From: an uncultured Collinsella sp.
GTDB taxonomy: Bacteria > Actinomycetota > Coriobacteriia > Coriobacteriales > Coriobacteriaceae
Length of the DNA stretch: 64,000 nucleotides
NCBI GenBank assembly: GCA_947507155.1
Contig: CANNOC010000007.1
Coordinates: forward strand, 1-64,000
Reading direction: 5' to 3'
The notes under the pieces: generated by a model
Database searches by the model: none
Told to the model about the DNA's origin: nothing
Seen by the model: the letters and a program-made list of their open reading frames with translations, nothing else
Shown: piece by piece, positions 1-64,000 of the stretch
Position numbering within the stretch: position 1 is the stretch's first letter
Layout of the letters: every line of letters begins with the position of its first letter
Translations under genes and position numbers: made by a program

Positions 1-5
1 CGCAT

Positions 6-44
6 AAAAAGCCTCCCATTTCTCATGTCCAAGAAATGGGAGGC
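6..44 (-). terminator. Rho-independent terminator, minus strand
   Basis: A 13-bp perfect stem (11-23 with 32-44) is followed on the minus strand by TTTTT (6-10). It would stop minus-strand transcripts arriving from the right. It may have been the terminator of xseAB before the IS110 element inserted between them, but this is inference. Confidence 0.6.
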
Positions 45-59
45 AGTTCATTTTGCGAC

Positions 60-135
60 GGGGCTTTTTTGACTACTTTTTCGCAAACGCAAGTGCTCGG
101 CGAGGCAGCCGACAAGAGGTAGTCAAAAAAGCCCC
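60..135. repeat. 17-bp perfect inverted repeat with 42-nt loop
   Basis: GGGGCTTTTTTGACTAC at 60-76 is exactly complementary to 119-135. The T-run lies inside the stem, so this is not an ordinary terminator. It could be a small palindromic element or the flank of the neighbouring IS. No gene is seen from 1 to 396. Confidence 0.6.
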
Positions 136-189
136 ATTACAGTTTGAGTCGTCCGAAAGGGCGGCTCTTTTCCGTTGCATGGTTATACG

Positions 190-396
190 ATTGAGCCGTA
201 CCGGTGGTCGCTGGCCGACCGCCCCGGACGGCCGTCAGCCCCTGCCCCGTAGAGGGCCCGGGACGTGTTGCCGCCGGGGCGGGAGGGGCCGCGGGGAACG
301 ACTGATAGAGATGTGCCGGGCCCGGACCGGGCCACGGCCGGGTAATGTGGGTGTCGCTTCCGCGGCTTACGGCCGGCTCAAGGGAGAGGATACACC
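190..396 (+). ncRNA. Candidate IS110 bridge RNA region
   Basis: In the IS110 group the noncoding left end upstream of the transposase encodes a structured bridge RNA with target- and donor-binding loops (established for IS621). Here about 200 nt between the presumed left end and the start codon carry many short complementary G+C blocks, such as GGCCGACC, CCCCGGACGG and CGGGCCCGGACC. Loops were not assigned, and the RNA is inferred from position and family. Confidence 0.4.
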
Positions 397-1563
397 ATGC
401 CTGCAGCAGAGACGCCCGTGGCCTACCTGGGGATCGACGTCGGGAAGAGCTCGCACAGCGCGTGCGCGCTCGATGCGGGAGGGGGCGTCGCCTTCAGGGC
501 CGAGCCGGCCAACAGGCCCGACGACATCGACCGGCTGCTCGAGCGGGCCGGCTCCGGCGCGCTGGTCGTCGTCGACCAGAGGCGAAACATCGGCGCGCTG
601 GTCCTCGCGCGCGCCCATGCGCACGGGAACCCCTGCGCCTACCTGCCAGGATATGCCGAGAAGCAGGCCCGCGGGATGTTCCCCGGCATCGCGAAGACCG
701 ACGCCATCGACGCCGAGGTGATCGCGCGCACCGCGCTCGGCGTGCCCGGCGCCCTCAGGCCGGCGCCCGAGGAGCCCGAGGGGGCCGCCTCGCTGCGGAT
801 CCTGTCGTCGCAGCGCGAGTTCGCGTCGTCCGCCAGGACCCGCGCGAAGAACAGGCTGCGCGCGACCCTGCTCGAGGCCGACCCCGCGCTCGAGGGCGCG
901 GTCGACCCGTCGAGCCGCTGGCAGGTGTCGGTGCTGGCCGAGTTCGGCGGGGCCGCCGGGTGCTCGGCCGCCGGCTGGCGCAGGTTCTCGGGCGCCGCCA
1001 GGCGCGCGGGCGCCCCCGCCGCGGGGGCCAGGAGGCTCTGGGTGGCGCTGCTGGCCTCGTCGCGCTCGGGAAGGCCGCTCCCGGCCGGCGAGGACGTCGC
1101 GGTCCGGATGCTCGCCCGGGAGATAGCCTCCCTCGACGCCGACATCGGGGAGCTCGACTCGCTCGTGGCCGACTCGCTGGCGGGCGACGAGGTCTACGAG
1201 TGCCTCCTCACGGTGCCCGGGATCGGCCCCAAGACCGCCGCGGCGCTGGTGACGTCGATCGACATATCCGCGTTCAGGGGGCATGACGAGCTCGCGAGCT
1301 ATTGCGGCGTGGCGCCGTCCGACAGGCGCTCCGGGAGCAGCATCAGGTCGACGTCGTCGCAGCGCGGCGGGAACAGGCAGCTCAAGAACCTGCTCATATT
1401 CAGCTGCAACTCCCTCATCGGCACGGACAACAGGTTCGGGAGGTACTACGGGGAGTGCAGGGCGAGGGGGATGAGGCACGGCAAGGCGCTGAAGGCGGTC
1501 GCGAGGAAGAGGCTCAAGGTCATCTACGCGATCATGCGCGACGCCGTCCCGTACGCGGCCTAG
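397..1563 (+). CDS. IS110-family DEDD transposase (RNA-guided recombinase)
   Basis: 388 aa, the usual IS110 length. The N-terminal RuvC-like DEDD domain has IDVGK (D14) and KTDAIDA (D102, D105). The position normally holding the second acidic residue (Glu) appears to be Asp (VVVDQ, D60). The C-terminal Transposase_20 domain has the HhH motif VPGIGPKTAAAL (273-284) and GVAPSDRRSGSS (304-315), which contains the conserved serine region. The ribosome site is GGGAGAGGA, 7 nt before ATG. It probably catalyses bridge-RNA-directed insertion and excision. The frame is intact, so the element may be active. Confidence 0.9.
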   Translation: MPAAETPVAYLGIDVGKSSHSACALDAGGGVAFRAEPANRPDDIDRLLERAGSGALVVVDQRRNIGALVLARAHAHGNPCAYLPGYAEKQARGMFPGIAKTDAIDAEVIARTALGVPGALRPAPEEPEGAASLRILSSQREFASSARTRAKNRLRATLLEADPALEGAVDPSSRWQVSVLAEFGGAAGCSAAGWRRFSGAARRAGAPAAGARRLWVALLASSRSGRPLPAGEDVAVRMLAREIASLDADIGELDSLVADSLAGDEVYECLLTVPGIGPKTAAALVTSIDISAFRGHDELASYCGVAPSDRRSGSSIRSTSSQRGGNRQLKNLLIFSCNSLIGTDNRFGRYYGECRARGMRHGKALKAVARKRLKVIYAIMRDAVPYAA

Positions 1564-1703
1564 CGGGCGGCGGGATCAACCGAAGGGGAAGCGGGGGCGC
1601 CGGGCGCCCGGATGCGTCATGCCGAAATGGCGCGAAGCACGCGGTTGACAAAACTATAGAGACACGTCCCAAAAAGACTACCCCAAAGTGGACTGCGAGA
1701 TGG

Positions 1704-1970
1704 TTAGAACGAGAGGTTGTCGTCGGTGTTGGCGGCTTCGCCGTCGGCGAGCACGTCGTTGCCGTCGACGTCCTTAAGGAGCACCGAGACCTTCTGCTCG
1801 GCATCGGACAGGCGGGTGCGCAGGCTCTTGAGGAGCTCGACGCCGCGGGTATAGCTCTCGAGCGACTCTTCGAGCTCCATATCGCCCGACTCCAAGCTGC
1901 GGATGATGAGCTCCAGCTCCTGCGAGGCCTGCTTGTACGTAAGCTGCTCGACCGGGGTCTTCTCTGCCAT
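1704..1970 (-). CDS. xseB: Exodeoxyribonuclease VII small subunit
   Basis: 88 aa. It contains the family core LTYKQASQELELIIRSLESG and a following heptad-like helix (LEESLESYTRGVELLKSL). The small subunit binds XseA to form the cytoplasmic nuclease that degrades single-stranded DNA to oligonucleotides. It lies 42 nt after xseA on the same strand, with GGAAAGGAAA before ATG, and is the promoter-distal gene of an xseAB operon. The acidic C-terminus (DGNDVLADGEAANTDDN) is longer than the core. The IS110 element begins less than 100 bp beyond its stop. Confidence 0.93.
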   Translation of the reverse strand: MAEKTPVEQLTYKQASQELELIIRSLESGDMELEESLESYTRGVELLKSLRTRLSDAEQKVSVLLKDVDGNDVLADGEAANTDDNLSF

Positions 1971-2012
1971 ATCTGTTTCCTTTCCTAAAGGTCTGTCACT
2001 GTGAAACGCGGC

Positions 2013-3464
2013 CTACTCAACCGCATCGACGGTTGCCGCCACGTTGCCGTCCGCCATGCGCACGCGGATAGCGTCACCAGGCTTAAACGTCTTAGCACTC
2101 GTAGCCACGCCGTCATCGCTGTACGCGATGGAGTAACCACGGGCGAGCACCTTGAGCGGCGACAGGGCGTCGAGCGAGGCCGCTGCACGGCCTAAGTCAG
2201 ACGCAGGCTTGCTCAACATCGTGCGCCCTTGATGCTCCAGACGGGAGCTCGCGAGCGTGAGCGCATGGTGCTTGCCATCGAGCCCCGAGGTGCTTGCGAC
2301 CAAGTGCTCGGGCAGGCGCTCATAGTTCGAACGGAACACCCCGACCGAGCGCGCAATGGCGCCCGACAGGCGGTCAGCGGTCAGGGCAAGCTCCGACTCG
2401 CGACGCTCAACCATAAACGTTGGATCGTTCAGGCACGGGCGGCACGCGGCCGCATCGAGCGCATCGCCCAAGCGCGCCGTATAGGTATCCCAGGCACGTC
2501 GACCACGCTGATCGAGCATCTCCAGATCGACCTGATCCGACCCGATCATCGAAGCCATCGCAGCACCTAGGCGCTGATGGCGCGTCTCGAGCACATCCTC
2601 CAGCTCTGTCATAGCCGGTGCCACGGATTCTGCCGCCGCCGTTGGCGTGGAGGCGCGACGGTCGCTCACCATATCGCAGATCGAGGTATCGGGCTCGTGG
2701 CCGATACCGGTCACCACAGGCACGGGACAGGCCGCCACCGCGCGAGCAAGCTCTTCGTCGTTAAAGGTCATAAGATCCTCGAAGGAACCGCCGCCACGCA
2801 CGAGCAAAATGCAATCGGGCGCCGGCGTAATGGCAGCGGCGCGACGCAAGCCTTCAATAAGCTCTGCCGGTGCGCCCTCGCCTTGGACCTTTGCGCCCAC
2901 GCAGACAAGCTCGACGAGCGGGTTACGACGACGCAATGTGCGCTTGACGTCGTCGATCACGGCACCCGAAAGCGAGGTGACGACCGCCACACGCGAGCAA
3001 AACACCGGAATGCGGCGCTTGCGTGCTTCGTCCATCAGGCCCTCGCGACGCAGCTTTTCGGCCAGTTGCGCCACTTGTTGACGCAGCAGACCCTCCCCCG
3101 CCAGCGAAAACGAGCGGGCGACGAAGCTCATGCGACCCGTAGGCTTGTAGAGATTAAAGCTGCCCTTAAAGCTCACCTGCATGCCGTCGCGCAGATCGAA
3201 GGTGCGCTTAAGGTAGGCGCCCTTCCAGATGATGCAGTCGACGGCCGCCGAGTCGTCCTTGATTTGGAAGTAGCAGTGGCCGCTTCGGGCATTGGGACCA
3301 CGAAAACCCGTGACCTCACCCAAAACGCTCAGCTGCGGAATGGCATCGAGCGCGCCGGCGGCGATCTCCACCGCTTGGCTCACGCTGAGCTCTTTGCGCT
3401 CTTGCTCGTCCGATCCGTCGAACTCGGCGGAAACGGTATTGCCGGTCAGATTCCAGCCTGCCAC
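2013..3464 (-). CDS. xseA: Exodeoxyribonuclease VII large subunit
   Basis: 483 aa, GTG start preceded by AAAGGAGG. The N-terminal OB-fold (about 28-125) includes LSVLGEVTGFRG and SGHCYFQIKDD. The catalytic region follows, with GGGSFEDLMTFNDEELARA and TGIGHEPDTSICDMVSDRRAS, both diagnostic of XseA. It is the catalytic subunit of exonuclease VII, which acts bidirectionally on ssDNA in mismatch and damage repair. xseB follows 42 nt downstream. Length and motifs are normal. Confidence 0.95.
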   Translation of the reverse strand: MAGWNLTGNTVSAEFDGSDEQERKELSVSQAVEIAAGALDAIPQLSVLGEVTGFRGPNARSGHCYFQIKDDSAAVDCIIWKGAYLKRTFDLRDGMQVSFKGSFNLYKPTGRMSFVARSFSLAGEGLLRQQVAQLAEKLRREGLMDEARKRRIPVFCSRVAVVTSLSGAVIDDVKRTLRRRNPLVELVCVGAKVQGEGAPAELIEGLRRAAAITPAPDCILLVRGGGSFEDLMTFNDEELARAVAACPVPVVTGIGHEPDTSICDMVSDRRASTPTAAAESVAPAMTELEDVLETRHQRLGAAMASMIGSDQVDLEMLDQRGRRAWDTYTARLGDALDAAACRPCLNDPTFMVERRESELALTADRLSGAIARSVGVFRSNYERLPEHLVASTSGLDGKHHALTLASSRLEHQGRTMLSKPASDLGRAAASLDALSPLKVLARGYSIAYSDDGVATSAKTFKPGDAIRVRMADGNVAATVDAVE

Positions 3465-3579
3465 GCAGCCTCCTTTCGCTATCGCGCACAGAGGCTCCGG
3501 CCCCGTGCATATTTAAGTCCAACACATAGTACAGCGCCGCAGGGACACGAATCCCCGCGGCGCCTGTCTGTCCTATTTG

Positions 3580-4284
3580 TTATCGGTTGGAGTTTCTGTT
3601 GTAGCGAGCCATCAGGTAGAGCAGTTGAATGATCGAAGTGAGCGCTGCGGCCACATAGGTAAGCGCGGCTGCCGTCAGCACCTTCTTGGCACCATTGACC
3701 TGCTTGGAGCTCATGCCCGACTGCTCGATGTACGCCACGGCGCGGCGGCTGGCATCAATCTCAACCGGCAGCGTAACCAACTGGAACAGCACACTAAACG
3801 AGAAGAAGATCAGCGCGAGGGTCGTGAGCCCGGCAATGTTCATAAACAGGCCCATGAGCAGCACGATGGTCCAGGTGTTCTGGGTAAAGTTGACGACCGG
3901 GACCAGGGCAGTGCGCACCTTCATCATGGCATAGCCACTTTGACGCTGCGCGGCATGGCCCGCCTCGTGGCAGGCGACGGCAACGCTTGCGACCGACCCG
4001 CCCGAACGGTTGGCGTCCGAGAGATACAGGTTGTTATCCTGCGGGTTGTAGTGGTCGGTGAGCTCACCAGCCACGCCCTTGATACCCACGGCGTTGCAAC
4101 CGTTGGCGTCGAGCATGCGGCGAGCGACCGTGGCACCCGTATCGCCGTCCGAGCGAACCTTGGACCAGGTCTTGTACGTCGAGTTGATATAGCTCTGCGC
4201 AGCAAGGCCAAGCACTGTACAAACAAGAACAACCAGCAGGTACAGCGGGTCGATGCCAAAGCCGTAACCATAGTAATAGGGCAT
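3580..4284 (-). CDS. Membrane zinc metallopeptidase (YugP/Zn_peptidase_2 family)
   Basis: 234 aa. One N-terminal membrane segment (about 12-30) precedes a soluble part with the zinc motif HEAGH (106-110) in ACHEAGHAAQ. Three hydrophobic segments follow towards the C-terminus. This order is typical of the YugP family of integral membrane Zn proteases, whose substrates are unknown. The start is supported by CGGAGGAA upstream of ATG. It is transcribed alone between xseA and RNase D; an imperfect hairpin at 3537-3572 lies just beyond its stop but lacks a clear T-run. Confidence 0.88.
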   Translation of the reverse strand: MPYYYGYGFGIDPLYLLVVLVCTVLGLAAQSYINSTYKTWSKVRSDGDTGATVARRMLDANGCNAVGIKGVAGELTDHYNPQDNNLYLSDANRSGGSVASVAVACHEAGHAAQRQSGYAMMKVRTALVPVVNFTQNTWTIVLLMGLFMNIAGLTTLALIFFSFSVLFQLVTLPVEIDASRRAVAYIEQSGMSSKQVNGAKKVLTAAALTYVAAALTSIIQLLYLMARYNRNSNR

Positions 4285-4348
4285 GCGAATTCCTCCGAAT
4301 CGAGTTACACGTTGGACGCATTCTACCCACTCAAGCGGCTAGGCTTCC

Positions 4349-5482
4349 CTACAGGAGCTCGATTTTGCCGTCCTTCACGGTGAGTCCCATGTTGCCCGAG
4401 AGCAGATCGTCCAGGCGCGAGCCCACGAGCTCAAAACGCCAGCCTTCGCGCAAACGGCTTTGCTCAGGATGCTCAATGTAGTCGGCCAGGTCATCGCGCG
4501 AGGCAATGACCGAGGTCGCCACGCCCGAGCGCTCGGCAACCAGGCGGATGAGCGCGTACATGAGATCCGTCACGCTCTCAAGCTCCGGCGAAATCTGGCG
4601 ATGCCCGCGCACCATGAGCGGCAGGCGATCGTGCGGACAGCTTGCGCCGCGCTTGATGGCCATCAACGCGCCATCCACGTCGCGCTCCCCCAGCTGGTCG
4701 GTACCGCGGATGCTACGGAACTCCTCGACACGCACGGGATTGCGCTTAACCAGGGCCAGCAGCGTATCGTCGGACATGACCCACTTGCGCGGGATGTTGC
4801 GACGCTCGGCGCGGTCCTCGCGCCAAGCGGCAAGCTCGCGCGCAATGCCCAGCTGATGGCGGCTACACGAGTTGATGCGTTTGACCTTGCGGAATGCCTC
4901 ATGGCGGTCGGCGCGGTAGTGCGACTCGTCGGCCAAAGGACGCAACTCGTCGAGCACCCAGTCCACGCGGCCCAGCTCACGCAGGCGGCTCATCATCTCG
5001 GTATAGGCGACGATTAAGTACTTGACGTCATCGATCGCGTACTCGATCTGCTTATCGCTCAGCGGGCGGCGCGACCAATCGGTCAGCGACTCGGTCTTGG
5101 GCAGTGATACGCCGCAGAACGTCTGAACGAGCGCACCATACGAAATCTGCTGGCGCTCGCCCAAAAAGGCTGCGGCAACCTGCGTGTCAAAAATCGGTCG
5201 CGGCAGTGCGCCCACGGTATGGAGCATAACTTCCATGTCCTGTGAGCAAGCATGGAATACCTTGACCACGCCCTCGTCGGCCATAAGCTCGGCAAGCGGC
5301 GACAGGTCGTCGATCACCAGCGGATCGACAGCGACACTCTCGGCGGGGGTGGCAATCTGGACCAGGCACAGGCGCGGATGAAACGTGCGCTCGCGCAAAA
5401 ACTCGGTATCGACGGCGATCGCGTCGAACTCGCGGGCGCGCTGGCAAAAGTCGACCAGAGCCTGATGTGTGGAAATGTACAT
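4349..5482 (-). CDS. rnd: Ribonuclease D
   Basis: 377 aa from the chosen start. The DEDD 3'-5' exonuclease domain shows VDTEFLRERTF (D25, E27), FHACSQDMEV and YAIDDVKYLIVAYTEM. It is followed by an HRDC domain (about 205-285, ELAAWREDRAERRNIPRKWV). RNase D trims the 3' ends of tRNA precursors and other stable RNAs. A longer reading from a GTG at 5518 adds 12 residues unlike the family. ATG at 5482, giving the usual MYI start, was preferred although the ribosome site is weak. Confidence 0.92.
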   Translation of the reverse strand: MYISTHQALVDFCQRAREFDAIAVDTEFLRERTFHPRLCLVQIATPAESVAVDPLVIDDLSPLAELMADEGVVKVFHACSQDMEVMLHTVGALPRPIFDTQVAAAFLGERQQISYGALVQTFCGVSLPKTESLTDWSRRPLSDKQIEYAIDDVKYLIVAYTEMMSRLRELGRVDWVLDELRPLADESHYRADRHEAFRKVKRINSCSRHQLGIARELAAWREDRAERRNIPRKWVMSDDTLLALVKRNPVRVEEFRSIRGTDQLGERDVDGALMAIKRGASCPHDRLPLMVRGHRQISPELESVTDLMYALIRLVAERSGVATSVIASRDDLADYIEHPEQSRLREGWRFELVGSRLDDLLSGNMGLTVKDGKIELL

Positions 5483-5580
5483 ATCAACCCATCGAATAAG
5501 GTTAGGCCCGAAAAACACGGGTAGGATATCGGCATTGCTCTACAACTATACTCGGTTAGTCACAGAACGGGAACGTAAGT

Positions 5581-6498
5581 ATGCGCTGCCTTATCATCCA
5601 CAACCCGGCATCGGGCCCCAGCTCAGATGAAATCTACGCGTTCACGCACGCCCTCGCGCAGGGCGGCGACGAGGTCGTGATGCGTTTTATCGGCGATGGC
5701 ATGGAGCCCGAGGACGCGGTAGCGGACGTTCGCGAGTTCGATCGCGTGGTCGTTTCGGGCGGCGACGGCACCGTCTCCAACGTGCTCGACCAGATGCGCG
5801 GGTGCGGTGTCCCCACGCTTGTCTTCCCCTCCGGCACGGCCTGCCTGTTCTTTAACAACATCGGCAATGCCCCCGAGGCGGCGGCACTCGCCAAGGCTTG
5901 CCGCGACGGCCACACGGTCAAAGTGGACATGGGTGAGCTCTTTTGGCTCGACGAGAACGGCAACGAGAAGCGCCACGGCTTTATCATCATCGCCGGCTCG
6001 GGCTTCGACGCCGAGATCATGATGAAGGCCGCTCCCACCAAAAACGACATTGGCGAGATCGCCTACTTCCTCTCCGCGCTCGCCACGCCCAACCCCACGG
6101 TGGCGCACTTTACCATTGAGCACGACGGCATTGTCGAGGAGCTCGACGGCATCTGCTGCATGGCAGGCAATACCTCGGTCATCCAAAACGACATCAACCT
6201 GTTCCCCAACTGCCGCATGGACGACGGCATGGTCGACATCGTCGTTATTGAGCCCGTGCGCACGATGCAGTTGCTCCCCACGGTAATTACCGCCGCGCTC
6301 GACCCCGCTGGCAAAGTGCTCGGCCGTCCGCAGTTTAAAATCATCCAGACCAAGGAAGCCAAGATCACCTGCACGCCATCGCTGGGCATGCAGTTCGATG
6401 GAGAGATCATCTCCAGCAACTCCGGCGTCTTTGGCGCTCGCGCGCTGCCGCAATGTCTCGACCTCATCGTCGACGATTTTTCACCGCTCGGAAAATAG
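5581..6498 (+). CDS. Diacylglycerol kinase-family lipid kinase
   Basis: 305 aa. HNPASG (7-12) and SGGDGTVSN (59-67) are the nucleotide-binding motifs of the DAGK/YegS/BmrU superfamily. FPSGTACLFFNN and the C-terminal MQFDGE motif also fit. It should phosphorylate a lipid such as diacylglycerol or undecaprenol at the membrane surface; the exact lipid cannot be read. It is divergent from rnd, with the promoter in the 98-nt gap. The 30-aa membrane peptide gene begins 9 nt after its stop and is probably co-transcribed. Confidence 0.9.
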   Translation: MRCLIIHNPASGPSSDEIYAFTHALAQGGDEVVMRFIGDGMEPEDAVADVREFDRVVVSGGDGTVSNVLDQMRGCGVPTLVFPSGTACLFFNNIGNAPEAAALAKACRDGHTVKVDMGELFWLDENGNEKRHGFIIIAGSGFDAEIMMKAAPTKNDIGEIAYFLSALATPNPTVAHFTIEHDGIVEELDGICCMAGNTSVIQNDINLFPNCRMDDGMVDIVVIEPVRTMQLLPTVITAALDPAGKVLGRPQFKIIQTKEAKITCTPSLGMQFDGEIISSNSGVFGARALPQCLDLIVDDFSPLGK

Positions 6499-6507
6499 GA
6501 GGACCCC

Positions 6508-6600
6508 ATGAACGACAATCCCCTGATTGGCTTTATCGTCATCGTCTTGGCCATGCTCGTTGGTTACGCCATCAATGTGATCCACCGCCGAAAGAAGTAA
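6508..6600 (+). CDS. 30-aa single-pass membrane peptide
   Basis: The small ORF has a perfect AGGAGG at 6497-6502 and ATG five bases later. The sequence begins MNDNPLIG, continues as a hydrophobic helix (FIVIVLAMLVGYAINVI) and ends in HRRKK, a positive-inside anchor. It follows the lipid kinase by 9 nt and precedes a strong terminator, so it is most likely the second gene of a two-gene transcript. The function is unknown; a partner or regulator of the kinase is one possibility. Confidence 0.75.
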   Translation: MNDNPLIGFIVIVLAMLVGYAINVIHRRKK

Positions 6601-6633
6601 ATCCACATTGGTATGATATTCATCCAGTTATCG

Positions 6634-6680
6634 ACTCTCCCGTTGTTTATGCAAATCCTAAACAGCGGGAGAGTTTTCTT
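6634..6680 (+). terminator. Rho-independent terminator after the lipid kinase operon
   Basis: ACTCTCCCGTTGTT (6634-6647) pairs with AACAGCGGGAGAGT (one G-U), followed by TTTCTTTTT. Confidence 0.9.
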
Positions 6681-6908
6681 TTTGAGCATTGTCTGGCGCT
6701 TTATTCAGCTACAGTAAATGCAGGGTGCCTTTATTTAACTAAAGCAATAAAATGAGTATTATTATCCGCTCATCGTATATTTCTTCACGCTCATCGAGTA
6801 AAAGCTGTTGTCGAATGAATACTCTTTACACTTCCTTTAGGCTAGTAGATGTATTTATTAGCTGAAACTCCGTACGGTTTCGCGGGGTTTCAACAGTTGG
6901 GAGGGATC
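6681..6908 (+). other. AT-rich intergenic region upstream of the dipeptidase
   Basis: No gene is supported here. The stretch is much richer in A+T than its surroundings and contains several TATT/TAAT boxes but no confident -35/-10 pair. A small imperfect hairpin (GAAACTCCG with CGGGGTTTC, about 6864-6891) lies just before the ribosome site. It presumably holds the promoter of the C69 dipeptidase. Confidence 0.5.
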
Positions 6909-8708
6909 ATGAGGTTTACTCATCCTGTCAACACGCTCAAGAAGCTCGGCTGCGGCCTTGCATTTGGAGCAGCGGCCATTATGGCCATGCCGACTTCGGC
7001 GCTCGCTTGCACCCAGATCTACATGGGCAGCCAGCTCACGGCAGACGGCAACACGTACTACGGACGCTCCGAGGACTTCGGCCCGCGCTACATCAAGCAC
7101 TTTGGCATCGAGCCCGCACACAAGGACGGCAGCAAGTACACCTCGGTCGAGTCCGGCTTTGAGTACAAGTCCAAGGGCGCAACCTACCGCTACACCTTCG
7201 TTCGCGACAACCCCTCTCAGTGGGAAGATCGTTACGACGCATATTCCGAGGCTGGCATCAACGAAAAGGGCGTTTCCTGCTCTGCCACGCTGAGCACCTC
7301 CTATAACGAGAAGGCAGAGGAAGCCGACCCCGTCACCGAGGAGACCGGCATCGGCGAGTACAACTACGCCAGCGTCATTCTGGGCGAGAGTGCCACGGCC
7401 CGCGAAGGTGTCGAGCTCCTCGGCAACCTGATTGACGAGCAGGGCGTCTGCTCCAACGACCAGATCATCATCGCCGACAACAACGAGACCTGGCTGTTTG
7501 CAGCGCTTTCCGGCCATCAGTGGATTGCCATGAGGCTCACCGACGATATCGCCTCGCTCAACCCCAACATCGGCAACCTCACCTATGACGTCGACCTCGA
7601 CGACACCGAGAACTGCCTCCACTCCGAGGGCATCGAGTCCATGCCTAAGGAGAAGGGCTTTGCCGAGTACACCGACGGCAAGTTCGACGTCGCCAAGACC
7701 TACGGCGAGGAGATTAGCGAGGCCGGTATGCACCAGTGGTCGCGCTATGTCCAGGGCCGCGATTACTTCATGGCTCCGCTTGCTGAGGGCACCGACTATG
7801 AGATCGTCAAGGACGAGCGCGAAGACGCTCGTGCGACGACCGGCGCCCTGGTCCACGAGATGCAGCCGCTGTTCTTCCAGCCCGGCAAGTCCGACTGGAA
7901 CACCTTTGAGATGATTCGTTCCTTCGCCGCTCGCGGCGAGAATGTCGCCGGCCTCAACGCCAACACCGACGGCGCCTATGCCATCGGCTCCAACCGCAAC
8001 ACCGAGATCCACACCTTCCAGATCCGTCACGGCATGGACCCCGAAATCGCGACCATCCAGTGGGAGATGCTCTCCAACGCCGAGTTCTCCGTCGCTATCC
8101 CCCTCTATTCCGCACTGCTCACCGAGGTCAGCCCCTACTTCAGCGATCAGGATGTCTCCTTCGATCACTGTGAAGAGGAAGACGTCGTGAACAACGAGGA
8201 GCCCAAGAACTCCATCAACTACGTCCTCATGGACATCAACACGCTCGCCTATGAGAACCGCGACAGCTGCGCCACCGGCGTCCGCGCCTATCTCGACGCC
8301 CTGCAGAAGGAGCTCATTGAACAGAACCTGACCGTCGACGAGGCCATGCAGGCCGCCGAGGACACCGAGGCCCGCACCGCCCTGGCCAACAAGGCCGGCA
8401 AGGCAGCGACCAAGAACACCTACGTCAAGTGCAAGGCCATGCTCGAGGAGATGCGCGACTACCTCAAGGAGGGCGACTTCTCCGAGGAGTTCGTCCCGAG
8501 TGACTACGATGCCGACAACGACTGCCTGGTCGAGTCCATCACCTACGCCGACGAGGCTCTCTCCGATAAGGACGTTGCCGAGCCCGAGGCTGAGGAAGAG
8601 GCGACCGAGGAGAAGTCCGAGGGCAACAACATGGCCGCCATGGCCGTTGGCGCCGTCGTCATCATCGGTGTCTGCGGCTTCGTGCTTTATCGTCGCAAGA
8701 AGGCCTAA
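6909..8708 (+). CDS. Secreted, membrane-anchored C69 family dipeptidase
   Basis: 599 aa from ATG 6909, chosen because GGGAGGG precedes it; a longer ORF from 6849 lacks a ribosome site. The signal peptide ends TSALA, directly before Cys34 (CTQIYMG), the expected catalytic nucleophile of Ntn-type C69 dipeptidases. Signal cleavage would therefore expose the active-site cysteine. The conserved C69 core follows (DGNTYYGRSEDF, RYTFVRD, NEKGVSCSATLS, IADNNETWLFAA). An acidic linker leads to one C-terminal membrane helix ending YRRKKA, with no LPXTG motif. It probably hydrolyses dipeptides outside the membrane. Confidence 0.88.
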   Translation: MRFTHPVNTLKKLGCGLAFGAAAIMAMPTSALACTQIYMGSQLTADGNTYYGRSEDFGPRYIKHFGIEPAHKDGSKYTSVESGFEYKSKGATYRYTFVRDNPSQWEDRYDAYSEAGINEKGVSCSATLSTSYNEKAEEADPVTEETGIGEYNYASVILGESATAREGVELLGNLIDEQGVCSNDQIIIADNNETWLFAALSGHQWIAMRLTDDIASLNPNIGNLTYDVDLDDTENCLHSEGIESMPKEKGFAEYTDGKFDVAKTYGEEISEAGMHQWSRYVQGRDYFMAPLAEGTDYEIVKDEREDARATTGALVHEMQPLFFQPGKSDWNTFEMIRSFAARGENVAGLNANTDGAYAIGSNRNTEIHTFQIRHGMDPEIATIQWEMLSNAEFSVAIPLYSALLTEVSPYFSDQDVSFDHCEEEDVVNNEEPKNSINYVLMDINTLAYENRDSCATGVRAYLDALQKELIEQNLTVDEAMQAAEDTEARTALANKAGKAATKNTYVKCKAMLEEMRDYLKEGDFSEEFVPSDYDADNDCLVESITYADEALSDKDVAEPEAEEEATEEKSEGNNMAAMAVGAVVIIGVCGFVLYRRKKA

Positions 8709-8835
8709 GGCCCTTGCGTTCCAAGAGACGGGCGGGGTCGCATGAGTCATCCCGCCCGCTCAGCCTGCCCTTTTGACCGGCAGGAAACGCCGCCGAAATC
8801 TTTTCAAAAAAGATTTCCCCGCACACACTTCGCTG

Positions 8836-8844
8836 TGCTATAGT
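8836..8844 (+). promoter_or_regulatory. Extended -10 promoter of the tryptophan leader
   Basis: TGCTATAGT matches an extended -10 (TGnTATAAT), 59 nt before the leader-peptide start. No good -35 is present at 17 nt, as expected for an extended -10. Confidence 0.55.
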
Positions 8845-8902
8845 GCAGCGCAACAGCAACGAGGTGCGACCGCGCCAAGGCATCACGAAAGGAGCCACCA
8901 AG

Positions 8903-8971
8903 ATGATGAACACGATGAAGTCCCTCAACAACTGGTGGTGGCGTGATGCGAATACGATCGGTCGACAGTGA
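8903..8971 (+). CDS. Tryptophan leader peptide
   Basis: 22 codons with the central run LNNWWWRD encoded by three consecutive TGG codons. Tryptophan is rare, so a WWW run in a tiny ORF is the hallmark of a trp attenuator. AAAGGAG (8888-8894) precedes ATG at a suitable distance. A terminator follows 38 nt after its stop and a TrpP-like transporter gene lies downstream. Ribosome stalling at the Trp codons when Trp-tRNA is short should prevent formation of the terminator hairpin. Confidence 0.85.
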   Translation: MMNTMKSLNNWWWRDANTIGRQ

Positions 8972-9008
8972 GTCCCTCACGCCTGTTTTTGCGCTCTAGG
9001 TGATTGGA

Positions 9009-9040
9009 AGGCCTCCGGTTTCGACCGGGGGCCTTTTTCT
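9009..9040 (+). terminator. Attenuator terminator of the Trp-transport operon
   Basis: AGGCCTCCGGT (9009-9019) pairs with ACCGGGGGCCT (9024-9034) around a TTCG loop and is followed by TTTTTCT. It lies between the WWW leader peptide and the transporter genes. A short GTGAG/CTCAC hairpin overlapping the leader stop (about 8968-8980) could act as a pause structure. The competing antiterminator was not resolved by eye. Confidence 0.85.
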
Positions 9041-9117
9041 ATCTCGAGCCCGATCGCGTTCGCATCACGCGCCTCCGCTTTCTTCTCTTGTACTTCCCTT
9101 CCGAAAGGATTTTCACC

Positions 9118-9690
9118 ATGTCTCAGAACACAACCACCGCACAGCCCCGCACCGTCCAGACCGCCGACCGCGGCAAACTCGACGTCCGCGCCCTCGTCTT
9201 GCTCGCCATCCTGCTTGCCGCCGGCTTCATCCTCAACTTCACCGTCGGCAAGGCAATCTCGGGCATCTCGGGCGGTATGATCAGCCCCGAGTTCATCATC
9301 TCGGCATTCTGCCTCACCATCCTGGTCGTTCGTCCCAACATTGGCCAGGCGCTCGTCATTGGTCTCATCTCGGCGGCCGTGATCCAGATCACTACCACCT
9401 CGCCGTTTGTCGATTTTGCCGCCGAGGGCATCGCCGCTATGCTCATGGCCGTCATTGTCAACGCTGCCGCCAAGGACGGCCAGGTTAAGCCCGTCGTCGC
9501 CATCGCCGCAACATTCGTGACCACCTTTGTCTCGGGCGTCATCTTCATGGTCATCAAGATGGCCATGCTCGGCGTTGTGGGCGAGCTCGCCGCAGCCATG
9601 CTGCCCGTCGTCGCCATGACCGCCGTATTTAACGCCATTCTGGTCGGCGCCCTCTACCTGCCCATCCAGAAGGCCCTTAAGCTCAACTAA
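9118..9690 (+). CDS. trpP: TrpP-like tryptophan-specific S component of an ECF transporter
   Basis: 190 aa with five to six hydrophobic segments after a polar N-terminus. GGMISPEF followed by RPNIGQALVIGLISA and a C-terminal YLPIQKAL resemble the layout of the TrpP/YhaG tryptophan transporter family. ECF ATPase and EcfT genes follow. The upstream leader with three Trp codons independently identifies tryptophan as the likely substrate. GAAAGGA precedes ATG. It should bind tryptophan in the membrane and use the downstream energising module. Substrate is inferred from family and attenuator together. Confidence 0.8.
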   Translation: MSQNTTTAQPRTVQTADRGKLDVRALVLLAILLAAGFILNFTVGKAISGISGGMISPEFIISAFCLTILVVRPNIGQALVIGLISAAVIQITTTSPFVDFAAEGIAAMLMAVIVNAAAKDGQVKPVVAIAATFVTTFVSGVIFMVIKMAMLGVVGELAAAMLPVVAMTAVFNAILVGALYLPIQKALKLN

Positions 9691-9696
9691 CCTGCT

Positions 9697-9797
9697 CGGC
9701 TTTACGAGCCACCCCATCTTGGCGTTCATTCGTCGCTCGCGTACCCAAGTACGCTTCGCTCCTCTTTCGCGCCAACCTGGGGCACCTCGTAAAGCCG
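9697..9797 (+). repeat. Post-stop structured element, copy 1 (sense to trpP)
   Basis: Arms CGGCTTTACGAG (9697-9708) and CTCGTAAAGCCG (9786-9797) are perfectly complementary. They enclose a core with CCCCATCTTG, CGTTCA, CGTCGCTCGCGTACC, AAGTACGC, CGCTCCTCTTTC and CAACCTGGGG. The same core occurs after dapH (32212-32353) and, on the minus strand, after ettA (41971-42110). It starts 7 nt after the trpP stop, in sense orientation. A folded 3' untranslated RNA or a small mobile palindrome is possible. Confidence 0.75.
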
Positions 9798-9842
9798 TTT
9801 CCGTGCTTCACCACCAAAGACTGTCCCAAACAACGAGCTTTT

Positions 9843-9882
9843 GGGGACGTTCCTAAACGACTTGTCATGTAAGAACGTCCCC
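9843..9882 (+). other. 10-bp hairpin between trpP and the ECF ATPase gene
   Basis: GGGGACGTTC (9843-9852) pairs perfectly with GAACGTCCCC (9873-9882). No T-run follows and the ATPase start lies 20 nt later. It could be an intra-operon processing or mRNA-stability site that sets subunit ratio, or a REP-like remnant. Confidence 0.6.
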
Positions 9883-9902
9883 AATGACTATGAAAGGTAT
9901 CC

Positions 9903-11654
9903 ATGGAAACGATCATCAACGTCGACGATGTCTCGTTCTCCTATGGCACGCAAACCGAGCAGGCGCTCAGCCACGTTTCGCTCAGCGTGAACAAGGGAGA
10001 TTTCATCGGCATCATCGGGCCCTCGGGCGCCGGTAAGTCCACACTTGCCGCCTGTCTGTCGGGCGCCGTGCCTCACCACTACACCGGCGCCTTTTATGGC
10101 TCCGTGTTAGTTGACGGCCACGACACCTGCGAGGTCTCGCTCACCGACATATCGCAGATCGTCGGTAGCGTGCTGCAAGACATTGACACGCAGATGGTCG
10201 CTTCGGTCGTTGAGGATGAGATGCTCTTTGGTCTCGAGAACTTTGGCGTTCCGCACGACCAGATCGAGCAGCACGTGAGCGAGACGCTTAAGACCGTCGG
10301 CATTAGCGACCTGCGCGACCGCGAGATCGCCACCCTCTCGGGCGGTCAAAAGCAAAAGGTAGCTATCGCCGCCATCCTCGCCATGCGTCCGCGCGTCTTA
10401 GTGCTCGATGAGCCAACCGCAGCACTCGACCCCGCCAGTTCCACCTTGGTCTTCGAGACGCTGCGCGAGGCAAACCGCGCGCTCGGCATCACCATCGTCG
10501 TCGTTGAGCAAAAGGTCGCTCTGCTTTCGGAGTACTGCAACCGTGTGTTGGTGCTCGATCACGGCCAGATCGCGCTGCAAGGTGAGCCGCACGAGGTCTT
10601 CGCACGCACCGACGAGCTTCGCACCATCGGCGTCGATTGTCCGCGCGTCACGCGCATCTTCAACAGTCTCGAGGCCGATGGCTTGGTAAGCGGCACGCCC
10701 TGTCTGGATGTCGACGAGGCAGAACGCCTGATCACGGAAATCGTCGACCCCGACCGTGCGACAAGCGATACCCAGGCGCCCGCAGGCTCCCCGCACGCGC
10801 CGTCGCTGCGCCCGCATGCGAAAGACACCGAGCCGGTGCTCACCTTTGACCATGTCGAGTTTTCTTACCCCCATGGAGGCGCCGCCGTCCACGACCTCAA
10901 CTTGACGCTCTACCCCGGCGAGCTCGTGGGCATTGTCGGCCAAAACGGAGCCGGCAAAACCACGCTCACCAAACTGCTCACGGGTTTGCTCAAGCCCGCA
11001 TCGGGCAGCGTACGCGTTACGGGCTTGGACACGGCATCGGTTCCCACGAGCCGCATCGCACACGAAGTGGCAACGCTTTTCCAGAACCCCGACCGCCAAA
11101 TCTGCAAAGACACCGTGTTCGACGAGGTCGCCTTTGGTCTAGAACTTGCCGGCATCGACCGCGCCGAAGCCCTGCGTCGCGCCCAGCTGGTCATCGACCG
11201 CTTTGGTCTGCCCGCCGACGAGGCACCGTTCTCACTGTCGCGCGGCCAACGCCAGATGGTGGCGCTGGCCTCCGTTGTGGTGATCGAGCCCAAGATCGTG
11301 GTGCTCGACGAACCCACGAGCGGCCTGGACTACCGCGAGTGCATGACCGTGATGGAAACGGTGCGCACCATGGCAGAGCGCGGTTGCGCCGTCATCATGG
11401 TCTGTCACGACATGGAAGTCGTTTCCGACTTTGCCGAGCGCATCGTGGTGATGGCCAACGGTCGCATCCTCGACCGCGGCCGCACGCACGAGCTGTTCTC
11501 GAACATCGAACTCATGCAGCGTGCCTACGTTGAGCCGCCCCAGGTCATCGAACTCTCGCGCCGTCTGGCATCCACCGTCTCGCCCGCCTTTACGCAGGTG
11601 AGTGAGGTCACTGATATCGTTCGCATTACCGAGGAGATGGTCCGCCGTGGTTAA
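9903..11654 (+). CDS. Fused double ATP-binding protein of the ECF transporter (EcfA-EcfA')
   Basis: 583 aa with two complete ABC domains in one chain. Domain 1 has Walker A GPSGAGKST (39-47), LSGGQKQK and LVLDEPTAALD. Domain 2 (from about residue 300) has Walker A GQNGAGKTT (about 345), the signature LSRGQRQM and VVLDEPTSGLD. Most ECF systems use two separate ATPases; here they are fused. The protein hydrolyses ATP on the cytoplasmic face to drive tryptophan uptake with TrpP and EcfT. The downstream ecfT start overlaps its stop. Confidence 0.92.
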   Translation: METIINVDDVSFSYGTQTEQALSHVSLSVNKGDFIGIIGPSGAGKSTLAACLSGAVPHHYTGAFYGSVLVDGHDTCEVSLTDISQIVGSVLQDIDTQMVASVVEDEMLFGLENFGVPHDQIEQHVSETLKTVGISDLRDREIATLSGGQKQKVAIAAILAMRPRVLVLDEPTAALDPASSTLVFETLREANRALGITIVVVEQKVALLSEYCNRVLVLDHGQIALQGEPHEVFARTDELRTIGVDCPRVTRIFNSLEADGLVSGTPCLDVDEAERLITEIVDPDRATSDTQAPAGSPHAPSLRPHAKDTEPVLTFDHVEFSYPHGGAAVHDLNLTLYPGELVGIVGQNGAGKTTLTKLLTGLLKPASGSVRVTGLDTASVPTSRIAHEVATLFQNPDRQICKDTVFDEVAFGLELAGIDRAEALRRAQLVIDRFGLPADEAPFSLSRGQRQMVALASVVVIEPKIVVLDEPTSGLDYRECMTVMETVRTMAERGCAVIMVCHDMEVVSDFAERIVVMANGRILDRGRTHELFSNIELMQRAYVEPPQVIELSRRLASTVSPAFTQVSEVTDIVRITEEMVRRG

Positions 11655-12393
11655 CGTCATCGACTACATGCCGGGCGACACGCTGCTACACCGCCTGAAC
11701 CCCGTCATCAAACTGGGCCTCGCCGCCGCCATCATCATCGGCATTTTCTTGTCCGACACCTATGTGGCACTGCTGGGCTTTCTGGCACTCACGCTCGCGC
11801 TGGGAGCCTACGCCGGCGTCGTCGACCGCCTGCTCGCTCTGCTCAAGCTACTGATTCCACTCGCGCTCATCATGCTGGTGCTGCAGCTGGCTTTTATGCG
11901 CGATGGCAACGTGGTGTGGAGCTTTGTCACCGATGAAGGCCTCATCACCGGAACAAAGGCCTGTCTGCGTCTGCTGGGCGTGGCGCTACCGCTTATTCTG
12001 ATGCTCATGGTGACCAAGCTCAACGACCTTGCCAACGCCTGCGTCGAGGTGCTGCACGTTCCGTATCGTTACGCCTTCACCTTTACCACGGCGCTGCGCT
12101 TTGTGCCAGTGTTTGGCCAGGAGATGAACGCCATCATGGAGGCGCAGACCGCACGCGGCATCGAGTATGACACCAAGAACCCCATCAAGAAGCTCAAGCT
12201 CATGCTGCCGCTGTGCGTGCCGCTACTGATCTCGAGCGTGGGTAAAACCGATGCCACGGCCCTGGCAGCCGAGCAGCGCGGCTTCTACCTGCGCACGCGC
12301 GCGAGCTCGTACAAGCGCTACCCCATCAAGGGCCTGGACATTGCCATACTTATTGTCAGCATTGCCCTCATCGTCCTCGGCTTCCTGTTTTAA
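11647..12393 (+). CDS. ecfT: ECF transporter transmembrane component EcfT
   Basis: 248 aa, starting at a GTG that overlaps the ATPase stop by 8 nt, with GAGGAGA eight bases upstream. The start DYMPGDTLLHRLNPVIKLGL is typical of the CbiQ/EcfT family. Several membrane helices follow, and the coupling region includes EAQTARGIEYD and ALAAEQRGFYLRTRAS. It links the ATPases to TrpP. The overlap implies translational coupling. Together with trpP and the fused ATPase it forms a self-contained Group I ECF transporter. Confidence 0.9.
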   Translation: MVNVIDYMPGDTLLHRLNPVIKLGLAAAIIIGIFLSDTYVALLGFLALTLALGAYAGVVDRLLALLKLLIPLALIMLVLQLAFMRDGNVVWSFVTDEGLITGTKACLRLLGVALPLILMLMVTKLNDLANACVEVLHVPYRYAFTFTTALRFVPVFGQEMNAIMEAQTARGIEYDTKNPIKKLKLMLPLCVPLLISSVGKTDATALAAEQRGFYLRTRASSYKRYPIKGLDIAILIVSIALIVLGFLF

Positions 12394-12423
12394 CCCATCG
12401 CCCCCGGCAACCGACAAATGCAA

Positions 12424-12466
12424 AAGGCCCCGGCTCGCATCAAACGAGCCGAGGCCTTACTGTTTT
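12424..12466 (+). terminator. Terminator of the ECF-Trp operon
   Basis: AAGGCCCCGGCTCG (12424-12437) pairs with CGAGCCGAGGCCTT (12445-12458), followed by ACTGTTTT. Confidence 0.85.
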
Positions 12467-12475
12467 CCCAGATAA

Positions 12476-12511
12476 AACCTACCAAAATAAACCTGTCCCT
12501 TTTTGGCAGGT
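12476..12511 (-). repeat. REP-like palindrome with GGGACAGGTTTATTTTGG core
   Basis: ACCTACCAAAA (12478-12488) and TTTTTGGCAGGT (12500-12511) are inverted around AACCTGTCCC. A near-identical core occurs at 60953-60985, and related ones at 61684-61710 and 34751-34824. All are intergenic, which suggests a dispersed REP family. Confidence 0.6.
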
Positions 12512-12517
12512 CGAGGG

Positions 12518-13264
12518 CTACAGGCGGTAGGGGGCGCCGCTGCGGATGATGGATTCGCGCACCAGGACGTCCATGGCGTCAAGGGTAATCTCGGGCATCT
12601 CCCGGTACTTTTGCAGCACCGAGAGCTCGGTGCAGGCCAGAATGACGCGGTCGCAGCCGCTGCGGGCGAACTCCCACATCACGCGGTCAAACTTGTCCAT
12701 ATCGGGCTCGCGTCCGGCCTTCACGTCATCATAAATCAGCGACATCACGTCGGCCTGGCGCTTCTCGCTGGGATAGACGACCTCGACGCCCGCGGCCTCG
12801 CACTCGCGCCCATAGACGCCTGCACCCACGGTGCCGTCAGTGCCCATGATGCCGATCTTGCGCACCGGCTCGGACGGCATGCTCAGGTTGGGATCGAACT
12901 CGCACTCCCCCATCACCGCGCCCGCCAGGGCATAGCGCACCGACTCACGCGGCATGTGGATAATCGGCACCTTGGTAAACGACTGAATCTGGTCGTAGAA
13001 GTAGTGCGATGTGTTGCAGGGAATGGCAATGTGCGCGCAGCCCAGTGTCTCGAGCGCCCGTGCGCACTCCTTCATGGTCGCCAGCAGCTCGGCATGCTCG
13101 CCGGTCTTGATGGCCAGCGTACGGTCGGGCATGGTCGACTTGGAAAGCACCACCATGTCGATATGCTCCTGATCACAGGCAGCAGCCGTATGACGCACGA
13201 CCTGGTCGTAGTAATACGACGTGGCCTCAGCGCCCATGCCGCCGATAACTCCCAGCTTTTCCAT
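12518..13264 (-). CDS. Aspartate/glutamate racemase family protein
   Basis: 248 aa from ATG 13264, chosen for AAGGAGG seven bases upstream and the start MEKLGVIGGMG. The two catalytic cysteines are in IPCNTSH (C83) and ACTELS (C211), as in PLP-independent Asp/Glu racemases. It lies 84 nt after the ATP-grasp ligase on the same strand. A ligase-racemase pair of this kind in Enterococcus faecium makes and attaches D-aspartate for the peptidoglycan cross-bridge, so D-Asp supply is the likely role. Substrate choice between Asp and Glu cannot be read. Confidence 0.85.
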   Translation of the reverse strand: MEKLGVIGGMGAEATSYYYDQVVRHTAAACDQEHIDMVVLSKSTMPDRTLAIKTGEHAELLATMKECARALETLGCAHIAIPCNTSHYFYDQIQSFTKVPIIHMPRESVRYALAGAVMGECEFDPNLSMPSEPVRKIGIMGTDGTVGAGVYGRECEAAGVEVVYPSEKRQADVMSLIYDDVKAGREPDMDKFDRVMWEFARSGCDRVILACTELSVLQKYREMPEITLDAMDVLVRESIIRSGAPYRL

Positions 13265-13348
13265 CGCCGCCTCCTTGGTGACGCCCATGCAATTGCTCGT
13301 ATCATGCCCGCGCCCGTCCGATGCAAACCGGGCGGGCGCCGCGCTCAT

Positions 13349-14605
13349 CTACTTGTAATACGTCTTGAACAGCTTAAAGTGACGCAGCTTGGTGTGCCAC
13401 ATGCGCAACCAGCGGTTAAAGACAAAATCGCCCTTCATAAACGAAGGATCGGCAGCCTTGCCCTCCTTGGCCAGACGATGCGCCTTCGCACGCAGCTCGG
13501 GGTCCTTGACATACTTGTCAACGACGCCCATGGGGACGACCATCCACAGCGCCTCGTCCTGCGCCGTCACAAATTCCGGCTCAAACGGACGGTTATAGAC
13601 GTACTCATCCACCACGTATTTAGCAACGTTAAAGCCGCTGTTGGTGACGTAGTAGTTACTGCGGCCCTGACGCGTGTTGAAGTCGAAGAACTTAAACGAA
13701 CCATCGCGTTGGTCGTACTTGACGTCGAAGTTGGAGAAGCCCGTGAACTTAAGGTCCTCAAGCAGCTTGCGCACGCCACCCATGAGCTCGTCGTTGGGCT
13801 CGGTGATGATGCAGGCGTGGTTGCCGACACCGTGGGGCTGATGCTCCTCGAGCAGCACGTGACCCAGGCACATCATGCGAACCTTGCCGTTGCGGTCGGA
13901 ATAACTGGTAAGCACGCGCATGTACTCGTCGTTGCCGGGCACGCGGTCCTGCAAGATGAGGTCATCGGTGTAGCCACTGGCGTACACATCGCGAATGACC
14001 TGCTCCAGCTCGGCGCGATCGGCAATCTCGTAGGCCTTCTTCTGGCCCTCGAACTCGTGCTCCCACCACATGATGCCGTCAGAGGGCTTCAGAATCATCG
14101 GGAAGGGAAAGTCGATCTGGTCGAGCACCTCGGCGGAAGCCTCGCCCTGGGCGTTGAGCATCGCCATGGTAAAGGTAAACGTGTGCGGATAGGGTACACC
14201 GTGCTTCTCGCACAGCTCGTAGAAGATCTCCTTCTTCTGGCACTGCTCGAGCATACTGTAGGGCGCATAGGGCGCGATGACGTTGGAGGCAAGCTGGCCG
14301 GCATCCTGAGCCTGTGCGGCAAGCGCGACGTAGTTATCGCCGCAGCCCATGAGGATAATCTTCTTATCGGGATTGGCCTGTGCAATGCCGTTGACGGTCT
14401 CGATCATGACCGGCATAGTGTCGATATCCACATTGGGCGTATAGTCGATAATCTGGCTGCGGTATGCAGGACCCGTCTGATACTTGCCAAAGACCAGGCT
14501 CTTGACCTGATACTCCTCGTAGAAGGCGCGCGCCACCGAATAGGCGTTGATATCGCCGCCGAGCAGCACGGGTATAAACTCGCGCTCTGTAAACTGCAAT
14601 GCCAT
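13349..14605 (-). CDS. ATP-grasp carboxylate-amine ligase, probable D-aspartate ligase
   Basis: 418 aa. An N-terminal Rossmann-like part (FIPVLLGGDINAYSVARAF) is followed by an ATP-grasp fold. ATP and metal residues are in FPMILKPSDG, LILQDRVPGNDEYMR and FKFFDFNTRQGRSN. Size and architecture resemble AslFm-type D-aspartate ligases that add D-Asp to the peptidoglycan precursor. The downstream racemase gene supports this. The product could instead be another peptide-like ligation, since ATP-grasp specificity is not readable. The start is at MALQF with GGAAG upstream. Confidence 0.78.
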   Translation of the reverse strand: MALQFTEREFIPVLLGGDINAYSVARAFYEEYQVKSLVFGKYQTGPAYRSQIIDYTPNVDIDTMPVMIETVNGIAQANPDKKIILMGCGDNYVALAAQAQDAGQLASNVIAPYAPYSMLEQCQKKEIFYELCEKHGVPYPHTFTFTMAMLNAQGEASAEVLDQIDFPFPMILKPSDGIMWWEHEFEGQKKAYEIADRAELEQVIRDVYASGYTDDLILQDRVPGNDEYMRVLTSYSDRNGKVRMMCLGHVLLEEHQPHGVGNHACIITEPNDELMGGVRKLLEDLKFTGFSNFDVKYDQRDGSFKFFDFNTRQGRSNYYVTNSGFNVAKYVVDEYVYNRPFEPEFVTAQDEALWMVVPMGVVDKYVKDPELRAKAHRLAKEGKAADPSFMKGDFVFNRWLRMWHTKLRHFKLFKTYYK

Positions 14606-14919
14606 GGAAACTTCCTATCATCAACTGCCCGTACGATGGGCGGTCTTTATGCAACTGGTTTATTCTAGCGTGCCAAACTGCCGCTTCCCAAAGTTCCACC
14701 ATATCTATGGCAAGCAGGCGCTTATGATCGAGCCCGCAGGGTTCCGTAACGTTAAAGTTGAACTCTATGGTTTCTTAACAATTCACTATAACTGCAGGTC
14801 AAGACCAAAACCTCAAGTTCAACTTGACCCTTTAGAACCTTTAAGGTTCAAGTTGAGGTCGAAAGCAGTAGTAGAATACCTTTCGAACTATAACCTACGA
14901 TTGATTGCAGAGGGACTGG
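14606..14919 (+). promoter_or_regulatory. Divergent intergenic region with operator-like palindromes
   Basis: There is no gene here. Two perfect odd-length palindromes lie 7 nt apart: TCAAGTTCAACTTGA (14813-14827) and GAACCTTTAAGGTTC (14835-14849). AAGTTGAGGT follows, repeating the first motif. They sit about 70-105 nt before the murein hydrolase start and look like operators for a dimeric regulator. The left part serves the divergent ATP-grasp gene. Confidence 0.5.
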
Positions 14920-16053
14920 ATGCAGCATTCGAACCATCGCACCGCAGCGCTCATCGCGTCGAAGCCGGCTCGTATCATCACGAGCGCCGCGCTTGCCGTT
15001 ACACTGACGGCCGCGCCGATGCTCTCCCCCGTCGCAGCCTATGCCGCCTCGCAGGCAACGCAGGATCAGCTTTCCGCTGCCCAGCAGAAAATCGAAACCG
15101 CCACGAGTGCCTACAACGAAGCCCGCACCAAGCTCGAGGATCTGCAGAAGCAAATCGACACTAACGAGGCAAGCATCGAGAAGATCGAAGCCGAACTTCC
15201 CGATCAACAGGCCAAGGCGAGCTCCGCCATGCGCGATCTGTATAAGTACCAGAAGGGCACCAACCCCATCGTGAGCTTCCTGGTCAACGCGCAGAGCCTG
15301 GGCGAGTTCATCACCACCTGCAAGTACACCAACCAGATTACGAGCTCGAGCGTTGACGAGATCGAAGAGCTCAACAAGATGCAGACCGAGCTCGAGCAGA
15401 ACAAGACCGAGCTCGAGCAGGCCAAGTCCCAACTCGAGACCGAGCAGAAAACCGCCGAGGACGCACTGGCACAGGCCCAGCAGCTTCGCAGCGAAGCCCA
15501 GGCAAAGGCCGAGCAGGAGAATGCCGCCGAGCTGGCCAAGCTCGAGGCCGACAAGGCCGCTGCCGCCGAGAAGCTCTCGGGCGAGGGCGTGAGCGGCAAC
15601 AACTCCAACAGCCAGGCCAATAACGCCAACACCACCATCGACACCACGGTGAACAGCTCCAATACCGGCAACTCCGATTACGACTCGTTTATCAACGAGT
15701 GGACGAGTCGCATCGACAACTACCTCGCCGGCTCCCCCATGGCAGGTCAGGGTTACAACTTTGCCGTGGCAGCCTGGAACACCGGTGTTGACCCTCGCTG
15801 GTCTCCCGCCATCGCCTGCATCGAGAGCAGCAAGGGCCTCTATTGTGCCGGCTCCTATAACGCCTGGGGCTGGAGCGCTCGCGGCGGCGGCTGGCGGAGC
15901 TTTGGTAGCTGGAGCGAGGGCGTCTCTGCCCACGTTGCCTACCTGGGCGCCAACTATGGCTCCACGCTTACCCCGGCAGCCGCCAAAAAGTACTGCCCGC
16001 CCACGTGGCAGGACTGGTACAACAAGGTTGCAACCCAGATGAACCGCATCTAG
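14920..16053 (+). CDS. Secreted coiled-coil murein hydrolase (lysozyme/transglycosylase-like)
   Basis: 377 aa from ATG 14920 with AGAGGGA upstream; a TTG five codons earlier is the alternative. The signal peptide (1 to about 42) ends VAAYA. A long coiled coil (about 45-235, repeats such as EQNKTELEQAKSQLETEQK) resembles the N-terminus of PcsB/CwlO hydrolases. A Ser/Asn linker leads to the C-terminal domain with WSPAIACIESSKG (Glu near 304) and NAWGW, a lysozyme-like arrangement. It probably cleaves glycan during division, with activity controlled by the coiled coil. Confidence 0.78.
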   Translation: MQHSNHRTAALIASKPARIITSAALAVTLTAAPMLSPVAAYAASQATQDQLSAAQQKIETATSAYNEARTKLEDLQKQIDTNEASIEKIEAELPDQQAKASSAMRDLYKYQKGTNPIVSFLVNAQSLGEFITTCKYTNQITSSSVDEIEELNKMQTELEQNKTELEQAKSQLETEQKTAEDALAQAQQLRSEAQAKAEQENAAELAKLEADKAAAAEKLSGEGVSGNNSNSQANNANTTIDTTVNSSNTGNSDYDSFINEWTSRIDNYLAGSPMAGQGYNFAVAAWNTGVDPRWSPAIACIESSKGLYCAGSYNAWGWSARGGGWRSFGSWSEGVSAHVAYLGANYGSTLTPAAAKKYCPPTWQDWYNKVATQMNRI

Positions 16054-16064
16054 GATCAACGTCA

Positions 16065-16092
16065 AAAGGGCCCCAATCGGGGCCCCTTTTTC
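16065..16092 (+). terminator. Bidirectional terminator between convergent genes
   Basis: AAGGGCCCC (16066-16074) pairs with GGGGCCCCTT, followed by TTTTTCTTTC. It serves the murein hydrolase and perhaps the convergent kinase gene. Confidence 0.85.
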
Positions 16093-16098
16093 TTTCTT

Positions 16099-17499
16099 TT
16101 ACGCGACGGAGGTATCGACGACGCCAGTCGCGTTTGCAATGGCAACGATGATAATCATTGCCAACAAGAGCACACCCATAGCCTTGAGCCAGAGCTTTGC
16201 AAGCTTTTTACCGTGGTATCTATCGAGTAGCTCAAACCGCCGGCGAAGGCGGCGTTTGTCGAGCATCACAAAATGAATGAGCACTGCGAGACCGTCGACG
16301 AAGATAAAATACTCAATCGCGAGAAACCACATCGGGTAGTTTTGGTTGGCGCCCGTAGGATGAAAAACGGCAAAATGGCTTCCGGCAAAGAAAACAAGTA
16401 GCGAAAGATAGACGAATGCGTTCCAAATGCGCCCAACGGTGTCGGGAATGCGGGAGAGTAAATTCGGGCGCTCAGGCACCAACGGCAATCCACCCTGAGA
16501 CTGATCCGTGGGGAGCACGGGCGCAGGGCATATGGCTCGCCGCTCGGGAGGCTCTTGGAAAGAAGCAGCATTCGGCGCGCACGACGGCGTCGGCGCGCAC
16601 GACGCATACGATGCGCGCGCAGCGTGCCCTAGCGCCTTCGCGCTTGCAAAGCGCTTGTCCGGATCGAGCGCCATCGCCATGCAAATAACATCGGCAAGCG
16701 AGGCGGGGATATCATATGCCTCGCATTGCTTGCGCATGCCCCGACCCGGCTTGGGGTCGGCCCCCGTCAGACAAAAGAACAGCAGGGAACCGAGCGCATA
16801 GACATCGCTGCGCACGCTCGTCTGACCAAAACCATACTGCTCGGGCGGCGCATAGGGACGCGTGCCAAACTTAACGGTATCGGCATCGGCTCCCTCGCGC
16901 CACACGCGAGCGATTCCCAAATCGATAATCACCAGCGATGAAAACGTCATGCCCGTATCGGGCGTATAGCTCGCGCCCGACACGATGATATTCGAGGGCT
17001 TTAGGTCGCGATGGATCACCGGAGCGGCCATCTCCCCCGCCGACGCAAAGCCGGCATGGAGCTCCGCAACTGCATCACAAAGGGCGCCAAACAGCTCACA
17101 AGCATAATCGGGCGTCGCACCCAAACGCCCCACCAGGGCCCCGAGCGTTTCGCCTTCGATATATTCCATGACCACGCAAAGCTCGTCGCCCACGCGGCGG
17201 CAATCGACAATCCGAGGCAAGTGCTCGTAACGTCGCCCGGCATGCTGGGCCGCAAACAGGCGTTCATACGCCCCGCCAATCTGGGCCGACGCGTCGATGC
17301 GCTTGCGAACAAAGGGGCCAAGAGATCCCCCGCCAGAGCCCTCAAAGTATACGAGCTCGGTCGTCTCGACGTCGGAGTGCTTGAGCACACGGTCTACGCG
17401 ATAACTGTCATCACGCTCAAGTGACGCCAGGTGTCCGGCGAGCGCAGCGGTCAACTCATCATCGGAATATGTTGGGCTCTGAGTATCCATAGCGTCCAT
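16099..17499 (-). CDS. Membrane-bound eukaryotic-type Ser/Thr protein kinase
   Basis: About 466 aa. The kinase domain (about 35-275) has HRDLKPSN (catalytic Asp near 164), IIDLGIARV (DLG in place of DFG), GTRPYAPPEQYG and SDVYALGSLLFFCLTG. A proline/alanine-rich linker and three hydrophobic segments follow (FVYLSLLVFFAGSHF, YFIFVDGLAVLIHF, GVLLLAMIIIVAIA), so the kinase faces the cytoplasm. There are no PASTA repeats. It follows an HTH regulator on the same strand. Start choice is uncertain between 17514 (GTG), 17499 and 17490; no clear ribosome site is seen. Confidence 0.88.
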   Translation of the reverse strand: MDAMDTQSPTYSDDELTAALAGHLASLERDDSYRVDRVLKHSDVETTELVYFEGSGGGSLGPFVRKRIDASAQIGGAYERLFAAQHAGRRYEHLPRIVDCRRVGDELCVVMEYIEGETLGALVGRLGATPDYACELFGALCDAVAELHAGFASAGEMAAPVIHRDLKPSNIIVSGASYTPDTGMTFSSLVIIDLGIARVWREGADADTVKFGTRPYAPPEQYGFGQTSVRSDVYALGSLLFFCLTGADPKPGRGMRKQCEAYDIPASLADVICMAMALDPDKRFASAKALGHAARASYASCAPTPSCAPNAASFQEPPERRAICPAPVLPTDQSQGGLPLVPERPNLLSRIPDTVGRIWNAFVYLSLLVFFAGSHFAVFHPTGANQNYPMWFLAIEYFIFVDGLAVLIHFVMLDKRRLRRRFELLDRYHGKKLAKLWLKAMGVLLLAMIIIVAIANATGVVDTSVA

Positions 17500-17505
17500 A
17501 ATAAC

Positions 17506-17541
17506 GCAGGGCACGGACGCGCCATGACGCCCGTGCCCTGC
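17506..17541 (-). other. Hairpin immediately upstream of the kinase start
   Basis: GCAGGGCACGG (17506-17516) pairs with CCGTGCCCTGC (17531-17541). On the minus strand it is followed by GTTATTATGG, only a few bases before the kinase ATG. It may be a weak terminator after the HTH gene or may limit translation of the kinase. Confidence 0.5.
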
Positions 17542-17585
17542 ACGTTCAAAATGTCGTGAACGGCGCTTCCGCCGGCAGCTAACCG

Positions 17586-18008
17586 TTAGCTCACCGTCTC
17601 CTCACCAAAGCGATACAGCTCCTCGTTCACCTTTTGCAGGCTACAGCCGCGATCGATACAGAAAATGATGATGGCGTCACGGCGATCCTTGCAGTTGAGG
17701 ACATTGGCACCTGCCGCCGTCAAGGCGCGGTTGGTTTCCTTGAGCGTTAGCGCCATGGCGAAGGCAATCTGCAGCACCTTATTGCGACTTGGATGCCGCG
17801 TACCGGTAAAGATCTGATAGCCAAACGTCTCGTTGAGGTCGGCCATACGCACCACGCGCGAACGCTCCAGCCCTTTTTCTTCCAAAAGCTGTTTCAGATA
17901 CTCCGAAAGCGACGGGGCGGCAAAGTCATGCTCTTTGATATAGCCATCAATGCTTGGCGCATCGAGAAGCTCATTGAGCAGCTCCTCGGTCAGCTTTTTA
18001 TCGGGCAT
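17586..18008 (-). CDS. Helix-turn-helix regulator paired with the kinase
   Basis: 140 aa. An acidic N-terminus is followed by an XRE-like helix-turn-helix (about 35-75: LSEYLKQLLEEKGLERSRVV, FGYQIFTGTRHPSRNKVLQI). The C-terminal part (ETNRALTAAGANVLNCKDRRD) contains two conserved-looking cysteines. Proteins of this layout are often found beside Ser/Thr kinases in anaerobic Gram-positives. GGGGAGG precedes ATG. It lies upstream of the kinase with an 86-nt gap, so co-transcription is likely. Target genes are unknown. Confidence 0.75.
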   Translation of the reverse strand: MPDKKLTEELLNELLDAPSIDGYIKEHDFAAPSLSEYLKQLLEEKGLERSRVVRMADLNETFGYQIFTGTRHPSRNKVLQIAFAMALTLKETNRALTAAGANVLNCKDRRDAIIIFCIDRGCSLQKVNEELYRFGEETVS

Positions 18009-18056
18009 ACAGCCTCACCTCCCCAGATCGCATAGTAATCATGTTGTTTATTCTAG

Positions 18057-18500
18057 TTAAAAGCCGCTCACATCAGAACGTTCCCAGCTGGCAACCTGAT
18101 CGGGAGATACCGTGCTCATCGCTTCGAACTTCCAGGTGCCGCCCGCTTTGAGATGGTTGGTGTTCGCAAGAGCCGTTCCCACCTGATTGCCGTCTGCGTC
18201 ATACAGAACATACTCAATCTGAATGTAGCTTTGCTCTTTATCCGTATTATTGGTCAATGTGCCAGTGATCTTATACGCGAACTGATTAGACGCATCCCCG
18301 GCCTCATCCGAAACCGTATAGGGTTCTTGTGCCTCTTTTTGCTCCTCGACTTGCTGGGTCTGTTCGGCAGGCTTTGCTGCATCACCCGTAGACGAATCAG
18401 ACGAGTTACCGCCCATAGAACCTACGACGCCGGCAACAACAAGCACCACGATGACACCCAGAATGATCTTGCCGATCGGCTTCTTTCCCTCTTTTGCCAT
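18057..18500 (-). CDS. Membrane-anchored FxLYD-domain protein
   Basis: 147 aa from ATG 18500, preceded by GGAAGGA. A short Lys-rich start is followed by one membrane helix (IILGVIVVLVVAGVVGSM) and a polar Ser/Gln/Glu linker. The extracellular beta domain carries FAYKITGTLTNNTDKEQSYI and VLYDADGNQVG, as in FxLYD proteins. The function is unknown; it may be a surface or signalling accessory. It is the first gene of the minus-strand run that continues into the HTH regulator and kinase 48 nt downstream. Confidence 0.75.
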   Translation of the reverse strand: MAKEGKKPIGKIILGVIVVLVVAGVVGSMGGNSSDSSTGDAAKPAEQTQQVEEQKEAQEPYTVSDEAGDASNQFAYKITGTLTNNTDKEQSYIQIEYVLYDADGNQVGTALANTNHLKAGGTWKFEAMSTVSPDQVASWERSDVSGF

Positions 18501-18571
18501 TATGCATCCTTCCCACGATCCGGCTACCGTGCCGGCACACAGCACATCGTAGGAGGCAGCGAGTTCAAATT

Positions 18572-18716
18572 CATTAGCTGGGAGCTAATGTCGCGACACA
18601 ACTTGCCATCCGACGCTCATTGAGTCTTTTTTCCTTCACCGAACTCATACCTTTGTTGTTGACTATTAAACATTTAGACGTAAACTGCTTTGTTACCTTG
18701 TCAACATCTGAAAGGA
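18572..18716 (+). promoter_or_regulatory. Promoter and candidate operators of the flavoprotein-AcnX operon
   Basis: TTGACT (18659-18664) and TAAACT (18681-18686) are 16 nt apart, and the ribosome site AAAGGA is at 18711. Upstream are the palindromes CATTAGCTGGGAGCTAATG (18572-18590) and TGTCGCGACA (18589-18598), which overlap by two bases and could bind a regulator. Confidence 0.5.
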
Positions 18717-18722
18717 ACCTCA

Positions 18723-21044
18723 TTGGGAAAAGACGTACTGGTGCAGCAACTCGTCGACTCATTCGACAGCTGGCCCGCCAAAAATTCCGGTTGCGGATCG
18801 TCCCGCATGACACAAGAGCTCTATCCTTTTGACAAGCTCTTCTCTCCCATCAAAATTAACAAGCTCACCGTCAAAAACCGCATTGTCATGGCACCGATGG
18901 GCAATATCGACATGTGCGAGGAAACTGGCCGCCCCAGTGGCATGATGCTGCAGTACTTTTTCGCCCGCGCCAAAGGCGGCTGCGGCCTCATCACAACAGG
19001 ACTCGTGCCGGTAAGCCACGGCATCGATACCACGGTCACCGAGCTGGACAAGCTCACCTATTTCCCGCGCATCGATCGAAGCCGAACCGTTATGGCAGGC
19101 TGGCGCGACCTTGCCCAAGGCGTCCACGCCTTCGGATCGCGCATTTTTGTCCAGCTTACGGCTGGACTCGGCCGCGTGGGCAACCCGCAATGCCTCATCA
19201 CGCAAAAGAAGTTTCCGGTCTCGGCGAGTTTCTTGCCTAACTACTACATCCCCGCCATTCCATGCATGCGCCTCTCGGACCAGAAGCTGCGCCGTATCGT
19301 AAACAATATCGGCCAAGCGGCGGCCGATGCTCATGCCATGGGCATCGATGGCGTCTATTTGCACGGGCACGAGGGTTATCTTATCGAGCAGCTCGGAAAC
19401 CCCGCCTTTAACCATCGCAAGCTCGGACGTTATGCCGATTGGCGTCAGTTTGGCCTCGATATGATCAAAGAAATCCGTCGCCGCGTTGGGCCCGACTACC
19501 CCATCATGTACCGCATCGACCTTTCGCTTGCACTCGAGGAAACCTATGACGAGCAGGTCATGAATTCGACCTATCTGGGACGCATGCGCGGCGGCCGCAC
19601 AGTCGAACAGACCCTGGGTTATATGGAAGAGCTCGTGGCGGCGGGAGTAGACATCTTTGACGTCGACCTTGGTTGCTATGACAACTGGTGGATGCCCCAC
19701 CCGCCTGCGAGCATGCCCGCAGGCTGCTTCGTTCCCGTGGCGCGCGCCGTTCGAGAGCGCTTTGCCGCCGACAATATCCGCTCCAATGCCGGCCTTCCCG
19801 TACCCGTTGTCGCGGTGGGTAAGTTGGGCTACCCCGACATTGCCGAACGCGTCCTTCGCAATGGCGACGCCGATATGATCATGCTCGGACGCCCGCTGCT
19901 TGCGGATCCCGAGTGGCCCAACAAGGCGTACGCCGGTCGCGTGGCAGATATTCGCCCCTGCATCGGATGTCAGGAAGGATGCCTCAACGAGTTTGTCGAA
20001 GGGGGCCATCCGCAGTGTGCCGTCAATCCACGCTGCAGCTTTGAATACCTCATGCCCCAGACACCCGCTCCCGCCAAAGAACCCAAACGCATAGCGGTGA
20101 TAGGAGCCGGACCCGCTGGGATGGTCTGTGCGCTAATCGCCGCGCGTCGTGGCCACGACGTAAAGCTCATCGATGCCGAAGATGAACTTGGAGGAAAACT
20201 CCTCTCCGCCAGCGCCGCCCGGATCAAGTTCGACCTCGATAACTACCGATCATATCTTGTTCGACAGGTGCGCGAGCAGGCAGAAAAACCCAACGGGAAC
20301 CTGACACTCGAACCTGGACGGGCAGCACGCGCCGAAGATCTTGCAAAAGCAGGCTTCGACGCAATCGTGTGCGCGACAGGCACTTCCAATGCAATACCGC
20401 CCATCCCCGGTCTTACGGAGCTTGCAGCATCGGGTCATGCCGTGCTGGCAACGCAGCTACTGCGCCAACCCGCGCTGCTTGGCAACGCCAAAATCGTCAC
20501 CATCATTGGCGGAGGGGCCGTGGGCTGCGAGGTTGCCCAATGGCTCACCGTCGAACACGGCATACCACAGGTCAGCGTAATTGAAATGCTGCCTCACATG
20601 ATGCAGGGCGCCTGCACGGCAAATCGCGGCCACCTACTCCATACGCTCAGGGGACGCAATGTGCGGCTCCTCAATATGACACGCGTCGAGCGCGCGGAAG
20701 TCGGCGGCAAACGCGAGTCTGGAGCCCCATCGAGGTGTGCGCGTCTCCACTTGAGTCGCAACTGCCACAAAAACGTTCCCGACCCCTACGTCTCGTGGTC
20801 ACCGGTCTTGCCCGAGAACGTCGAAAACCCGCTTGCACCCAAAATCGGCAACGACTGGAAGTCACTCGAGCTAACCTGCGACTTGGTAATCATTGCCTGC
20901 GGCGGACACCCCGACGACGCGCTGTTCTACAAACTGCAGCAGACGCACGCCGCTGACGAGCTGCATAACATCGGCGATGGGTTTGCACCCGGCCGTGTGC
21001 TCGAAGCGGTCCGTGCGGCATACCGACTCGGCACCAATATCTAA
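18723..21044 (+). CDS. Old-yellow-enzyme family Fe-S flavoprotein (2,4-dienoyl-CoA reductase-like)
   Basis: About 773 aa. The FMN TIM barrel (LFSPIKINKLTVKNRIVMAP, LHGHEGYLIEQL) is followed by a 4Fe-4S ligand set (CIGCQEGCLNEF with a later Cys in NPRC). FAD and NAD(P) Rossmann motifs follow (IAVIGAGPAGMVCAL, TIIGGGAVGCEVA). This is the layout of enoate and dienoyl-CoA reductases that reduce activated double bonds. TTG 18723 is favoured by AAAGGA six bases upstream and a promoter 37 nt away; ATG 18807 would remove a 28-aa extension. It begins the operon with aconitase X. Substrate unknown. Confidence 0.85.
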   Translation: MGKDVLVQQLVDSFDSWPAKNSGCGSSRMTQELYPFDKLFSPIKINKLTVKNRIVMAPMGNIDMCEETGRPSGMMLQYFFARAKGGCGLITTGLVPVSHGIDTTVTELDKLTYFPRIDRSRTVMAGWRDLAQGVHAFGSRIFVQLTAGLGRVGNPQCLITQKKFPVSASFLPNYYIPAIPCMRLSDQKLRRIVNNIGQAAADAHAMGIDGVYLHGHEGYLIEQLGNPAFNHRKLGRYADWRQFGLDMIKEIRRRVGPDYPIMYRIDLSLALEETYDEQVMNSTYLGRMRGGRTVEQTLGYMEELVAAGVDIFDVDLGCYDNWWMPHPPASMPAGCFVPVARAVRERFAADNIRSNAGLPVPVVAVGKLGYPDIAERVLRNGDADMIMLGRPLLADPEWPNKAYAGRVADIRPCIGCQEGCLNEFVEGGHPQCAVNPRCSFEYLMPQTPAPAKEPKRIAVIGAGPAGMVCALIAARRGHDVKLIDAEDELGGKLLSASAARIKFDLDNYRSYLVRQVREQAEKPNGNLTLEPGRAARAEDLAKAGFDAIVCATGTSNAIPPIPGLTELAASGHAVLATQLLRQPALLGNAKIVTIIGGGAVGCEVAQWLTVEHGIPQVSVIEMLPHMMQGACTANRGHLLHTLRGRNVRLLNMTRVERAEVGGKRESGAPSRCARLHLSRNCHKNVPDPYVSWSPVLPENVENPLAPKIGNDWKSLELTCDLVIIACGGHPDDALFYKLQQTHAADELHNIGDGFAPGRVLEAVRAAYRLGTNI

Positions 21045-21065
21045 CACGAAAGGATGGGCTCACAG

Positions 21066-22343
21066 ATGAACCTGACCTCCCAACAACAAGCCCTGCTCGA
21101 CGGCGCCAAGGGCCCCGCCATGGCCAAAGTGGTCAAGACCCTCGTTATGTACGGCGAATGCTTTGGCGCCGAGCGTATGGTTCCCGTGACCGGCGTAAAC
21201 GGTCATCTTGTCACAAGTTTTGGCCTCTCCATGCTCGGTCCAGTCTATGACCTTATGGATGAGCTGCTGAAAGACGGCGCCCTGTCCGGTCAGTCATTCT
21301 CGGTCGACCCGAGGCCCCTCGACCCCGCCGTCCCGGCCAACCCGCTGCAAAAGCTGCTGTTCAAGATTATGTATTCCAAACAAGACGATTATGAGGCACA
21401 GCTGCGCAGCATGGGTCTATTGGACAACGATGCTTTCACCTGCACCTGTTACCAGCCCGAGGTTGGCAATCGACCTCGGCGTGGCGACATCCTAAGCTGG
21501 GCAGAAAGCAGCGCCGTGGTCTTTGCCAACTCCGTGCTGGGCGCTCGCTGCAATCGCAACTCCGGCATCATCGAGATGTTCGGCTCAATTGCCGGCTTTG
21601 TCCCGGAATTCGGCCTGCTCACCGATGAGGGCCGCAAGGCGACCTGGATCATCGAAGTCGACTGTAAGCGCAAGCCCGAAGCGCAAGTGCTTGGCAGCGC
21701 CATTGGCATGAAAGTGATGGAAGACGTCCCTTACATTAAAGGCCTCGACCGCTGGCTTGGCCGCGAACTCACACCCGGCACGCAGGACTACCTTAAGGAC
21801 ATGGGCGCCGCCAGCGCATCGAACGGCGCTGTCGGGCTCTACCACGTGGACGGCATCACGCCCGAGGCCGTCGAACAAGGCGAACACCTCATAGCACTAG
21901 ACGCCCAAATCTATCGCATTGACGACGCCGAGCTGGAACGCATCCGCTCGAGCTACCCCGTTATGTGGAAGAACCCGGGCGCACGCCCCAAGCTTGCCTT
22001 CATCGGCTGCCCCCACCTCTCGTCTGCACAACTCGCCCATTGGGCAGACGCCATCTGCGATGGGCTGAGCGCCTCCGGCAAGTGCCGCGTGCAAGTACCC
22101 ACCGTACTGACCGCCGCCCCATCCGTGGCAGACGCCTTCCGCAAGACTGCGGCATACAGACGCCTCTCGACTACCGGTGCCGTCGTCTCGAGCATCTGCC
22201 CGCTTATGTACACCAACAACCCGCTGTGCGGCAGCATGCCCATCATCACCAACTCCAACAAGTTGCGTACGTACTCGGCATCGCGCTACTACACCGACGA
22301 CGAAGTGCTCGCCTACGTCACCACCGGAAAACCAATCAAATAG
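21066..22343 (+). CDS. Aconitase X catalytic (large) subunit
   Basis: 425 aa from ATG 21066; an ATG at 21054 lies too close to the AAAGGA ribosome site. The start LTSQQQALLDGAKGPAMAKV and the Fe-S/substrate elements TCTCYQPE, GARCNRNSG and SSICPLMYTNNPL fit the AcnX catalytic domain. Split two-subunit AcnX (type II) enzymes include cis-3-hydroxy-L-proline dehydratases; archaeal relatives dehydrate mevalonate 5-phosphate. The small subunit gene follows 14 nt later. Hydroxyproline dehydration is the best guess, but is not shown by the sequence alone. Confidence 0.85.
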   Translation: MNLTSQQQALLDGAKGPAMAKVVKTLVMYGECFGAERMVPVTGVNGHLVTSFGLSMLGPVYDLMDELLKDGALSGQSFSVDPRPLDPAVPANPLQKLLFKIMYSKQDDYEAQLRSMGLLDNDAFTCTCYQPEVGNRPRRGDILSWAESSAVVFANSVLGARCNRNSGIIEMFGSIAGFVPEFGLLTDEGRKATWIIEVDCKRKPEAQVLGSAIGMKVMEDVPYIKGLDRWLGRELTPGTQDYLKDMGAASASNGAVGLYHVDGITPEAVEQGEHLIALDAQIYRIDDAELERIRSSYPVMWKNPGARPKLAFIGCPHLSSAQLAHWADAICDGLSASGKCRVQVPTVLTAAPSVADAFRKTAAYRRLSTTGAVVSSICPLMYTNNPLCGSMPIITNSNKLRTYSASRYYTDDEVLAYVTTGKPIK

Positions 22344-22357
22344 GAAGGCGACTCCTC

Positions 22358-22801
22358 ATGGAAAAAATCTTTCACGGCCGCGTCGTTGTCCCCGGAACTG
22401 CCCACGCCAAGGCACTTGTCTCTCACGGAGGGCTCAACACGCTCGCATCGTTTCAGAAGGCACTGATGTTTGGCGACAAAAAGGCCACGTGTTCCGACCA
22501 AAACAATCCCGACTTGTACGGCAAACCTTTGGCGGGATGTGCCTTGTGTCTTCCGCAGACTATCGGCTCCACCACAGGCGGCATGGTGCTCTTCTGCGCC
22601 ACCAAAATGGGGCGCCAACCCGCATGCCTGCTGTTTTCCAAACCCATTGACAGCCTTGCCGCCGCTGGCGCGATCCTCTCGGGCGTATGGACCGACACCC
22701 CCATGCCCACCATTGACAACCTGGGCGATGAGTTTCTCGATGCTGTGTCGACGGGAGACGCCATCACCGTGACCGAAGACGGCACGGTCATCGTCGGCTA
22801 A
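22358..22801 (+). CDS. Aconitase X swivel-domain (small) subunit
   Basis: 147 aa. IFHGRVVVPGTAHAKALVS at the start and LPQTIGSTTGGMVLFCATKM are typical of the DUF126/AcnX swiveling domain. The Ser/Thr-rich loop (IGSTTGG) is expected in the active site. It pairs with the upstream large subunit to form the dehydratase. AGGAAGG precedes ATG. The small protein has its own start and is not fused, which defines the type II form. Confidence 0.85.
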   Translation: MEKIFHGRVVVPGTAHAKALVSHGGLNTLASFQKALMFGDKKATCSDQNNPDLYGKPLAGCALCLPQTIGSTTGGMVLFCATKMGRQPACLLFSKPIDSLAAAGAILSGVWTDTPMPTIDNLGDEFLDAVSTGDAITVTEDGTVIVG

Positions 22802-22911
22802 GGCTATCCGACCCGCCGCCCGCAGATGAGCAACGTGTTTCGCCATTTCCCACGCGCGGTGCGGGCGATAATCTTGACGTATTCGATATACAACACGAAA
22901 GGAGTCCCACC

Positions 22912-24333
22912 ATGGGAGCATCGGTATCGGTCGCACAGGGCGCGCCTCTTGATGCAGGCACCTACAAGGCAGACGAGGCAGCCGTCGAGCGCTTTTGCGA
23001 ATTGCTGCGCATCCCCACCGTTTCGCGTGAGAACATCGCCGAGCGCGACGATGAGCCCTTCAGCCAGTGGATTCCCACGCTTCAGCGACTTTATCCGCAT
23101 TTCTTTAAAGTCGCCGAGCTCACACGCGTCGACGACTTTGGCATGCTCCTGCGTTGGCCTGGCGCCGATTCCGCCTTGGACCCCATCGTCATGATGGCGC
23201 ATCAGGACGTCGTGCCCGTCGAGGGCCAAGACTGGAAGCACGATCCCTTTGGAGCCGAGATCTTCGACGGCGAGATCTGGGCCCGCGGATCACTCGACAC
23301 CAAGTGCATCGTCTCGGCTTTCTTCGAGGCCGCCGAGCATTTGATTGCCCAGGGCTTCGTTCCCCCGCGCGATGTCTGGTTCTTCTCGAGCGATGGCGAG
23401 GAAATCGCCGCACCTACTGCAACCCATGCAGTGCAGTGGCTTCGCGAGCATAACATCCATCCCTACATGGTGCTCGATGAGGGTGGCGCCGTGGCAACCG
23501 ACGCCCCGCTCGGCGTCACCGAACCCGTTGCCATGGTAGGCGTGTCCGAGAAGGGCCACGTCGACCTTACCGTCACGGCGCGCGCCGACGGCGGCCATGC
23601 CTCTACGCCTGCGGCAAACGATGCCTGCCGTCTTCTCTGCCGTGTATGCGAGACTATCTCGGCCAACCCCGGCAAGCCGCAGCTCACGCCCGCCGTCGAG
23701 GCCACACTGACCGAGTTGGGTGCCCGTAGCAGCGCGACGTATCAGGCAATCTTTGGCAACCTGTGGCTCACGCGCCCCGCGGTTACCAAGATCATGGCCG
23801 CCAGCCCCGAGACCTCGGCCATGCTGCGCACAACCTATGCGCTCACGCAGCTCGAAGGCTCCAATGCGCACAATGTGCTGCCACCAGTTGCTCGCGCCAA
23901 CTTCAACGTTCGCATCGCTCCGTTCGAGACCATCGCCGATGCCGTTGAGCGCGCTCGCAGGCTCGCCGCTCAGCAGTGCCGCGCCTCGGGCGTAAGCCCC
24001 GACCATGTCACCGTCGAAATCAACGAGGCGATTCCCTACACCGAGCCCGCGCCCATCTCGCCTTACGAAAACGATGCCGCCTTCAACTACATCCATCGCT
24101 GCGTGTCTGGTGTCTATCCCGAGGCCGGCTTTGCCCCCTACGTGCAGAACTCCTGCACCGACTCGCGCGAGTTCAACGAGATCTGCGGTCGCGTCTACCG
24201 CTTCTGCGGCTTTATCTACTCGGGCGAGGCACGCAAGCTCATCCATGCCGCCAACGAACGCATCGGCGTCGACGTCTACAAGCGCGGCATCGAATTCTAT
24301 GTGGCGTTTCTTGCCAACCTTGAACAACTGTAG
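22912..24333 (+). CDS. M20 family metallodipeptidase
   Basis: 473 aa. Metal ligands are visible in MMAHQDVVPV (His and the paired Asp), ARGSLDTK, SSDGEEI (catalytic Glu pair) and DEGGA. The dimerisation domain contains GGHAS. Length and order match carboxypeptidase S/M20 dipeptidases with two Zn ions, acting on small peptides in the cytoplasm. AAAGGAG precedes ATG. It follows the AcnX genes after a 110-nt gap and precedes a transporter. Peptides with proline or hydroxyproline are a plausible but unproven substrate. Confidence 0.9.
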   Translation: MGASVSVAQGAPLDAGTYKADEAAVERFCELLRIPTVSRENIAERDDEPFSQWIPTLQRLYPHFFKVAELTRVDDFGMLLRWPGADSALDPIVMMAHQDVVPVEGQDWKHDPFGAEIFDGEIWARGSLDTKCIVSAFFEAAEHLIAQGFVPPRDVWFFSSDGEEIAAPTATHAVQWLREHNIHPYMVLDEGGAVATDAPLGVTEPVAMVGVSEKGHVDLTVTARADGGHASTPAANDACRLLCRVCETISANPGKPQLTPAVEATLTELGARSSATYQAIFGNLWLTRPAVTKIMAASPETSAMLRTTYALTQLEGSNAHNVLPPVARANFNVRIAPFETIADAVERARRLAAQQCRASGVSPDHVTVEINEAIPYTEPAPISPYENDAAFNYIHRCVSGVYPEAGFAPYVQNSCTDSREFNEICGRVYRFCGFIYSGEARKLIHAANERIGVDVYKRGIEFYVAFLANLEQL

Positions 24334-24365
24334 AACGGGGGCCGATAGCGCCCCTCCCCGTTTTT
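24334..24365 (+). terminator. Terminator between the M20 peptidase and MFS genes
   Basis: AACGGGG (24334-24340) pairs with CCCCGTT (24356-24362), followed by TTT, with an inner GGCC/GCGCC pairing. It ends 20 nt before the MFS start and may reduce read-through. Confidence 0.6.
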
Positions 24366-24384
24366 ACCGACCAGGAGAACCAGC

Positions 24385-25704
24385 ATGACCCAACCAAATC
24401 TTAAGCGGGCGGCCCGGCTCGACACCAAGGCCGTCGCCCTCGCCTCCCTACCCTTTATGGGCATGATCAGTTTTTGGCAGGTCTACGACGGCATCGTTCC
24501 CAAGATGCTCACAGGGACCTTTGGCCTATCCAACTCGCTCACCGGCGCGATCATGGCCATCGATAATGTCTTTGGCCTGTTCCTGCTTCCGCTCTTTGGC
24601 ATCCTCTCGGACCGTTGCACAAGCAAACTCGGGCGCCGAACGCCCTTTATCTTGGGCGGCTCCGCGGTAGCAATGCTCTCCGTCCCGCTCATCGCGATTG
24701 CCAACAACATGGGCAGCCTACCTCTGCTCATTGGCGCGATTATCCTCACGCTTTTGGCAATATGCGCCTACCGCACCATGACGGTTGCCATCGTGGCCGA
24801 TATTACGCCTCGCCCACTGCGAACCAAGGCGGACTCGATCGAAAAGATCGTCGGCTATGCGGGAACGGGCCTTATGCTCGTCGCTATCTCGGTCATGGTT
24901 CCCAAGGCCGACAAACCCGATTATCTCCCGCTCTTTATCTTGCAGACCGCCTTTATCCTCGTGTCGGCCGTTGTCTACGGCGTCTTTGTCCGTGAGCCCG
25001 CCCTCGTCGAAAAGATGCGCGAGAAATCGCTGTCCATGGGCATCGACGAGGATCAGATTGACAAAGATGACTCCCCCGAGGCCGGCGGTAAAAATCGCAT
25101 TGCAGACGCCGGCGTACGCCGCTCCATCATCATGCTGCTCGCCGCAACGTTTTTCTATTACATGAGCTATAACGCCATGACCACCAATATCAGCCGCTAT
25201 GCCGATATGTTCTACGGCATGGAGGGCGGTTCCTATGCCATCATCAATATCGTGACGATTGCAGGCGCGCTGCTAAGCTACGTACCCCTGGCAAACCTTT
25301 CGCTCAAAATCGGCCGCAAAAAGGTCGCCCTGGGCACCGCCGTCATCATGGTTTTGTGCCCCACGCTTCTTTGGCTGGCACCCGGCTTCTCGCCCGTGTT
25401 GTACGGGGTCTTTTTGTTGATGGGCGTCGCGCTGGGCGGCGTGGACCTGTGCGTGTACACGATGATTCTGGAGTGTTGCAGCTCCCAAAGCGTGGGCCGC
25501 TACTCCGGTTACTACTACACCGTGAGCATGGCGGCTCAGGTGGCGACGCCGATTCTCTCCGGCATCGTTATGGACGTGGCGCCGTCGATGCTCTTCGCCT
25601 ACATCACGGCAATGGGCATGATTATGGCCGCGAGCATTGCCGCCGCCAAGCACGGCGACGCCATCTTGATCGACGAGGTCGCTCGCCGCGAGGCAGCCGA
25701 GTAG
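24385..25704 (+). CDS. MFS (GPH/SLC45-like) transporter
   Basis: 439 aa, about 12 hydrophobic segments. The MFS loop motif appears as GILSDRCTSKLGRRTPFILGG after the second helix, as in glycoside-pentoside-hexuronide/SLC45-type carriers. A charged central loop (EKMREKSLSMGIDEDQIDKDD) separates the two halves. CAGGAGA precedes ATG. It is the last gene of the flavoprotein-AcnX-M20 run and may import the substrate of that pathway. Solute identity cannot be read. Confidence 0.85.
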   Translation: MTQPNLKRAARLDTKAVALASLPFMGMISFWQVYDGIVPKMLTGTFGLSNSLTGAIMAIDNVFGLFLLPLFGILSDRCTSKLGRRTPFILGGSAVAMLSVPLIAIANNMGSLPLLIGAIILTLLAICAYRTMTVAIVADITPRPLRTKADSIEKIVGYAGTGLMLVAISVMVPKADKPDYLPLFILQTAFILVSAVVYGVFVREPALVEKMREKSLSMGIDEDQIDKDDSPEAGGKNRIADAGVRRSIIMLLAATFFYYMSYNAMTTNISRYADMFYGMEGGSYAIINIVTIAGALLSYVPLANLSLKIGRKKVALGTAVIMVLCPTLLWLAPGFSPVLYGVFLLMGVALGGVDLCVYTMILECCSSQSVGRYSGYYYTVSMAAQVATPILSGIVMDVAPSMLFAYITAMGMIMAASIAAAKHGDAILIDEVARREAAE

Positions 25705-25728
25705 AAGTGCACGCCAATATTGAGCAAT

Positions 25729-25769
25729 GGAGCCGGATGGGGGTATTTCCCATCCGGCTCCATTTTTTC
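25729..25769 (+). terminator. Strong terminator after the MFS gene
   Basis: GGAGCCGGATGGG (25729-25741) pairs with CCCATCCGGCTCC, followed by ATTTTTTC. Confidence 0.92.
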
Positions 25770-25792
25770 ATCCTCAAGAGGCTCGTCGAAGC

Positions 25793-26116
25793 CTACCCCA
25801 CCGTGACGGATTCCCCGGTAAAGGCACTGATCATCAACAGGACAAAGAACACCAGGTAGCTGACACTCAGCAGGTACGCAATGATCAGAAAGAAGACCCA
25901 TCCGACATTGGTCTTGCCATCGGCACGACGTTGCTCGCGAGAGCGGCAAAGCCAAATCGTCACGCCAATGGCCACAATCAACAGCACAAGTGCCGCTGCG
26001 GCCAGTCCAGCAAGCGCAAACATCACGCCAATGCTCACAGCAATAACCGGGAGCAGCAGCAAGCCGCACCCGCACCCACCAGGACTGTACACGGCAGTCT
26101 GTCGGCGTCGTTCCAT
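25793..26116 (-). CDS. Small four-helix membrane protein of unknown function
   Basis: 107 aa from ATG 26116 with GGAG five bases upstream; a GTG two codons earlier is possible. The start MERRRQTAVYSPGGCGCG is cysteine/glycine rich. Two hydrophobic segments follow (LLLLPVIAVSIGVMFALAG, AAALVLLIVAIGVTIWL), then a charged loop and a third long hydrophobic stretch (GWVFFLIIAYLLSVSYLVFF). No family is recognised. It stands alone, 29 nt downstream of higA on the same strand, so it may be read from the higBA promoter. Confidence 0.6.
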   Translation of the reverse strand: MERRRQTAVYSPGGCGCGLLLLPVIAVSIGVMFALAGLAAAALVLLIVAIGVTIWLCRSREQRRADGKTNVGWVFFLIIAYLLSVSYLVFFVLLMISAFTGESVTVG

Positions 26117-26145
26117 CGTCACTCCAACCTCAACATCTTTGAGCG

Positions 26146-26487
26146 CTACAGCGCAACGGCCTGCTGAACGGGAACGATCTTATCCAGTTCCGGTTCGATG
26201 CGCCTCTTCTCTGCCTCGAGATCAAACGCCATCTGGGCTCGAAGCCAGTAGCCATCCATCAGGCCAAAGTAGCGGCAAAGGCGAAGGTCGGTGTCGGCCG
26301 TCACGCGACGCCTTCCCAAGATAATCTGCCCAATGCGTTGAGCCGGAATCCCGGTCTCCTTAGCAAGGCGATATTGAGAAATGCCCATAGGGGCAAGAAA
26401 TTCCTCTTTGAGAAGCTCGCCAGGAGTCACCGGCGGCAGCAAATCAGACGCAGTCTCATCACTTGTGATAATCGACGATTTCGACAT
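26146..26487 (-). CDS. higA: HigA-type antitoxin
   Basis: 113 aa from ATG 26487, which lies inside the toxin gene; the longer ORF reading is not needed. The XRE helix-turn-helix (LLKEEFLAPMGISQYRLAKE, IPAQRIGQIILGRRRVTADT) is typical of HigA/VapI antitoxins that follow their toxin. It neutralises HigB and represses the operon. The 29-nt overlap with higB means coupled translation. The Met start in the overlapped region has GGGGATGG upstream. Confidence 0.88.
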   Translation of the reverse strand: MSKSSIITSDETASDLLPPVTPGELLKEEFLAPMGISQYRLAKETGIPAQRIGQIILGRRRVTADTDLRLCRYFGLMDGYWLRAQMAFDLEAEKRRIEPELDKIVPVQQAVAL

Positions 26488-26740
26488 TCCAAGCCATCCC
26501 CTGTCTCCACTCAAAACAGACCCGATAGCGCTCATTGACACGGATACTATATTGACCGGCGCGATCGCCCTTCAACGCTTCAAGACGATTGCCTGGCGGA
26601 ACGCGAAGATCATCAAGCGAAGCGCAGATCTGCAGTTGGCGAATCTTCCTCAAGGCGACCCGCTCAAAAGGAATGAACTTCCTAATCCGCACACCCATTG
26701 CAAAGCGTTCAGTGTCTTCATCTTTATATGATGCAATCAT
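26459..26740 (-). CDS. higB: HigB/RelE-type toxin
   Basis: 93 aa. The sequence RLEALKGDRAGQYSIRVNER and YRVCFEW is the classical HigB/RelE signature of ribosome-dependent mRNA interferases. The toxin-first gene order with the antitoxin overlapping downstream is typical of higBA. AAGG lies before ATG. An ACGTTAATAACGT palindrome between the -10 TATAAT and the start is a likely autoregulatory operator. The module is complete. Confidence 0.9.
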   Translation of the reverse strand: MIASYKDEDTERFAMGVRIRKFIPFERVALRKIRQLQICASLDDLRVPPGNRLEALKGDRAGQYSIRVNERYRVCFEWRQGMAWNVEIVDYHK

Positions 26741-26751
26741 AGTATCGCCTT

Positions 26752-26797
26752 ACGTTAATAACGTCAAACGTTTCTATAGAGCTACATCTCTATTATA
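26752..26797 (-). promoter_or_regulatory. higBA promoter and operator
   Basis: On the minus strand a consensus TATAAT (26792-26797) is followed by the palindrome ACGTTAATAACGT (26752-26764) just before the higB ribosome site. This is the expected place for HigA/HigBA repression. Confidence 0.6.
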
Positions 26798-26840
26798 GCG
26801 TACATCTGTTCGTATTTTCGAGAAGATGCGTCCCCGTCGA

Positions 26841-28028
26841 CTAACAAAGCAAAAGCAATCGTTTGTAGACATCGAGGCCCTTGAGCAAAATTTCCTCATC
26901 AAAGAGCATGGTATCAGTGTGAAGAGCGCTCATCGCATAGGCTGGGCAGCCGTCTGCGTCGATCGGGTTTTCTTGCGCCTCCGGCACGCCCGTGCCCAGC
27001 AGGAAGAACACGCCCGGCAGATGGCGCTGATAGAAGGCGAAGTCCTCGGCAATCAGCAAAGGCTCATCTACGAGCTGTAGCTCGGGCAAGGCGGGCGCGA
27101 CATTGACAAACAACTCGGGGTCGTTGTCGACCGGCGGATAGCCCTCGGCAAAGTCAAGATCGTACGTGCAGCCCGTTGCAGCGCATGCCTCATCAAGCAC
27201 GCGGCGCACGCACTCACGCGCACGGTCGAACATGTCGTCCGTAAACACACGCAGACTGCCGGCAACATGGGCCTCCCCCGCCACCGCATTGCAAACCGTA
27301 CCGGCCTGCAGCAGACCAAACTTGCCGATACAGGGCTCGTCGGTGCCCAGCTCGTCCATCAGCTCGCGTTCGGCAACCAAAAACTTTGCTGCCGCCAGTG
27401 CCGCATCGTGCGACTCCTCAACCGGCACACCATAGGTCTTAGCAATATGGATGCTCGTACCGTGAATATGGATATGCGTCTCGCTCGAACGCGCCAGCAG
27501 CGGACCGGAACAACTCGCCAACGTGCCGGCAGGCAGATCGGGCCACACATGGAAGCCAAAAATTCGGTCGACCCCGTAGCGCTCGAACACGCCGCTCTCG
27601 CACACCGTCTTGGCGCCACCGGTCGTTTCCTCGGCCGGCTGGAACACAAAGAGCACGTTGCGCTTGATGGCACCCGGCTGCTCGCGAATCGTACGGTCGA
27701 CATACGTCGCGGCGGCAAGTGCCATGGCCATATGTCCATCGTGTCCGCAAGCGTGCATCTTTCCGGGATGCGTCGAGGCAAAGACCGCACCCGTCGCCTC
27801 CGCGATGGGCAGGGCGTCCATGTCGGCGCGAATCGCCGTGGCATGCGTGGCACCAACGCCAGCGTCGAAGAAAGCGCAGACGCAGCTGGGGCACGGATGG
27901 GTCACTTCGCAGGTGAGTGGTGCCAACACGCCCTCGATATAGGCTATTGTTTGAGGAAGATCGAAATCGAGCTCCGGAATGCGATGCAGGTCGCGACGAT
28001 AGCGACGAAGTTCTTGGAGCTCGGTCAT
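26841..28028 (-). CDS. M20 amidohydrolase, candidate N-acetyl-diaminopimelate deacetylase
   Basis: 395 aa from ATG 28028 (AAAGGATCC upstream); the longer ORF extends into the riboswitch region and is not real. The start LQELRRYRRDLHRIPELDFD and the metal motifs AIRADMDALPI, HACGHDGHMAMAL and FQPAEETTGGAK identify the aminoacylase/YkuR/hippurate hydrolase group. It is divergent from the riboswitch-controlled DAP genes, which include the acetyl-branch enzyme dapH. That branch needs an N-acetyl-DAP deacetylase, so this is a good candidate, although an IAA-amino acid or hippurate hydrolase is not excluded. Confidence 0.8.
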   Translation of the reverse strand: MTELQELRRYRRDLHRIPELDFDLPQTIAYIEGVLAPLTCEVTHPCPSCVCAFFDAGVGATHATAIRADMDALPIAEATGAVFASTHPGKMHACGHDGHMAMALAAATYVDRTIREQPGAIKRNVLFVFQPAEETTGGAKTVCESGVFERYGVDRIFGFHVWPDLPAGTLASCSGPLLARSSETHIHIHGTSIHIAKTYGVPVEESHDAALAAAKFLVAERELMDELGTDEPCIGKFGLLQAGTVCNAVAGEAHVAGSLRVFTDDMFDRARECVRRVLDEACAATGCTYDLDFAEGYPPVDNDPELFVNVAPALPELQLVDEPLLIAEDFAFYQRHLPGVFFLLGTGVPEAQENPIDADGCPAYAMSALHTDTMLFDEEILLKGLDVYKRLLLLC

Positions 28029-28177
28029 AAAGGATCCTTTCATGGGGCATTTCCATTCACACAATATTGTGATGCAAAATTGTGACGCCCTTGTTTCTAG
28101 CATATCCCTGCATTTTTTAAACGTTATATACGAATACTCTTGTTTGGTAAAGTGCAACGTGGTAGGGTCGTTACCAC

Positions 28178-28316
28178 TTGATAGAGGCGCGGGCACGAAG
28201 AACCGCGGGCGAGCCGGCAGGCTTTGACCCCGTGGGGAGGCGAAACCCGCCGAACTGGGCTTTTCGGGCACGAACAACCTGGTGGGCCTACGGGAAACAC
28301 CCGCAGGACTGTCTGC
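28178..28316 (+). promoter_or_regulatory. Lysine riboswitch (L box)
   Basis: Conserved L-box elements occur in order: GATAGAGGCGCG (28180-28191), GAAGA, GGGGAGGCGAAACCCGCCGAA (about 28234-28254, positions only approximate), CTGGGCTTTTCGGGC, and GGACTGTC closing P1 with GATAG. Free lysine should switch off the downstream lysA-dapA-dapB-dapH genes. A GTGGTA/TACCAC hairpin lies directly upstream (28159-28177). Confidence 0.88.
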
Positions 28317-28329
28317 AGCAATGCGGGAG

Positions 28330-28397
28330 CGCTATCCGGACATTGGGTCCACGCTATGCGGATTCGATGCGCAGATGGCGCCGTCTGGATAGCGAGG
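28330..28397 (+). promoter_or_regulatory. Expression platform of the lysine riboswitch
   Basis: CGCTATCCGGAC (28330-28341) pairs with GTCTGGATAGCG (28383-28394). The second arm runs into the ribosome site GAGG (28394-28397). No T-run follows, so control is more likely at translation than at termination. Alternative pairing with the P1 3' strand was not worked out. With the riboswitch this fills the 379-nt gap between the M20 gene and lysA. Confidence 0.55.
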
Positions 28398-28407
28398 TTT
28401 ACGGGAC

Positions 28408-30717
28408 ATGGCATTGACCCCCAACGAGGCATATGCGGCCAAGCAGCCGTTTGTGGACAAGGAGACACTCGAGCATATCGTCGAGCAGTTCCCCACGCCG
28501 TTTCATCTATACGACGAGGCGGGCGTCCGCCGCAACATGCAAGAAGTGCGCGACGCCTTTGCATGGAACCCGGGCTTTAAGGAATACTTTGCCGTCAAGG
28601 CCAACCCCAACCCGGCGCTCATCTCCATTCTCAACGAATACGGCTGCGGCTGCGATTGCTCGAGCTATACCGAGCTCATGATCGCCCGCTCGCTGGGCAT
28701 CACGGGACACGACATCATGTTCTCTTCCAACGACACGCCGGCTGCCGACTTTGAGCTCGCCAACAAGCTGGGTGCCATCGTCAACTTTGACGACATCAGC
28801 CACATCGAGTTCTTTGAGCGTGTTGCGGGGCCCATCCCCAAAACGGTCAGCTGCCGCTTTAATCCAGGCGGCCTGTTCCAGCTCTCCAACGGCATCATGG
28901 ATAACCCCGGCGACTCCAAATACGGCATGACCACCGAGCAGCTCTTTGAGGCTTTCCGCATGCTCAAGGCCAAGGGCGCCGAGAATTTTGGCATCCATGC
29001 CTTCCTTGCCAGCAACACCGTCACCAACGACTACTACCCCAAGCTCGCGCGCATCCTCTTTGAGCTTGCCGTGCGCCTGGAGCGCGAGACCGGTGCACAT
29101 GTCGCCTTCATCAATCTGTCCGGCGGCGTCGGCATCCCCTATCTGCCCGAGCAGCAGGCCAACGACATTCACGCCATCGGCGAGGGGGTGCACGCGGCCT
29201 ACGACGAAATCCTGGTTCCCGCCGGTATGGGCGATGTGGCCATCTGCACCGAGATGGGCCGCTTTATGATGGGGCCCTACGGCTGCCTGGTCACCAAGGC
29301 TATCCACGAAAAGCAGATCTACAAGGACTATATCGGTGTCGACGCAAGCGCCGTCGATCTGATCCGTCCTGCCATGTACGGCGCCTACCACCACATTACG
29401 GTAATGGGTCAGCCGGGTGGCGACGACAAGACCACAGCGCCCGTCACGGACACCTACGACATCACGGGCAACCTATGCGAGAACAACGACAAGTTCGCCA
29501 TCGATCGCGAGCTACCGCAGATCGACATGGGCGATGTGCTCGTGATCCACGATACCGGCGCGCATGGCTACTCCATGGGCTACAACTACAACGGACGGCT
29601 GCGCTCCGCCGAGGTCCTGCTGCGTCCCGATGGCTCAGCCGACCTCATCCGCCGCGCCGAGCGCCCGGGCGATTATTTTGCCACGCTCGACGTGCTGCCG
29701 AGCGGCCGAGAGCTGCTGGCCAAGTCGCGCGCCGAAAGTGCCCGCCGTCGCGCCCAAGACGAGCGCCTGATAGTCGCCGCTCAATGGAACAAACGCATCC
29801 AGATCGCGGACGCGAAGGAGAAGAACATGGACATCCGCAATCTCGAGGGCTCAATCGTCGCCCTTGTTACGCCGTTTAAAAAGGACGGCAGCGTCGACTT
29901 TGACGCACTCGAGCGCCTTATCGATTTCCACCTGCAAAACGGCACCGACGCCATCCTCACCCTGGGCACCACCGGCGAGAGCGCCACGATGACCGACGAC
30001 GAGGACAACTCCGTTGTCGCCGCAGTGGTCAGGCAAGTTGCAGGACGCATCCCCGTCATCGCCGGCTCGGGCTCCAACTCCACGCAGACCATGCTCACCA
30101 AGTCGCTCACCTACCAGGGCCTGGGCGCCGACGGCCTGCTGCTCATTACCCCCTACTACAACAAGTCCAACGAAGAGGGCATCTACCAGCACTTTAAGAC
30201 CGTCGCCGATGCCGTGGACATCCCCTGCATCCTGTACAACATCCCCGGCCGTTGCGGCTGCGGCATCAGCGAGCGCAACGTAGAGCGCCTGGCCGCACAT
30301 CCCAACATCATGGGTATTAAGGAAGCCTCGGGCAACGTCGCCTACGCGGCCAAGATCGCCCACCTGCTGTCCGACGACTTCCGCATGTACTCGGGCGAGG
30401 ACGCCCTCACCGTGCCGCTCATGAGCCTGGGCGCTTCGGGCACCATCAGCGTGTGGGCCGACGTTCAGCCGCAGCTCGTGCACGACATGTGCCGCGCCTA
30501 TCTGGACGGCGACGTGGAGCGCGCCCGCGATATCCAGATTGCCGGCCAGCCGCTCATCAATGCCCTCTTTAGCGAGGTCAACCCCATCCCCGTCAAGGAA
30601 GCACTCGCCCAGATGGGTATGATCGAGGCAAACTACCGCATGCCGCTGCGCCCCATGGCAGACGACACGCGCTCCGCACTTACCGATGCTCTGAAAGGAG
30701 CTGGTCTGCTTGATTAA
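28408..30717 (+). CDS. lysA-dapA: In-frame LysA-DapA polypeptide: diaminopimelate decarboxylase + 4-hydroxy-tetrahydrodipicolinate synthase
   Basis: 769 aa with no stop between two complete enzymes. LysA part (1 to about 440): PLP Lys in FAVKANPNP (K64), LSGGVGIPY and the C-terminal MYGAYHH and GAHGYSMGYNYNGRLRS motifs. After a basic, Ala/Arg-rich linker, DapA begins at M474: LEGSIVALVTPFKKDGSVD, LGTTGES, YNIPGRCG and GIKEASGN with the Schiff-base Lys near 638. DapA commits aspartate semialdehyde to DAP and LysA makes lysine from DAP, so first and last steps share one frame. A good internal ribosome site suggests DapA may also be made separately. Confidence 0.88.
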   Translation: MALTPNEAYAAKQPFVDKETLEHIVEQFPTPFHLYDEAGVRRNMQEVRDAFAWNPGFKEYFAVKANPNPALISILNEYGCGCDCSSYTELMIARSLGITGHDIMFSSNDTPAADFELANKLGAIVNFDDISHIEFFERVAGPIPKTVSCRFNPGGLFQLSNGIMDNPGDSKYGMTTEQLFEAFRMLKAKGAENFGIHAFLASNTVTNDYYPKLARILFELAVRLERETGAHVAFINLSGGVGIPYLPEQQANDIHAIGEGVHAAYDEILVPAGMGDVAICTEMGRFMMGPYGCLVTKAIHEKQIYKDYIGVDASAVDLIRPAMYGAYHHITVMGQPGGDDKTTAPVTDTYDITGNLCENNDKFAIDRELPQIDMGDVLVIHDTGAHGYSMGYNYNGRLRSAEVLLRPDGSADLIRRAERPGDYFATLDVLPSGRELLAKSRAESARRRAQDERLIVAAQWNKRIQIADAKEKNMDIRNLEGSIVALVTPFKKDGSVDFDALERLIDFHLQNGTDAILTLGTTGESATMTDDEDNSVVAAVVRQVAGRIPVIAGSGSNSTQTMLTKSLTYQGLGADGLLLITPYYNKSNEEGIYQHFKTVADAVDIPCILYNIPGRCGCGISERNVERLAAHPNIMGIKEASGNVAYAAKIAHLLSDDFRMYSGEDALTVPLMSLGASGTISVWADVQPQLVHDMCRAYLDGDVERARDIQIAGQPLINALFSEVNPIPVKEALAQMGMIEANYRMPLRPMADDTRSALTDALKGAGLLD
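29815..29829 (+). promoter_or_regulatory. Internal ribosome site and ATG for the DapA part
   Basis: AAGGAG (29815-29820), a 6-nt spacer and ATG (29827-29829), exactly where DapA homologues begin. This permits a free 296-aa DapA besides the read-through LysA-DapA product. It suggests the two genes once had a stop between them. Confidence 0.75.
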
Positions 30718-31450
30718 GACCGTCATTATGGGAACGGGCCGCATGGGCTCGCTCATCCGCACCACCGCCGAGGGCATTGTCAACACCGCTGGAGAGCCCG
30801 TTTTTGACATCGTCGCCCAGATCGGCTTCGACTTGTCCGAGCTCGAGAGCGCACCGGCCGCCGATGTAATCATCGACTTCTCGAACGTCGTGACCTTCGA
30901 TGCCGTTGTCGCCTATGTCGAGCGCACGGGTGCCGCACTCGTTTCCGGCACCACGGGCTATACGCCCGAGCAGGTGGATCGCCTGCGCGAGCTGGGTCAG
31001 AACGCCCGTGTTATGCACTCGGGCAACTACTCTATCGGTATCGCCGCCCTGCGCCATCTGGTTGCCCAGGCCACGCGCGAGCTGCCCGGCTTTGACTGCG
31101 AAATCGTCGAGACGCACCATAATCAAAAGGTCGACGCCCCCAGCGGCACTGCCAAGTTGTTGCTCGACGCCGTCGTCGAAGCTGAGCCCGAGGCAGGCTA
31201 CCACCCCGTCTACGGACGCGAGGGCATGTGCGGAGCGCGCGACCCCAAGGAGATCGGCATGCACTCGCTGCGCGGCGGCACCGTCGCCGGCGTGCACGAG
31301 GTGAGTTTCTTTGGCCAGGACGAGGAGGTCACGCTCACCCACCGCGCCACGAGCCGTCAGATCTTCGTCAACGGCGCCTTGGCAGCCGCGCAGAAGCTCG
31401 TCACCCGCGAACCCGGCTTCTACACCTTCGACCAGGTCATGTTCGCCTAA
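30710..31450 (+). CDS. dapB: 4-hydroxy-tetrahydrodipicolinate reductase
   Basis: 246 aa starting at TTG 30710, which overlaps the lysA-dapA stop by 8 nt, with AAAGGAG at 30693. The NAD(P) motif is IMGTGRMGSL; the catalytic region is ETHHNQKVDAPSGTAK (His pair and Lys), and RGGTVAGVHEV is conserved. It reduces the DapA product to tetrahydrodipicolinate. Translation is probably coupled to dapA. Confidence 0.95.
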   Translation: MIKTVIMGTGRMGSLIRTTAEGIVNTAGEPVFDIVAQIGFDLSELESAPAADVIIDFSNVVTFDAVVAYVERTGAALVSGTTGYTPEQVDRLRELGQNARVMHSGNYSIGIAALRHLVAQATRELPGFDCEIVETHHNQKVDAPSGTAKLLLDAVVEAEPEAGYHPVYGREGMCGARDPKEIGMHSLRGGTVAGVHEVSFFGQDEEVTLTHRATSRQIFVNGALAAAQKLVTREPGFYTFDQVMFA

Positions 31451-31489
31451 CTAGTTATCAACCATACCCCCTCAAAGGAGAGACAGCAT

Positions 31490-32209
31490 ATGAGCAACGC
31501 AGCCGAGATGGATGCACAAGAGATTATCAACTACATCGCCACCGCGCCCAAAAAGACGCCCGTCAAGCTGTACGTGCGCGAGAAGCCGGGCATGAAGGTC
31601 CAGTGGGGCAATGCACACGTCTACGGCGGTCGTCGTGGCAAGACCGTCTTTGGTGACTGGGATGAGCTTAAGGCAATCCTCGACGCCAACGCCGACTCCA
31701 TCGACTACTACGACGTAGAGAACGACTGCCGCAACTCCGCCGTGCCCATGCTCGACCTCAAGGGTATCAACGCCCGCATCGAGCCGGGCGCGATCATCCG
31801 CGACCGTGTCGAGATTGGCGATCGCGCCGTCATCATGATGGGCGCCATCATCAACATCGGCTCCGTCATTGGCGAAGGCTCCATGATCGACATGGGCGCT
31901 GTGCTGGGCGGCCGCGCCACCGTGGGCAAGAACTGCCACATCGGCGCCGGCACCGTGCTGGCAGGCGTCGTGGAGCCCGCCAGTGCCACGCCCGTCATCA
32001 TCGAGGACGACGTTATGATCGGCGCCAATGCCGTGGTCCTGGAGGGCGTGCGCGTGGGCAAGGGTGCTGTCGTTGCCGCCGGCGCCGTATGCGTCGACGA
32101 CGTCCCCGCCGGCGCCGTCGTGGCCGGTGTCCCCGCCCGCGTCATCAAGATGCGCGACGAGAAGACCGACAGCAAGACCGGCCTGGAAGAGGGCTTACGT
32201 CAACTCTAG
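31490..32209 (+). CDS. dapH: Tetrahydrodipicolinate N-acetyltransferase
   Basis: 239 aa. The N-terminal cap ([14 protein letters not shown]) is followed by left-handed beta-helix hexapeptide repeats ([49 protein letters not shown]). This is the DapH/DapD acetyl form that transfers acetyl from acetyl-CoA, so this organism uses the acetylase DAP branch. AAAGGAGAG precedes ATG. It is the last gene of the lysine-riboswitch operon. A structured repeat element starts two bases after its stop. Confidence 0.93.
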
Positions 32210-32211
32210 GG

Positions 32212-32353
32212 CTGCGCAGTTTTACCAAACCGCGCAACTAGTCGACGCTGCAAACGGCCCAGAGCGGCAATCTGACGTTCAATCGTCGGGCATGACCAAA
32301 AGGTCAATGCCCTCCTCTTTCACGTCACCTTGCTCGCTCTGGGGCGTTTTCGC
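32212..32353 (+). repeat. Post-stop structured element, copy 2 (sense to dapH)
   Basis: A first hairpin (CTGCGCAGTTTTACCAAACCG and its partner, 32212-32234) and TCGACGCTGC are shared with the ettA copy. Then come arms CAAACGGCCCAGAGCG (32251-32266) and CGCTCTGGGGCGTTTTCG. The core shows CAATCTGACGTTCA, CGTCG, an inner hairpin GCATGACC/GGTCAATGC, and CTCCTCTTTCACG. Inner and outer stems differ from copy 1 in sequence but stay complementary. It begins two bases after the dapH stop. Confidence 0.7.
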
Positions 32354-32395
32354 TGACGTATGTTCAACCAGTGGCGTAATTAAGCCCCAAGTAAA

Positions 32396-32435
32396 AAGGC
32401 CGAAGCCCTCATCCGAGGCTTCGGCCTTTGTTTTT
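32396..32435 (+). terminator. Terminator of the lysA-dapA-dapB-dapH operon
   Basis: AAGGCCGAAGCC (32396-32407) pairs with GGCTTCGGCCTT (32417-32428), followed by TGTTTTT. Confidence 0.92.
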
Positions 32436-32455
32436 CAGCAGCGCCCAAGCGCAGT

Positions 32456-33460
32456 TTATCGATTCTCAATTGACCCGATGTTTTTGAGCTCGATGGAGAT
32501 GAGGCCGTTGGGCTCGTTGACGAACTCGATATACTCGGAGTTCGAACCCATCTCGGCCGGGAAGCTGATTTCGATACCCGTGTCGGTACGGATCTTGTGA
32601 TTGCGCACGGCAGCGCGCTCGACCTGCTTGCGCTCCACGGGAACGCGCTCGGGAACCTTCTCCTCGGTCAGTGCCGCGCGCACGCTTTCCTTGATGACCG
32701 GTTCGTCCTCAAAGACCTCATCGACGATATCCCAAGGCGGCAGCTCCTCGTCATCCTCAACCTTCTCGGCAACGGCAGCCTTAACCTTGGCGAGTGCCAC
32801 GGCCGTATTGGCACCATGCTCCTCGGCGACTTCCTCGACCACACGCGTCACGGTGTCGATGACCTCCTTGCCCGATACACCCGTGTCGCACTGCAGCAGG
32901 CCATCGGGGATAAGCATACGGTCCTCGCCGGCAATCTTGCGCTTCTTGTCCACGTAGCCGATCTCCATGGTACTCGCGCGCACGATGGCATAGCTCGGCA
33001 CCTTTTGCGAGGGGTTCGGCAGAATGGCGTAGTGGCGCGCGATGTCGTTGCGCACCTCCCCCTCCTCGCGGCCCACTTCGTGCATAAAAGCCTGCTTGGA
33101 GCCCAGCAGCATCACGGCAAACCAGCGGGCATCCTCATCGTCGTCAAAATCGGCCACGAGCACGTCGGTGGACTCGGCTTTCTCGGCTTTGGTGAGCTCG
33201 GAAGAGATGAACTCCGCAATCTGCTGCGACAGGTCCACGAACTCGCGCTCGCCAAAGAAATAGCCCTTGAGCTCGCCGCCAAACGCAGAGTTCTCGGCAA
33301 ACGTGGCACGTTTATTGTCGGCCGAGGTTCGTGCGCGGCGCAGATGCGTGGTCACGAAGTTGCGCACGGTACGGCTTTCGATATCGAGCTCGCGCTGGCT
33401 CATAACGTTAACGGCAGAGTCAAAGTCCAGGATATGCAGAATCGCGTGATTGATTTTCAT
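32456..33460 (-). CDS. 37-kDa nucleoid-associated protein (NdpA/YejK family)
   Basis: 334 aa from ATG 33460; an ATG three codons earlier is possible. The start KINHAILHILDFDSAVNVMS and the basic and acidic blocks (VADFDDDEDARWFAVMLLGS, HYAILPNPSQKVPSYAIV) fit the NA37 family of nucleoid-associated proteins. C-terminal IRTDTGIEISFPAEMG and NEPNGLISIELKNIG complete the family. It probably binds DNA or RNA in the nucleoid, with poorly known function. It is convergent with the dap operon and shares the terminator region. Confidence 0.85.
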   Translation of the reverse strand: MKINHAILHILDFDSAVNVMSQRELDIESRTVRNFVTTHLRRARTSADNKRATFAENSAFGGELKGYFFGEREFVDLSQQIAEFISSELTKAEKAESTDVLVADFDDDEDARWFAVMLLGSKQAFMHEVGREEGEVRNDIARHYAILPNPSQKVPSYAIVRASTMEIGYVDKKRKIAGEDRMLIPDGLLQCDTGVSGKEVIDTVTRVVEEVAEEHGANTAVALAKVKAAVAEKVEDDEELPPWDIVDEVFEDEPVIKESVRAALTEEKVPERVPVERKQVERAAVRNHKIRTDTGIEISFPAEMGSNSEYIEFVNEPNGLISIELKNIGSIENR

Positions 33461-33571
33461 ATACGGCATTCCGTTCTAGATCGATTTCGGCACGAACCAG
33501 TATAGCGGTCGAGCCCGCCCCAAGCGCATCGAAGATTGCTGCATTGGGGCCAGGTTTCTCTGCACCAATGG

Positions 33572-34732
33572 TTAACGCAGGAGCTCGGACTGCCAGGCCT
33601 CGAGTTGTTCTGCCAGACTCTTACCGGCAGCGGACATGTCGATCTGAGGGCGTTTGGGCAGCAATGCACATCTAAGGATTGCCGCGATGGTCTGCGAAAC
33701 AAAATGGCGCGTATCCTTGTCAAAGCCTTGGGCGGCCCGGAGCATCACAGGCAGGTTCTCGCGCATGTTCCCGGCGATATCCGCAAAACGTTCGGCGCCC
33801 GTAGCCTCAAACACGGAGAACAACGCTTCTACAAAACGCTCGCGCTCGCCAGGTGACACTGCAAGCAGCATCTCGCGAATAGAGCCATCAACATATCGCG
33901 CGCCAGCAGACAGGCGTTCGCAATACACAAAATCGCAGCCGTCGACCACCCAGCTAAAGGGATTGTGTTGCAGCAGGCTAAACTCGGTGCTTTCGACGAT
34001 AGCGTAGTCCTCTTGCGTCTCGAACATCATGCCGAAGATCGAAGACTGGGGCAGGGTTTTATCGATACGACCAGAAAGGCTCGCAAAGGCGTCTCCGTTC
34101 AGAAACTCCTCGACAAAGCCAGGGCCATCGTGGGAGAAGACCCGCTCAATCCGGTTACGAGCACCGCTTGAGCACATCGCTGCACCATACACAGCCAGAT
34201 TTCCGCCCTTGGAATGGCCTCCGCACAAGAGCGGCCCGTCAATCGCATCCGCCGCCTCGTCCACATAACGCGCCGCGGATTCCTGGGCCGGCACAGGACA
34301 CCGGAACGCCATGTTAAAGTCCTCTTTCCAGCCCACAATCGTGCTGTCGGTCCCTCGGAAGGAAACGTAGCTAAACCCTGCCGGAAATCGGAGCGTCATG
34401 GCCGCAAACTGCTCCGTCATCGCAACATCGTTCACGGCGCGATAGCCGCAAATGCGCGCACCGCGGTATCTGGGATTTGCTGCCACTGCCTCCAACAAGG
34501 CAAGGCTTCCCTCTGGATTCCACAGGTCGCCAACCATATCCCGATAGCACTCGGCACGTAGCAGCTCGCGCACGTCAAGCCCCCGCCAGCCCTCAAGCTC
34601 TGGCATGTCGTCCGGCAGGCGCAAATACGACAACCAGGCAAAGACCAGACTGTCCACCGCGCAGAACGGCCGCTCATCAAACGAGTCAAAGGCCGTCTGG
34701 GCATAGGTCAAAAAGTTAGGCGAATCAGACAT
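33572..34732 (-). CDS. DUF2974 (Mbeg1-like) alpha/beta-hydrolase
   Basis: 386 aa. The hydrolase nucleophile elbow is GGHSKGGNLAVYG (Ser in GHSKG). Upstream are FSYVSFRGTDSTIVGWKEDF (oxyanion side) and later FSHDGPGF, typical of DUF2974 proteins with a lipase-like fold. No signal peptide is seen, so it should act in the cytoplasm; the substrate is unknown. GGGAGGG precedes ATG. It stands alone between the nucleoid protein and ldh. Confidence 0.85.
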   Translation of the reverse strand: MSDSPNFLTYAQTAFDSFDERPFCAVDSLVFAWLSYLRLPDDMPELEGWRGLDVRELLRAECYRDMVGDLWNPEGSLALLEAVAANPRYRGARICGYRAVNDVAMTEQFAAMTLRFPAGFSYVSFRGTDSTIVGWKEDFNMAFRCPVPAQESAARYVDEAADAIDGPLLCGGHSKGGNLAVYGAAMCSSGARNRIERVFSHDGPGFVEEFLNGDAFASLSGRIDKTLPQSSIFGMMFETQEDYAIVESTEFSLLQHNPFSWVVDGCDFVYCERLSAGARYVDGSIREMLLAVSPGERERFVEALFSVFEATGAERFADIAGNMRENLPVMLRAAQGFDKDTRHFVSQTIAAILRCALLPKRPQIDMSAAGKSLAEQLEAWQSELLR

Positions 34733-34750
34733 GACCCTCCCATCAACAAT

Positions 34751-34824
34751 GGTGCAAGGGGGACAGGCTGGTTTTGCACCGATTGCACCTCATTTGATGC
34801 AAACAAACCTGTCCCCGATGCACC
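34751..34824. repeat. REP-like palindrome with GGGACAGG core
   Basis: GGTGCA (34751-34756) with TGCACC (34819-34824) and GGGGACAGG (34759-34767) with CCTGTCCCC (34808-34816) form an imperfect stem with a TTTTGCA/TGCAAA inner pair. It is a divergent relative of the copies at 12476, 60953 and 61684. Confidence 0.6.
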
Positions 34825-34860
34825 AAAAAGGCGCCCGGGTCACATGAATCCGGGCGCCTT
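34825..34860 (-). terminator. Terminator of ldh
   Basis: CCGGGCGCCTT (34850-34860) pairs with AAGGCGCCCGG (34828-34838), and the minus strand continues TTTTTGG. Confidence 0.9.
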
Positions 34861-34891
34861 CATTGTAGCTTTTCGCTCTAGCGAGCTTGAT

Positions 34892-35842
34892 TTAGCAGGA
34901 GAAGTCGACACTGTCGATGATGTCCTTGAGGGCCTTTGCAGAGACGGTGAGCTCATGCTGCTCGTCATCGTTCAGCGGCACGGGAACGCGGCAAACGACG
35001 CCGTCGCGGCCAACGACCGTCGGCATGGAGATGGCCAGATCGGACAGGCCGTACTCGCCCACCATGAGCGAGGAGACAGGCAGAACGGTCTGCTCATCGC
35101 GCATGACAGCAGTGCAGATGCGCTTGACGGCCATAGCGACACCGTAGTAGGTGGCGTGCTTCTTCTCGATGATGGTGTAAGCGGAGTTCTTGACGTCCTC
35201 GGCGATGCGCTTCTCGGCAGCCTCATGCTCCAGGTGGCCGTGAAGCTCACAGAAGGTGTTCAGCGGCACGCCGGCAACCTGAGCGCTGGACCAAGCGACG
35301 AACTCGGAGTCACCGTGCTCGCCCATGACGTAGGCCTGGACATCGCGCGGGTCAACCTCGACGTGAGCGCCGAGCATCTGCTGCAGACGGCCGGTGTCGA
35401 GCACGGTGCCGGAGCCGATGACATGGCCCTCGGGCAGACCGGACATCTTGATGGCGGCGTAGGTCAGAACGTCGACCGGGTTGGAGACGATGAGCAGAAT
35501 GCCGTCGAAGCCAGACTTCTTAATCTCGGGAATAATGGACTTAAAGATGCTGACGTTCTTGTTGACCAGGTCCAGGCGGGTCTCACCGGGCTTCTGGGCA
35601 GCGCCAGCGGTGACGACGATCATGGCGGCGTCGGCTACATCGGAATAGTCGCCGGCGTAGATCTTCATCGGCTCGGCAAACGTCATGCCGTGCGCGATAT
35701 CCAGAGCCTCACCCTCGGCGCGGTTCTTGTCCACGTCGATAAGGACCATCTCGGAGAACAGACCGCTCTGCATCAACGCGAACGCCGAAGACGAACCGAC
35801 GAAACCGCAGCCGACAATAGCGACCTTCTTCTCGTTAACCAT
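34892..35842 (-). CDS. ldh: L-lactate dehydrogenase
   Basis: 316 aa from ATG 35842 (GGGAG upstream; the longer ORF reads through the leader). The NAD motif VAIVGCGFVGSSSAF, substrate residues in GETRLDLVNKN, ISNP-like IVSNPVDVLTY and the catalytic His in YVMGEHGDSEFV are all present. It reduces pyruvate to L-lactate during fermentation. It is monocistronic, with a hairpin in the leader and a terminator after the stop. Confidence 0.95.
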   Translation of the reverse strand: MVNEKKVAIVGCGFVGSSSAFALMQSGLFSEMVLIDVDKNRAEGEALDIAHGMTFAEPMKIYAGDYSDVADAAMIVVTAGAAQKPGETRLDLVNKNVSIFKSIIPEIKKSGFDGILLIVSNPVDVLTYAAIKMSGLPEGHVIGSGTVLDTGRLQQMLGAHVEVDPRDVQAYVMGEHGDSEFVAWSSAQVAGVPLNTFCELHGHLEHEAAEKRIAEDVKNSAYTIIEKKHATYYGVAMAVKRICTAVMRDEQTVLPVSSLMVGEYGLSDLAISMPTVVGRDGVVCRVPVPLNDDEQHELTVSAKALKDIIDSVDFSC

Positions 35843-35868
35843 TAGAAACTCCCATCTCTCTCCACAAA

Positions 35869-35899
35869 CAAGCCGCCCGGGAACGACCCGAGCGGCTTG
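35869..35899 (-). other. Hairpin in the ldh leader
   Basis: CAAGCCGC (35869-35876) pairs with GCGGCTTG (35892-35899), with CCGGG/CCCG inside. The minus strand continues TTTGTGG, 27 nt before the ldh ATG. It may be the terminator of the aminotransferase gene placed after the ldh promoter, or a leader attenuator of ldh. Confidence 0.55.
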
Positions 35900-36043
35900 C
35901 CGTAATCCCAATACATCCAATCGGGACTTTGATTATGCTCCTATTCGCAGCCAAATATCGACCGTTTACCGAAATTATTTGCAGGATTCGTAAAATAACT
36001 GCACGAAATCGGTTTCGAGCTATTGACGAGTCGAAATGGCCTT

Positions 36044-37207
36044 CTAATACAGACCCGCCTCGCGAATGGCCTCGACAGCCAAAGCGATCTGATCGGGCGG
36101 CAGGACCAGCGCCATGCGCACGTGCCCCTCGCCCGAAGGACCAAAGCTCGCGCCCGGCGTCACCACAACACCGGCCTTCTCCATGAGCTCCTCGCAAAAC
36201 GCCATGGAATCGGTGCGACCACCGGGAAGCTTGGCCCACACAAACATGGAGCCATGCGCGTTGGGACGCTCCCAGCCCAGGCCCTCAAGACCGTCGCACA
36301 GGGCATCGCGACGCTCCTGGTACTTCAGACGCTGCGCCTCGACCTCATCACGCGGACCGTTCAGGCAGGCGATAGCAGCCTTCTGGATCGGGAAGAACAT
36401 ACCGAAGTCGATCTGGCCGCGTAGCTTGGCAAAGGCAGAGACCACGTCCTCGCGGCCGACCAAAAAGCCGATGCGAGCACCGGTGACGTTAAACGACTTG
36501 GAGAGCGAGAAGAACTCAACGCCCACCTCGAGCGCACCGGGATACTGCAAGAAGCTGCCGCCCGGCTCGCCGTCGAACACGATGTCGGAGTACGCGTTGT
36601 CATGGACGATGAGCAGGTCGTGCTCGCGGGCAAAAGCGATGATCTCCTCGTAGATCTCGGGCGTGCCCACCGAGCCCACCGGGTTGGCGGGCAGCGACAC
36701 GATCATATACTTGGCGCGGTCGGCCACTTCGGGATCGATGCCCGCCACATAGGGCAGGTAATTGTGCTCGGCAACCAGCGGATAGTACTCGAGCTTGGCA
36801 TCGGCGATCTTGGCACCCGCCTCAAAGACCGGGTAGCACGGATCGGGAACCAAAATAGTGTCGCCCGGATCGAGCAGGGCCAGGCCCAAATGGCCCACGC
36901 CCTCCTGCGTGCCGTTGCACGACTGCACCATGGACGGCGTAATGCCGGAGACACCAAAGCGACGCTCATAGTAATCGCACACGGCCTGCTTGAGTTCGGG
37001 CAGGTCACGCAGGGCATACTTCCACATCTCGGGATCTTTGGCTGCTTGCGTGAGCGCCTCGACCACGTGGTCGTACGGCTTAAAGTCGGGCGTGCCCACG
37101 CTCATGTTGTAAATGGTCTTGCCCTGAGCCTTCAGCGCGAGCAGTTTGTTGTTGAGCGAGGCGAAGACCTCCGCGCCAAAGCGGTCGAGACGCTGCGATG
37201 CCTGCAT
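36044..37207 (-). CDS. Class I/II aminotransferase (candidate DAP-pathway aminotransferase)
   Basis: 387 aa from ATG 37207 (AAAGGTGG upstream). The PLP-binding Lys is in FSLSKSFNVTGARIGF; NPVGSVG and the C-terminal MALVLPPDQI are typical of fold-type I, subgroup I-gamma aminotransferases, which include LL-DAP and N-acetyl-DAP aminotransferases. DapH is present but no other candidate for the transamination step of the acetyl branch is in the window, so this gene is a candidate; an alanine- or aspartate-type role is equally possible. Confidence 0.82.
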   Translation of the reverse strand: MQASQRLDRFGAEVFASLNNKLLALKAQGKTIYNMSVGTPDFKPYDHVVEALTQAAKDPEMWKYALRDLPELKQAVCDYYERRFGVSGITPSMVQSCNGTQEGVGHLGLALLDPGDTILVPDPCYPVFEAGAKIADAKLEYYPLVAEHNYLPYVAGIDPEVADRAKYMIVSLPANPVGSVGTPEIYEEIIAFAREHDLLIVHDNAYSDIVFDGEPGGSFLQYPGALEVGVEFFSLSKSFNVTGARIGFLVGREDVVSAFAKLRGQIDFGMFFPIQKAAIACLNGPRDEVEAQRLKYQERRDALCDGLEGLGWERPNAHGSMFVWAKLPGGRTDSMAFCEELMEKAGVVVTPGASFGPSGEGHVRMALVLPPDQIALAVEAIREAGLY

Positions 37208-37226
37208 GGTGCCACCTTTCGATATG

Positions 37227-37257
37227 AAAAACGCGGCGCTCCGACAAGAGCGCCGCG
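37227..37257 (-). terminator. Terminator downstream of nadE
   Basis: CGCGGCGCTC (37232-37241) pairs with GAGCGCCGCG (37248-37257), and the minus strand continues TTTTTCATATC. It lies in the gap before the aminotransferase start, so it may also act as a leader hairpin of that gene. Confidence 0.75.
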
Positions 37258-37325
37258 CGATACGGGCCATCAGATTGCAAAAGTGTAACGCTTGCAACCC
37301 CCGTATTGGTTCAATTTAGCCAACC

Positions 37326-39305
37326 TTAGTCAATTGCATTGAGCGCATCGATCTGCGCAAGCCACAGACGCGAGCTGGCGTCACTCGGCATACGCCAATC
37401 GCCGCGCGGGCTGAGCGTCACCGAGCCCACCTTGGGACCATCGGGCAGGCAGCTGCGCTTAAACTGCTGAGCAAAGAAGCGACGGTAGAACGTACGCAAC
37501 CACGTGCGGACGGTCTTGGCGTCGTAGACGCCCTCGAAGCTCTTGAGCGCCATGCGGTAGATCTTGCCCGGCTCAAAGCCAAAACGCAGCAGGTAGTAGA
37601 GGAAGTAGTCGTGCAGCTCGTACGGGCCCACCAAATCCTCAGTCTTCTGCGCAATCTCGCCGTCGCCCGTGGGCGGCAGAAGCTCGGGGGACACCGGTGT
37701 ATCGAGGATGTCGAGCAGCGTCTCGGCAATACGCCCGCCAAAGACATCGGCAGCATAACGCACCAGATGGCGCACAAGCGTCTTGGGCACGCTCGCGTTG
37801 ACGGCATACATGCTCATGTGGTCGCCGTTATAGGTAGCCCAACCGAGTGCCAGCTCCGACAAGTCGCCCGTGCCGATGACAAAACCGCCAGCCTGGTTGG
37901 CCAGATCCATCAGAATCTGCGTACGCTCGCGGGCCTGGCTGTTCTCGTAGGTCACGTCCTGCACGGTCGGATCGTGCTCTATGTCCTTGAAGTGCTGTTC
38001 CACAGCCGCGTGGATCGAAACCTCGCGGAAGCTCACACCCAGGTCGTGAGCGAGCGACTCGGCGTTGGACTTAGTGCGATGCGTCGTGCCAAAGCCGGGC
38101 ATGGACACGGCTGTGATACCGGTGCGCGGCAGCCCCAGTGCATCGAAGGCGCGAACTGTCACGAGCAGTGCCAGCGTGGAGTCCAGGCCGCCCGAAAGAC
38201 CGATGACTGCAGCCTTGGTACCCGTATGGGCAAGGCGGGTCTTGAGGCCGGCGGTCTGCAGGTCGAGGATGGTCTCGCAACGCTCGGCCAGGTCGCCATG
38301 GTCGGCCGGCACAAAGGGCGCACGGGGGAAGACACGGTCGATATCGCAGGCATCGCGCAGGACAGGTTCGTCTGCCAGCACGCCCTCAAACGAAAATTCA
38401 ACGGTCGTGGCCTCCGGCGCATCGTCCGCGCGCGTCCACGTCGTCGAGCGACGGCGCTCGGCAACCAGACGGTCAAGATCGACATCGGCGACGGCCATAT
38501 CGCAGGTAAGCAGTTTGGTGGCGGCGAGCTTGGAGCCGTTTTCGTAGATAAGGTTCTCGCCTGCAAAGACCATATCGGTCGTGGACTCGCCCTCGCTCGC
38601 ATCCGCATAGGCATAGGCGCAGTACAGGCGCGCACTCTGATTGGAGATGAGACTGCGGCGATAGTCTGCCTTACCGATAATCTCATCCGAGGCCGACGGG
38701 TTGAGAATCACCGTCGCACCGGCAAGCGCCATCTCGGTCGAAGGCGGCGCCGGCACCCACAGGTCCTCACAGACCTCAACGCCCAGCACCAGGTCCTCGG
38801 CGCCCTCATCACAGCAGCGGTAGACAAGCCCCGAACCCAGCGGAACCGGACCCTGACCGGCAAATTCAACCCACACGGGATCCGCAGGCGCCGGAGCAAA
38901 CCAGCGGCGCTCGTAGAACTCACCATAGTTGGGCAGATACTTTTTGGCCGTAAGACCCAAAAGCTCGCCCGCGCAGCACACGGAGGCGCAGTTGTAGATA
39001 TTCTCGGCAACTGCAACGGGAAGACCGATGGTAAAGACAATCGGCAGCTCACGAGTCTCGTCGAGGATATGTACCAGAGCGGCCTCACAGGCATGCAGCA
39101 GCGTGCGGTTATGGAACAGGTCGGCCGCGGTATAGCCGCACAAGTTGAGCTCGGGCAGCACCAGCGCGCGAACGCCGCGCTCGGTAGCCTCGCGAACAGC
39201 CGCCAGCGCAACCTCGGCATTGCCTTCGACATCGGCCACGCGAATCTGCGGCGACGCCGCCGCCACACGCAAAAAGCCATCAGACTGAGAAAGGTGAAGA
39301 TTCAT
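37326..39305 (-). CDS. nadE: Glutamine-dependent NAD+ synthetase
   Basis: 659 aa from ATG 39305 (GGGAGC upstream). The N-terminal nitrilase-type glutaminase has the triad regions VLPELNLCGY (Glu), KKYLPNYGEFYE (Lys) and GVEVCEDLWVP (Cys). The C-terminal synthetase has the P-loop IGLSGGLDSTLAL. It converts deamido-NAD to NAD with glutamine-derived ammonia in the cytoplasm. Long, fused length is normal for the glutamine-dependent form. It stands alone on the minus strand. Confidence 0.95.
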   Translation of the reverse strand: MNLHLSQSDGFLRVAAASPQIRVADVEGNAEVALAAVREATERGVRALVLPELNLCGYTAADLFHNRTLLHACEAALVHILDETRELPIVFTIGLPVAVAENIYNCASVCCAGELLGLTAKKYLPNYGEFYERRWFAPAPADPVWVEFAGQGPVPLGSGLVYRCCDEGAEDLVLGVEVCEDLWVPAPPSTEMALAGATVILNPSASDEIIGKADYRRSLISNQSARLYCAYAYADASEGESTTDMVFAGENLIYENGSKLAATKLLTCDMAVADVDLDRLVAERRRSTTWTRADDAPEATTVEFSFEGVLADEPVLRDACDIDRVFPRAPFVPADHGDLAERCETILDLQTAGLKTRLAHTGTKAAVIGLSGGLDSTLALLVTVRAFDALGLPRTGITAVSMPGFGTTHRTKSNAESLAHDLGVSFREVSIHAAVEQHFKDIEHDPTVQDVTYENSQARERTQILMDLANQAGGFVIGTGDLSELALGWATYNGDHMSMYAVNASVPKTLVRHLVRYAADVFGGRIAETLLDILDTPVSPELLPPTGDGEIAQKTEDLVGPYELHDYFLYYLLRFGFEPGKIYRMALKSFEGVYDAKTVRTWLRTFYRRFFAQQFKRSCLPDGPKVGSVTLSPRGDWRMPSDASSRLWLAQIDALNAID

Positions 39306-39508
39306 AAGAATGCTCCCGTGCGTAGACGCCATTCACAACAATTAGCAAGCCCTATTGTAGTTCAACCGCCGGGTGCAACCGCATCCCACCAACTTGGTGA
39401 GCTATTGATGAGTTGATGGTATCTGTTAAATGTCACGTACGATTCACATCTGGTGGGTACCCTGATGGCTACACGAAACGAAGTAGATTTACACCGGGAG
39501 GACCCCGT

Positions 39509-40453
39509 ATGACAACCAAGTACACCGACGCGCCACGCACGCGCGTCATGACGCCGGCATCGCTCAACAACGGCGTGCACGAGAACCATTCCATCGGACA
39601 GACCATGGCCATCGCGCCCAAAAAGGGCCTGTTTGACGACATTTCCATTCCCCAGATCATCGCCGGCGCCGCAGCTGCCGCCACGAGCGTTGCGCTTGCT
39701 TCCAAGATTGGTATTGCCGGATCGGTGATCGGCGCCGCCGTGAGCTCGGTCATCACCGTTGTGTCCTCGCAGGTCTACCGCCACTTTATCTCTGCCAGCG
39801 CCGAAGCCATCAAAGGTACGCACGCCGCCGTCGACTACCCTGCCGGCGCCTACGAGCCCGTTGAGTTTAATGCCGAGGAGCACCTGGGCGGCGCCGCGAC
39901 TACGCAGGAGATGCGCCAGATTGCGGGGCGCGCGACCACGGCCCGCGTCGCCCCTGATAGCCTGCGCGCCAAGGCGGCGGCAGAGCGCAGTCAGACGCAA
40001 AAGAAGGTCATCGTCTTCTCGATCGCCATCGCCATTGTCGCGGTCATCGCCTGCGCCGGCGCCATCCTTATCACCACCGCCGGTGAGGGTCTGGGTGAGC
40101 GCCCCGAGCCAATCCTTTCGTCGCATACGACCGAGCACGACGCGGATAGCTCAGGTCAATCGCAAAGCCAGCAGGACGACCCGCAGGGCACCTCCGCATC
40201 CACTGACTCGTCATCGAACACCCCCAATCAATCGCAGGACGTCGATTCCTCTGCGAACAACAGCGACACGCAATCCGGCACGACCGACTCAAGCCAAACG
40301 ACCGACGGCTCTCAACCGAGCACGGGCGACCAGACGAGCGGCAATACATCGGGCACGGGATCTACCGACAACAGCAGCACTAACAGCTCGGGCGGAACCG
40401 CGTCCGGCACGGCATCTGACAGCTCGAGCCAAGGCACGACGTCGGGCAACTAA
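39509..40453 (+). CDS. Membrane protein with low-complexity Ser/Thr/Gln tail
   Basis: 314 aa from ATG 39509 with GGGAGGA upstream. Two hydrophobic segments are seen: a glycine/alanine-rich one (IIAGAAAAATSVALASKIG, with AGSVIGAAVSSVITVVSSQV) and a later single-pass helix (VIVFSIAIAIVAVIACAGAI). The C-terminal third is almost only Ser, Thr, Asn, Gln, Asp and Gly, as in wall-spanning or glycosylated regions. No LPXTG motif is present. No family is recognised; a surface-exposed structural role is a guess. A CACCAACTTGGTG palindrome lies upstream (39388-39400). Confidence 0.65.
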   Translation: MTTKYTDAPRTRVMTPASLNNGVHENHSIGQTMAIAPKKGLFDDISIPQIIAGAAAAATSVALASKIGIAGSVIGAAVSSVITVVSSQVYRHFISASAEAIKGTHAAVDYPAGAYEPVEFNAEEHLGGAATTQEMRQIAGRATTARVAPDSLRAKAAAERSQTQKKVIVFSIAIAIVAVIACAGAILITTAGEGLGERPEPILSSHTTEHDADSSGQSQSQQDDPQGTSASTDSSSNTPNQSQDVDSSANNSDTQSGTTDSSQTTDGSQPSTGDQTSGNTSGTGSTDNSSTNSSGGTASGTASDSSSQGTTSGN

Positions 40454-40487
40454 GCACGTTTGCCCCTCATAGATAATCGACCTGTAT

Positions 40488-40520
40488 AACGGGCGCGAAC
40501 CGGCAACGGTCGCGCCCGTT
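40488..40520 (+). terminator. Hairpin terminator after the low-complexity membrane protein
   Basis: AACGGGCGCGA (40488-40498) pairs with TCGCGCCCGTT (40510-40520), followed by TGCCTT rather than a true T-run. Confidence 0.55.
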
Positions 40521-40591
40521 TGCCTTGGGCGCCGAGGTAGCAAGCCCCGCGCGATGGTAAGATGCTTTGGTGTGTAAAGAGGAGATTTGCC

Positions 40592-41899
40592 ATGAGCAAG
40601 ACAATAGTTAGGCCCACGCTATCGCTGGGCAACCACATCTTTCTGTATCGCCTGCTGCGCGATGCAATCGGATGCGGCAAGCAAACGTTTATGACGCAGG
40701 TCGAGGAGGCACTCGCCGCTGGTGACATGGCCGCTTATGACCTGGGCTTCGAGTCCACGCGCGAGTTGCTCGAGGAGCTCGACGACTGCATTAAGCTGAC
40801 CGTCTTTAAGGGCGGTCGCCTGTATGCCACCGTCATCGCCAACGATGCCTGGGATGCCGCCCTTGCCAAGGGCGAGGACAAGCCCAAGGCAGCCAAGGGT
40901 GCCAAGCAGTCCTACAAAAAGAAAAAGCGCGGCGAGAAGGACTTCAAGGCCGTGCGCCCCAAGCACGTTAAGCGCGCCGAGCCCAAGCCCGTGGCCGAAG
41001 TCGCTCCGGAGCCCGAGCCCGAGCCCGAGATCGAAGCCGCTATTGAGGTAACAGCAGAAGCCGAAACCGAAATCACTGCCACGACCGATCCCGAAGTCAT
41101 ATCCGAGCAGGAAGCCACTGCGGAACTCAACGAGGCTCCCAAGTCGACAACCGAAGAAGCCACTGACCAGCCCGAGACGCCTGCGTTCCAAAACAGCGAT
41201 GTCTTTGGCGACGAGCCCGAGGACGATCAGCCCGACGAGTCCGCCGATCAAGGCGCTACCGAGTCGACGCCGGAGCCCGAGACGCCGCAGCCCGCCATCT
41301 CGCTCACGGTCGTCTATGACCCCGAGAACGCAAACGCCGGCATAACCACCATGGCATCCACGCCCATCGAGGCAAAGTCGAGCGTCGAGAACGAGAACGC
41401 GACGCAGGCTGAGGTTGAAACTGCAGCTGCAGACGCACCCGTCACCGAGGAGCCCGCAGATTCCACGATCACGCCGGAAGCGACGCTGGAGCCCGCACCC
41501 GTCATCGAATCCGTGCCCGCCTCTGCTTGCGACCGAATTCCCGCACCGGCACCGGCTTCGGTACCCGCAGCGGCCCCAACCCCCGCACCTGCAGCGCCCG
41601 CCATCCCCGAGGACTTCCCCGTCGATTTCGCAACCGAAGTCTTCTGCCCCGGCCCGCTTCTGCACCAGCTGTCGACCTATCTCCCCTACGGTGCCGACAC
41701 CCTCGGCATCGTCGGCGAGTACTACTGGATCGCCCGCGAACGCGGCACCATCGAGGCCGCGCGAAACCGCGCAATCTTCCCCCTGCGCTACACGCAGGCC
41801 GGCGAGCGCCGCGAGGTTGCCGTGCGCATCCGCCGCAACACCGCCGGCGGCCTCGGAGCCGCCTGGGTCATCGATAAAGTCGAAGAACCCGAGCAGTAA
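40592..41899 (+). CDS. Unknown protein with a long acidic/Pro-rich linker
   Basis: 435 aa from ATG 40592 with GAGGAGA upstream. The N-terminal domain (1 to about 100: LGNHIFLYRLLRDAIGCGKQ, LLEELDDCIKLTVFKGG) is followed by a Lys-rich stretch (AAKGAKQSYKKKKRGEKDFK). A central low-complexity region is rich in Glu, Pro, Thr and Ala (EPEPEPEIEAA and APAPASVPAAAP). The C-terminal domain (about 345-435: FCPGPLLHQLSTYLPYGADT, IFPLRYTQAGERREVAVRIR) looks folded. No membrane helix is seen. No family is recognised; a two-domain scaffold joined by a flexible linker is likely. Confidence 0.65.
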   Translation: MSKTIVRPTLSLGNHIFLYRLLRDAIGCGKQTFMTQVEEALAAGDMAAYDLGFESTRELLEELDDCIKLTVFKGGRLYATVIANDAWDAALAKGEDKPKAAKGAKQSYKKKKRGEKDFKAVRPKHVKRAEPKPVAEVAPEPEPEPEIEAAIEVTAEAETEITATTDPEVISEQEATAELNEAPKSTTEEATDQPETPAFQNSDVFGDEPEDDQPDESADQGATESTPEPETPQPAISLTVVYDPENANAGITTMASTPIEAKSSVENENATQAEVETAAADAPVTEEPADSTITPEATLEPAPVIESVPASACDRIPAPAPASVPAAAPTPAPAAPAIPEDFPVDFATEVFCPGPLLHQLSTYLPYGADTLGIVGEYYWIARERGTIEAARNRAIFPLRYTQAGERREVAVRIRRNTAGGLGAAWVIDKVEEPEQ

Positions 41900-41903
41900 C
41901 GAC

Positions 41904-41943
41904 AAACGGCTCAAATCCAAATCAGGATTTGAGCCGTTTTTAT
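41904..41943 (+). terminator. Bidirectional terminator
   Basis: AAACGGCTCAAATCC (41904-41918) pairs with GGATTTGAGCCGTTT (41925-41939), followed by TTATTT. AAA precedes it, so it can also work on the minus strand for ettA. Confidence 0.9.
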
Positions 41944-41970
41944 TTGTTGATGTTGCGTAACCAACAGCGA

Positions 41971-42110
41971 GCGGGCCGCAAGTGCCCCAGGTTGCCGTGA
42001 AAGAGGAGCGACGCGTACTTCGGTACGCGAGCGACGGCTTGAACGGCAAGATGGGGTGCTTGCGGCCCGCGCAGCGTCGAGCAGTTACGCGGTTTGGAAA
42101 ACCGCGTAAC
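41971..42110 (-). repeat. Post-stop structured element, copy 3 (sense to ettA)
   Basis: Read on the minus strand it begins 3 nt after the ettA stop with the 12-bp hairpin GTTACGCGGTTT/AAACCGCGTAAC (42084-42110). CTGCTCGACGCTGC follows, then arms GCGGGCCGCAAG and CTTGCGGCCCGC (41971-41982, 42059-42070). The core has CCCCATCTTG, CGTTCAAG, CGTCGCTCGCGTACC, AAGTACGC, CTCCTCTTTCACGG and CAACCTGGGG. This core matches copy 1 closely, while the arm sequences differ. Confidence 0.75.
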
Positions 42111-42113
42111 AAT

Positions 42114-43793
42114 CTAGTCGCGCGTCAGCTTGCGGTGAATACGATGCGGCTGGGCTGCGTCCTCGCCCAGGCGCTCGATGCGGTTGGCCTGATAGGCCTC
42201 GAAGTTGCCCTCAAACCAATACCAGTTGCCCGGATTCTCGTCGGTGCCCTCCCACGCCAGGATGTGCGTGGCAACGCGGTCCAGGAACATACGGTCGTGG
42301 CTAATGACCACCGAACAGCCCGGGAACTCGAGCAGCGCCGCCTCGAGCGAGGACAGCGTCTCGACGTCGAGGTCGTTCGTGGGCTCGTCGAGGAGCAGCA
42401 GGTTGCCGCCCTGCTTGAGCGTAAGTGCCAGGTTCAGACGGTTGCGCTCGCCACCGGAGAGCACGCCGGCGCGCTTCTGCTGGTCCTGGCCCTTAAAGCC
42501 AAAGCTCGCCACATAAGCGCGGCTCGGAACCTCGGTCTCGCCGACCATCATGTGGTCCAGGCCGTCCGAGACGACCTCCCATAGGTTCTTGTCGGGGTCG
42601 ATGCCGGAACGGTTCTGGTCGACGTAAGAGATCTTGACGGTCTCGCCCACCTCGAGCTCGCCCGAAGTCAGCGGCTCCAGACCCACAATCGTCTTGAACA
42701 GTGTGGTCTTGCCCACGCCGTTGGGACCGATCACGCCCACGATGCCGTTGCGCGGCAGGGTGAACGAAAGGTCATCGATGAGCACGCGGCCATCGAACTC
42801 CTTGTGCAGATGATGGGCCTCGAGCACCTTGTTGCCCAAACGCGGGCCCACAGGGATGCGGATGTCGGTCCAGTCGAGCTTCTGGCTTGCGCGGGCCTCG
42901 GCCTCCATCTCCTCGTAGCGAGCAAGACGGGCCTTGTTCTTTGCCTGGCGAGCCTTGGGCGAGCTGCGTACCCACTCGAGCTCGGCCTCCATCCGCTTGG
43001 CGAGCTTGGCGTCACGGTTGCCCTGAGCCTCGATACGCGCGGCCTTGGTCTCCAGATACGTTGAGTAGTTGCCCTTGTAGGGATAAAGGTGACCGCGGTC
43101 AACCTCGCAGATCCACTCGGCAACGTTATCCAGGAAGTAGCGATCGTGCGTAACGGCAAGCACCGCGCCCTGGTAGTTGTGCAGGAAGTGTTCGAGCCAC
43201 AGGATCGACTCGGCGTCCAGGTGGTTCGTGGGCTCGTCGAGCAGCAGCAGGTCGGGAGCCTCGAGCAGCAGCTTGCACAGGGCCACGCGACGACGCTCGC
43301 CGCCGGAAAGCACGTTGACCGGCATGTCGGAATCGGGCAGCTGCAGGGCGTCCATGGCCTGGCCGAGCTTGGAATCGATATCCCAGCCGTCGGCGGCGTC
43401 GATCTCGTCCTGGAGCTTGCCCATCTCGGCCATGAGGGCGTCCATGTCGCAATCCGGGTCGCACATCTCCTCGCCGATCTTATTGAAGCGATCGACCTTG
43501 GCGATCATATCACCAAACGCCATGCGCACGTTCTCGATGACGGTCTTGTCGTCATCGAGCGGCGGCTCCTGCTGCAGGATGCCCACAGTGTAGCCGGGGG
43601 TGAGCCTGGCATCGCCGTTGGAGACCTCCTCGATGCCGGCCATGATCTTGAGCAGGGTCGACTTGCCCATGCCGTTGGGACCCACAACGCCGATCTTGGC
43701 ACCGGGGTAGAAGCTCAGGGTCACGTCGTCAAGGATCACCTTGTCGCCATGGGCCTTGCGAGCCTGATACATCTGGTAGATAAACTCCGCCAT
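42114..43793 (-). CDS. ettA: Energy-dependent translational throttle ATPase EttA (ABC-F)
   Basis: 559 aa with two ABC domains and no membrane segments. Walker A motifs are GPNGMGKST and GPNGVGKTT; signatures are LSGGERRRVALCKLL and LSGGERNRLNLALTL; LLLDEPTNHLD and LLLDEPTNDLD follow. The arm and linker region and the start FIYQMYQARKAHGDKVILDD are typical of EttA. It binds the ribosomal E site and adjusts early elongation to the ATP/ADP ratio. AAAGGA lies upstream of ATG. A structured element begins 3 nt after the stop. Confidence 0.95.
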   Translation of the reverse strand: MAEFIYQMYQARKAHGDKVILDDVTLSFYPGAKIGVVGPNGMGKSTLLKIMAGIEEVSNGDARLTPGYTVGILQQEPPLDDDKTVIENVRMAFGDMIAKVDRFNKIGEEMCDPDCDMDALMAEMGKLQDEIDAADGWDIDSKLGQAMDALQLPDSDMPVNVLSGGERRRVALCKLLLEAPDLLLLDEPTNHLDAESILWLEHFLHNYQGAVLAVTHDRYFLDNVAEWICEVDRGHLYPYKGNYSTYLETKAARIEAQGNRDAKLAKRMEAELEWVRSSPKARQAKNKARLARYEEMEAEARASQKLDWTDIRIPVGPRLGNKVLEAHHLHKEFDGRVLIDDLSFTLPRNGIVGVIGPNGVGKTTLFKTIVGLEPLTSGELEVGETVKISYVDQNRSGIDPDKNLWEVVSDGLDHMMVGETEVPSRAYVASFGFKGQDQQKRAGVLSGGERNRLNLALTLKQGGNLLLLDEPTNDLDVETLSSLEAALLEFPGCSVVISHDRMFLDRVATHILAWEGTDENPGNWYWFEGNFEAYQANRIERLGEDAAQPHRIHRKLTRD

Positions 43794-43978
43794 ATGCCTG
43801 TTTTATCCTTTCTACCTGCTGTTTTCCTATTCTTGTTTCGCTTTAGTGGAAACGAAATGGAAAAACCAGCTCTGAAACGTAACGAAATAGGGGCATGGTT
43901 GCCCATACCCCCTAATACTACCTGGGAAAAGTTCCCCCGGAACATACTATGAACTGCGTACGCTAGTTTTCCGCAACC

Positions 43979-44683
43979 TTAGCGAGCGGCTCGCTGCGAT
44001 TTGCGCCACAGCAGATACGAGTAGACGTAGACGGCTCCAACCGAACCAAACGCCAGAACCGCAATCACCGCGGCGACGACTTCACTCGAAAGCACGCTAC
44101 CCGCCACGCCCATCACAATCAGGCCAAAGCCCAGCACCATAAAGCAGGCACCGCCAAAGCGCTGCGTACGGCGCCAGTTCTCGGGATTGGCAAGCGCCCA
44201 AGGCGTCTTGATACCGAGCGTATAGTTCTGCTTCACACGCGGCAAGTAGTTGCCTACGCCGATGAACAGCAAACCGACAACACCGGAAATCAGCACGTTA
44301 ACCGAACCGACCGCCGGCACCACGCCCCAGACCGTAAGCTCTCCCAGCCAGCTTATGGCGCACATGAACAAGGTGAAGGCGATTACGAAGCCCTGATAGA
44401 ACTTGCCCGAGGTTCGATATGCCTCACCTTTGGGATCGATGCGCGGCACCACGCAGAACATTGCGAGAAGCACCAGAGGCAGCACGCCGAGCGCGGAGGC
44501 CATCCAGCTGGGACCCCAACCGTCGACGGCTCCGTTCGCGCCCCAGTGCGTGGGAATCTGCCCAGGCAAGCTCGGCATCACCATGAGGTGCGCTACGACA
44601 TTGGCGACGCACAGAGCGATCAGCGCAATCCACACACGCCGCGATACCCCCGTGGCGTGAATGCCCTTGTTTTCGTTATTCAT
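43979..44683 (-). CDS. SdpI-family membrane protein
   Basis: 234 aa from ATG 44683, overlapping the upstream ArsR gene stop by 8 nt. Six hydrophobic segments are seen. LPGQIPTHWGANGAVDGWGP is the DUF1648 motif, and LPRVKQNYTLGIKTPWALAN is the SdpI core. In Bacillus subtilis SdpI gives immunity to the SDP toxin and sequesters SdpR. The same regulator-immunity pair is here but no sdpABC toxin genes are in the window, so it may protect against toxins of neighbours. Confidence 0.87.
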   Translation of the reverse strand: MNNENKGIHATGVSRRVWIALIALCVANVVAHLMVMPSLPGQIPTHWGANGAVDGWGPSWMASALGVLPLVLLAMFCVVPRIDPKGEAYRTSGKFYQGFVIAFTLFMCAISWLGELTVWGVVPAVGSVNVLISGVVGLLFIGVGNYLPRVKQNYTLGIKTPWALANPENWRRTQRFGGACFMVLGFGLIVMGVAGSVLSSEVVAAVIAVLAFGSVGAVYVYSYLLWRKSQRAAR

Positions 44684-44954
44684 CCTTATCACCTTCCGTG
44701 TTTGTAAAGCCCATAAACCAACCGATCAAGTCCTGCATGACGGTGGTGTTTAAGCTGTAAACGATGTTTTGGCCATGACGTTCGTCGGTCACCAACCCGG
44801 CGTTTTTGAGCGTCGCCAAGTGATGGCTCAGCGACGGCTTACTGATATCGAAATGCTCGGCAAGCTCCCCCGCCGTGCAATTGCCCTCGCGCAGCAACTC
44901 CAAAATGCGCCGTCGCGTTGGATCGGCAAGCGCCTTAAAGCCCTCTCCCGGCAT
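44676..44954 (-). CDS. ArsR-family repressor (SdpR-like)
   Basis: 92 aa from ATG 44954 with GAGGAGG upstream. The winged helix-turn-helix is clear: FKALADPTRRRILELLREGN, then AGELAEHFDISKPSLSHHLA, LKNAGLVTDERHGQNIVYSL. No metal-binding Cys cluster is seen, which fits SdpR rather than metal sensors. It should repress its own operon through the TTAGACAAACATCTAA site upstream. The sdpI-like gene overlaps its stop and is translationally coupled. Confidence 0.88.
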   Translation of the reverse strand: MPGEGFKALADPTRRRILELLREGNCTAGELAEHFDISKPSLSHHLATLKNAGLVTDERHGQNIVYSLNTTVMQDLIGWFMGFTNTEGDKDE

Positions 44955-44988
44955 AAGACCTCCTCTCATCATCTCTCATGACGCGCAC

Positions 44989-45018
44989 ACTATACTCGAT
45001 ATTTAGATGTTTGTCTAA
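44989..45018 (-). promoter_or_regulatory. Promoter and operator of the sdpRI-like operon
   Basis: On the minus strand TTAGAC (45013-45018) and TATAGT (44989-44994) are 18 nt apart. The inverted repeat TTAGACAAACATCTAA (45003-45018) overlaps the -35 and spacer, where an ArsR-type repressor would act. Confidence 0.6.
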
Positions 45019-45120
45019 TTATCTAATACAGGAACATCTATAGAACATTCGTTCGTATTTAGCTACAATGGAAGTTGAAGCAGATGGGCCAGCTCCCTCT
45101 ACCCGAGAAGGAGATGGACT

Positions 45121-45207
45121 ATGAGTATTGACGATGTCCTGACGTTGTTATTGCTTGTAATCGCGGCTGTGGAGCTCGGCATCCACATTGGAGGTCGAAT
45201 GAAATAG
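45121..45207 (+). CDS. 28-aa hydrophobic peptide, holin-like
   Basis: A small ORF with GGAG eight bases before ATG. MSIDDVLTLLLLVIAAVELG is a short polar start followed by one hydrophobic helix, ending IHIGGRMK. It resembles the putative holin-like/type I toxin peptides of Gram-positives. No antisense RNA was identified, and the peptide could be any small membrane regulator. It is divergent from the sdpRI-like genes and followed by about 200 nt without another gene. Confidence 0.55.
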   Translation: MSIDDVLTLLLLVIAAVELGIHIGGRMK

Positions 45208-45413
45208 CCGCCCCCGCGTAATGCGAAGACGGCCACTTCTCACGCCATAAACGTGTTTCGGAGTTGGCCAACCCGCTGCAACGGGTGCCATCTGCTTCAA
45301 TCTTATGCGAATCCCGATCCCATTTCAACAAGCCCAAGGGCTCAAATGGAATCGCAATAATACCTATAATGGCGATAGCTAAAACACGACCGACTCCCCA
45401 TCGGAGGATATCT

Positions 45414-46211
45414 ATGACCGAGACCACAGCCGCAGCCGCCATCGAGACACGCGACACCAAGCTCGAGATTATCATGGGCCGCGAGGCACTCGATAAGCTC
45501 GCCGATGCTACGGTGCTAGTGCTCGGCTGCGGAGGCGTGGGCTCCAACTGCTGCGAGGCACTCGCCCGCGGCGGCATTGGTCATTTCGTCATTCTGGATA
45601 AGGACATCATCGCGCCCAGCAATATCAATCGCCAGGCCATCGCCTTTCACAGCACCGTCGGCAAGCGCAAGGTTGACGTGATGGAGGCCATGATCCACGA
45701 CATCAATCCCGCCGCCACCGTCATCAAGCGCACCGAATACTTGCTGAGCGACAACATCGATGATTTCTTCGCGAGCGTTTTGGAGCAGACGGACGGCAAG
45801 CTCGACTACGTCGTCGACGCCATCGACACCATCTCGGCCAAGCTCACCATTGCCAAATACGCTCAGGACCACGGCATTCGTTTGGTTAGCTCCATGGGCG
45901 GGGCCAACAAGCTCCATCCCGAGTGCCTCCGCTTTGCCGACATCTTCGATACGGTGCGTGACCCCATGAGCCGCATTATGCGCAAAGAATGCAAGAAGCG
46001 CGGAATCAAGAGCCTGCATGTACTGTTTAGCTGCGAGGAATCGGTTAAGACACAGCCCCGCGATCCTTCCAACATCCACGAGCGCACCGAGCTGGGAACC
46101 GCCAGCTTTATGCCGCCCATCATGGGCCAGATGATCGCCGGCGAGGTTATCCGCCAGATCAGTGGCCGCGGTACCGAGCGCGTGCGCGCCGATGGCCAGC
46201 GCCTGGACTAG
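45414..46211 (+). CDS. tcdA: tRNA threonylcarbamoyladenosine dehydratase
   Basis: 265 aa from ATG 45414 with CGGAGGA upstream. The E1-like fold has VLVLGCGGVGSNCCEALARG (nucleotide binding), LDKDIIAPSNINRQ and VVDAIDTISAKL; the C-terminal region includes KSLHVLFSCEES. This is the TcdA/CsdL family, which cyclises t6A to ct6A in tRNA using ATP. It stands just before a TatD gene 14 nt downstream and probably shares a transcript with it. Confidence 0.92.
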   Translation: MTETTAAAAIETRDTKLEIIMGREALDKLADATVLVLGCGGVGSNCCEALARGGIGHFVILDKDIIAPSNINRQAIAFHSTVGKRKVDVMEAMIHDINPAATVIKRTEYLLSDNIDDFFASVLEQTDGKLDYVVDAIDTISAKLTIAKYAQDHGIRLVSSMGGANKLHPECLRFADIFDTVRDPMSRIMRKECKKRGIKSLHVLFSCEESVKTQPRDPSNIHERTELGTASFMPPIMGQMIAGEVIRQISGRGTERVRADGQRLD

Positions 46212-46225
46212 CGGAGCGCGCCGAG

Positions 46226-47017
46226 ATGGAGCCCCGATTATTTGATGCACACTGCCATCTTGATTTAATGGCTCACCCGGACGCCGTTGCCGATGAGGCA
46301 ACGGCGCTGGGCTTGGGTCTATTTGATTGCGGCGTCGATCCACGCGACTTCGCTAACGCACATGGACGAACCCGTCGCCCTCCTACCGTCATCAAGGGCA
46401 TCGGCCTCCATCCCTGGTGGCTCGCCGACGAGCGATGCGGCAACGCAGAAATTGACCTACTCTGCCAAATTGCCGCGCAAGAACGTTTTGTTGGCGAGGT
46501 CGGGCTCGACTTTTCCGCTCGTTTTGCCGGAAGTGAGCCGCTACAAATACAGGCATTTGACCGGCTCTGCGATACACTCGTGCAGTGCCCTCTTGCCGGG
46601 CGCGTGATATCAATTCACGCCGTTCGTTCAGCAGGAGCCGCACTGGACGTCCTCGAATCGCATGGACTACTCATCCCAAACTCCGACTCCCCCGTTATCA
46701 TCTTCCACTGGTTTAGCGGCACTTCGGACGAACTCGTCCGCGCGCGTAATGCGGGCTGCTATTTTTCCGTCAACGAACGCATGCTCGCCACCAAGCGCGG
46801 TCGCGAATATGCCCGACAGATTCCACTCGACCGTCTACTGCTCGAGACCGATGCGCCAGCCGAACCAAACATAGAGACAAGCGCGCAGTCGCTCATCAAA
46901 TCGCTCACAAGGACCTCGATGCGCATTGCCTCACTCAAAAACTGTGACGCAAAGCGCATCGAGTCGGCAGTTTTAGCAAATGCGCACTATGTTTTTGACC
47001 TTCGCTGCCTTCGCTAA
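46226..47017 (+). CDS. TatD-family metal-dependent hydrolase
   Basis: 263 aa. Metal ligands are in FDAHCHLD (N-terminal His-x-His), GIGLHPWW, VGEVGLDF (Glu) and LLLETDAPAE (Asp); FHWFSGT completes the set. TatD proteins are 3'-5' exonucleases or D-aminoacyl-tRNA deacylase-like enzymes of the amidohydrolase fold. Sequence identity to the TatD core looks moderate, so it may be a divergent member. It lies 14 nt after tcdA. Confidence 0.85.
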   Translation: MEPRLFDAHCHLDLMAHPDAVADEATALGLGLFDCGVDPRDFANAHGRTRRPPTVIKGIGLHPWWLADERCGNAEIDLLCQIAAQERFVGEVGLDFSARFAGSEPLQIQAFDRLCDTLVQCPLAGRVISIHAVRSAGAALDVLESHGLLIPNSDSPVIIFHWFSGTSDELVRARNAGCYFSVNERMLATKRGREYARQIPLDRLLLETDAPAEPNIETSAQSLIKSLTRTSMRIASLKNCDAKRIESAVLANAHYVFDLRCLR

Positions 47018-47030
47018 CCCCTAGTGGGCA

Positions 47031-47092
47031 AAAATGCTAAATATGAGTACTGTTACCGGAATGGATACATTACTCATATTTGGCATGTTTTG
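47031..47092. repeat. Long imperfect inverted repeat between convergent genes
   Basis: GCAAAAATGCTAAATATGAGTA-type left arm (47028-47049, one base less than the right) pairs with TACTCATATTTGGCATG (47071-47087) and continues to TTTTGC. The loop is about 20 nt. It is A+T-rich compared with its surroundings. It may be a small MITE-like palindrome. Confidence 0.55.
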
Positions 47093-47099
47093 CACACGA

Positions 47100-47133
47100 G
47101 GTCCCGGGGAGGATCCTGCACCTCCCCGGGACC
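47100..47133 (-). terminator. Hairpin at the end of the frl-type operon
   Basis: GGTCCCGGGGAGG (47100-47112) pairs perfectly with CCTCCCCGGGACC (47121-47133), just beyond the kinase stop. There is no T-run, so strength is uncertain. Confidence 0.55.
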
Positions 47134-47139
47134 GCTCGG

Positions 47140-48003
47140 CTATTCGACGATTGGCGCTCCGTGGCCCCAAGAACCTTCCATGCCGCACACGGTCGAAGCA
47201 AACCCGGCAGCAAAGTCAAGCGCGCGCTCGATGGCCTCGGCGCCATCCTCACCACGCTTGGCGGAATCGAGATAGCACATCAAAAACGAGGTGAGGAACG
47301 AGTCGCCCGCCCCCATGGTGTCCTTCATGTCCGTTACCGGTTTAGCCAGCTGGCGGTAATAACGCTCGCCGTCGTAAGCAATGCAGCCCTCGGCGCCCGC
47401 CGTAGCCGACACAAAACGCGGACCCAGGCCCTTCACCCATGCCAGACGCTCGCGAATCTCGTCCTCACTCGCGGCATCCGCCGCACTAAAGAAAGCGAAA
47501 TCGACGTAGGGCGCAATCTGCTCGTAGTACTCGTCGGTGGAGTCATCCGAAAAGTCAAAAGAGACCGTGACGCCCGCAGCCTTCAGCTTGGGCAGCTCGC
47601 GCTCGGTAAAGCAATAGTTGCCCGAATGAACCACATCGAACTGCTTCATGTACGCAAGGTCAAAACGATCGAGGACATAGCGCGCATCGCCACGGATACC
47701 GCCCTCGTTGGAGCCGAGGAAGACACGGTCACCGTCAACGACGGTCACGCGAGCCGCTCCGTTCTCGCCAATCATCTGCTCGCACTTGTCAAGCTCGATA
47801 CCCTCATCCTCGAGGCTTGCAATGACATGCTCGGCAGCGGCATCATTGCCAAAAATGCCCATGTATGCGGAGCGTGCGGCACCGCATTTCTTGGCATAAA
47901 CGGCGAAGTTCACCGCATTGCCGCCGGGATACATGGTGTGGATATGCTCGTAGCGATCGACGACGTTGTCGCCAAATCCGAGCGCGTTAACGTTAAATGC
48001 CAT
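47140..48003 (-). CDS. frlD: PfkB-family sugar kinase, fructoselysine 6-kinase-like
   Basis: 287 aa. MYPGGNAVNFAVYAKKCGA is the N-terminal PfkB signature and DTMGAGDSFLTSFL the C-terminal one with the catalytic Asp. It belongs to the short FrlD-type kinases that phosphorylate the 6-OH of fructoselysine. Last gene of the operon, 14 nt after the SIS deglycase, with GGAGCAAAGG before ATG. The neighbours define the substrate more than the sequence; another Amadori sugar is possible. Confidence 0.85.
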   Translation of the reverse strand: MAFNVNALGFGDNVVDRYEHIHTMYPGGNAVNFAVYAKKCGAARSAYMGIFGNDAAAEHVIASLEDEGIELDKCEQMIGENGAARVTVVDGDRVFLGSNEGGIRGDARYVLDRFDLAYMKQFDVVHSGNYCFTERELPKLKAAGVTVSFDFSDDSTDEYYEQIAPYVDFAFFSAADAASEDEIRERLAWVKGLGPRFVSATAGAEGCIAYDGERYYRQLAKPVTDMKDTMGAGDSFLTSFLMCYLDSAKRGEDGAEAIERALDFAAGFASTVCGMEGSWGHGAPIVE

Positions 48004-48017
48004 GGCCTTTGCTCCTT

Positions 48018-48986
48018 CTAGTACTCGACAACACCCATATAGCGACGGAAATCGGGATCGTGATCAAACACCTTGCCGCGTGCAGCACGCAGCTCGCAGT
48101 TCATGGCGTAGAACAGCACCGGGTCCAGATAGGCACGGACGCTCGCCGGCACGGCTTCCATACCGTACTCCTTGGCATCGAGCACCATCAGCGTATCGGT
48201 ATGCGTCTTAAGGAACGCCAGGGCGCGCTCATCCATAGCACGGCACTCGCTGGAGCCCATCTGCAGGAAGTAAAAAACGCCATCCTGAGTAGCCTCGAAG
48301 GGGCCATGGAAGTACTCGGCAGAGTGGATGTAGCTGCAGTGCTGCCACTGCATCTCCATAAGAGAGCAGATAGCGAAACCGTAGGTCTGGCTAAAGTTGG
48401 GACCGCTGCCCAGAATATAGAAGAACTCGTGCTCCTGGCAAAGCTTGGCAAAACGATCGCCCAGCTCGGCATTTACCTTCTCACGTGCCGGGGGAAGAAT
48501 CTTATCCATCTCGGCGATACCGGCATACATATCGGCAAGATCGGCGTAGCCCTCCTGCTGATCGAGCAGCTCGGCCGCAAGCGACAGCGAAATGCCAGCG
48601 GGGACCTCGGCCTGCGGCACACCCTCGCCCCATGGGTAGACCCACGTGGTCCACTTGCCGGAGTCGATCTTGGATCCAGCGTTGTCGGTCTGGGCGATCA
48701 CCGTAGCGCCGACGGCAAGGGCAATCTCGCAGCCCTCGACGACCTCCGGGGTATTGCCACTGTGGCTGCAAGCGATGACCAGGGACTTCTCGCCCAGACG
48801 ACGCGGACGCATAATGTCGAATTCACGCGCGGTATAGATATACGAAGTGAAGGTGGTTGCCTCGCGCTGCAGAAGCTCATGAGCCGGGATCAAATCGATC
48901 ATGGAGCCACCGCAAGCAATCCAGTAGACGCTGTCGAACTTGCCCTTCTCGGCAATTGCCTCTTTGATCAGATCGCGTGCGTTCAT
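48018..48986 (-). CDS. frlB: SIS-domain deglycase (fructoselysine 6-phosphate deglycase-like)
   Basis: 322 aa from ATG 48986 with AAAGGA upstream. Two SIS domains are visible: VYWIACGGSMIDLIPAHELL with CSHSGNTPEVVEGCEIALAV, and FYILGSGPNFSQTYGFAICS with HSAEYFHGPFEAT. This arrangement is that of FrlB, which splits phosphorylated Amadori compounds into glucose 6-phosphate and the amino acid. It lies between the epimerase and kinase genes. Start choice and family are clear; the exact amine is not. Confidence 0.87.
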   Translation of the reverse strand: MNARDLIKEAIAEKGKFDSVYWIACGGSMIDLIPAHELLQREATTFTSYIYTAREFDIMRPRRLGEKSLVIACSHSGNTPEVVEGCEIALAVGATVIAQTDNAGSKIDSGKWTTWVYPWGEGVPQAEVPAGISLSLAAELLDQQEGYADLADMYAGIAEMDKILPPAREKVNAELGDRFAKLCQEHEFFYILGSGPNFSQTYGFAICSLMEMQWQHCSYIHSAEYFHGPFEATQDGVFYFLQMGSSECRAMDERALAFLKTHTDTLMVLDAKEYGMEAVPASVRAYLDPVLFYAMNCELRAARGKVFDHDPDFRRYMGVVEY

Positions 48987-49048
48987 ATCCAGTTCCTTTC
49001 TTGTTTGGGCCGCAATCAATGACGTTGGTTGCGTGGCCGATAGTTGTT

Positions 49049-49900
49049 TTAGTCAATCAGATATTTCTCGAATGCGGCCATGTTCTTGGCATCAGCCGCC
49101 GCCGGGTCATCGTAGTAACGGCCGTCCGTAATTTCCTGGCCCAGCATGCCGTCGAAACCATGGACGTTGAGTGTGGCAACGAAGGCGTCCATATCGTGCT
49201 TGCCATCGCCCCACACCAGATGGCCATACGGGTCACCGTCGATAAAGTGCATCTCGTGAATTGCCCCATCACCAAAGGTGGCAAACCAGTCCTCGAGCGT
49301 CTCGCCAGCAACGCCCATCGCGGTTGTATCAACCATGGGCTGTAAATACGGGCTCGCGACCTCGTCAATCATGCGCTTCGCATCGGAAACCGTCGTCACA
49401 AGGTTGCTCTCCTCGGGACGCAGGCTTTCCATCGTAAGCACCAGACCGTGCTCGCCGGCATACTCCGCCAGAATGGACAAGTGCTCGCGGCTGCGCTTCC
49501 AGGCTTCCTCGCGGTCCTCGTCCCAGTCGCCCCAGCCCGAGTTGACGGACATACGGTCGCACCCAAGTACCTCGGCAAGCTCAATGCCGTGCTTAAAGTA
49601 CGCCAGGCTGCGCTGTTCATGCAGCGGCTTGCGTGCGCAGTACTGCCAAGGATAGACAACATTCTCGGGGCACAGAGTACGATACCTAAGCCCACGGTCT
49701 GCAGCCTTTTTCGCCAGGACCTCAGCCTCAAAGTAGCCCGTGTGGTCGAGCGTCACATGCGGCTCCGCACACCACAGCTCAATGGACTCAAAGCCCAAGC
49801 GCTGCTGCACATCAAGGAAGTAATCGAGCGACCACATGATGTAGTGGATATTCATGCCCGCAATCTGCTCGCGGCGCAGCGTCGGTTTGGATTCAGGCAT
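49049..49900 (-). CDS. frlC: Sugar phosphate isomerase/epimerase, FrlC-like
   Basis: 283 aa. AP-endonuclease-2-type TIM barrel with FESIELWCAEPHVTL, MSVNSGWGDWDED, LTMESLRPEESNLV, MVDTTAM and HFIDGDPYGHLVWGDG as metal and substrate loops. FrlC interconverts fructoselysine and psicoselysine. The ribosome site AAGGAGG is inside the end of the upstream amidohydrolase gene, so translation is coupled. It lies 62 nt before the deglycase gene. Confidence 0.85.
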   Translation of the reverse strand: MPESKPTLRREQIAGMNIHYIMWSLDYFLDVQQRLGFESIELWCAEPHVTLDHTGYFEAEVLAKKAADRGLRYRTLCPENVVYPWQYCARKPLHEQRSLAYFKHGIELAEVLGCDRMSVNSGWGDWDEDREEAWKRSREHLSILAEYAGEHGLVLTMESLRPEESNLVTTVSDAKRMIDEVASPYLQPMVDTTAMGVAGETLEDWFATFGDGAIHEMHFIDGDPYGHLVWGDGKHDMDAFVATLNVHGFDGMLGQEITDGRYYDDPAAADAKNMAAFEKYLID

Positions 49901-49901
49901 C

Positions 49902-51485
49902 TTATGCCTCCTTATTTCGATCGAACACGATTCGTCCGTCCGACATCGTCATATCAACCGCAAGATCGCGTGCGTCGCGATAATCGAGGTCGAACACATC
50001 CCGATCGAGCACGCAGATATCGGCAAGCTTGCCGGCCTCGAGCGTACCCAGCTCGTCTTCGCGCATCAGATCGTACGCGCCCCCGGCAGTCCAAGCGCGC
50101 AAGAGCTCGACAAGCGTCAGCACGTTGGCCTCATTCACGGGCAGTCCGTCGGCGAAGAACCCGCCGCACGCGCTGTAGATTGACTCGCCCAAGCTCGGAA
50201 TCAACAGCGGCAAATCAGTGCCACAGCACACTGTGCATCCGGAATCCTCCATGCCGCGGCGATTCCAGCTGTGCAAAAGTCGCGTCTCGCCAATTTGTCG
50301 ACGCATCATCGACAGGCAATCCTCGCGCCGGTCCAGCGTCAGAATCTGCGGATAGACCTCGCAAATTCCACCTAACTTGCCAAACTCGACAAGATCGGTC
50401 GGGTCAGAGTTCTCGAGATCGGTAATCGCATGGCGGCGAAGCAACCGCCCATACTCGTCTCGAGGCAGCGAGGCATAGAGCGCCACGGTGCGACGAACGG
50501 CGCCATCGCCCTGGCAATGCAAGGAATATCGGAAGCCGTCAGCATCAATTGCACGCAGCTCGCTTTCAATCAGATCCCACTCTGGCTCCTCGACGACTGT
50601 CTTGCCGGCAGCGCCCGCATCGGCCGTATCCTCATAGGGGTCAATCATCTCGGCAAGCCCCGCCCATACGCCGCGATCGGTCATACGGTTGAAGCCAGAA
50701 AAACGAACGAACGGTCCCCGGAAGCGCTCTCGTGCCTCGCGAGCATATGCCAGATTTGCACCAGCGCCCACCGGCTGCGACATCATAGAGACGCGAACCG
50801 TCAGCTCGCCAGATTCCTCACGGCGAGCCATTTCGTCGGCAAAGCCGTAGTAGTCATCAAACGCCATCTCCTTGATGGCGGTAACGCCGCGCTCGTTAAG
50901 CATGCTCATGTAGTCCGAATACCCCGCGCGCACCTCGGGCAACGCGAGGAAATCGCTCATCATGCGCCAGATCTTCTCGGCATAGCACGCCTGCGGTGTA
51001 AAACCGTATCGCGCACTGGCGGCAGCATTGAGAACGCAGGTCTCCGCGCCCGGTGTAAAGCAGACGACAGGGATATCACCAAAAAACTCGTCAAACACAG
51101 CTGCCGTATTTGCGTTCTCGGCATCCGATGCCAACGTTTCGGGCAGGTTGTGGCCAAAAGCCGCCGCGCAATCCGGATGATCATCTTTCCATGCACGCAA
51201 GAGCGACACGGCCTCTTTGGCATCAGCGACGCCGGACAGATCAGACCCCAACGTCCGCAGTGCCCAGCCCGTATAGAAGGTATGCACATCGATCAGGCCG
51301 GGCATGACGGTGCGGTCGCCCAGGTCAACTACCTCGTCCGCCTGGGTCAAATACGAAGCTACCTCGCACTTGGTGCCAACCGCCTCAATTCGATTGCCAC
51401 GGACCGCTACGAAACCTTCAAACGGCAGGTCCCCCGTACCGGTAAAGACGCTCTTAGACGTCAGGACCGTCAAACAATCAGACAT
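49902..51485 (-). CDS. YtcJ-type amidohydrolase in the frl operon
   Basis: 527 aa from ATG 51485 (AGGTGG upstream; a GTG three codons earlier is possible). The amidohydrolase-3 layout is present: an N-terminal beta sandwich (VFTGTGDLPFEGFVAVRGNR), VMPGLIDVHTFYTG (where HxH would be, the motif reads HTF), YSLHCQGDGAVRRT, and the C-terminal LGTLEAGKLADICVLD. The first metal motif lacks the second His. Such a gene is not part of the classical frl set and may release the Amadori compound from an acylated or peptide form. Confidence 0.8.
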   Translation of the reverse strand: MSDCLTVLTSKSVFTGTGDLPFEGFVAVRGNRIEAVGTKCEVASYLTQADEVVDLGDRTVMPGLIDVHTFYTGWALRTLGSDLSGVADAKEAVSLLRAWKDDHPDCAAAFGHNLPETLASDAENANTAAVFDEFFGDIPVVCFTPGAETCVLNAAASARYGFTPQACYAEKIWRMMSDFLALPEVRAGYSDYMSMLNERGVTAIKEMAFDDYYGFADEMARREESGELTVRVSMMSQPVGAGANLAYAREARERFRGPFVRFSGFNRMTDRGVWAGLAEMIDPYEDTADAGAAGKTVVEEPEWDLIESELRAIDADGFRYSLHCQGDGAVRRTVALYASLPRDEYGRLLRRHAITDLENSDPTDLVEFGKLGGICEVYPQILTLDRREDCLSMMRRQIGETRLLHSWNRRGMEDSGCTVCCGTDLPLLIPSLGESIYSACGGFFADGLPVNEANVLTLVELLRAWTAGGAYDLMREDELGTLEAGKLADICVLDRDVFDLDYRDARDLAVDMTMSDGRIVFDRNKEA

Positions 51486-51494
51486 CACAACCAC

Positions 51495-52958
51495 CTACAC
51501 CGGAAGCATGCCAGAGATTGCCGTTACGATCAGGCCAAAGACGACCATGAAGATGAAGAACTTCCAAATGGTCTTCCACCATTGGCCAAACGAAATCTTA
51601 GCCACGGCAAGGCCGGCGACCGTCATGCCCGCCACGGGACTGATGGTGTTGATGGTTTGGTTGGCAAACTGGAGCGCGGTAACGGCAGCTTCGGGATTGA
51701 GGCCCATAAGCTCGGTCAGCGGACCCATGACGGGCATGGTGAGCGCCGCAAGTCCAGAACTCGAGGGAACCAGCAAAGAGAGCAGGCCAAGGACGATATA
51801 CATAAACGTGGTGTAGACGGCAGCGGGCGCACCGGCGAGCGCAGTAGCGAGCGCCTGGAGGATGGTGTCGATGATCATGCCGCCCTCGGCGATGACCAGA
51901 ATGCCGCGAGCGATACCGATAACGATGGCGGCGTACGCAAAGTCGGCAATGCCTTTAACGAACTCCTCGGCGATCGTCTGCTGGTCAAGGCCGCCCAGGA
52001 TACCGGCAAGCAAGCCCATACCAAGGAACACGGCGGAAATCTCATTCATGTACCAGCCCTGGGTAACAAGACCCCAGACGATAATGCCCATACCGCAGGC
52101 AAAATCGATAAGCACGAGCTTCTGACGGGTAGTGAACTCTTCCTCGATGGAGGCATCGGTCACGGAAAACTCAACACGCTTGAGCTTGTCGTCCTCGTAC
52201 GTAATGGACGACTCGGGGTTTTTCTTGACGCGCATGGCATAGCGCATGGCCCATGCGATGCCAACGGCGGTAAAGATGACCCAAGAGATGGCGCGCAGCC
52301 ACAGCTGAGGATTGCCCTCGATGCCGATAATGCCTTGGGCGATCAAAACATTGAACGGGTCGATGGTCGAAGCACAATATCCCAGGTTAGGACCAAGGAA
52401 GCAGATGATGAATGCCGTCATCGAGTCATAACCGATACCCATCATGATGGGAATGAAGATGGCATAGAACGGCAGGGCTTCCTCAGACATACCAAACGTA
52501 GTGCCGCAAATGGACAGCAACGTCATCGTGATGGGAATGATGAGGATGTCCTTGTTCTTGAGCTTTTTAATCACACGGCTCATGCCGGCATTCAAAGCGT
52601 TGGTCTTGGTGATGACTGCGAACGATCCGCCAATCAATAAGACGAACGCAACGACGTCAGCAGCCTCCTGGATGCCCTTAGTGGGCGCTTGCAGGACCGC
52701 AAAGATATCCTGGCCCAGATTGATGGTCTCGCCGGTCTCGGAATCGGTGTAATTCTTATCGACCTGTTCATAGGTACCAGCAACGGCGACTTCACGCTCG
52801 CCCGCCGCTGTCGAAATCGTCTTGCGCTGGTACTGACCAGAGGGAACGATCCAAGTCAGAACCGCAAAGACAACGATCAGCAAGAACATGATCGTATAGA
52901 CATGCGGTAATTTGAACTTAAAACGTCTGTTTGTCTTCTTCGCCTTCGTATCTGACAT
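51495..52958 (-). CDS. YfcC-family permease, probable Amadori-compound importer
   Basis: 487 aa from ATG 52958 with TTGGAGG upstream. About 12 hydrophobic segments; the start KFKLPHVYTIMFLLIVVFAV and WIVPSGQY are hallmarks of the YfcC/ArcD-like (DcuC) superfamily. PSSSGLAALTMPVMGPL and QTINTISPVAGMTVAGLAVA are the paired hairpin motifs. First gene after the GntR regulator, so it probably imports fructoselysine or a related compound. The substrate is inferred from the operon. Confidence 0.85.
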   Translation of the reverse strand: MSDTKAKKTNRRFKFKLPHVYTIMFLLIVVFAVLTWIVPSGQYQRKTISTAAGEREVAVAGTYEQVDKNYTDSETGETINLGQDIFAVLQAPTKGIQEAADVVAFVLLIGGSFAVITKTNALNAGMSRVIKKLKNKDILIIPITMTLLSICGTTFGMSEEALPFYAIFIPIMMGIGYDSMTAFIICFLGPNLGYCASTIDPFNVLIAQGIIGIEGNPQLWLRAISWVIFTAVGIAWAMRYAMRVKKNPESSITYEDDKLKRVEFSVTDASIEEEFTTRQKLVLIDFACGMGIIVWGLVTQGWYMNEISAVFLGMGLLAGILGGLDQQTIAEEFVKGIADFAYAAIVIGIARGILVIAEGGMIIDTILQALATALAGAPAAVYTTFMYIVLGLLSLLVPSSSGLAALTMPVMGPLTELMGLNPEAAVTALQFANQTINTISPVAGMTVAGLAVAKISFGQWWKTIWKFFIFMVVFGLIVTAISGMLPV

Positions 52959-53000
52959 AGATACCTCCAAAGAACTCGAGACTGCATCGCATCTCGCTTC

Positions 53001-53039
53001 AACGTTTGCGCAAGGCAAACGTTCTATGACGTTCCATAG
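53001..53039 (-). promoter_or_regulatory. Palindromic operator candidate upstream of the permease gene
   Basis: AACGTTTGC (53001-53009) and GCAAACGTT (53015-53023) are perfectly inverted around GCAAG. CTATG/CATAG (53024-53039) is a second, smaller repeat. They lie between the GntR gene and the permease start, where a sugar-responsive regulator would bind. Confidence 0.5.
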
Positions 53040-53130
53040 ATTACCAGCAGCTTTTCCCCTCATCAAGATAATTTCAAACTGATTGCCGCGACGCGGCTGA
53101 ACGGTTGCGTTCGCGCCGTGAACGGTATGG

Positions 53131-53160
53131 AAACGCCCGGTGAGATGATCCACCGGGCGC
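53131..53160 (-). terminator. Weak terminator after the GntR gene
   Basis: CGCCCGGTG (53134-53142) pairs with CACCGGGCG (53151-53159), with only TTTCC following on the minus strand. Confidence 0.55.
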
Positions 53161-53176
53161 CTCCATTCGCAATGTC

Positions 53177-53920
53177 CTAGATGTCAAAAATGTAACGAGA
53201 TCCAACGATCCGCTGACGACCGATGATAAACGGCCGCCGCTGCTCATCGAAAAAGAAGGCATCCATGTAAAACAGGGGTTCGCCAACGGGAACCGCCAAC
53301 AGCCGAGCGACCTCGGGCGACGCACACGCGATCTCGAGCGTGCACGGGTCGGTAAACGCGGGCGTACGGCCCGTCCGGTTGCGCACGAACTCAAAAATGG
53401 ATTGGTTAGATAGAGGTGCCGTTGATAGATAGGCGTTGTCCTCGTATACGTATATGTTGTTCTCGAGCATGACGGGGACCCCATCGGCAGTACGCACACG
53501 CTCAACGCAAATCAAATCAGTTCCAACGGGAACACCAAAGAACTGTGCTTCGGTGGAATCCGCCGGCAGTATCTTTCTCGAAATGACGCGCGCCCCCGCC
53601 TCCATTCCGTTAACGCGGCATGCGTCCGAAAAACTCTGGACGTCATCCTTCTGGCGAATCTTGCGCTTAAGCTTAGGGGCATTGACGAACGTGCCTTTCC
53701 CCTGCCGCTTCGTTAGATAGCCCTGCTGGACGAGCTCCTCAATAGCGCGTCGCACGGTAACGCGGCCAACTTTATAGTTCTCAGCCAATTCGAATTCGTT
53801 GGGTATCCGCGCGCCCGCCTTGTAGGCACCGGAGCTGATTTCGTTTTTAATGATATCGATAACCTGTTGGTACAGCGGTATCGCTGCTTTACCGTCAGTT
53901 AGCCCTTCAGTCGGTGGCAT
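53177..53920 (-). CDS. GntR/UTRA-family transcriptional regulator (FrlR-like)
   Basis: 247 aa. The GntR winged helix (about 10-80: PLYQQVIDIIKNEISSGAYK, RIPNEFELAENYKVGRVTVR, GYLTKRQGKGTFV) is followed by a UTRA ligand domain (LICVERVRTADGVPVMLENN, GEPLFYMDAFFFDEQRRPFI). GGGAGAGGG precedes ATG. It is upstream of the permease-amidohydrolase-frlC-frlB-frlD genes on the same strand, so it is the likely local regulator, sensing a phosphorylated or free Amadori sugar. Confidence 0.9.
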   Translation of the reverse strand: MPPTEGLTDGKAAIPLYQQVIDIIKNEISSGAYKAGARIPNEFELAENYKVGRVTVRRAIEELVQQGYLTKRQGKGTFVNAPKLKRKIRQKDDVQSFSDACRVNGMEAGARVISRKILPADSTEAQFFGVPVGTDLICVERVRTADGVPVMLENNIYVYEDNAYLSTAPLSNQSIFEFVRNRTGRTPAFTDPCTLEIACASPEVARLLAVPVGEPLFYMDAFFFDEQRRPFIIGRQRIVGSRYIFDI

Positions 53921-53947
53921 ATACCCTCTCCCAGCACAATTACGTCT

Positions 53948-53986
53948 AAAACGGGCTTAAGGGCATTCAACAAGCCCTTAAGCCCG
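53948..53986 (-). terminator. Terminator after the HAD phosphatase gene
   Basis: CGGGCTTAAGGGC (53952-53964) pairs with GCCCTTAAGCCCG (53974-53986); the minus strand continues TTTTAGACG. Confidence 0.85.
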
Positions 53987-54070
53987 CATTAGCATTAAGT
54001 ATGCTTGCTGCCGCACCAAAATGTCGGGTATTTACTCATCAGACCCGAAAAACGCGCAACCACCGCGCTC

Positions 54071-54730
54071 CTAAGAAAGCGTGAGCAGCTCCGGCAGCTG
54101 GTCGATAATCTTGTCCGCGGCATCCTGGCTAAAGCCAAAGCGTTCCTCGCGCTTGGCAATGACTGTCAGACCGGCTCGCTTGCCGGCAGTGATGCCAGGC
54201 ACCGAGTCCTCAACGCAGCAGCAGCGATTCGCGGGCAGCCCCAGCAGATCCAGCGCATGCAGGTAAATGTCGGGCTCGGGCTTGCTCTCCTTAAACTGCT
54301 CGCCGCTCACCACATACTCAAAGGCATCCGACAGCCCGCATGCGTTGAGCACTTCCTCGATGCTAACCATGGGAGACGAGCTGGCAAGCGCCACGCGAAC
54401 GCCACGGCGCGGCAGCTCTCGAATCGTATCCACGGCGCCTGGGTTAATCAAAGCCTGATAGTCGCGCGGACGTTTATGCGCCCACTCGTCCCAACGGGCC
54501 AACGCTTCCTCGCCAGTGAAATGTCCCTTACCGGCGCGCTCAAACCAATCGACCAGCATATGCAGGAAGAACTGATGGGAGGTACCGACCTGCCCATTCA
54601 ACTCCTCTTGAGTCAGATTAAGCCCCAGCTCCCTGGCAAACGCGGCAGTCTCGCCCAAGTAGTAATACTCGGTATCGACAATGACGCCGTCCATGTCAAA
54701 GATAACGGCGTCGAACGGAAATGCGGACAC
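54071..54730 (-). CDS. HAD-superfamily phosphatase/phosphoglucomutase-like
   Basis: 219 aa from GTG 54730 with GGGAGGG upstream; earlier starts in the same frame lack a ribosome site. Motif I is FDMDGVIVDTE, motif II is ASSSPM, motif III Lys is in ESKPEPDIYL and motif IV is CVEDSVPGI. The helical cap (FARELGLNLTQEELNGQVGT) is of the beta-phosphoglucomutase type. It acts on a small phosphorylated substrate in the cytoplasm. It lies 64 nt after another HAD gene on the same strand. Confidence 0.88.
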   Translation of the reverse strand: MSAFPFDAVIFDMDGVIVDTEYYYLGETAAFARELGLNLTQEELNGQVGTSHQFFLHMLVDWFERAGKGHFTGEEALARWDEWAHKRPRDYQALINPGAVDTIRELPRRGVRVALASSSPMVSIEEVLNACGLSDAFEYVVSGEQFKESKPEPDIYLHALDLLGLPANRCCCVEDSVPGITAGKRAGLTVIAKREERFGFSQDAADKIIDQLPELLTLS

Positions 54731-54794
54731 GGCACCCTCCCTAACAAAAGGACGCCCGCGAGCAGGCGCCCGAATCATGCATTAATCGGCGATT

Positions 54795-55637
54795 CTAGCC
54801 CAGCAGCTTATCCAGCGCCACCGCAATACCATCTTCGTTGTTATTGGCGGTCACCATCTGGGCCACAGCCTTAACCTCATCGACGGCGTTGCCCATGGCT
54901 ACACCCGTGCCGGCCCACTCAATCATGGACTTGTCGTTCTGGCCGTCGCCAAACGATACGACATCGCTGGCATCGATGCCGAGCTTGGGCAGGGCACCCT
55001 CGAGCGCACGGGCCTTGTCGATACCGGGCGCCGTGTACTCAAAGTACCAGTCGGCCGTAAACATGCCCGAAAGCGTCTGCTTAAAGGGCGCATACATCTC
55101 CTCGTAATGCGCCTGCAGGTAGGCCGGATCGCCCGCCGTCAGCAGCTTGTCCACGGGATAAGCGTCCACAATCTCATGCAAGCTCTCGACCTCGCGAATC
55201 TTAAGATCGCACGCATCGCGCTCATACTTGACGATATTCTTCTGCGAGTCGTCAGGCAGCGTGATCATGCAATGGTACGAATCCTCGACGTGCAGATTAC
55301 GACCGAGCGAAATCATAGGGATCACGTCAAAATTACGCAGGTGATCAATCAGGCGATGCAGCTCGTCAGCCGGCATGGCCTGGTCAAAAAGGACCTCATC
55401 GGTCTGAGCGTCGACCACATGCGCGCCATTAAAGGCAACTAGAAGACCGTCATGGTTTTGAAGGTCGAGCTCCTGCGCCAAGGCGTGCAGCCCCCATGCG
55501 GGACGACCCGAAGCCAAGATGAGCTTAATTCCCGACTCCTGCGCCGCGAGCAGCTTCTCGCGCGTACGCGGGCTAATCACTTTCTGGTCGTTGGTGAGCG
55601 TACCGTCGATATCCATTGCGATGGCTTTAATTGCCAT
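54795..55637 (-). CDS. Cof-type HAD phosphatase
   Basis: 280 aa. Motif I is AMDIDGTLTND, motif II LASGRPAWG and the C-terminal motif FGDGQNDKSMIEWAGTGVAM is typical of Cof-type HAD-IIB enzymes with a C2B cap, which dephosphorylate sugar phosphates and flavin intermediates. AAGGAGG precedes ATG. It is first in the pair with the phosphoglucomutase-like gene downstream. Substrate unknown. Confidence 0.9.
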   Translation of the reverse strand: MAIKAIAMDIDGTLTNDQKVISPRTREKLLAAQESGIKLILASGRPAWGLHALAQELDLQNHDGLLVAFNGAHVVDAQTDEVLFDQAMPADELHRLIDHLRNFDVIPMISLGRNLHVEDSYHCMITLPDDSQKNIVKYERDACDLKIREVESLHEIVDAYPVDKLLTAGDPAYLQAHYEEMYAPFKQTLSGMFTADWYFEYTAPGIDKARALEGALPKLGIDASDVVSFGDGQNDKSMIEWAGTGVAMGNAVDEVKAVAQMVTANNNEDGIAVALDKLLG

Positions 55638-56126
55638 ATGTGCCTCCTTGCATCGTTTTTATCGCGCACTATCTTATCCGAGCCGGGGCACGTTCGCACA
55701 GCGCGCGCATGACGGTTGCAAAACCACCCCATTTGAAACAAACGCAAAAAAGTACTTGCAAAGACGCGTTCCGACATATAAGTTGATAAAAGACCGCCGT
55801 TGCGGTTTTAAGTAGATCGAGCATATGAAGTTTGAGTTTTAGCGTGTAAGAGAAGGAAGATCGGCAAAGTACAACCCCAAACGCAATGACAACTTAATGA
55901 GGTAACTGCCACATGTGAGGCGCCCAGGGCATTGCTGTCTCGATTTTGAGCACGATGCCTTCCGCCCTGCATGGGCCGTTCCATCCCGCCCCTGCAGCAA
56001 CTGCCTCACGGGCTCATTGAAAACCGCATAGCACCCCAACGTCAGCACATCACCCACGGCAAGCACATCACTCACGACAACCAACACATCAACAAACAGC
56101 ACGAACATCAACCGATTGGAGAAGCT
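55638..56126 (+). other. 489-nt region upstream of the ClpP/VirD4 cassette
   Basis: No gene is supported. TTGCAA near 55757 with TATAAG about 15 nt later may be a promoter. A mini-hairpin ACCGC/GCGGT followed by TTT lies at about 55791-55808, and GCCC/GGGC-rich complementary blocks at about 55922-55977. Four ACATCA repeats spaced 18-21 nt (about 56046-56114) precede the first gene. The region looks like a structured leader, not a coding gene; an in-frame N-terminal extension rich in His/Gln was rejected. Confidence 0.5.
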
Positions 56127-57017
56127 ATGACAAACCACCACGCTGAAGACGGCGATAAGAAAAGCATTCTGGATGCCCGCATTGAGCGAGCATATGCAAA
56201 CGAATATGACGCCGCCTTTGCCGCCGCGACCATCAAGAACTACGCGTCGCTACCGCTCGCGACGATCTTGGCCGACCACCCTCAACTGCTGAAGCGCTGC
56301 ACAAAGATCATGGGCGACCCCGACATTCGCAAGCTGACAGACCCCTATGCCCCAAAACGCGACAACGATTCGTACGTTCTTACCGTAGGCTGCCTAGCCC
56401 ATATGCTTACGGCGCTCGACACGAAACTCAAGCTCGCATGGGAACCCGACAAGCGTCATGAACTCGAAAGCAAGCGGAACACCCTGCGCACCGCACTGTT
56501 CCTTCCGTTGGACGGCCTCAAGCGCTGCAACGTCGAGCTCAATGCACAGGCGCGGCAAAAGCCCGGGACCACGGGGCAGAAAACTCCAAGACCCCATGCG
56601 GCCATCGTCGACCGCAACCGATATAACCGCATGACCGCGCACTTTTCCGCCGAGGGAGCAGCCATAAGGACGCTGATCGACCTGCTGTGCCTCCTGAGCA
56701 TCAACGAGCTATTTGAGGGCTATCTCGCCCTTGTTCCCGCGACGGCACCCAAGTCGGTAGCAAAGATCATCGAGACCTGCAGACGCCAGTTTGAGCGCCA
56801 TCGCAATGGCAGCGAGATGAACGCCAGCATCGCGCAGTACTACGCGGCTCATTACAAAAATGACGGATGTGCCCCTGTCGAGCATCAGCTGCGGCTCGCC
56901 TACACCACGCCCGTCGCAACGCTCCATCGCTTTGGAGCCCTTGGCGCTTGCGAGCCGCACGAACAGGCAGCCTGCCCCACAACCGAGCTCGATCTCAGGC
57001 TCGGACGAACCCTGTAG
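56127..57017 (+). CDS. Unknown protein of the ClpP/VirD4 cassette
   Basis: 296 aa from ATG 56127 (GGAG upstream). No family is recognised. It appears soluble and mainly helical, with charged segments (DARIERAYANEYDAAFAAAT, ESKRNTLRTALFLPLDGLKR) and a hydrophobic helix IRTLIDLLCLLSINELFEGY. Two Cys lie near the C-terminus (GACEPHEQAACPT). It is 63 nt before the ClpP-like gene and probably co-transcribed. It could be an adaptor or DNA-binding partner for the ATPase; this is a guess. Confidence 0.65.
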   Translation: MTNHHAEDGDKKSILDARIERAYANEYDAAFAAATIKNYASLPLATILADHPQLLKRCTKIMGDPDIRKLTDPYAPKRDNDSYVLTVGCLAHMLTALDTKLKLAWEPDKRHELESKRNTLRTALFLPLDGLKRCNVELNAQARQKPGTTGQKTPRPHAAIVDRNRYNRMTAHFSAEGAAIRTLIDLLCLLSINELFEGYLALVPATAPKSVAKIIETCRRQFERHRNGSEMNASIAQYYAAHYKNDGCAPVEHQLRLAYTTPVATLHRFGALGACEPHEQAACPTTELDLRLGRTL

Positions 57018-57080
57018 CCCGCCAGCCCCTCCGCGGGCAACAATCCTATTCCACAACACAACCAACAGAAAGGAGTCCTC

Positions 57081-57698
57081 ATGGACACCAATCATTCCCC
57101 CATCATCAGCCCCCTCACCATGCGTGAATCCGCCCGAGGTATCACGCTTACCAGCATTTACGATGAGATGCTCGCCCGTCGCGAGCTCTCCGTCATGGGA
57201 AACATCGAAACCCCGATGGCTCACGACCTATGCCAGCAGATCCGCCTGCTCGATGCCACCGACCCCAGCCGCCCCATCACCATATTTGTCGCCAGCGCCG
57301 GCGGAAGCGTGCGATCGGGTCTTGCGATCTATGACGCCATGCGCCTCGCATCGTGCCCCATCCGCACCGTCTGCCTGGAATTCGCCGCGTCCATGGGCGC
57401 CGTGATCTTTATGGGCGGCGACGATCGCCGTATGGCGCCCCATGCAGAGCTCATGATTCACGACCCGCTGATCCCCCAGGGGGCAGGCGGCTCGGCACTT
57501 GCGCTGCAGGAAACCAGCCGGCGTCTCATGCAGACCCGCAAGACCCTCACGCAAATCCTCTCGGACCGCAGCGGCCTCACGCCCAAGCGCATCCAGTCCC
57601 TCACTGCAAAAGACACCTACCTTTCGGCCGAGCGCGCCGTCGAGCTCGGCTTTGCCCACGAAATCCTCTCGACCACCAAGGAGGTCGCCCATGTCTAA
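57081..57698 (+). CDS. ClpP-like serine protease
   Basis: 205 aa. The ClpP/crotonase fold shows the catalytic triad: Ser104 in FAASMGAVIF, His127 in ELMIHDP and Asp in TAKDTYLSAERAVELG; the oxyanion motif is ASAGGSVRSG. It is longer at the N-terminus than housekeeping ClpP and lacks its usual processing start, and it is encoded away from clpX. It may process or degrade substrates delivered by the downstream VirD4-like ATPase. AAAGGAG precedes ATG. Its stop overlaps the next start by 8 nt. Confidence 0.82.
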   Translation: MDTNHSPIISPLTMRESARGITLTSIYDEMLARRELSVMGNIETPMAHDLCQQIRLLDATDPSRPITIFVASAGGSVRSGLAIYDAMRLASCPIRTVCLEFAASMGAVIFMGGDDRRMAPHAELMIHDPLIPQGAGGSALALQETSRRLMQTRKTLTQILSDRSGLTPKRIQSLTAKDTYLSAERAVELGFAHEILSTTKEVAHV

Positions 57699-58995
57699 CC
57701 TCGCCAGCCGCCTCGCCGCATCTGAGTCCGCATCGTCCACCATCCTCGCCAAGGATCGAACGCTTTCCTGCGACACCCGCCAAACGGGACTCAACAACAA
57801 CGCACTTGTTATCGGCCCCTCGGGAGCCGGCAAGACCCGCAACGTCCTCAAGCCCAACCTGCTGCAAATGAACGCAAGCTACATCGTGCTCGACACCAAA
57901 GGCACGCTCTGTCGCGAAGTGGGACCCGTGCTGGCAGCCCACGGTTACCGCGTGCAATGTCTCAACTTCGCCGACCTCAACACCGTCCCGGCCCTTGCGC
58001 CCGGCATCGAGCGCTGCGGCTACAACCCCCTGAGGCACATTCGCCGCAAGGTGGACGGCAGGCCCAACCAGCAGGACATCCTCTCGGTGGCAAAGGCCAT
58101 CTGCCCCATCGAGGACAACAACCAGCCTTTTTGGGATCATGCGGCGGCAAACCTGCTGTCGTGTCTTATCGCCTACGTCACCGAACAGCTACCCGCCGAC
58201 GAGCAGACGATCAGCTCGGTCATCAAGCTGATCGAGCACCTGCAGGACGGTGCCACGGGTCGATTGTTTGACGACCTGATCACGACCGACCCCCAAAGCT
58301 ATGCCCTCTCGCTATGGCGGCGCTACGCCATTACGCAAAATGCCGAGCGCATGCACGCGAGCATCGTCGGCATCCTTGCCGAAAAGGTCATGTGTCTGGG
58401 ATTCGACGGTGCGGCACAGCTCTATCGTGAGTGCCATCAGGTGGACTTCGCTTCCATGGGACACACCCTCTGCGCCCTGTTTGTAACCGTGAGCGATATT
58501 GACCGCAATCTCGATCCGCTGACCGGCCTCTTTATTTCGCAGGCGTTTATGGGCCTCATTCGTGAGGCCGATAGGCAGCCCGACGGCAGCCTGCCCGTGC
58601 CCGTGCGCTTTATGCTCGATGACTTCGCAAATCTGCAGATCCCCCAGATCGACAACGCGCTCTCGATTATCCGAAGCCGCAACATCTGGGCAACGTTGCT
58701 GCTGCAGTCGACCAACCAGCTCGATGCGCTCTATGGCGAGGCACGCGCACGCTCCATCATGGGCAACTGCGACACGCATCTGGTGCTGGCGTTCCAGGAT
58801 CCCGAGAGTGCCCGGGCGTTTTCCGACCGCGCCGACGCGCTGCCCAGCACGCTCATGGCGACGCCGATCGATCGCTCGTGGCTCTTTGTACGCGGTCGCA
58901 CTCCCGAACAGGTCGAGCGCTTTAGGCTCGAAGACCATCCGCTCTACGGGGAGCTGCCCGAGGCGCAGCGAGGCCATGCGGAGGCCGAGATCTAG
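57691..58995 (+). CDS. Soluble VirD4/TraG-like coupling ATPase
   Basis: 434 aa from ATG 57691 with AAGGAGG upstream. The Walker A is IGPSGAGKTRN, the Walker B region reads VRFMLDDFANL (Asp-Asp, not Asp-Glu), and LLQSTNQLDALYGE, NCDTHLVLAFQDPESA are typical TraG/VirD4 motifs. The N-terminal membrane domain of coupling proteins is absent, so the ATPase is soluble. It overlaps the ClpP-like gene. No relaxase, VirB4 or other transfer gene is nearby. Confidence 0.85.
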   Translation: MSNLASRLAASESASSTILAKDRTLSCDTRQTGLNNNALVIGPSGAGKTRNVLKPNLLQMNASYIVLDTKGTLCREVGPVLAAHGYRVQCLNFADLNTVPALAPGIERCGYNPLRHIRRKVDGRPNQQDILSVAKAICPIEDNNQPFWDHAAANLLSCLIAYVTEQLPADEQTISSVIKLIEHLQDGATGRLFDDLITTDPQSYALSLWRRYAITQNAERMHASIVGILAEKVMCLGFDGAAQLYRECHQVDFASMGHTLCALFVTVSDIDRNLDPLTGLFISQAFMGLIREADRQPDGSLPVPVRFMLDDFANLQIPQIDNALSIIRSRNIWATLLLQSTNQLDALYGEARARSIMGNCDTHLVLAFQDPESARAFSDRADALPSTLMATPIDRSWLFVRGRTPEQVERFRLEDHPLYGELPEAQRGHAEAEI

Positions 58996-59070
58996 GCGCA
59001 GGGTTCTCGCAGCGCGCGGCGCCCCGGCGATGTTCCACAAAGGCCGTGCGCCCCGGGACCACGGCAAAGC

Positions 59071-59103
59071 AAAGGGGCCCGCATCCGATAGGATACGGGC
59101 CCC
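59071..59103 (-). terminator. Terminator of pgi
   Basis: GGGGCCCGCATCC (59074-59086) pairs with GGATACGGGCCCC (59091-59103); the minus strand continues TTTGCTTTG. Confidence 0.85.
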
Positions 59104-59136
59104 TGACTATAAGGCGCGATGCGTTAACAGCAGCGA

Positions 59137-60831
59137 CTACTTGCGGTGAGCGCGGTAGAACTCGATGAGCGCCTGGGTCGAAGCGTCCTGCTCGGCCTTG
59201 GCGGCGTCGTCGTGGAAGGCCGGGGTGATCTGCTTGGCAAGCTGCTTGCCAAGCTCGACGCCCCACTGGTCGTAGGAGTCGATGCCCCAGACCGTGCCCT
59301 CGACAAACGTGATGTGCTCGTACAGGGCGATAAGCTCGCCGAGCGCGAACGGGGTCAACGTGTCGCCGAAGATCGAGGTCGTCGGGCGGTTGCCCTCAAA
59401 GCAGCGGGCCGGGACGATCTGCTCGGGCGTGCCCTCGGCGCGCACCTCATCGGCCGTCTTACCAAAAGCGAGCGCCTTGGTCTGGGCCAGGAAGTTGCCC
59501 AGGAACAGCTCATGCACGTCTTGACCGCTATCGGTCGCAGGGTTGGCAGTGTTGGCGAAGGCGATGAAGTCGGCCGGAACCACCACAGTGCCCTGGTGCA
59601 GCAGCTGGTAGAAGGCGTGCTGACCGTTGGTGCCGGGCTCGCCCCAGAAGATCTCACCGGTATCGGAGGTTACGGCGCTGCCGTCCCAGCGGACGTGCTT
59701 GCCGTTAGACTCCATGGTGAGCTGCTGCAGGTAAGCCGGGAAGCGGTGCAGATACTGGCAGTACGGAAGCACGGCGTGGCTCTTGGAACCGAAGAAGTTG
59801 ACGTACCAGACGTTGAGCAGACCCATCAGCGCGACGGCATTGTTCTCGAGCGGCGTGTTGCAGAAGTACTCGTCGATGGCGTGGAAGCCCTCGAGGAACT
59901 GCTGGAAGCGCTCGGGGCCGAGCACGACGATCAGCGACAGGCCCACGGCGGAGTCGACAGAATAGCGGCCGCCGACCCAGTTCCAGAAACCGAAGGCGTT
60001 TGCGGGGTCGATACCGAAGGCCTCAACCTTCTCGAGTGCGGTGGAAACGGCGACAAAGTGCTTTGCCACGGCCTCGGCGTTCTGCTCATCGGAACCGTCG
60101 ATGGCACCCTGAGCCTTGAGCTGCTCGAGCATCCAGGTCTTGACCTCGCGGGCGTTGGTGAGGGTCTCGAGCGTGGTGAAGGTCTTGGAGACGATAATCA
60201 CGAGCGTGGTCTCGGGATCCAAACCCTTGAGCTTCTCGGCCTGGTCGTTGGGATCGATGTTGGAGATATAGCGGCAATCAATACCGGCGTCGGCATAGGG
60301 ACGCAGGGCCTCGTAAGCCATGACCGGGCCCAGGTCGGAGCCGCCGATGCCGATGGACACCAGGTGCTCGATCTTTTTGCCGGTAACACCCTTCCACTCA
60401 CCGGAGCGCACGCGCTCGGCGAAGGCATACATGCGGTCGAGGACCTCGTGCACGTCGGCGACGACATCCTGGCCGTCAACGATGAGCTGGCCCTTCTCGC
60501 TTGCCGGGCGGCGCAGCGCGGTGTGCAGGACGGCGCGGTCCTCGGTGGTGTTGATGTGCTCGCCGGAGAACATGGCGTCGCGGCGCTCCTCGAGCTTCAC
60601 CTCGCGGGCAAGATCGCACAGCAGCTTGACGGTCTCATCGGTCACCAGGTTCTTCGACAGATCGAAGTGCAGGTCACCGGCGTCAAAGCTCAGCTTGTTC
60701 ACGCGCTCGGCATCGGCGGCGAACCAGGCCTTGAGGTCGATACCTTCGGCCTCGAGCTTCTCCTGATGAGCCTCGAGCGCCTTCCAAGCGGCAGTCGACG
60801 TAGCATCGATAGGTGCGGCAACAGTTGCCAT
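59137..60831 (-). CDS. pgi: Glucose-6-phosphate isomerase
   Basis: 564 aa from ATG 60831 with GAGGAGG upstream. SIS-type core with [20 protein letters not shown], the catalytic Glu in [12 protein letters not shown] and [16 protein letters not shown], and the C-terminal [16 protein letters not shown] with the catalytic Lys. It interconverts glucose 6-phosphate and fructose 6-phosphate in glycolysis. Length matches the long, eukaryote-like PGI form. Monocistronic, convergent with the ATPase cassette across a strong terminator. Confidence 0.95.
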
Positions 60832-60952
60832 AAAGTCCTCCTCAGCATACGGGCGCACGCCTCCATGCGCCCGGACATTCAGATGCCACTATTCTAGCGC
60901 AGGTCAAGACTACAATCAGCGAGCGTTGCCAATCCGCCCTCAAACGGCGACC

Positions 60953-60985
60953 GACCAAAAAGGGACAGGTTTATTTTGGCAGGTC
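60953..60985 (+). repeat. REP-like palindrome with GGGACAGGTTTATTTTGG core
   Basis: AAAAAGGGACAGG followed by TTTATTTTGGCAGGTC repeats the 12476-12511 copy in the opposite orientation. It lies between pgi and the Fe-ADH-like gene. Confidence 0.6.
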
Positions 60986-61030
60986 AAACGCTTTACCAAT
61001 CAAAAATTACCTATCCCTTTATGCCAAATA

Positions 61031-61606
61031 TTAGACCGCGGCGCACACGCTGCCGAGCAGCTCGCGCAGAGGAGATCCAATGCCCTCCAGCAGTTCGGGC
61101 GCGATGATGGCAAAAACGGGAACCTCGCCGGCGCCCACGACAGCAGGCACCTTGCCCTCCGAGACAATGCATCCATAAGGGACAAAACCGTCTTCGCCGG
61201 CATCGAGCGCCGCCATGCGACGCGCGAGTTCGCGCGCAAAGCCGGCAGTATCGGCATCGCCAATCGCCAATACAAAGTCAACCCCTTCGTCGGTCGCCAG
61301 GGCCACGGCTTCGTCGATCAGCTCGTCTCCCCCGTCGCCCTCAACCGAGCCGCAGTGGAAAAGCACGCGCTCGAGCAGAGCTCGATCAAGCGAGCCGAGT
61401 GCCGCCGAGACAAGCTCATCACGCGTGTGCTTGTCGCCTCCCAGCACGACCAGTGCCTTAGTGCCGCCATAGTGGGCAACCAATCGCCCGCACCAGCGAG
61501 CCACATCCCCATCCGCAACCAAGCGTGTCGGCATACCAAACCCATAATTGACCATCTTTCCCACAGCCCTTCCGTGCGTATAGGCGGTATCGATTGTTAG
61601 GCTCAT
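61031..61606 (-). CDS. Short Fe-containing alcohol dehydrogenase-like protein
   Basis: 191 aa from ATG 61606; a TTG four codons earlier is possible. FGMPTRLVADGDVARWCGRL and ALVVLGGDKHTRD look like the N-terminal nucleotide-binding domain of iron-dependent alcohol dehydrogenases. The usual GGGS motif is GDAD here and the catalytic metal-binding C-terminal domain is missing. The frame is open and ends normally, so it could be a genuine short relative rather than a pseudogene. Function unknown. Confidence 0.6.
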   Translation of the reverse strand: MSLTIDTAYTHGRAVGKMVNYGFGMPTRLVADGDVARWCGRLVAHYGGTKALVVLGGDKHTRDELVSAALGSLDRALLERVLFHCGSVEGDGGDELIDEAVALATDEGVDFVLAIGDADTAGFARELARRMAALDAGEDGFVPYGCIVSEGKVPAVVGAGEVPVFAIIAPELLEGIGSPLRELLGSVCAAV

Positions 61607-61683
61607 GCTACGAAGCAAGGTTTTCCGAGCTGTTTCGCACTCTTTAGAGCTGCGTTAAAAAACCCGATGCAGCCGCACGACCA

Positions 61684-61710
61684 TACCTACAAAAAAGGGA
61701 CAGGTTTTGA
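61684..61710 (+). repeat. REP-like GGGACAGGTTTT remnant
   Basis: ACCTACAAAAAAGGGACAGG followed by TTTTGAC, related to the copies at 12476 and 60953. Its end supplies the -35 of the SOS promoter. Confidence 0.5.
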
Positions 61711-61749
61711 CGATGTCCGGACGAGCGGGTATTATCGAACAAGTATTCG
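61707..61749 (+). promoter_or_regulatory. SOS promoter with LexA box
   Basis: TTGACG (61707-61712) and TATTAT (61730-61735) are 17 nt apart. CGAACAAGTATTCG (61736-61749) differs from the Gram-positive LexA consensus CGAACnnnnGTTCG at one base and overlaps the +1 region, so LexA should repress the Y-polymerase. Confidence 0.75.
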
Positions 61750-61778
61750 ATAAGAACATGTGTTTGATGGGAGGACGC

Positions 61779-63284
61779 GTGGGACACGAGCGCCACACCT
61801 ATATCTGCATCGACCTCAAGACGTTCTACGCCAGCGTCGAGTGCGTCGACCGCGGGCTCGACCCGCTCACTACCAACCTGGTCGTTGCCGACGAATCGCG
61901 CGGGCGCACGACCATCTGCCTTGCCATCACACAGGCCATGAAAGACCTCGGAATCCATAACCGCTGTCGCCTGTTCGAGATTCCCGACGGTATCGACTAC
62001 ATCAAGGCCGTACCGCGCATGCAGCACTACATGGAGGTGTCGGCGCAAATCTACGGTATCTATCTGGAATTCGTCAGCCCACAGGACGTGCACGTCTACT
62101 CCATCGACGAATGCTTTATCGACGTGACGCCCTATCTGGACCTCTATCACACCGACGCTGAAGGCTTCGCCTGCATGTTGCGCGACGAGGTCCTGGCGCG
62201 CACCGGCATCACGGCAACGGTTGGCATCGGCCCCAACCTATTCCAGGCCAAGGTGGCACTCGACATTACCGCCAAGCACGTACCCAGCCGCATCGGCATA
62301 CTCGATGACGAGACCTTTCGCAAAGAGATCTGGCCCCATCGCCCCATCACCGACATCTGGGGCATTGGGCCCGGCGTGGCAGCACGACTCGAAAAATACG
62401 GCGTCTACGATCTGATGGGCGTCGCGGCGCTCGACGAAAACCTGCTCTACGACGAGTTCGGCGTCAATGCCGAGTATCTTATCGACCACGCCTTTGGGCG
62501 CGAGCCGACAACTATCGCCGATATTCAGGCCTATCGCCCGCAGGCAACCTCAACTACCACAGGACAGGTGCTCTCGAAAGGCTATGCCTATGAACAGGCC
62601 TACACCGTCTTGCGCGAGATGGTCGACAACGCTGTGCTGGACTTAGTCGATAAGCACGTGGTGTGCGACAGCATCTCACTCTTTGTAGGCTACGCGAGCG
62701 AACGAGCCGACATACGCCGCCTCGACGCCAGCGGCACAGCGCAATATGTGGACGGGTGCGGGCACCTGCGTTCGAGCACGTCGAGCATCGAACCCACCGC
62801 GACCGCCGGCCCCGAGCTCGCACCCCGTGCGCCCAAGCCCGTCCAGCGCAATGACGAACGGCGCCGACTGGTGCGTGAGGCACAGGCAATCGATGGCATC
62901 TTTGTGGGAGATCATGGCGGCAAACCGCGTGGTGGCTATGCCGCGCTCTTCGCGCACTCCAACGCTTCGCGCAAGCTGCCCGAGCGTACCAATTCGTTTA
63001 AGAAGATCATGGGCTATTTCGATGAGCTCTGGGCGCAGACCGTCGATCCCAAACGACCGGTCAAGCGCATTAACCTGGGATTTGGCAACCTCATGCCCGA
63101 GGAATTTGCCACTATCGACCTGTTTAGCGATGTTAAGGCCGAAGAGCGCGAGCGCGACCTGGCGCGCGCCGTCCTGGCCGTGAAGGGCAAGTACGGTAAG
63201 AACGCGCTCGTCAAGGGATTAAGCTTTACCGCCGGCGCCACCGCGCGCGAACGCAACGATCAGGTAGGAGGACATCGTGCCTAA
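61779..63284 (+). CDS. Y-family DNA polymerase (UmuC/DinB-like)
   Basis: 501 aa from GTG 61779, chosen for GGGAGGA upstream; in-frame earlier starts have none. The palm motifs are YICIDLKTFYASVECV (first Asp) and VHVYSIDECFIDV (Asp-Glu). The thumb helix-hairpin-helix is DIWGIGPGVAARLEKYGVYD and a little-finger domain follows. It is of the UmuC/YqjW long form that replicates past lesions. The promoter carries a LexA box. The yolD-like gene overlaps its stop, as in other Gram-positives. AT-rich start of the window segment differs from neighbours only in the promoter. Confidence 0.92.
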   Translation: MGHERHTYICIDLKTFYASVECVDRGLDPLTTNLVVADESRGRTTICLAITQAMKDLGIHNRCRLFEIPDGIDYIKAVPRMQHYMEVSAQIYGIYLEFVSPQDVHVYSIDECFIDVTPYLDLYHTDAEGFACMLRDEVLARTGITATVGIGPNLFQAKVALDITAKHVPSRIGILDDETFRKEIWPHRPITDIWGIGPGVAARLEKYGVYDLMGVAALDENLLYDEFGVNAEYLIDHAFGREPTTIADIQAYRPQATSTTTGQVLSKGYAYEQAYTVLREMVDNAVLDLVDKHVVCDSISLFVGYASERADIRRLDASGTAQYVDGCGHLRSSTSSIEPTATAGPELAPRAPKPVQRNDERRRLVREAQAIDGIFVGDHGGKPRGGYAALFAHSNASRKLPERTNSFKKIMGYFDELWAQTVDPKRPVKRINLGFGNLMPEEFATIDLFSDVKAEERERDLARAVLAVKGKYGKNALVKGLSFTAGATARERNDQVGGHRA

Positions 63285-63702
63285 GTCCCAACAACAGCCG
63301 ATGCGGCCACCGACACCCTTTGAACGCCTAACGGACCCCGAGGGAAGACGTCGCTCCGCCGACCCAAAGCTTACCGCCAACGGCGCCGTCCGCGCCGGCC
63401 GTGCCGCGCAGTTTATGCCCTTTGCCGCCCTCACGGGATACTACGAGCTCGTGCGCAAACAAGAGATCACTGTTGAGCCCAAATGCGAACTCACGGAAGA
63501 AAAGGCCCTCGAGCTTTCGAAAAAGCTCGAGGGCCTCAAACGCGGCGACCTGGTGCGCGTCACCTATTACGATACGTACGGCTATCGTAGCCGCACGGGC
63601 ATTCTCGACGAAGTGTTACCCGCATTCAAGCTGCTCAAACTCAGGGATATCGCCATCAACTTCGACGATATCCAAGGCATCGAGCTGCGTGGTCGAGCCT
63701 AG
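63277..63702 (+). CDS. YolD-like protein
   Basis: 141 aa from GTG 63277 (TAGGAGG upstream), overlapping the polymerase stop by 8 nt. RAAQFMPFAALTGYYELVRKQEI and GDLVRVTYYDTYGYRSRTGI belong to the YolD-like family, which travels with UmuC-type polymerases and may act as a polymerase accessory. Coupled translation and the shared SOS promoter imply damage induction. Its stop codon overlaps by two bases the stop of the convergent surface-protein gene. Confidence 0.88.
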   Translation: MPKSQQQPMRPPTPFERLTDPEGRRRSADPKLTANGAVRAGRAAQFMPFAALTGYYELVRKQEITVEPKCELTEEKALELSKKLEGLKRGDLVRVTYYDTYGYRSRTGILDEVLPAFKLLKLRDIAINFDDIQGIELRGRA

Positions 63703-64000
63703 CAACGAGAACGCTTGCGCAAGACGAGAGCAATGCCAAGCACTGCGGCAGCTGCAACCAGCAATCCCAAGACCAGCGTGAGGGTCGAGTCGCCAGCGTG
63801 AGGCAGCGAGCCGTCCTTCGGAGTCTTCTTAGTGGTCGTCGAAACGGTCGTCGCGGTGCTGCTCGACTGGTCGTTGCCGCCCGTCTGGCTGCCACCAGGC
63901 TGATTGCCGCCACCCGGCTGCGAAGGATCGGTGGGTTTCGTCGGATCCGGAGTACCGGGATCAATCGGATTCTCCGAATTCTCCTTGCGCTGGATCCAAA
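63699..64000 (-). CDS. C-terminal part of a sortase-anchored surface protein (partial)
   Basis: The gene enters from the right edge; 100 residues and the stop are visible. A Pro/Gly/Thr-rich stalk (IDPGTPDPTKPTDPSQPGGG, SSSTATTVSTTTKK) leads to LPHAGDST, a variant of the LPXTG sorting motif. A membrane helix (LTLVLGLLVAAAAVLGIALV) and the charged tail LRKRSRC follow. It is probably cross-linked to peptidoglycan by a sortase. The start and main domains are outside the window. Confidence 0.85.
   Translation of the reverse strand, partial: WIQRKENSENPIDPGTPDPTKPTDPSQPGGGNQPGGSQTGGNDQSSSTATTVSTTTKKTPKDGSLPHAGDSTLTLVLGLLVAAAAVLGIALVLRKRSRC

Follow-up and report, generated by a model that had tools for sequence, protein, structure and literature searches.

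In the window, by which we mean the whole analysed stretch of 64,000 nucleotides from an uncultured Collinsella sp., a short leader very probably works by ribosome-mediated attenuation of transcription: it would sense charged tRNA-Trp and thereby control an ECF importer for tryptophan in a bacterium auxotrophic for this amino acid. We see here a familiar mechanism applied to an unusual target, and in addition a conserved RNA element, so far unexplained, that follows the terminator. The leader, the terminator, the covariation between regions 1 and 2, the conserved operon, the missing tryptophan synthesis genes and the tryptophan-poor importer are all computed observations; with the conservation of the leader among relatives and the predicted T-boxes on orthologues, they speak in favour of the earlier note, which had proposed a tryptophan attenuator on a dedicated ECF transporter. 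The features are collected in Table 1.

E. coli trpL has a short UGG leader, alternative hairpins and a GC-rich terminator with a T-run. The same layout, with two or three UGG codons, characterizes the trp attenuators of Corynebacterium and Streptomyces trp operons in the available part of PMC1262725, and the window leader resembles them. Unlike the classical trp attenuators, the window leader controls an importer in an auxotroph, its proposed antiterminator strand extends over the final codons of the leader and its stop codon, and it carries an extra complement beyond the terminator and gives no Rfam match at the gathering threshold. Attenuator targets are mostly biosynthesis enzymes (PMC3766115, accessible portion), and the word 'transporter' is absent from the accessible text of PMC1262725 on trp attenuators and the LEU element. 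A search of the open-licence literature, a scope outside which most subscription journals fall, returned no description of this leader.

Table 1. Positions of the leader, its RNA elements and the importer genes in the window
Feature	Position	Strand	Details and basis
Extended -10 promoter element TGCTATAGT	8836-8844	+	Sequence; motif upstream of relatives' leaders
Leader Shine-Dalgarno AAAGGAG	8888-8894	+	Sequence; SD-like motif in 104/114 leaders
Leader peptide ORF MMNTMKSLNNWWWRDANTIGRQ*	8903-8971	+	22 codons; sequence, conserved peptides
Three Trp regulatory codons TGGTGGTGG	8933-8941	+	Sequence; conserved in relatives
Region 1, 5' arm of protector hairpin, also in long-range helix	8940-8946	+	GGCGTGA, W3-R-D codons; complementarity, covariation
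Proposed antiterminator strand (last leader codons, stop, following bases)	8957-8978	+	Inferred; duplex with terminator 5' arm and loop
Region 2, 3' arm of protector hairpin	8977-8983	+	TCACGCC; complementarity, covariation
Intrinsic terminator, stem 9008-9019/9024-9035 plus T-run	9008-9040	+	Sequence, folding, arm covariation
Region 5, segment after the terminator, complement of leader codons 8941-8961	9050-9070	+	21 nt, 90%
TrpP-like ECF S component	9118-9690	+	190 aa, no Trp residue; Pfam TrpP profile, structure model
Fused ECF ATPase EcfA-EcfA (EcfAA)	9903-11654	+	583 aa, no Trp residue; TIGR04520 over cut-off
EcfT transmembrane component	11647-12393	+	248 aa, one Trp; Pfam CbiQ over cut-off

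The leader and the operon it precedes

The 22-codon leader with three consecutive TGG codons reported in the earlier note is present, with its Shine-Dalgarno sequence. Because TGGTGGTGG occurs 36 times in the window's own genome, the triplet alone proves little, and we compared the locus among relatives, whose families are labelled f1 (the window's own), f2, f3, f4 and f5. The S component is present in 63 of 65 f1 genomes, and 62 of these 63 loci form the f1 set, the omitted one (G033) being a 21-residue match at a contig edge. A TGG-triplet leader stands upstream of the S gene in 59 of the 62; of the other three, L038 lies at a contig edge, L039 has two Trp codons in its leader and L060 encodes W-A-W, and a covariance-model match at G040:C8 suggests that the leader of L038 sits on another contig. 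Sampled across the class, 203 of 396 genomes hold the S component, and a further set of 67 loci (L097-L163) yielded 55 with both a TGGTGGTGG leader and a terminator. Of the 12 loci that depart from this pattern, L144 has a two-Trp leader, no leader was seen at L150, L163 and L151, L159 lies at a contig edge, and seven belong to f3. With these counts, the presence of the leader in this position is not chance. The leader peptides are conserved as NWWWR(D/N)...G(R/Q), and the motif TGNTATA[A/G]T is found 5' of 56/114 leaders versus 0.2% in shuffles; a consensus sigma-70 scan requiring both hexamers returned no promoter at the window leader. On either side of the leader Shine-Dalgarno sequence, GCATCACG (8880-8887) and GCCACCA (8894-8900) are complementary to the WWWRD codons, and self-control of leader initiation is possible.

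Profile searches bear out the earlier assignment of a TrpP-like S component, a fused ECF ATPase and EcfT downstream of the leader, with the qualification that the window's own S component, taken alone, scores below threshold against Pfam TrpP (PF17099; E 8.2e-5, 22.9 bits, cut-off 27.2). The same profile is matched at E 0.01 or better by 28 of the 34 members of the S-component alignment, the best at 5.7e-13. An AlphaFold2 model of the S component has six helices (pLDDT 85.5), and its best Foldseek matches are ThiT, RibU and FolT with probabilities of 0.95-0.99, TM scores of about 0.5-0.7 and E values of 0.07 or weaker, the Foldseek search giving no match at E 0.001 or better; the modelled fold supports an S component, not the identity of its ligand. 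B. subtilis TrpP (YhaG), a member of the same Pfam family, imports tryptophan according to the accessible part of PMC13170310, as is predicted here for the window protein, and was one of six S proteins tested in the work of PMC11487621, as far as its available text goes.

EcfAA and EcfT lie 3' of the S gene in 24 of the 25 loci checked (L038-L062), the remaining one (L061) being on a contig that ends there. The own genome has a second ECF module elsewhere (L219 1-1500, G000:C10), so calling the present module 'dedicated' is reasonable; the S gene of the second module is preceded by a sequence that we take to resemble an FMN riboswitch. Several genomes (L010, L011, L022, L023, L024, L026, L028, L030 and others) have, next to the first S component, another with about 45% identity. 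Between the S gene and the EcfAA gene lie two large inverted repeats (9697-9797 and 9841-9884), with arms of 28 nt (82%) and a near-palindrome of 21 nt, TTGGGGACGTTC..., which are possibly mobile or REP-like elements.

Tryptophan as signal and probable cargo

Tryptophan is probably both the signal and the cargo. Seven diverged f3 orthologues of the S gene (39-44% identity) are preceded by putative T-box leaders (RF00230, E 3e-15 to 2e-5, all below the gathering score). The specifier reads UGG in the three best alignments (L156, L158, L153), in L160 and L161 an identical UGG-UUCGCC string is shifted by one position in the alignment as printed, and UGG was assigned from sequence only for L154 and L162. 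T-box leaders likewise sense Trp-tRNA charging, here in front of an orthologue from a different family within the class, and bind the tRNA without a leader peptide, whereas the window leader uses one; orthologues of one importer would therefore be governed by a leader peptide in some families and by a T-box in another. The B. subtilis trpP gene differs from both, being regulated by TRAP at the ribosome site (PMC13170310, accessible part).

Searches of the own genome gave no TrpB over cut-off and no match to the TrpC (PF00218) or TrpB2 (TIGR01415) profile. Among f1 genomes, TrpB exceeded the cut-off in 1/64 (G023), compared with 13/14 in the control set. The importer is itself poor in tryptophan. 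Over 129 loci the S components contain 2 W in 24,030 residues, and the reference for the window, 48 ORFs called by length and third-position GC, has 168 W in 17,983 residues (0.93%). The own operon has one Trp in 1,021 residues against 9.5 expected (P 7e-4), and the relatives have 5 in 14,572 residues of EcfAA (25 loci) and 4 in 5,837 of EcfT (24 loci). The low tryptophan content of the ATPases and EcfT is partly ordinary, since the second ECF module, which serves as a within-genome control, is also low (3 Trp in 634 residues of its ATPase, 1 in 266 of its EcfT); the S component is the striking case of W-avoidance. At the level of sequence, the T-boxes on orthologues, the missing synthesis genes, the W-avoidance and the related WWW leaders before TrpB2-like and NSS-transporter genes described below give independent support for tryptophan. 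The earlier note held that regulation alone identified the substrate; tryptophan is still favoured, but regulation is no longer the only argument. Several independent lines would thus assign tryptophan to an ECF importer in a bacterial family that mostly lacks TrpB.

A covariance model of the leader found matches in 100/246 class genomes, with one in the own genome, and we read 20 stretches around selected matches, the weaker matches being sampled in part. WWW leaders precede TrpB2-like genes in eight loci (L207-L214; 5/5 proteins tested over the TIGR01415 cut-off) and NSS-family transporters in six (L200-L205; 3/3 tested over the NF037979 cut-off). The nearest solved relative of the NSS proteins is 4us3, which we take to be the tryptophan-binding MhsT. 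The match at L216 is not convincing and has no WWW. The NSS proteins under related leaders contain 8-9 Trp in about 445 residues, which is no avoidance, and the TrpB2-like proteins 2 each; since the NSS proteins do not avoid tryptophan, avoidance is no rule of the whole regulon. The matches uncover a putative tryptophan-attenuator regulon of import and TrpB2-like genes. Elsewhere in the window, positions 28174-28342 (plus strand) hold a lysine riboswitch aptamer (RF00168, 69.1 bits).

Attenuation by a Trp leader could be real and the cargo be a Trp-related compound, such as indole, kynurenine or a Trp peptide, instead of tryptophan. The regulation reports only Trp-tRNA charging, and related WWW leaders also precede TrpB2-like genes, whose enzymes could use indole. 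We consider this unlikely. Imported indole would be useless in the own genome because TrpB and TrpB2 are both absent from it, most of the aligned S components (28/34) match the TrpP family, and deletion of B. subtilis trpP raises resistance to 5-fluorotryptophan in the available part of PMC13170310.

Protector hairpin, terminator and proposed antiterminator

In the terminator arms, 11 of the 12 pairs are Watson-Crick and one is G-U, followed by TTTTTCTAT; of the perfect GC stem and T-run described earlier, the GC-rich stem and the T-run stand but the perfection does not. Alignment A1, made by sequence alone, contains 64 leaders that remained of 114 after removal of redundancy at 93% similarity. 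The 7-bp helix of regions 1 and 2 is paired in 82.3% of cells of A1, with 29 two-sided compensatory changes, a count as high in 0/500 shuffles, and the pairing is destroyed when the partner is slid. Cis duplexes are better than permuted ones over all 64 leaders (0/2000, z -4.8) and outside f1 (0/2000), and are not significantly so within f1 alone (577/2000). The protector hairpin, which overlaps the regulatory codons, therefore covaries, as an attenuator calls for.

The strand GGTC[G/A]A...TGAGTC at the leader end is complementary to the terminator 5' arm, the loop and the first bases of the 3' arm. In A1, 91.4% of cells pair in its 6-bp core, with 5 two-sided changes, a count that 7/500 shuffles reach, and in leaders before TrpB2-like genes the core is mostly GGATTA versus TAATCC or a variant, a concerted change on both sides. 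The antiterminator duplex ranks within the best 5 of 100 shuffles in 48/114 leaders and within the best 5 of 200 in 10 of 17 extra related leaders. Its mean duplex energy is -18.2 kcal/mol versus -20.6 for the hairpin. Cis pairing beats permuted pairing significantly only outside f1 (12/2000), the comparisons over all 64 leaders (367/2000) and within f1 (323/2000) being not significant. Folding of the leader had been proposed in the earlier note as a way to find the antiterminator; equilibrium folding with the ribosome at W kept the terminator in most of the cases listed, and among these only L048 and L062 switched. We think it likely that an antiterminator exists, and co-transcriptional order may favour it.

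The proposed switch would work as follows. When tryptophan is plentiful, the ribosome would reach the leader stop and cover the strand GGTCGACAGTGAGTCC, and the terminator would form. Without leader translation, region 1 (the WWWRD codons) would pair with region 2 and lock GGTCGACAGTGAGTCC away, leading again to termination. When tryptophan is scarce, a ribosome stalled on WWW would mask region 1, and the freed strand would pair with the 5' arm and loop of the terminator, allowing trpP-ecfAA-ecfT to be transcribed. The stalling itself, like the antiterminator and tryptophan as cargo, is a step that we infer.

The leader ORF might instead act at the level of translation or through Rho, the intrinsic terminator not being the switch. 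Most of the equilibrium folds listed favour the predicted terminator over the antiterminator, and pairing of a codon run with a downstream Shine-Dalgarno sequence is known for the LEU element (PMC1262725, accessible part). Against this, a hairpin with a T-run lies 3' of the leader in 114/114 TGG-triplet leaders examined, and the modelled accessibility of the trpP Shine-Dalgarno sequence is alike with region 1 free (0.48) and masked by a stalled ribosome (0.45; 28 of 29 leaders scored). This makes control at translation or by Rho distinctly unlikely, and transcription attenuation remains the reading that we prefer.

A conserved complement beyond the terminator

In the full-length mRNA, region 1 could also pair with the conserved region 5, a complement that the earlier note had overlooked. 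Folding of the full leader places the region 1:5 helix within the minimum-energy structure (z -5.6). The duplex is matched by at most 5 of 100 dinucleotide shuffles in 49 of the 59 f1 leaders (mean z -3.67), versus only 4 of 55 leaders outside f1 (mean z -0.29), which form a built-in negative control; one of those four is L098, an f1-type leader in an f3-labelled genome. For covariation, we aligned 34 sequences without structure (33 f1 and L098) and picked the pair columns from the window's own sequence. Pairing occupies 91.4% of cells with 17 two-sided changes (0/500 shuffles), falls to 9-67% when the partners are shifted by 1-3 columns, and is better in cis than in permuted duplexes (z -7.5, 0/2000). 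Where the codons have diverged, region 5 has diverged to match (L056, L057, L059, L033, L036, L050, L041, L048).

The distance of region 5 from the T-run varies among leaders. The element is missing or unclear in L042, L045 and L046, and takes a short form directly after the T-run in L052 and L062; in L048, L052 and L062 a sequence-only alignment (A2) puts it in the wrong place. By plain letter shuffles it is also present in 4 of 17 further leaders, before trpP (L199, L206) and NSS genes (L203, L204), and the L199 pairing is about 20 bp long in a sequence unlike that of f1.

Region 5 is a conserved RNA element that the textbook attenuator model leaves unaccounted for and that a specialist would not expect; it is directly testable. 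Because terminated RNA lacks region 5, the element cannot decide the termination of its own transcript, which points to a role after termination. Tentatively, in the absence of a ribosome stalled on the leader codons, region 5 may close them or tag the mRNA for degradation. The region 1:5 helix might, with similar reserve, be a second control layer, confined to read-through mRNA, that signals whether the Trp codons are still occupied by a stalled ribosome, such that on the return of tryptophan the long helix would shut the leader or trigger cleavage of the importer mRNA; the element would, as part of this reading, have evolved or been retained with more than one type of gene (trpP-ECF and the NSS transporter). 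If so, one leader would control both the making and the keeping of the importer message.

Other roles were considered and rejected. In the models, region 5 does not sequester the trpP Shine-Dalgarno sequence, as the accessibility given above is unchanged. The LEU element of actinobacterial leuA is similar in that its run of regulatory codons pairs with a far-downstream segment, and differs in that this partner is the leuA Shine-Dalgarno sequence (PMC1262725, accessible part), whereas here the partner lies between terminator and Shine-Dalgarno sequence. Region 5 is not a genome-wide motif: the own genome has only its own exact site, and four sites at two mismatches are the control rate. Action of the terminated leader on region 5 in trans (compare rnTrpL of S. 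meliloti) was set aside because the same mRNA holds region 5's own partner, and a role for Rho because stalled ribosomes would expose region 5 and so lower expression in starvation. A reading in which region 5 forms no RNA helix, being instead the second half-site of a DNA operator or an inverted repeat that arose by chance, is very improbable. In its favour, a dimeric protein could bind to the two inverted motif copies, and the motif shows partial sequence conservation. Against it, region 5 varies together with the leader codons from genus to genus and also where the sequence context is unrelated, its cis pairing outperforms every permutation, it is missing from most non-f1 leaders, and the own genome has no other exact copy and no excess at two mismatches.

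At L049 (G021) the leader and region 5 are near-identical to those of the window and the S protein is only about 58-60% identical, so that the coding gene seems to have been replaced beneath a conserved leader. At L098 (G267), in the genome labelled f3, the S component is 79% identical, which suggests horizontal transfer or contamination.

Follow-up and report, generated by a model that had tools for sequence, protein, structure and literature searches.

A dispersed family of structured elements directly behind stop codons in Collinsella and its relatives

The window analysed here, a 64,000-nt stretch of the genome of an uncultured Collinsella species, holds three copies of a structured intergenic element, each lying directly behind a stop codon and in the sense direction of the gene that ends there. 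Copy 1 follows a gene at 9004-9690 (stop TAA at 9688-9690) and precedes an ABC-ATPase gene that starts at 9903; copy 2 follows dapH; and copy 3, on the minus strand, follows ettA. An earlier note made from the sequence alone had named these upstream genes: the identities of DapH and EttA were confirmed by NCBIfam, whereas for the gene that it called trpP neither NCBIfam nor Pfam gave a match at the thresholds applied. All three copies share one architecture, a hairpin of about 100 nt (H2) whose arms vary while internal positions are conserved. In copies 2 and 3, which are composite, a further 5' hairpin (H1) and a linker, CGACGCTGC, precede the shared H2; copy 1 consists of H2 alone, with neither H1 nor linker. 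Directly 3' of H2 stands TCGCTGAC in copy 2 or CTCGCTG in copy 3. The parts are as follows, with scores from R1, a covariance model that we built from 19 diverse copies.

9697..9795, plus strand: copy 1, H2 alone (R1 100.9 bits, E 4e-26), 6 nt after the TAA stop
32211..32238, plus strand: copy 2, H1 (GCTGCGCAGTTTTACCAAACCGCGCAAC), one nt after the dapH stop TAG (32207-32209)
32239..32251, plus strand: copy 2, linker including CGACGCTGC, conserved ahead of H2 in many of the genus's copies and also in family f2
32250..32348, plus strand: copy 2, H2 (R1 92.6 bits, E 1.2e-23)
32349-32356, plus strand: copy 2, TCGCTGAC after H2
42084..42110, minus strand: copy 3, H1 (GTTACGCGGTTTTCCAAACCGCGTAAC), 3 nt after the ettA stop TAG (42116-42114)
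42071..42083, minus strand: copy 3, conserved linker TGCTCGACGCTGC
41972..42071, minus strand: copy 3, H2 (R1 95.8 bits, E 1.4e-24), then CTCGCTG
41904..41939, strand not given: separate intrinsic-terminator-like hairpin downstream of copy 3, which itself has no T tract

The places and strands that the earlier note gave for the three copies hold, and so does its reading of each as structured: fold z-scores against dinucleotide shuffles are -7.4, -7.1 and -7.3 for copies 1, 2 and 3, and none of 200 shuffles folded as well for any copy. Its spacing of 2-7 nt behind the stop becomes 1-6 nt when measured to the start of the structure. Within H2, CTCCTCTTTC is conserved on the sense strand of classes A and B (for example at window positions 9759-9768) and missing from the other H2 classes; it resembles the anti-Shine-Dalgarno tail of 16S rRNA. 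Two further features of the window were recorded beside the copies. A second, unrelated palindromic repeat, GGGGACGTTC...GAACGTCCCC, occupies 9835-9890 and also occurs near loci L001, L003, L104 and L110, lying downstream of several copies, and a lysine riboswitch (RF00168, 69 bits) lies at 28174-28342 on the plus strand, upstream of a gene starting at 28408. The riboswitch is the only match of the whole window to Rfam 15 at the gathering threshold (cmscan), and permissive scans of ten copies gave chance-level matches, the best of them a eukaryotic miRNA model far below its gathering score. The suggestion that the element might be a named motif such as Collinsella-1 is thus not borne out.

The window copies belong to one dispersed structured family, larger than the three members first described. 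R1 finds 45 matches at E <=1 in the 2.2 Mb genome from which the window comes, 43 of them below 1e-4 and exactly three inside the window. A core pattern derived from the copies has 7 occurrences in this genome, and a relaxed version in 37 of 67 genomes of the same family; the reversed control of the first and the control of the second gave 0. Other near-complete genomes of the genus contain 36 and 39 R1 matches in two cases and none in another. In an order-wide sample of 150 genomes R1 matches 69, spread over 31 of 77 genera, and in a phylum-wide sample of 296 genomes it matches 12, all within the order; none of the sampled genomes outside the order has the element. Loose-pattern scans of all genomes and of viral contigs returned mostly scattered chance matches outside Collinsella and were left out of the taxonomy. 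A literature search found no paper on such a repeat in Coriobacteria.

The structure of the element is maintained by selection. An alignment of 72 distinct copies, drawn from the Collinsella family and from others in the order, has 89.2% of its cells paired, double-sided changes at 30 of 31 pairs and a covariation score of 0.608, against 0.180 for shuffled controls and at most 0.175 for slid ones; compensatory changes thus exceed both controls, as a structured RNA should show. Because copies may convert one another, a single orthologous site offers the stronger test, and at the pheS-pheT site 10 orthologous copies from two families carry double-sided changes at 16 of 23 pairs. H1, which recurs before other copies, also has compensatory stems (GTTACGCGGTT/AACCGCGTAAC, GTTACGGCGTT/AACGCCGTAAC, GTTCCGCCG/CGGCGGAC). 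The earlier observation that the outer arms differ in sequence yet remain self-complementary is therefore upheld well beyond the three copies on which it was made, and the absence of compensatory change that was to count against it is not what we see. Inside the variable stems the unpaired loop sequences are conserved, and they differ between copy classes.

Placement relative to genes is just as regular, and the random position and orientation across the genome that the earlier note named as contrary evidence do not occur. With genes called by a codon-usage gene finder, 101 copies could be scored, of which 93 lie in the sense direction of their upstream gene. In 73 of those 93 no more than 10 nt separate the stop codon from the first hairpin, against an expectation of 12.6 for copies placed uniformly within these gaps (for some copies the beginning of H1 is an estimate based on its usual length). 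Gaps between tandem genes account for 67 of the 101 and convergent gaps for 26, and many tandem-gap copies stand only 28-64 nt before the next gene, so the elements are probably transcribed. Downstream of copies 2 and 3, as the earlier note had described, separate terminator-like hairpins follow, and 93 of 94 copies have no T tract (6 T in 8 nt) after H2; together with the short tandem gaps, this means that the element is not a terminator and is often intercistronic, and we reject the intrinsic terminator as an identity. TAA, TAG and TGA precede elements roughly at their background usage, which rules out a target defined by stop-codon sequence. In some f2 copies the stop lies within the H1 loop, and in f7 it is likewise enclosed by the element, the last codons of the gene forming part of the outer arm (f1, f2, f5, f6 and f7 are number labels for families of the order). 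It is plausible that some f2 and f7 copies supplied the stop by truncating the gene; at ettA this is ruled out, the proteins being identical with and without the element.

Clustering upstream proteins across genomes reveals that the element recurs behind the same genes in different families: behind pheS in f1 and f5, purH in f1, f5 and f6, htpG and proB in f1 and f2, and queA and an ABC transporter gene in f1 and f5. Six f5 genomes have just one or two matches each. In three of these a match lies behind pheS; of the other three, two have weak matches (E above 0.002) and the third has an apparent remnant behind pheS. Presence at any one site is nonetheless patchy. An intact copy occupies the pheS site in 10 of 30 genomes, most of the others having a short gap of 12-93 nt, a pattern that would result either from presence in the ancestor followed by many losses or from repeated gains at favoured sites. 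At dapH, 19 of the 23 closest genomes have an orthologous element with H2, three have lost H2 and one has no element, and these relatives vary in the inner class of H2, in whether an extra H1 module is present and in whether H2, or the element as a whole, has been lost. At ettA the element is present in 12 of the genomes examined, that of the window included, and absent or replaced in others. Such presence and absence, together with near-identical copy classes within one genome and tandem arrays of two or three H2 in other species, is repeat-like behaviour. The upstream genes, as listed, are mostly housekeeping (cysS, tyrS, pheS, prfA, ettA, queA, purH, IMP dehydrogenase, pyrE, dapH, proB, htpG and hspR). 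Of the two remaining identities that the earlier note had offered, a 3'-UTR regulator and a mobile palindrome that targets gene ends, the family bears the marks of both: its copies are numerous, polymorphic and modular, but they also stand behind the same genes in different families.

The strand on which the element folds best is, in most copies, not that of the mRNA. The complementary strand folds better in 88 of 93 copies, by 10-17 kcal/mol on average (copy 1: -60.8 kcal/mol antisense, -50.2 kcal/mol sense), and the fixed mismatches, tandem G·A/A·G and G·T on the complementary strand, read C·T and A·C in the mRNA. The mRNA is therefore not selected for greatest stability. An earlier count of G·U pairs by strand, 244 against 64, was driven largely by fixed positions; at variable pairs the strands tie at 69 against 68. 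The arms thus give no indication of the strand that acts, and selection on the mRNA strand is not demonstrated. Orientation also follows replication. The leading strand was assigned from the GC skew of sampled regions. It coincides with the sense strand in 17/17, 21/22, 15/16 and 30/36 copies in four genomes, 83 of 91 when pooled (G115, G121, G124 and G006, three of them from f2), as against 59-69% of genes, and the two f2 exceptions fall close to an arc boundary. This excess over genes is not what transcription by itself would predict. A strong fold may be tolerated only away from the lagging-strand template, the element may spread in a replication-coupled manner, or the genes that it flanks may be rich in leading-strand genes; the housekeeping bias of the upstream genes may explain part of the orientation.

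We propose, at somewhat less than even confidence, that the family is a lineage-specific cis-acting hairpin, located at mRNA 3' ends and in the gaps between cistrons, that insulates the upstream cistron, is retained by selection and multiplies in the manner of REP and BOX repeats. The element would be co-transcribed with its upstream gene, and its first hairpin, which begins at or includes the stop codon, would fold only when no ribosome is terminating there. Once folded, the hairpin could block 3'-to-5' exonucleases and so insulate the upstream cistron, and between tandem genes it might in addition keep ribosomes from reading on or re-initiating in the gap, and Rho from loading there. A protein may recognise the element, or cleave it, at the conserved pyrimidine-rich internal loops. 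The family would multiply and be lost as REP, BIME or BOX repeats are, with copies behind some housekeeping genes retained by selection. In favour of this reading stand the sense orientation and closeness to stop codons, the use of all three stops, the short tandem gaps, the lack of a T tract, the stops enclosed in f2 and f7 copies, the covariation and the recurrence at the same genes. What the comparisons show is the family, its structure and compensatory evolution, its position and orientation, and that recurrence; action in the mRNA, the insulating function and any binding protein are what we infer. We count against this reading the folding of the complementary strand, the G·U tie, the leading-strand bias and the patchy presence exemplified by pheS.

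Some of these observations feed the main rival, which we judge possible and less probable than the cis-acting mRNA hairpin: a non-autonomous mobile hairpin that acts as single-stranded DNA on the mRNA-complementary strand and is moved by a putative HUH, Y1 or recombinase-like enzyme, its position and orientation reflecting insertion bias and the purging of harmful copies, including those with a strong fold on the lagging-strand template. The better fold of the complementary strand with its G·A and G·T mismatches, the leading-strand orientation, the multi-copy classes, tandem arrays and modular H1/H2, and the sites polymorphic between species all count in its favour. But no fixed target motif or target-site duplication was seen (at ettA, dapH and pheS no clean pre-insertion site with a duplication of the kind expected of a MITE was found), a process of insertion into DNA has no way of reading three different stop codons as such, and insertion bias alone hardly accounts for copies at the same genes in different families. 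Nor do the RAYT genes of the genus, which are flanked by a different palindrome, carry R1 copies at their ends. Of 45 genomes of the genus, 39 have RAYT-like Y1_Tnp genes; at 20 Y1_Tnp loci no credible R1 match was found at the ends, and those that were read carry GGGGACA-type palindromes. These palindromes, related to the GGGGACGTTC...GAACGTCCCC repeat, look like the cognate REPs, and we reject a RAYT/REP origin for the element on the ground that the local RAYT genes carry other palindromes. All six genomes of the genus without any Y1_Tnp (G021, G023, G029, G031, G044 and G048) nevertheless also have few or no elements (0-6). The genome of the window itself has two single-copy RAYT-like Y1_Tnp genes (L213, 7886-8209 on contig C36; L214, 3001-3201 on contig C26).

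Two further readings keep the element in RNA. We regard as doubtful a cis RNA element of a new kind, tied to translation termination, in which the hairpin abutting or containing the stop would be ancestral to the order, kept at the same operons across families, read by a putative lineage-specific protein, and spread from stop to stop by an RNA- or replication-coupled mechanism that yields the leading-strand orientation. More doubtful still is regulation in trans, by a lineage-specific RNA-binding protein or RNase that would read the internal loops and coordinate a housekeeping regulon of aminoacyl-tRNA synthetases, purine and amino-acid synthesis, translation factors and chaperones. The conserved unpaired loops inside variable stems, the recurrence at the same genes across families and the list of upstream genes (cysS, pheS, tyrS, prfA, ettA, queA, purH, IMP dehydrogenase, pyrE, htpG and hspR among them) are consistent with it, but many genera of the order have no element and the loop sequences change from class to class. 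A DNA-level element of replication or chromosome organisation, for which polarity along the replichores would matter, draws on the nearly perfect leading-strand orientation in three f2 genomes and is very improbable, as neighbouring Collinsella copies, including those in this window, lie in opposite orientations, adjacency to stop codons goes unexplained and many genomes of the order lack it.

Little work has been done on the RNA biology of Collinsella and its relatives, which are abundant in the gut, and here an element absent from Rfam reaches about 45 copies per genome at the stops of core genes across an order. Its copies amount to natural experiments on what a hairpin at the stop codon does to mRNA decay, operon balance and repeat mobility, and both the folding of the opposite strand and the leading-strand orientation can be tested directly.

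Among known systems, integron attC sites fold on the strand complementary to the coding strand and lie directly behind a stop in fixed orientation. The element is like them in these respects and, unlike them, is dispersed rather than held in cassette arrays; we reject an attC identity on the boxes, since RYYYAAC/GTTRRRY span 0 of 94 copies. ERIC, YPAL and Correia repeats are palindromes of about 100-170 bp that are transcribed in mRNA, some of them serving as RNase sites (PMC3049150 describes ERIC and Correia). They belong to different lineages from the element, and we know of no comparable recurrence at the same genes across families for them. BOX, RUP and SPRITE of pneumococcus are modular, structured, transcribed repeats that are polymorphic between strains (PMC3049150). 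The element resembles BOX in its modularity; unlike these repeats of one species group, it is order-wide and locked to stop codons, and no terminal inverted repeats or target duplications were seen in it. Similar in setting are REP and BIME, multi-copy intergenic palindromes often found less than 20 bp behind stop codons, between tandem or convergent genes, with GTAG and CGTC families and GTAG termini that may supply the stop codon (PMC3733652), REPINs being mobilised by RAYTs (PMC3116915). The element shares with them the form of a multi-copy intergenic palindrome close behind stops. Whereas REPs measure 20-40 bp with an unpaired GTAG or CGTC tag at the foot, its H2 is about 100 nt and the whole about 100-160 nt, there is no GTAG, and CGTC stands beside H2 on the complementary strand in linker-bearing copies, not in those with H2 only. 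Compensatory evolution at orthologous sites further sets it apart from REPs. In its size and several conserved internal loops, its fixed orientation to genes, its order-wide range and its recurrence behind the same genes, the element differs from REP and BOX alike.
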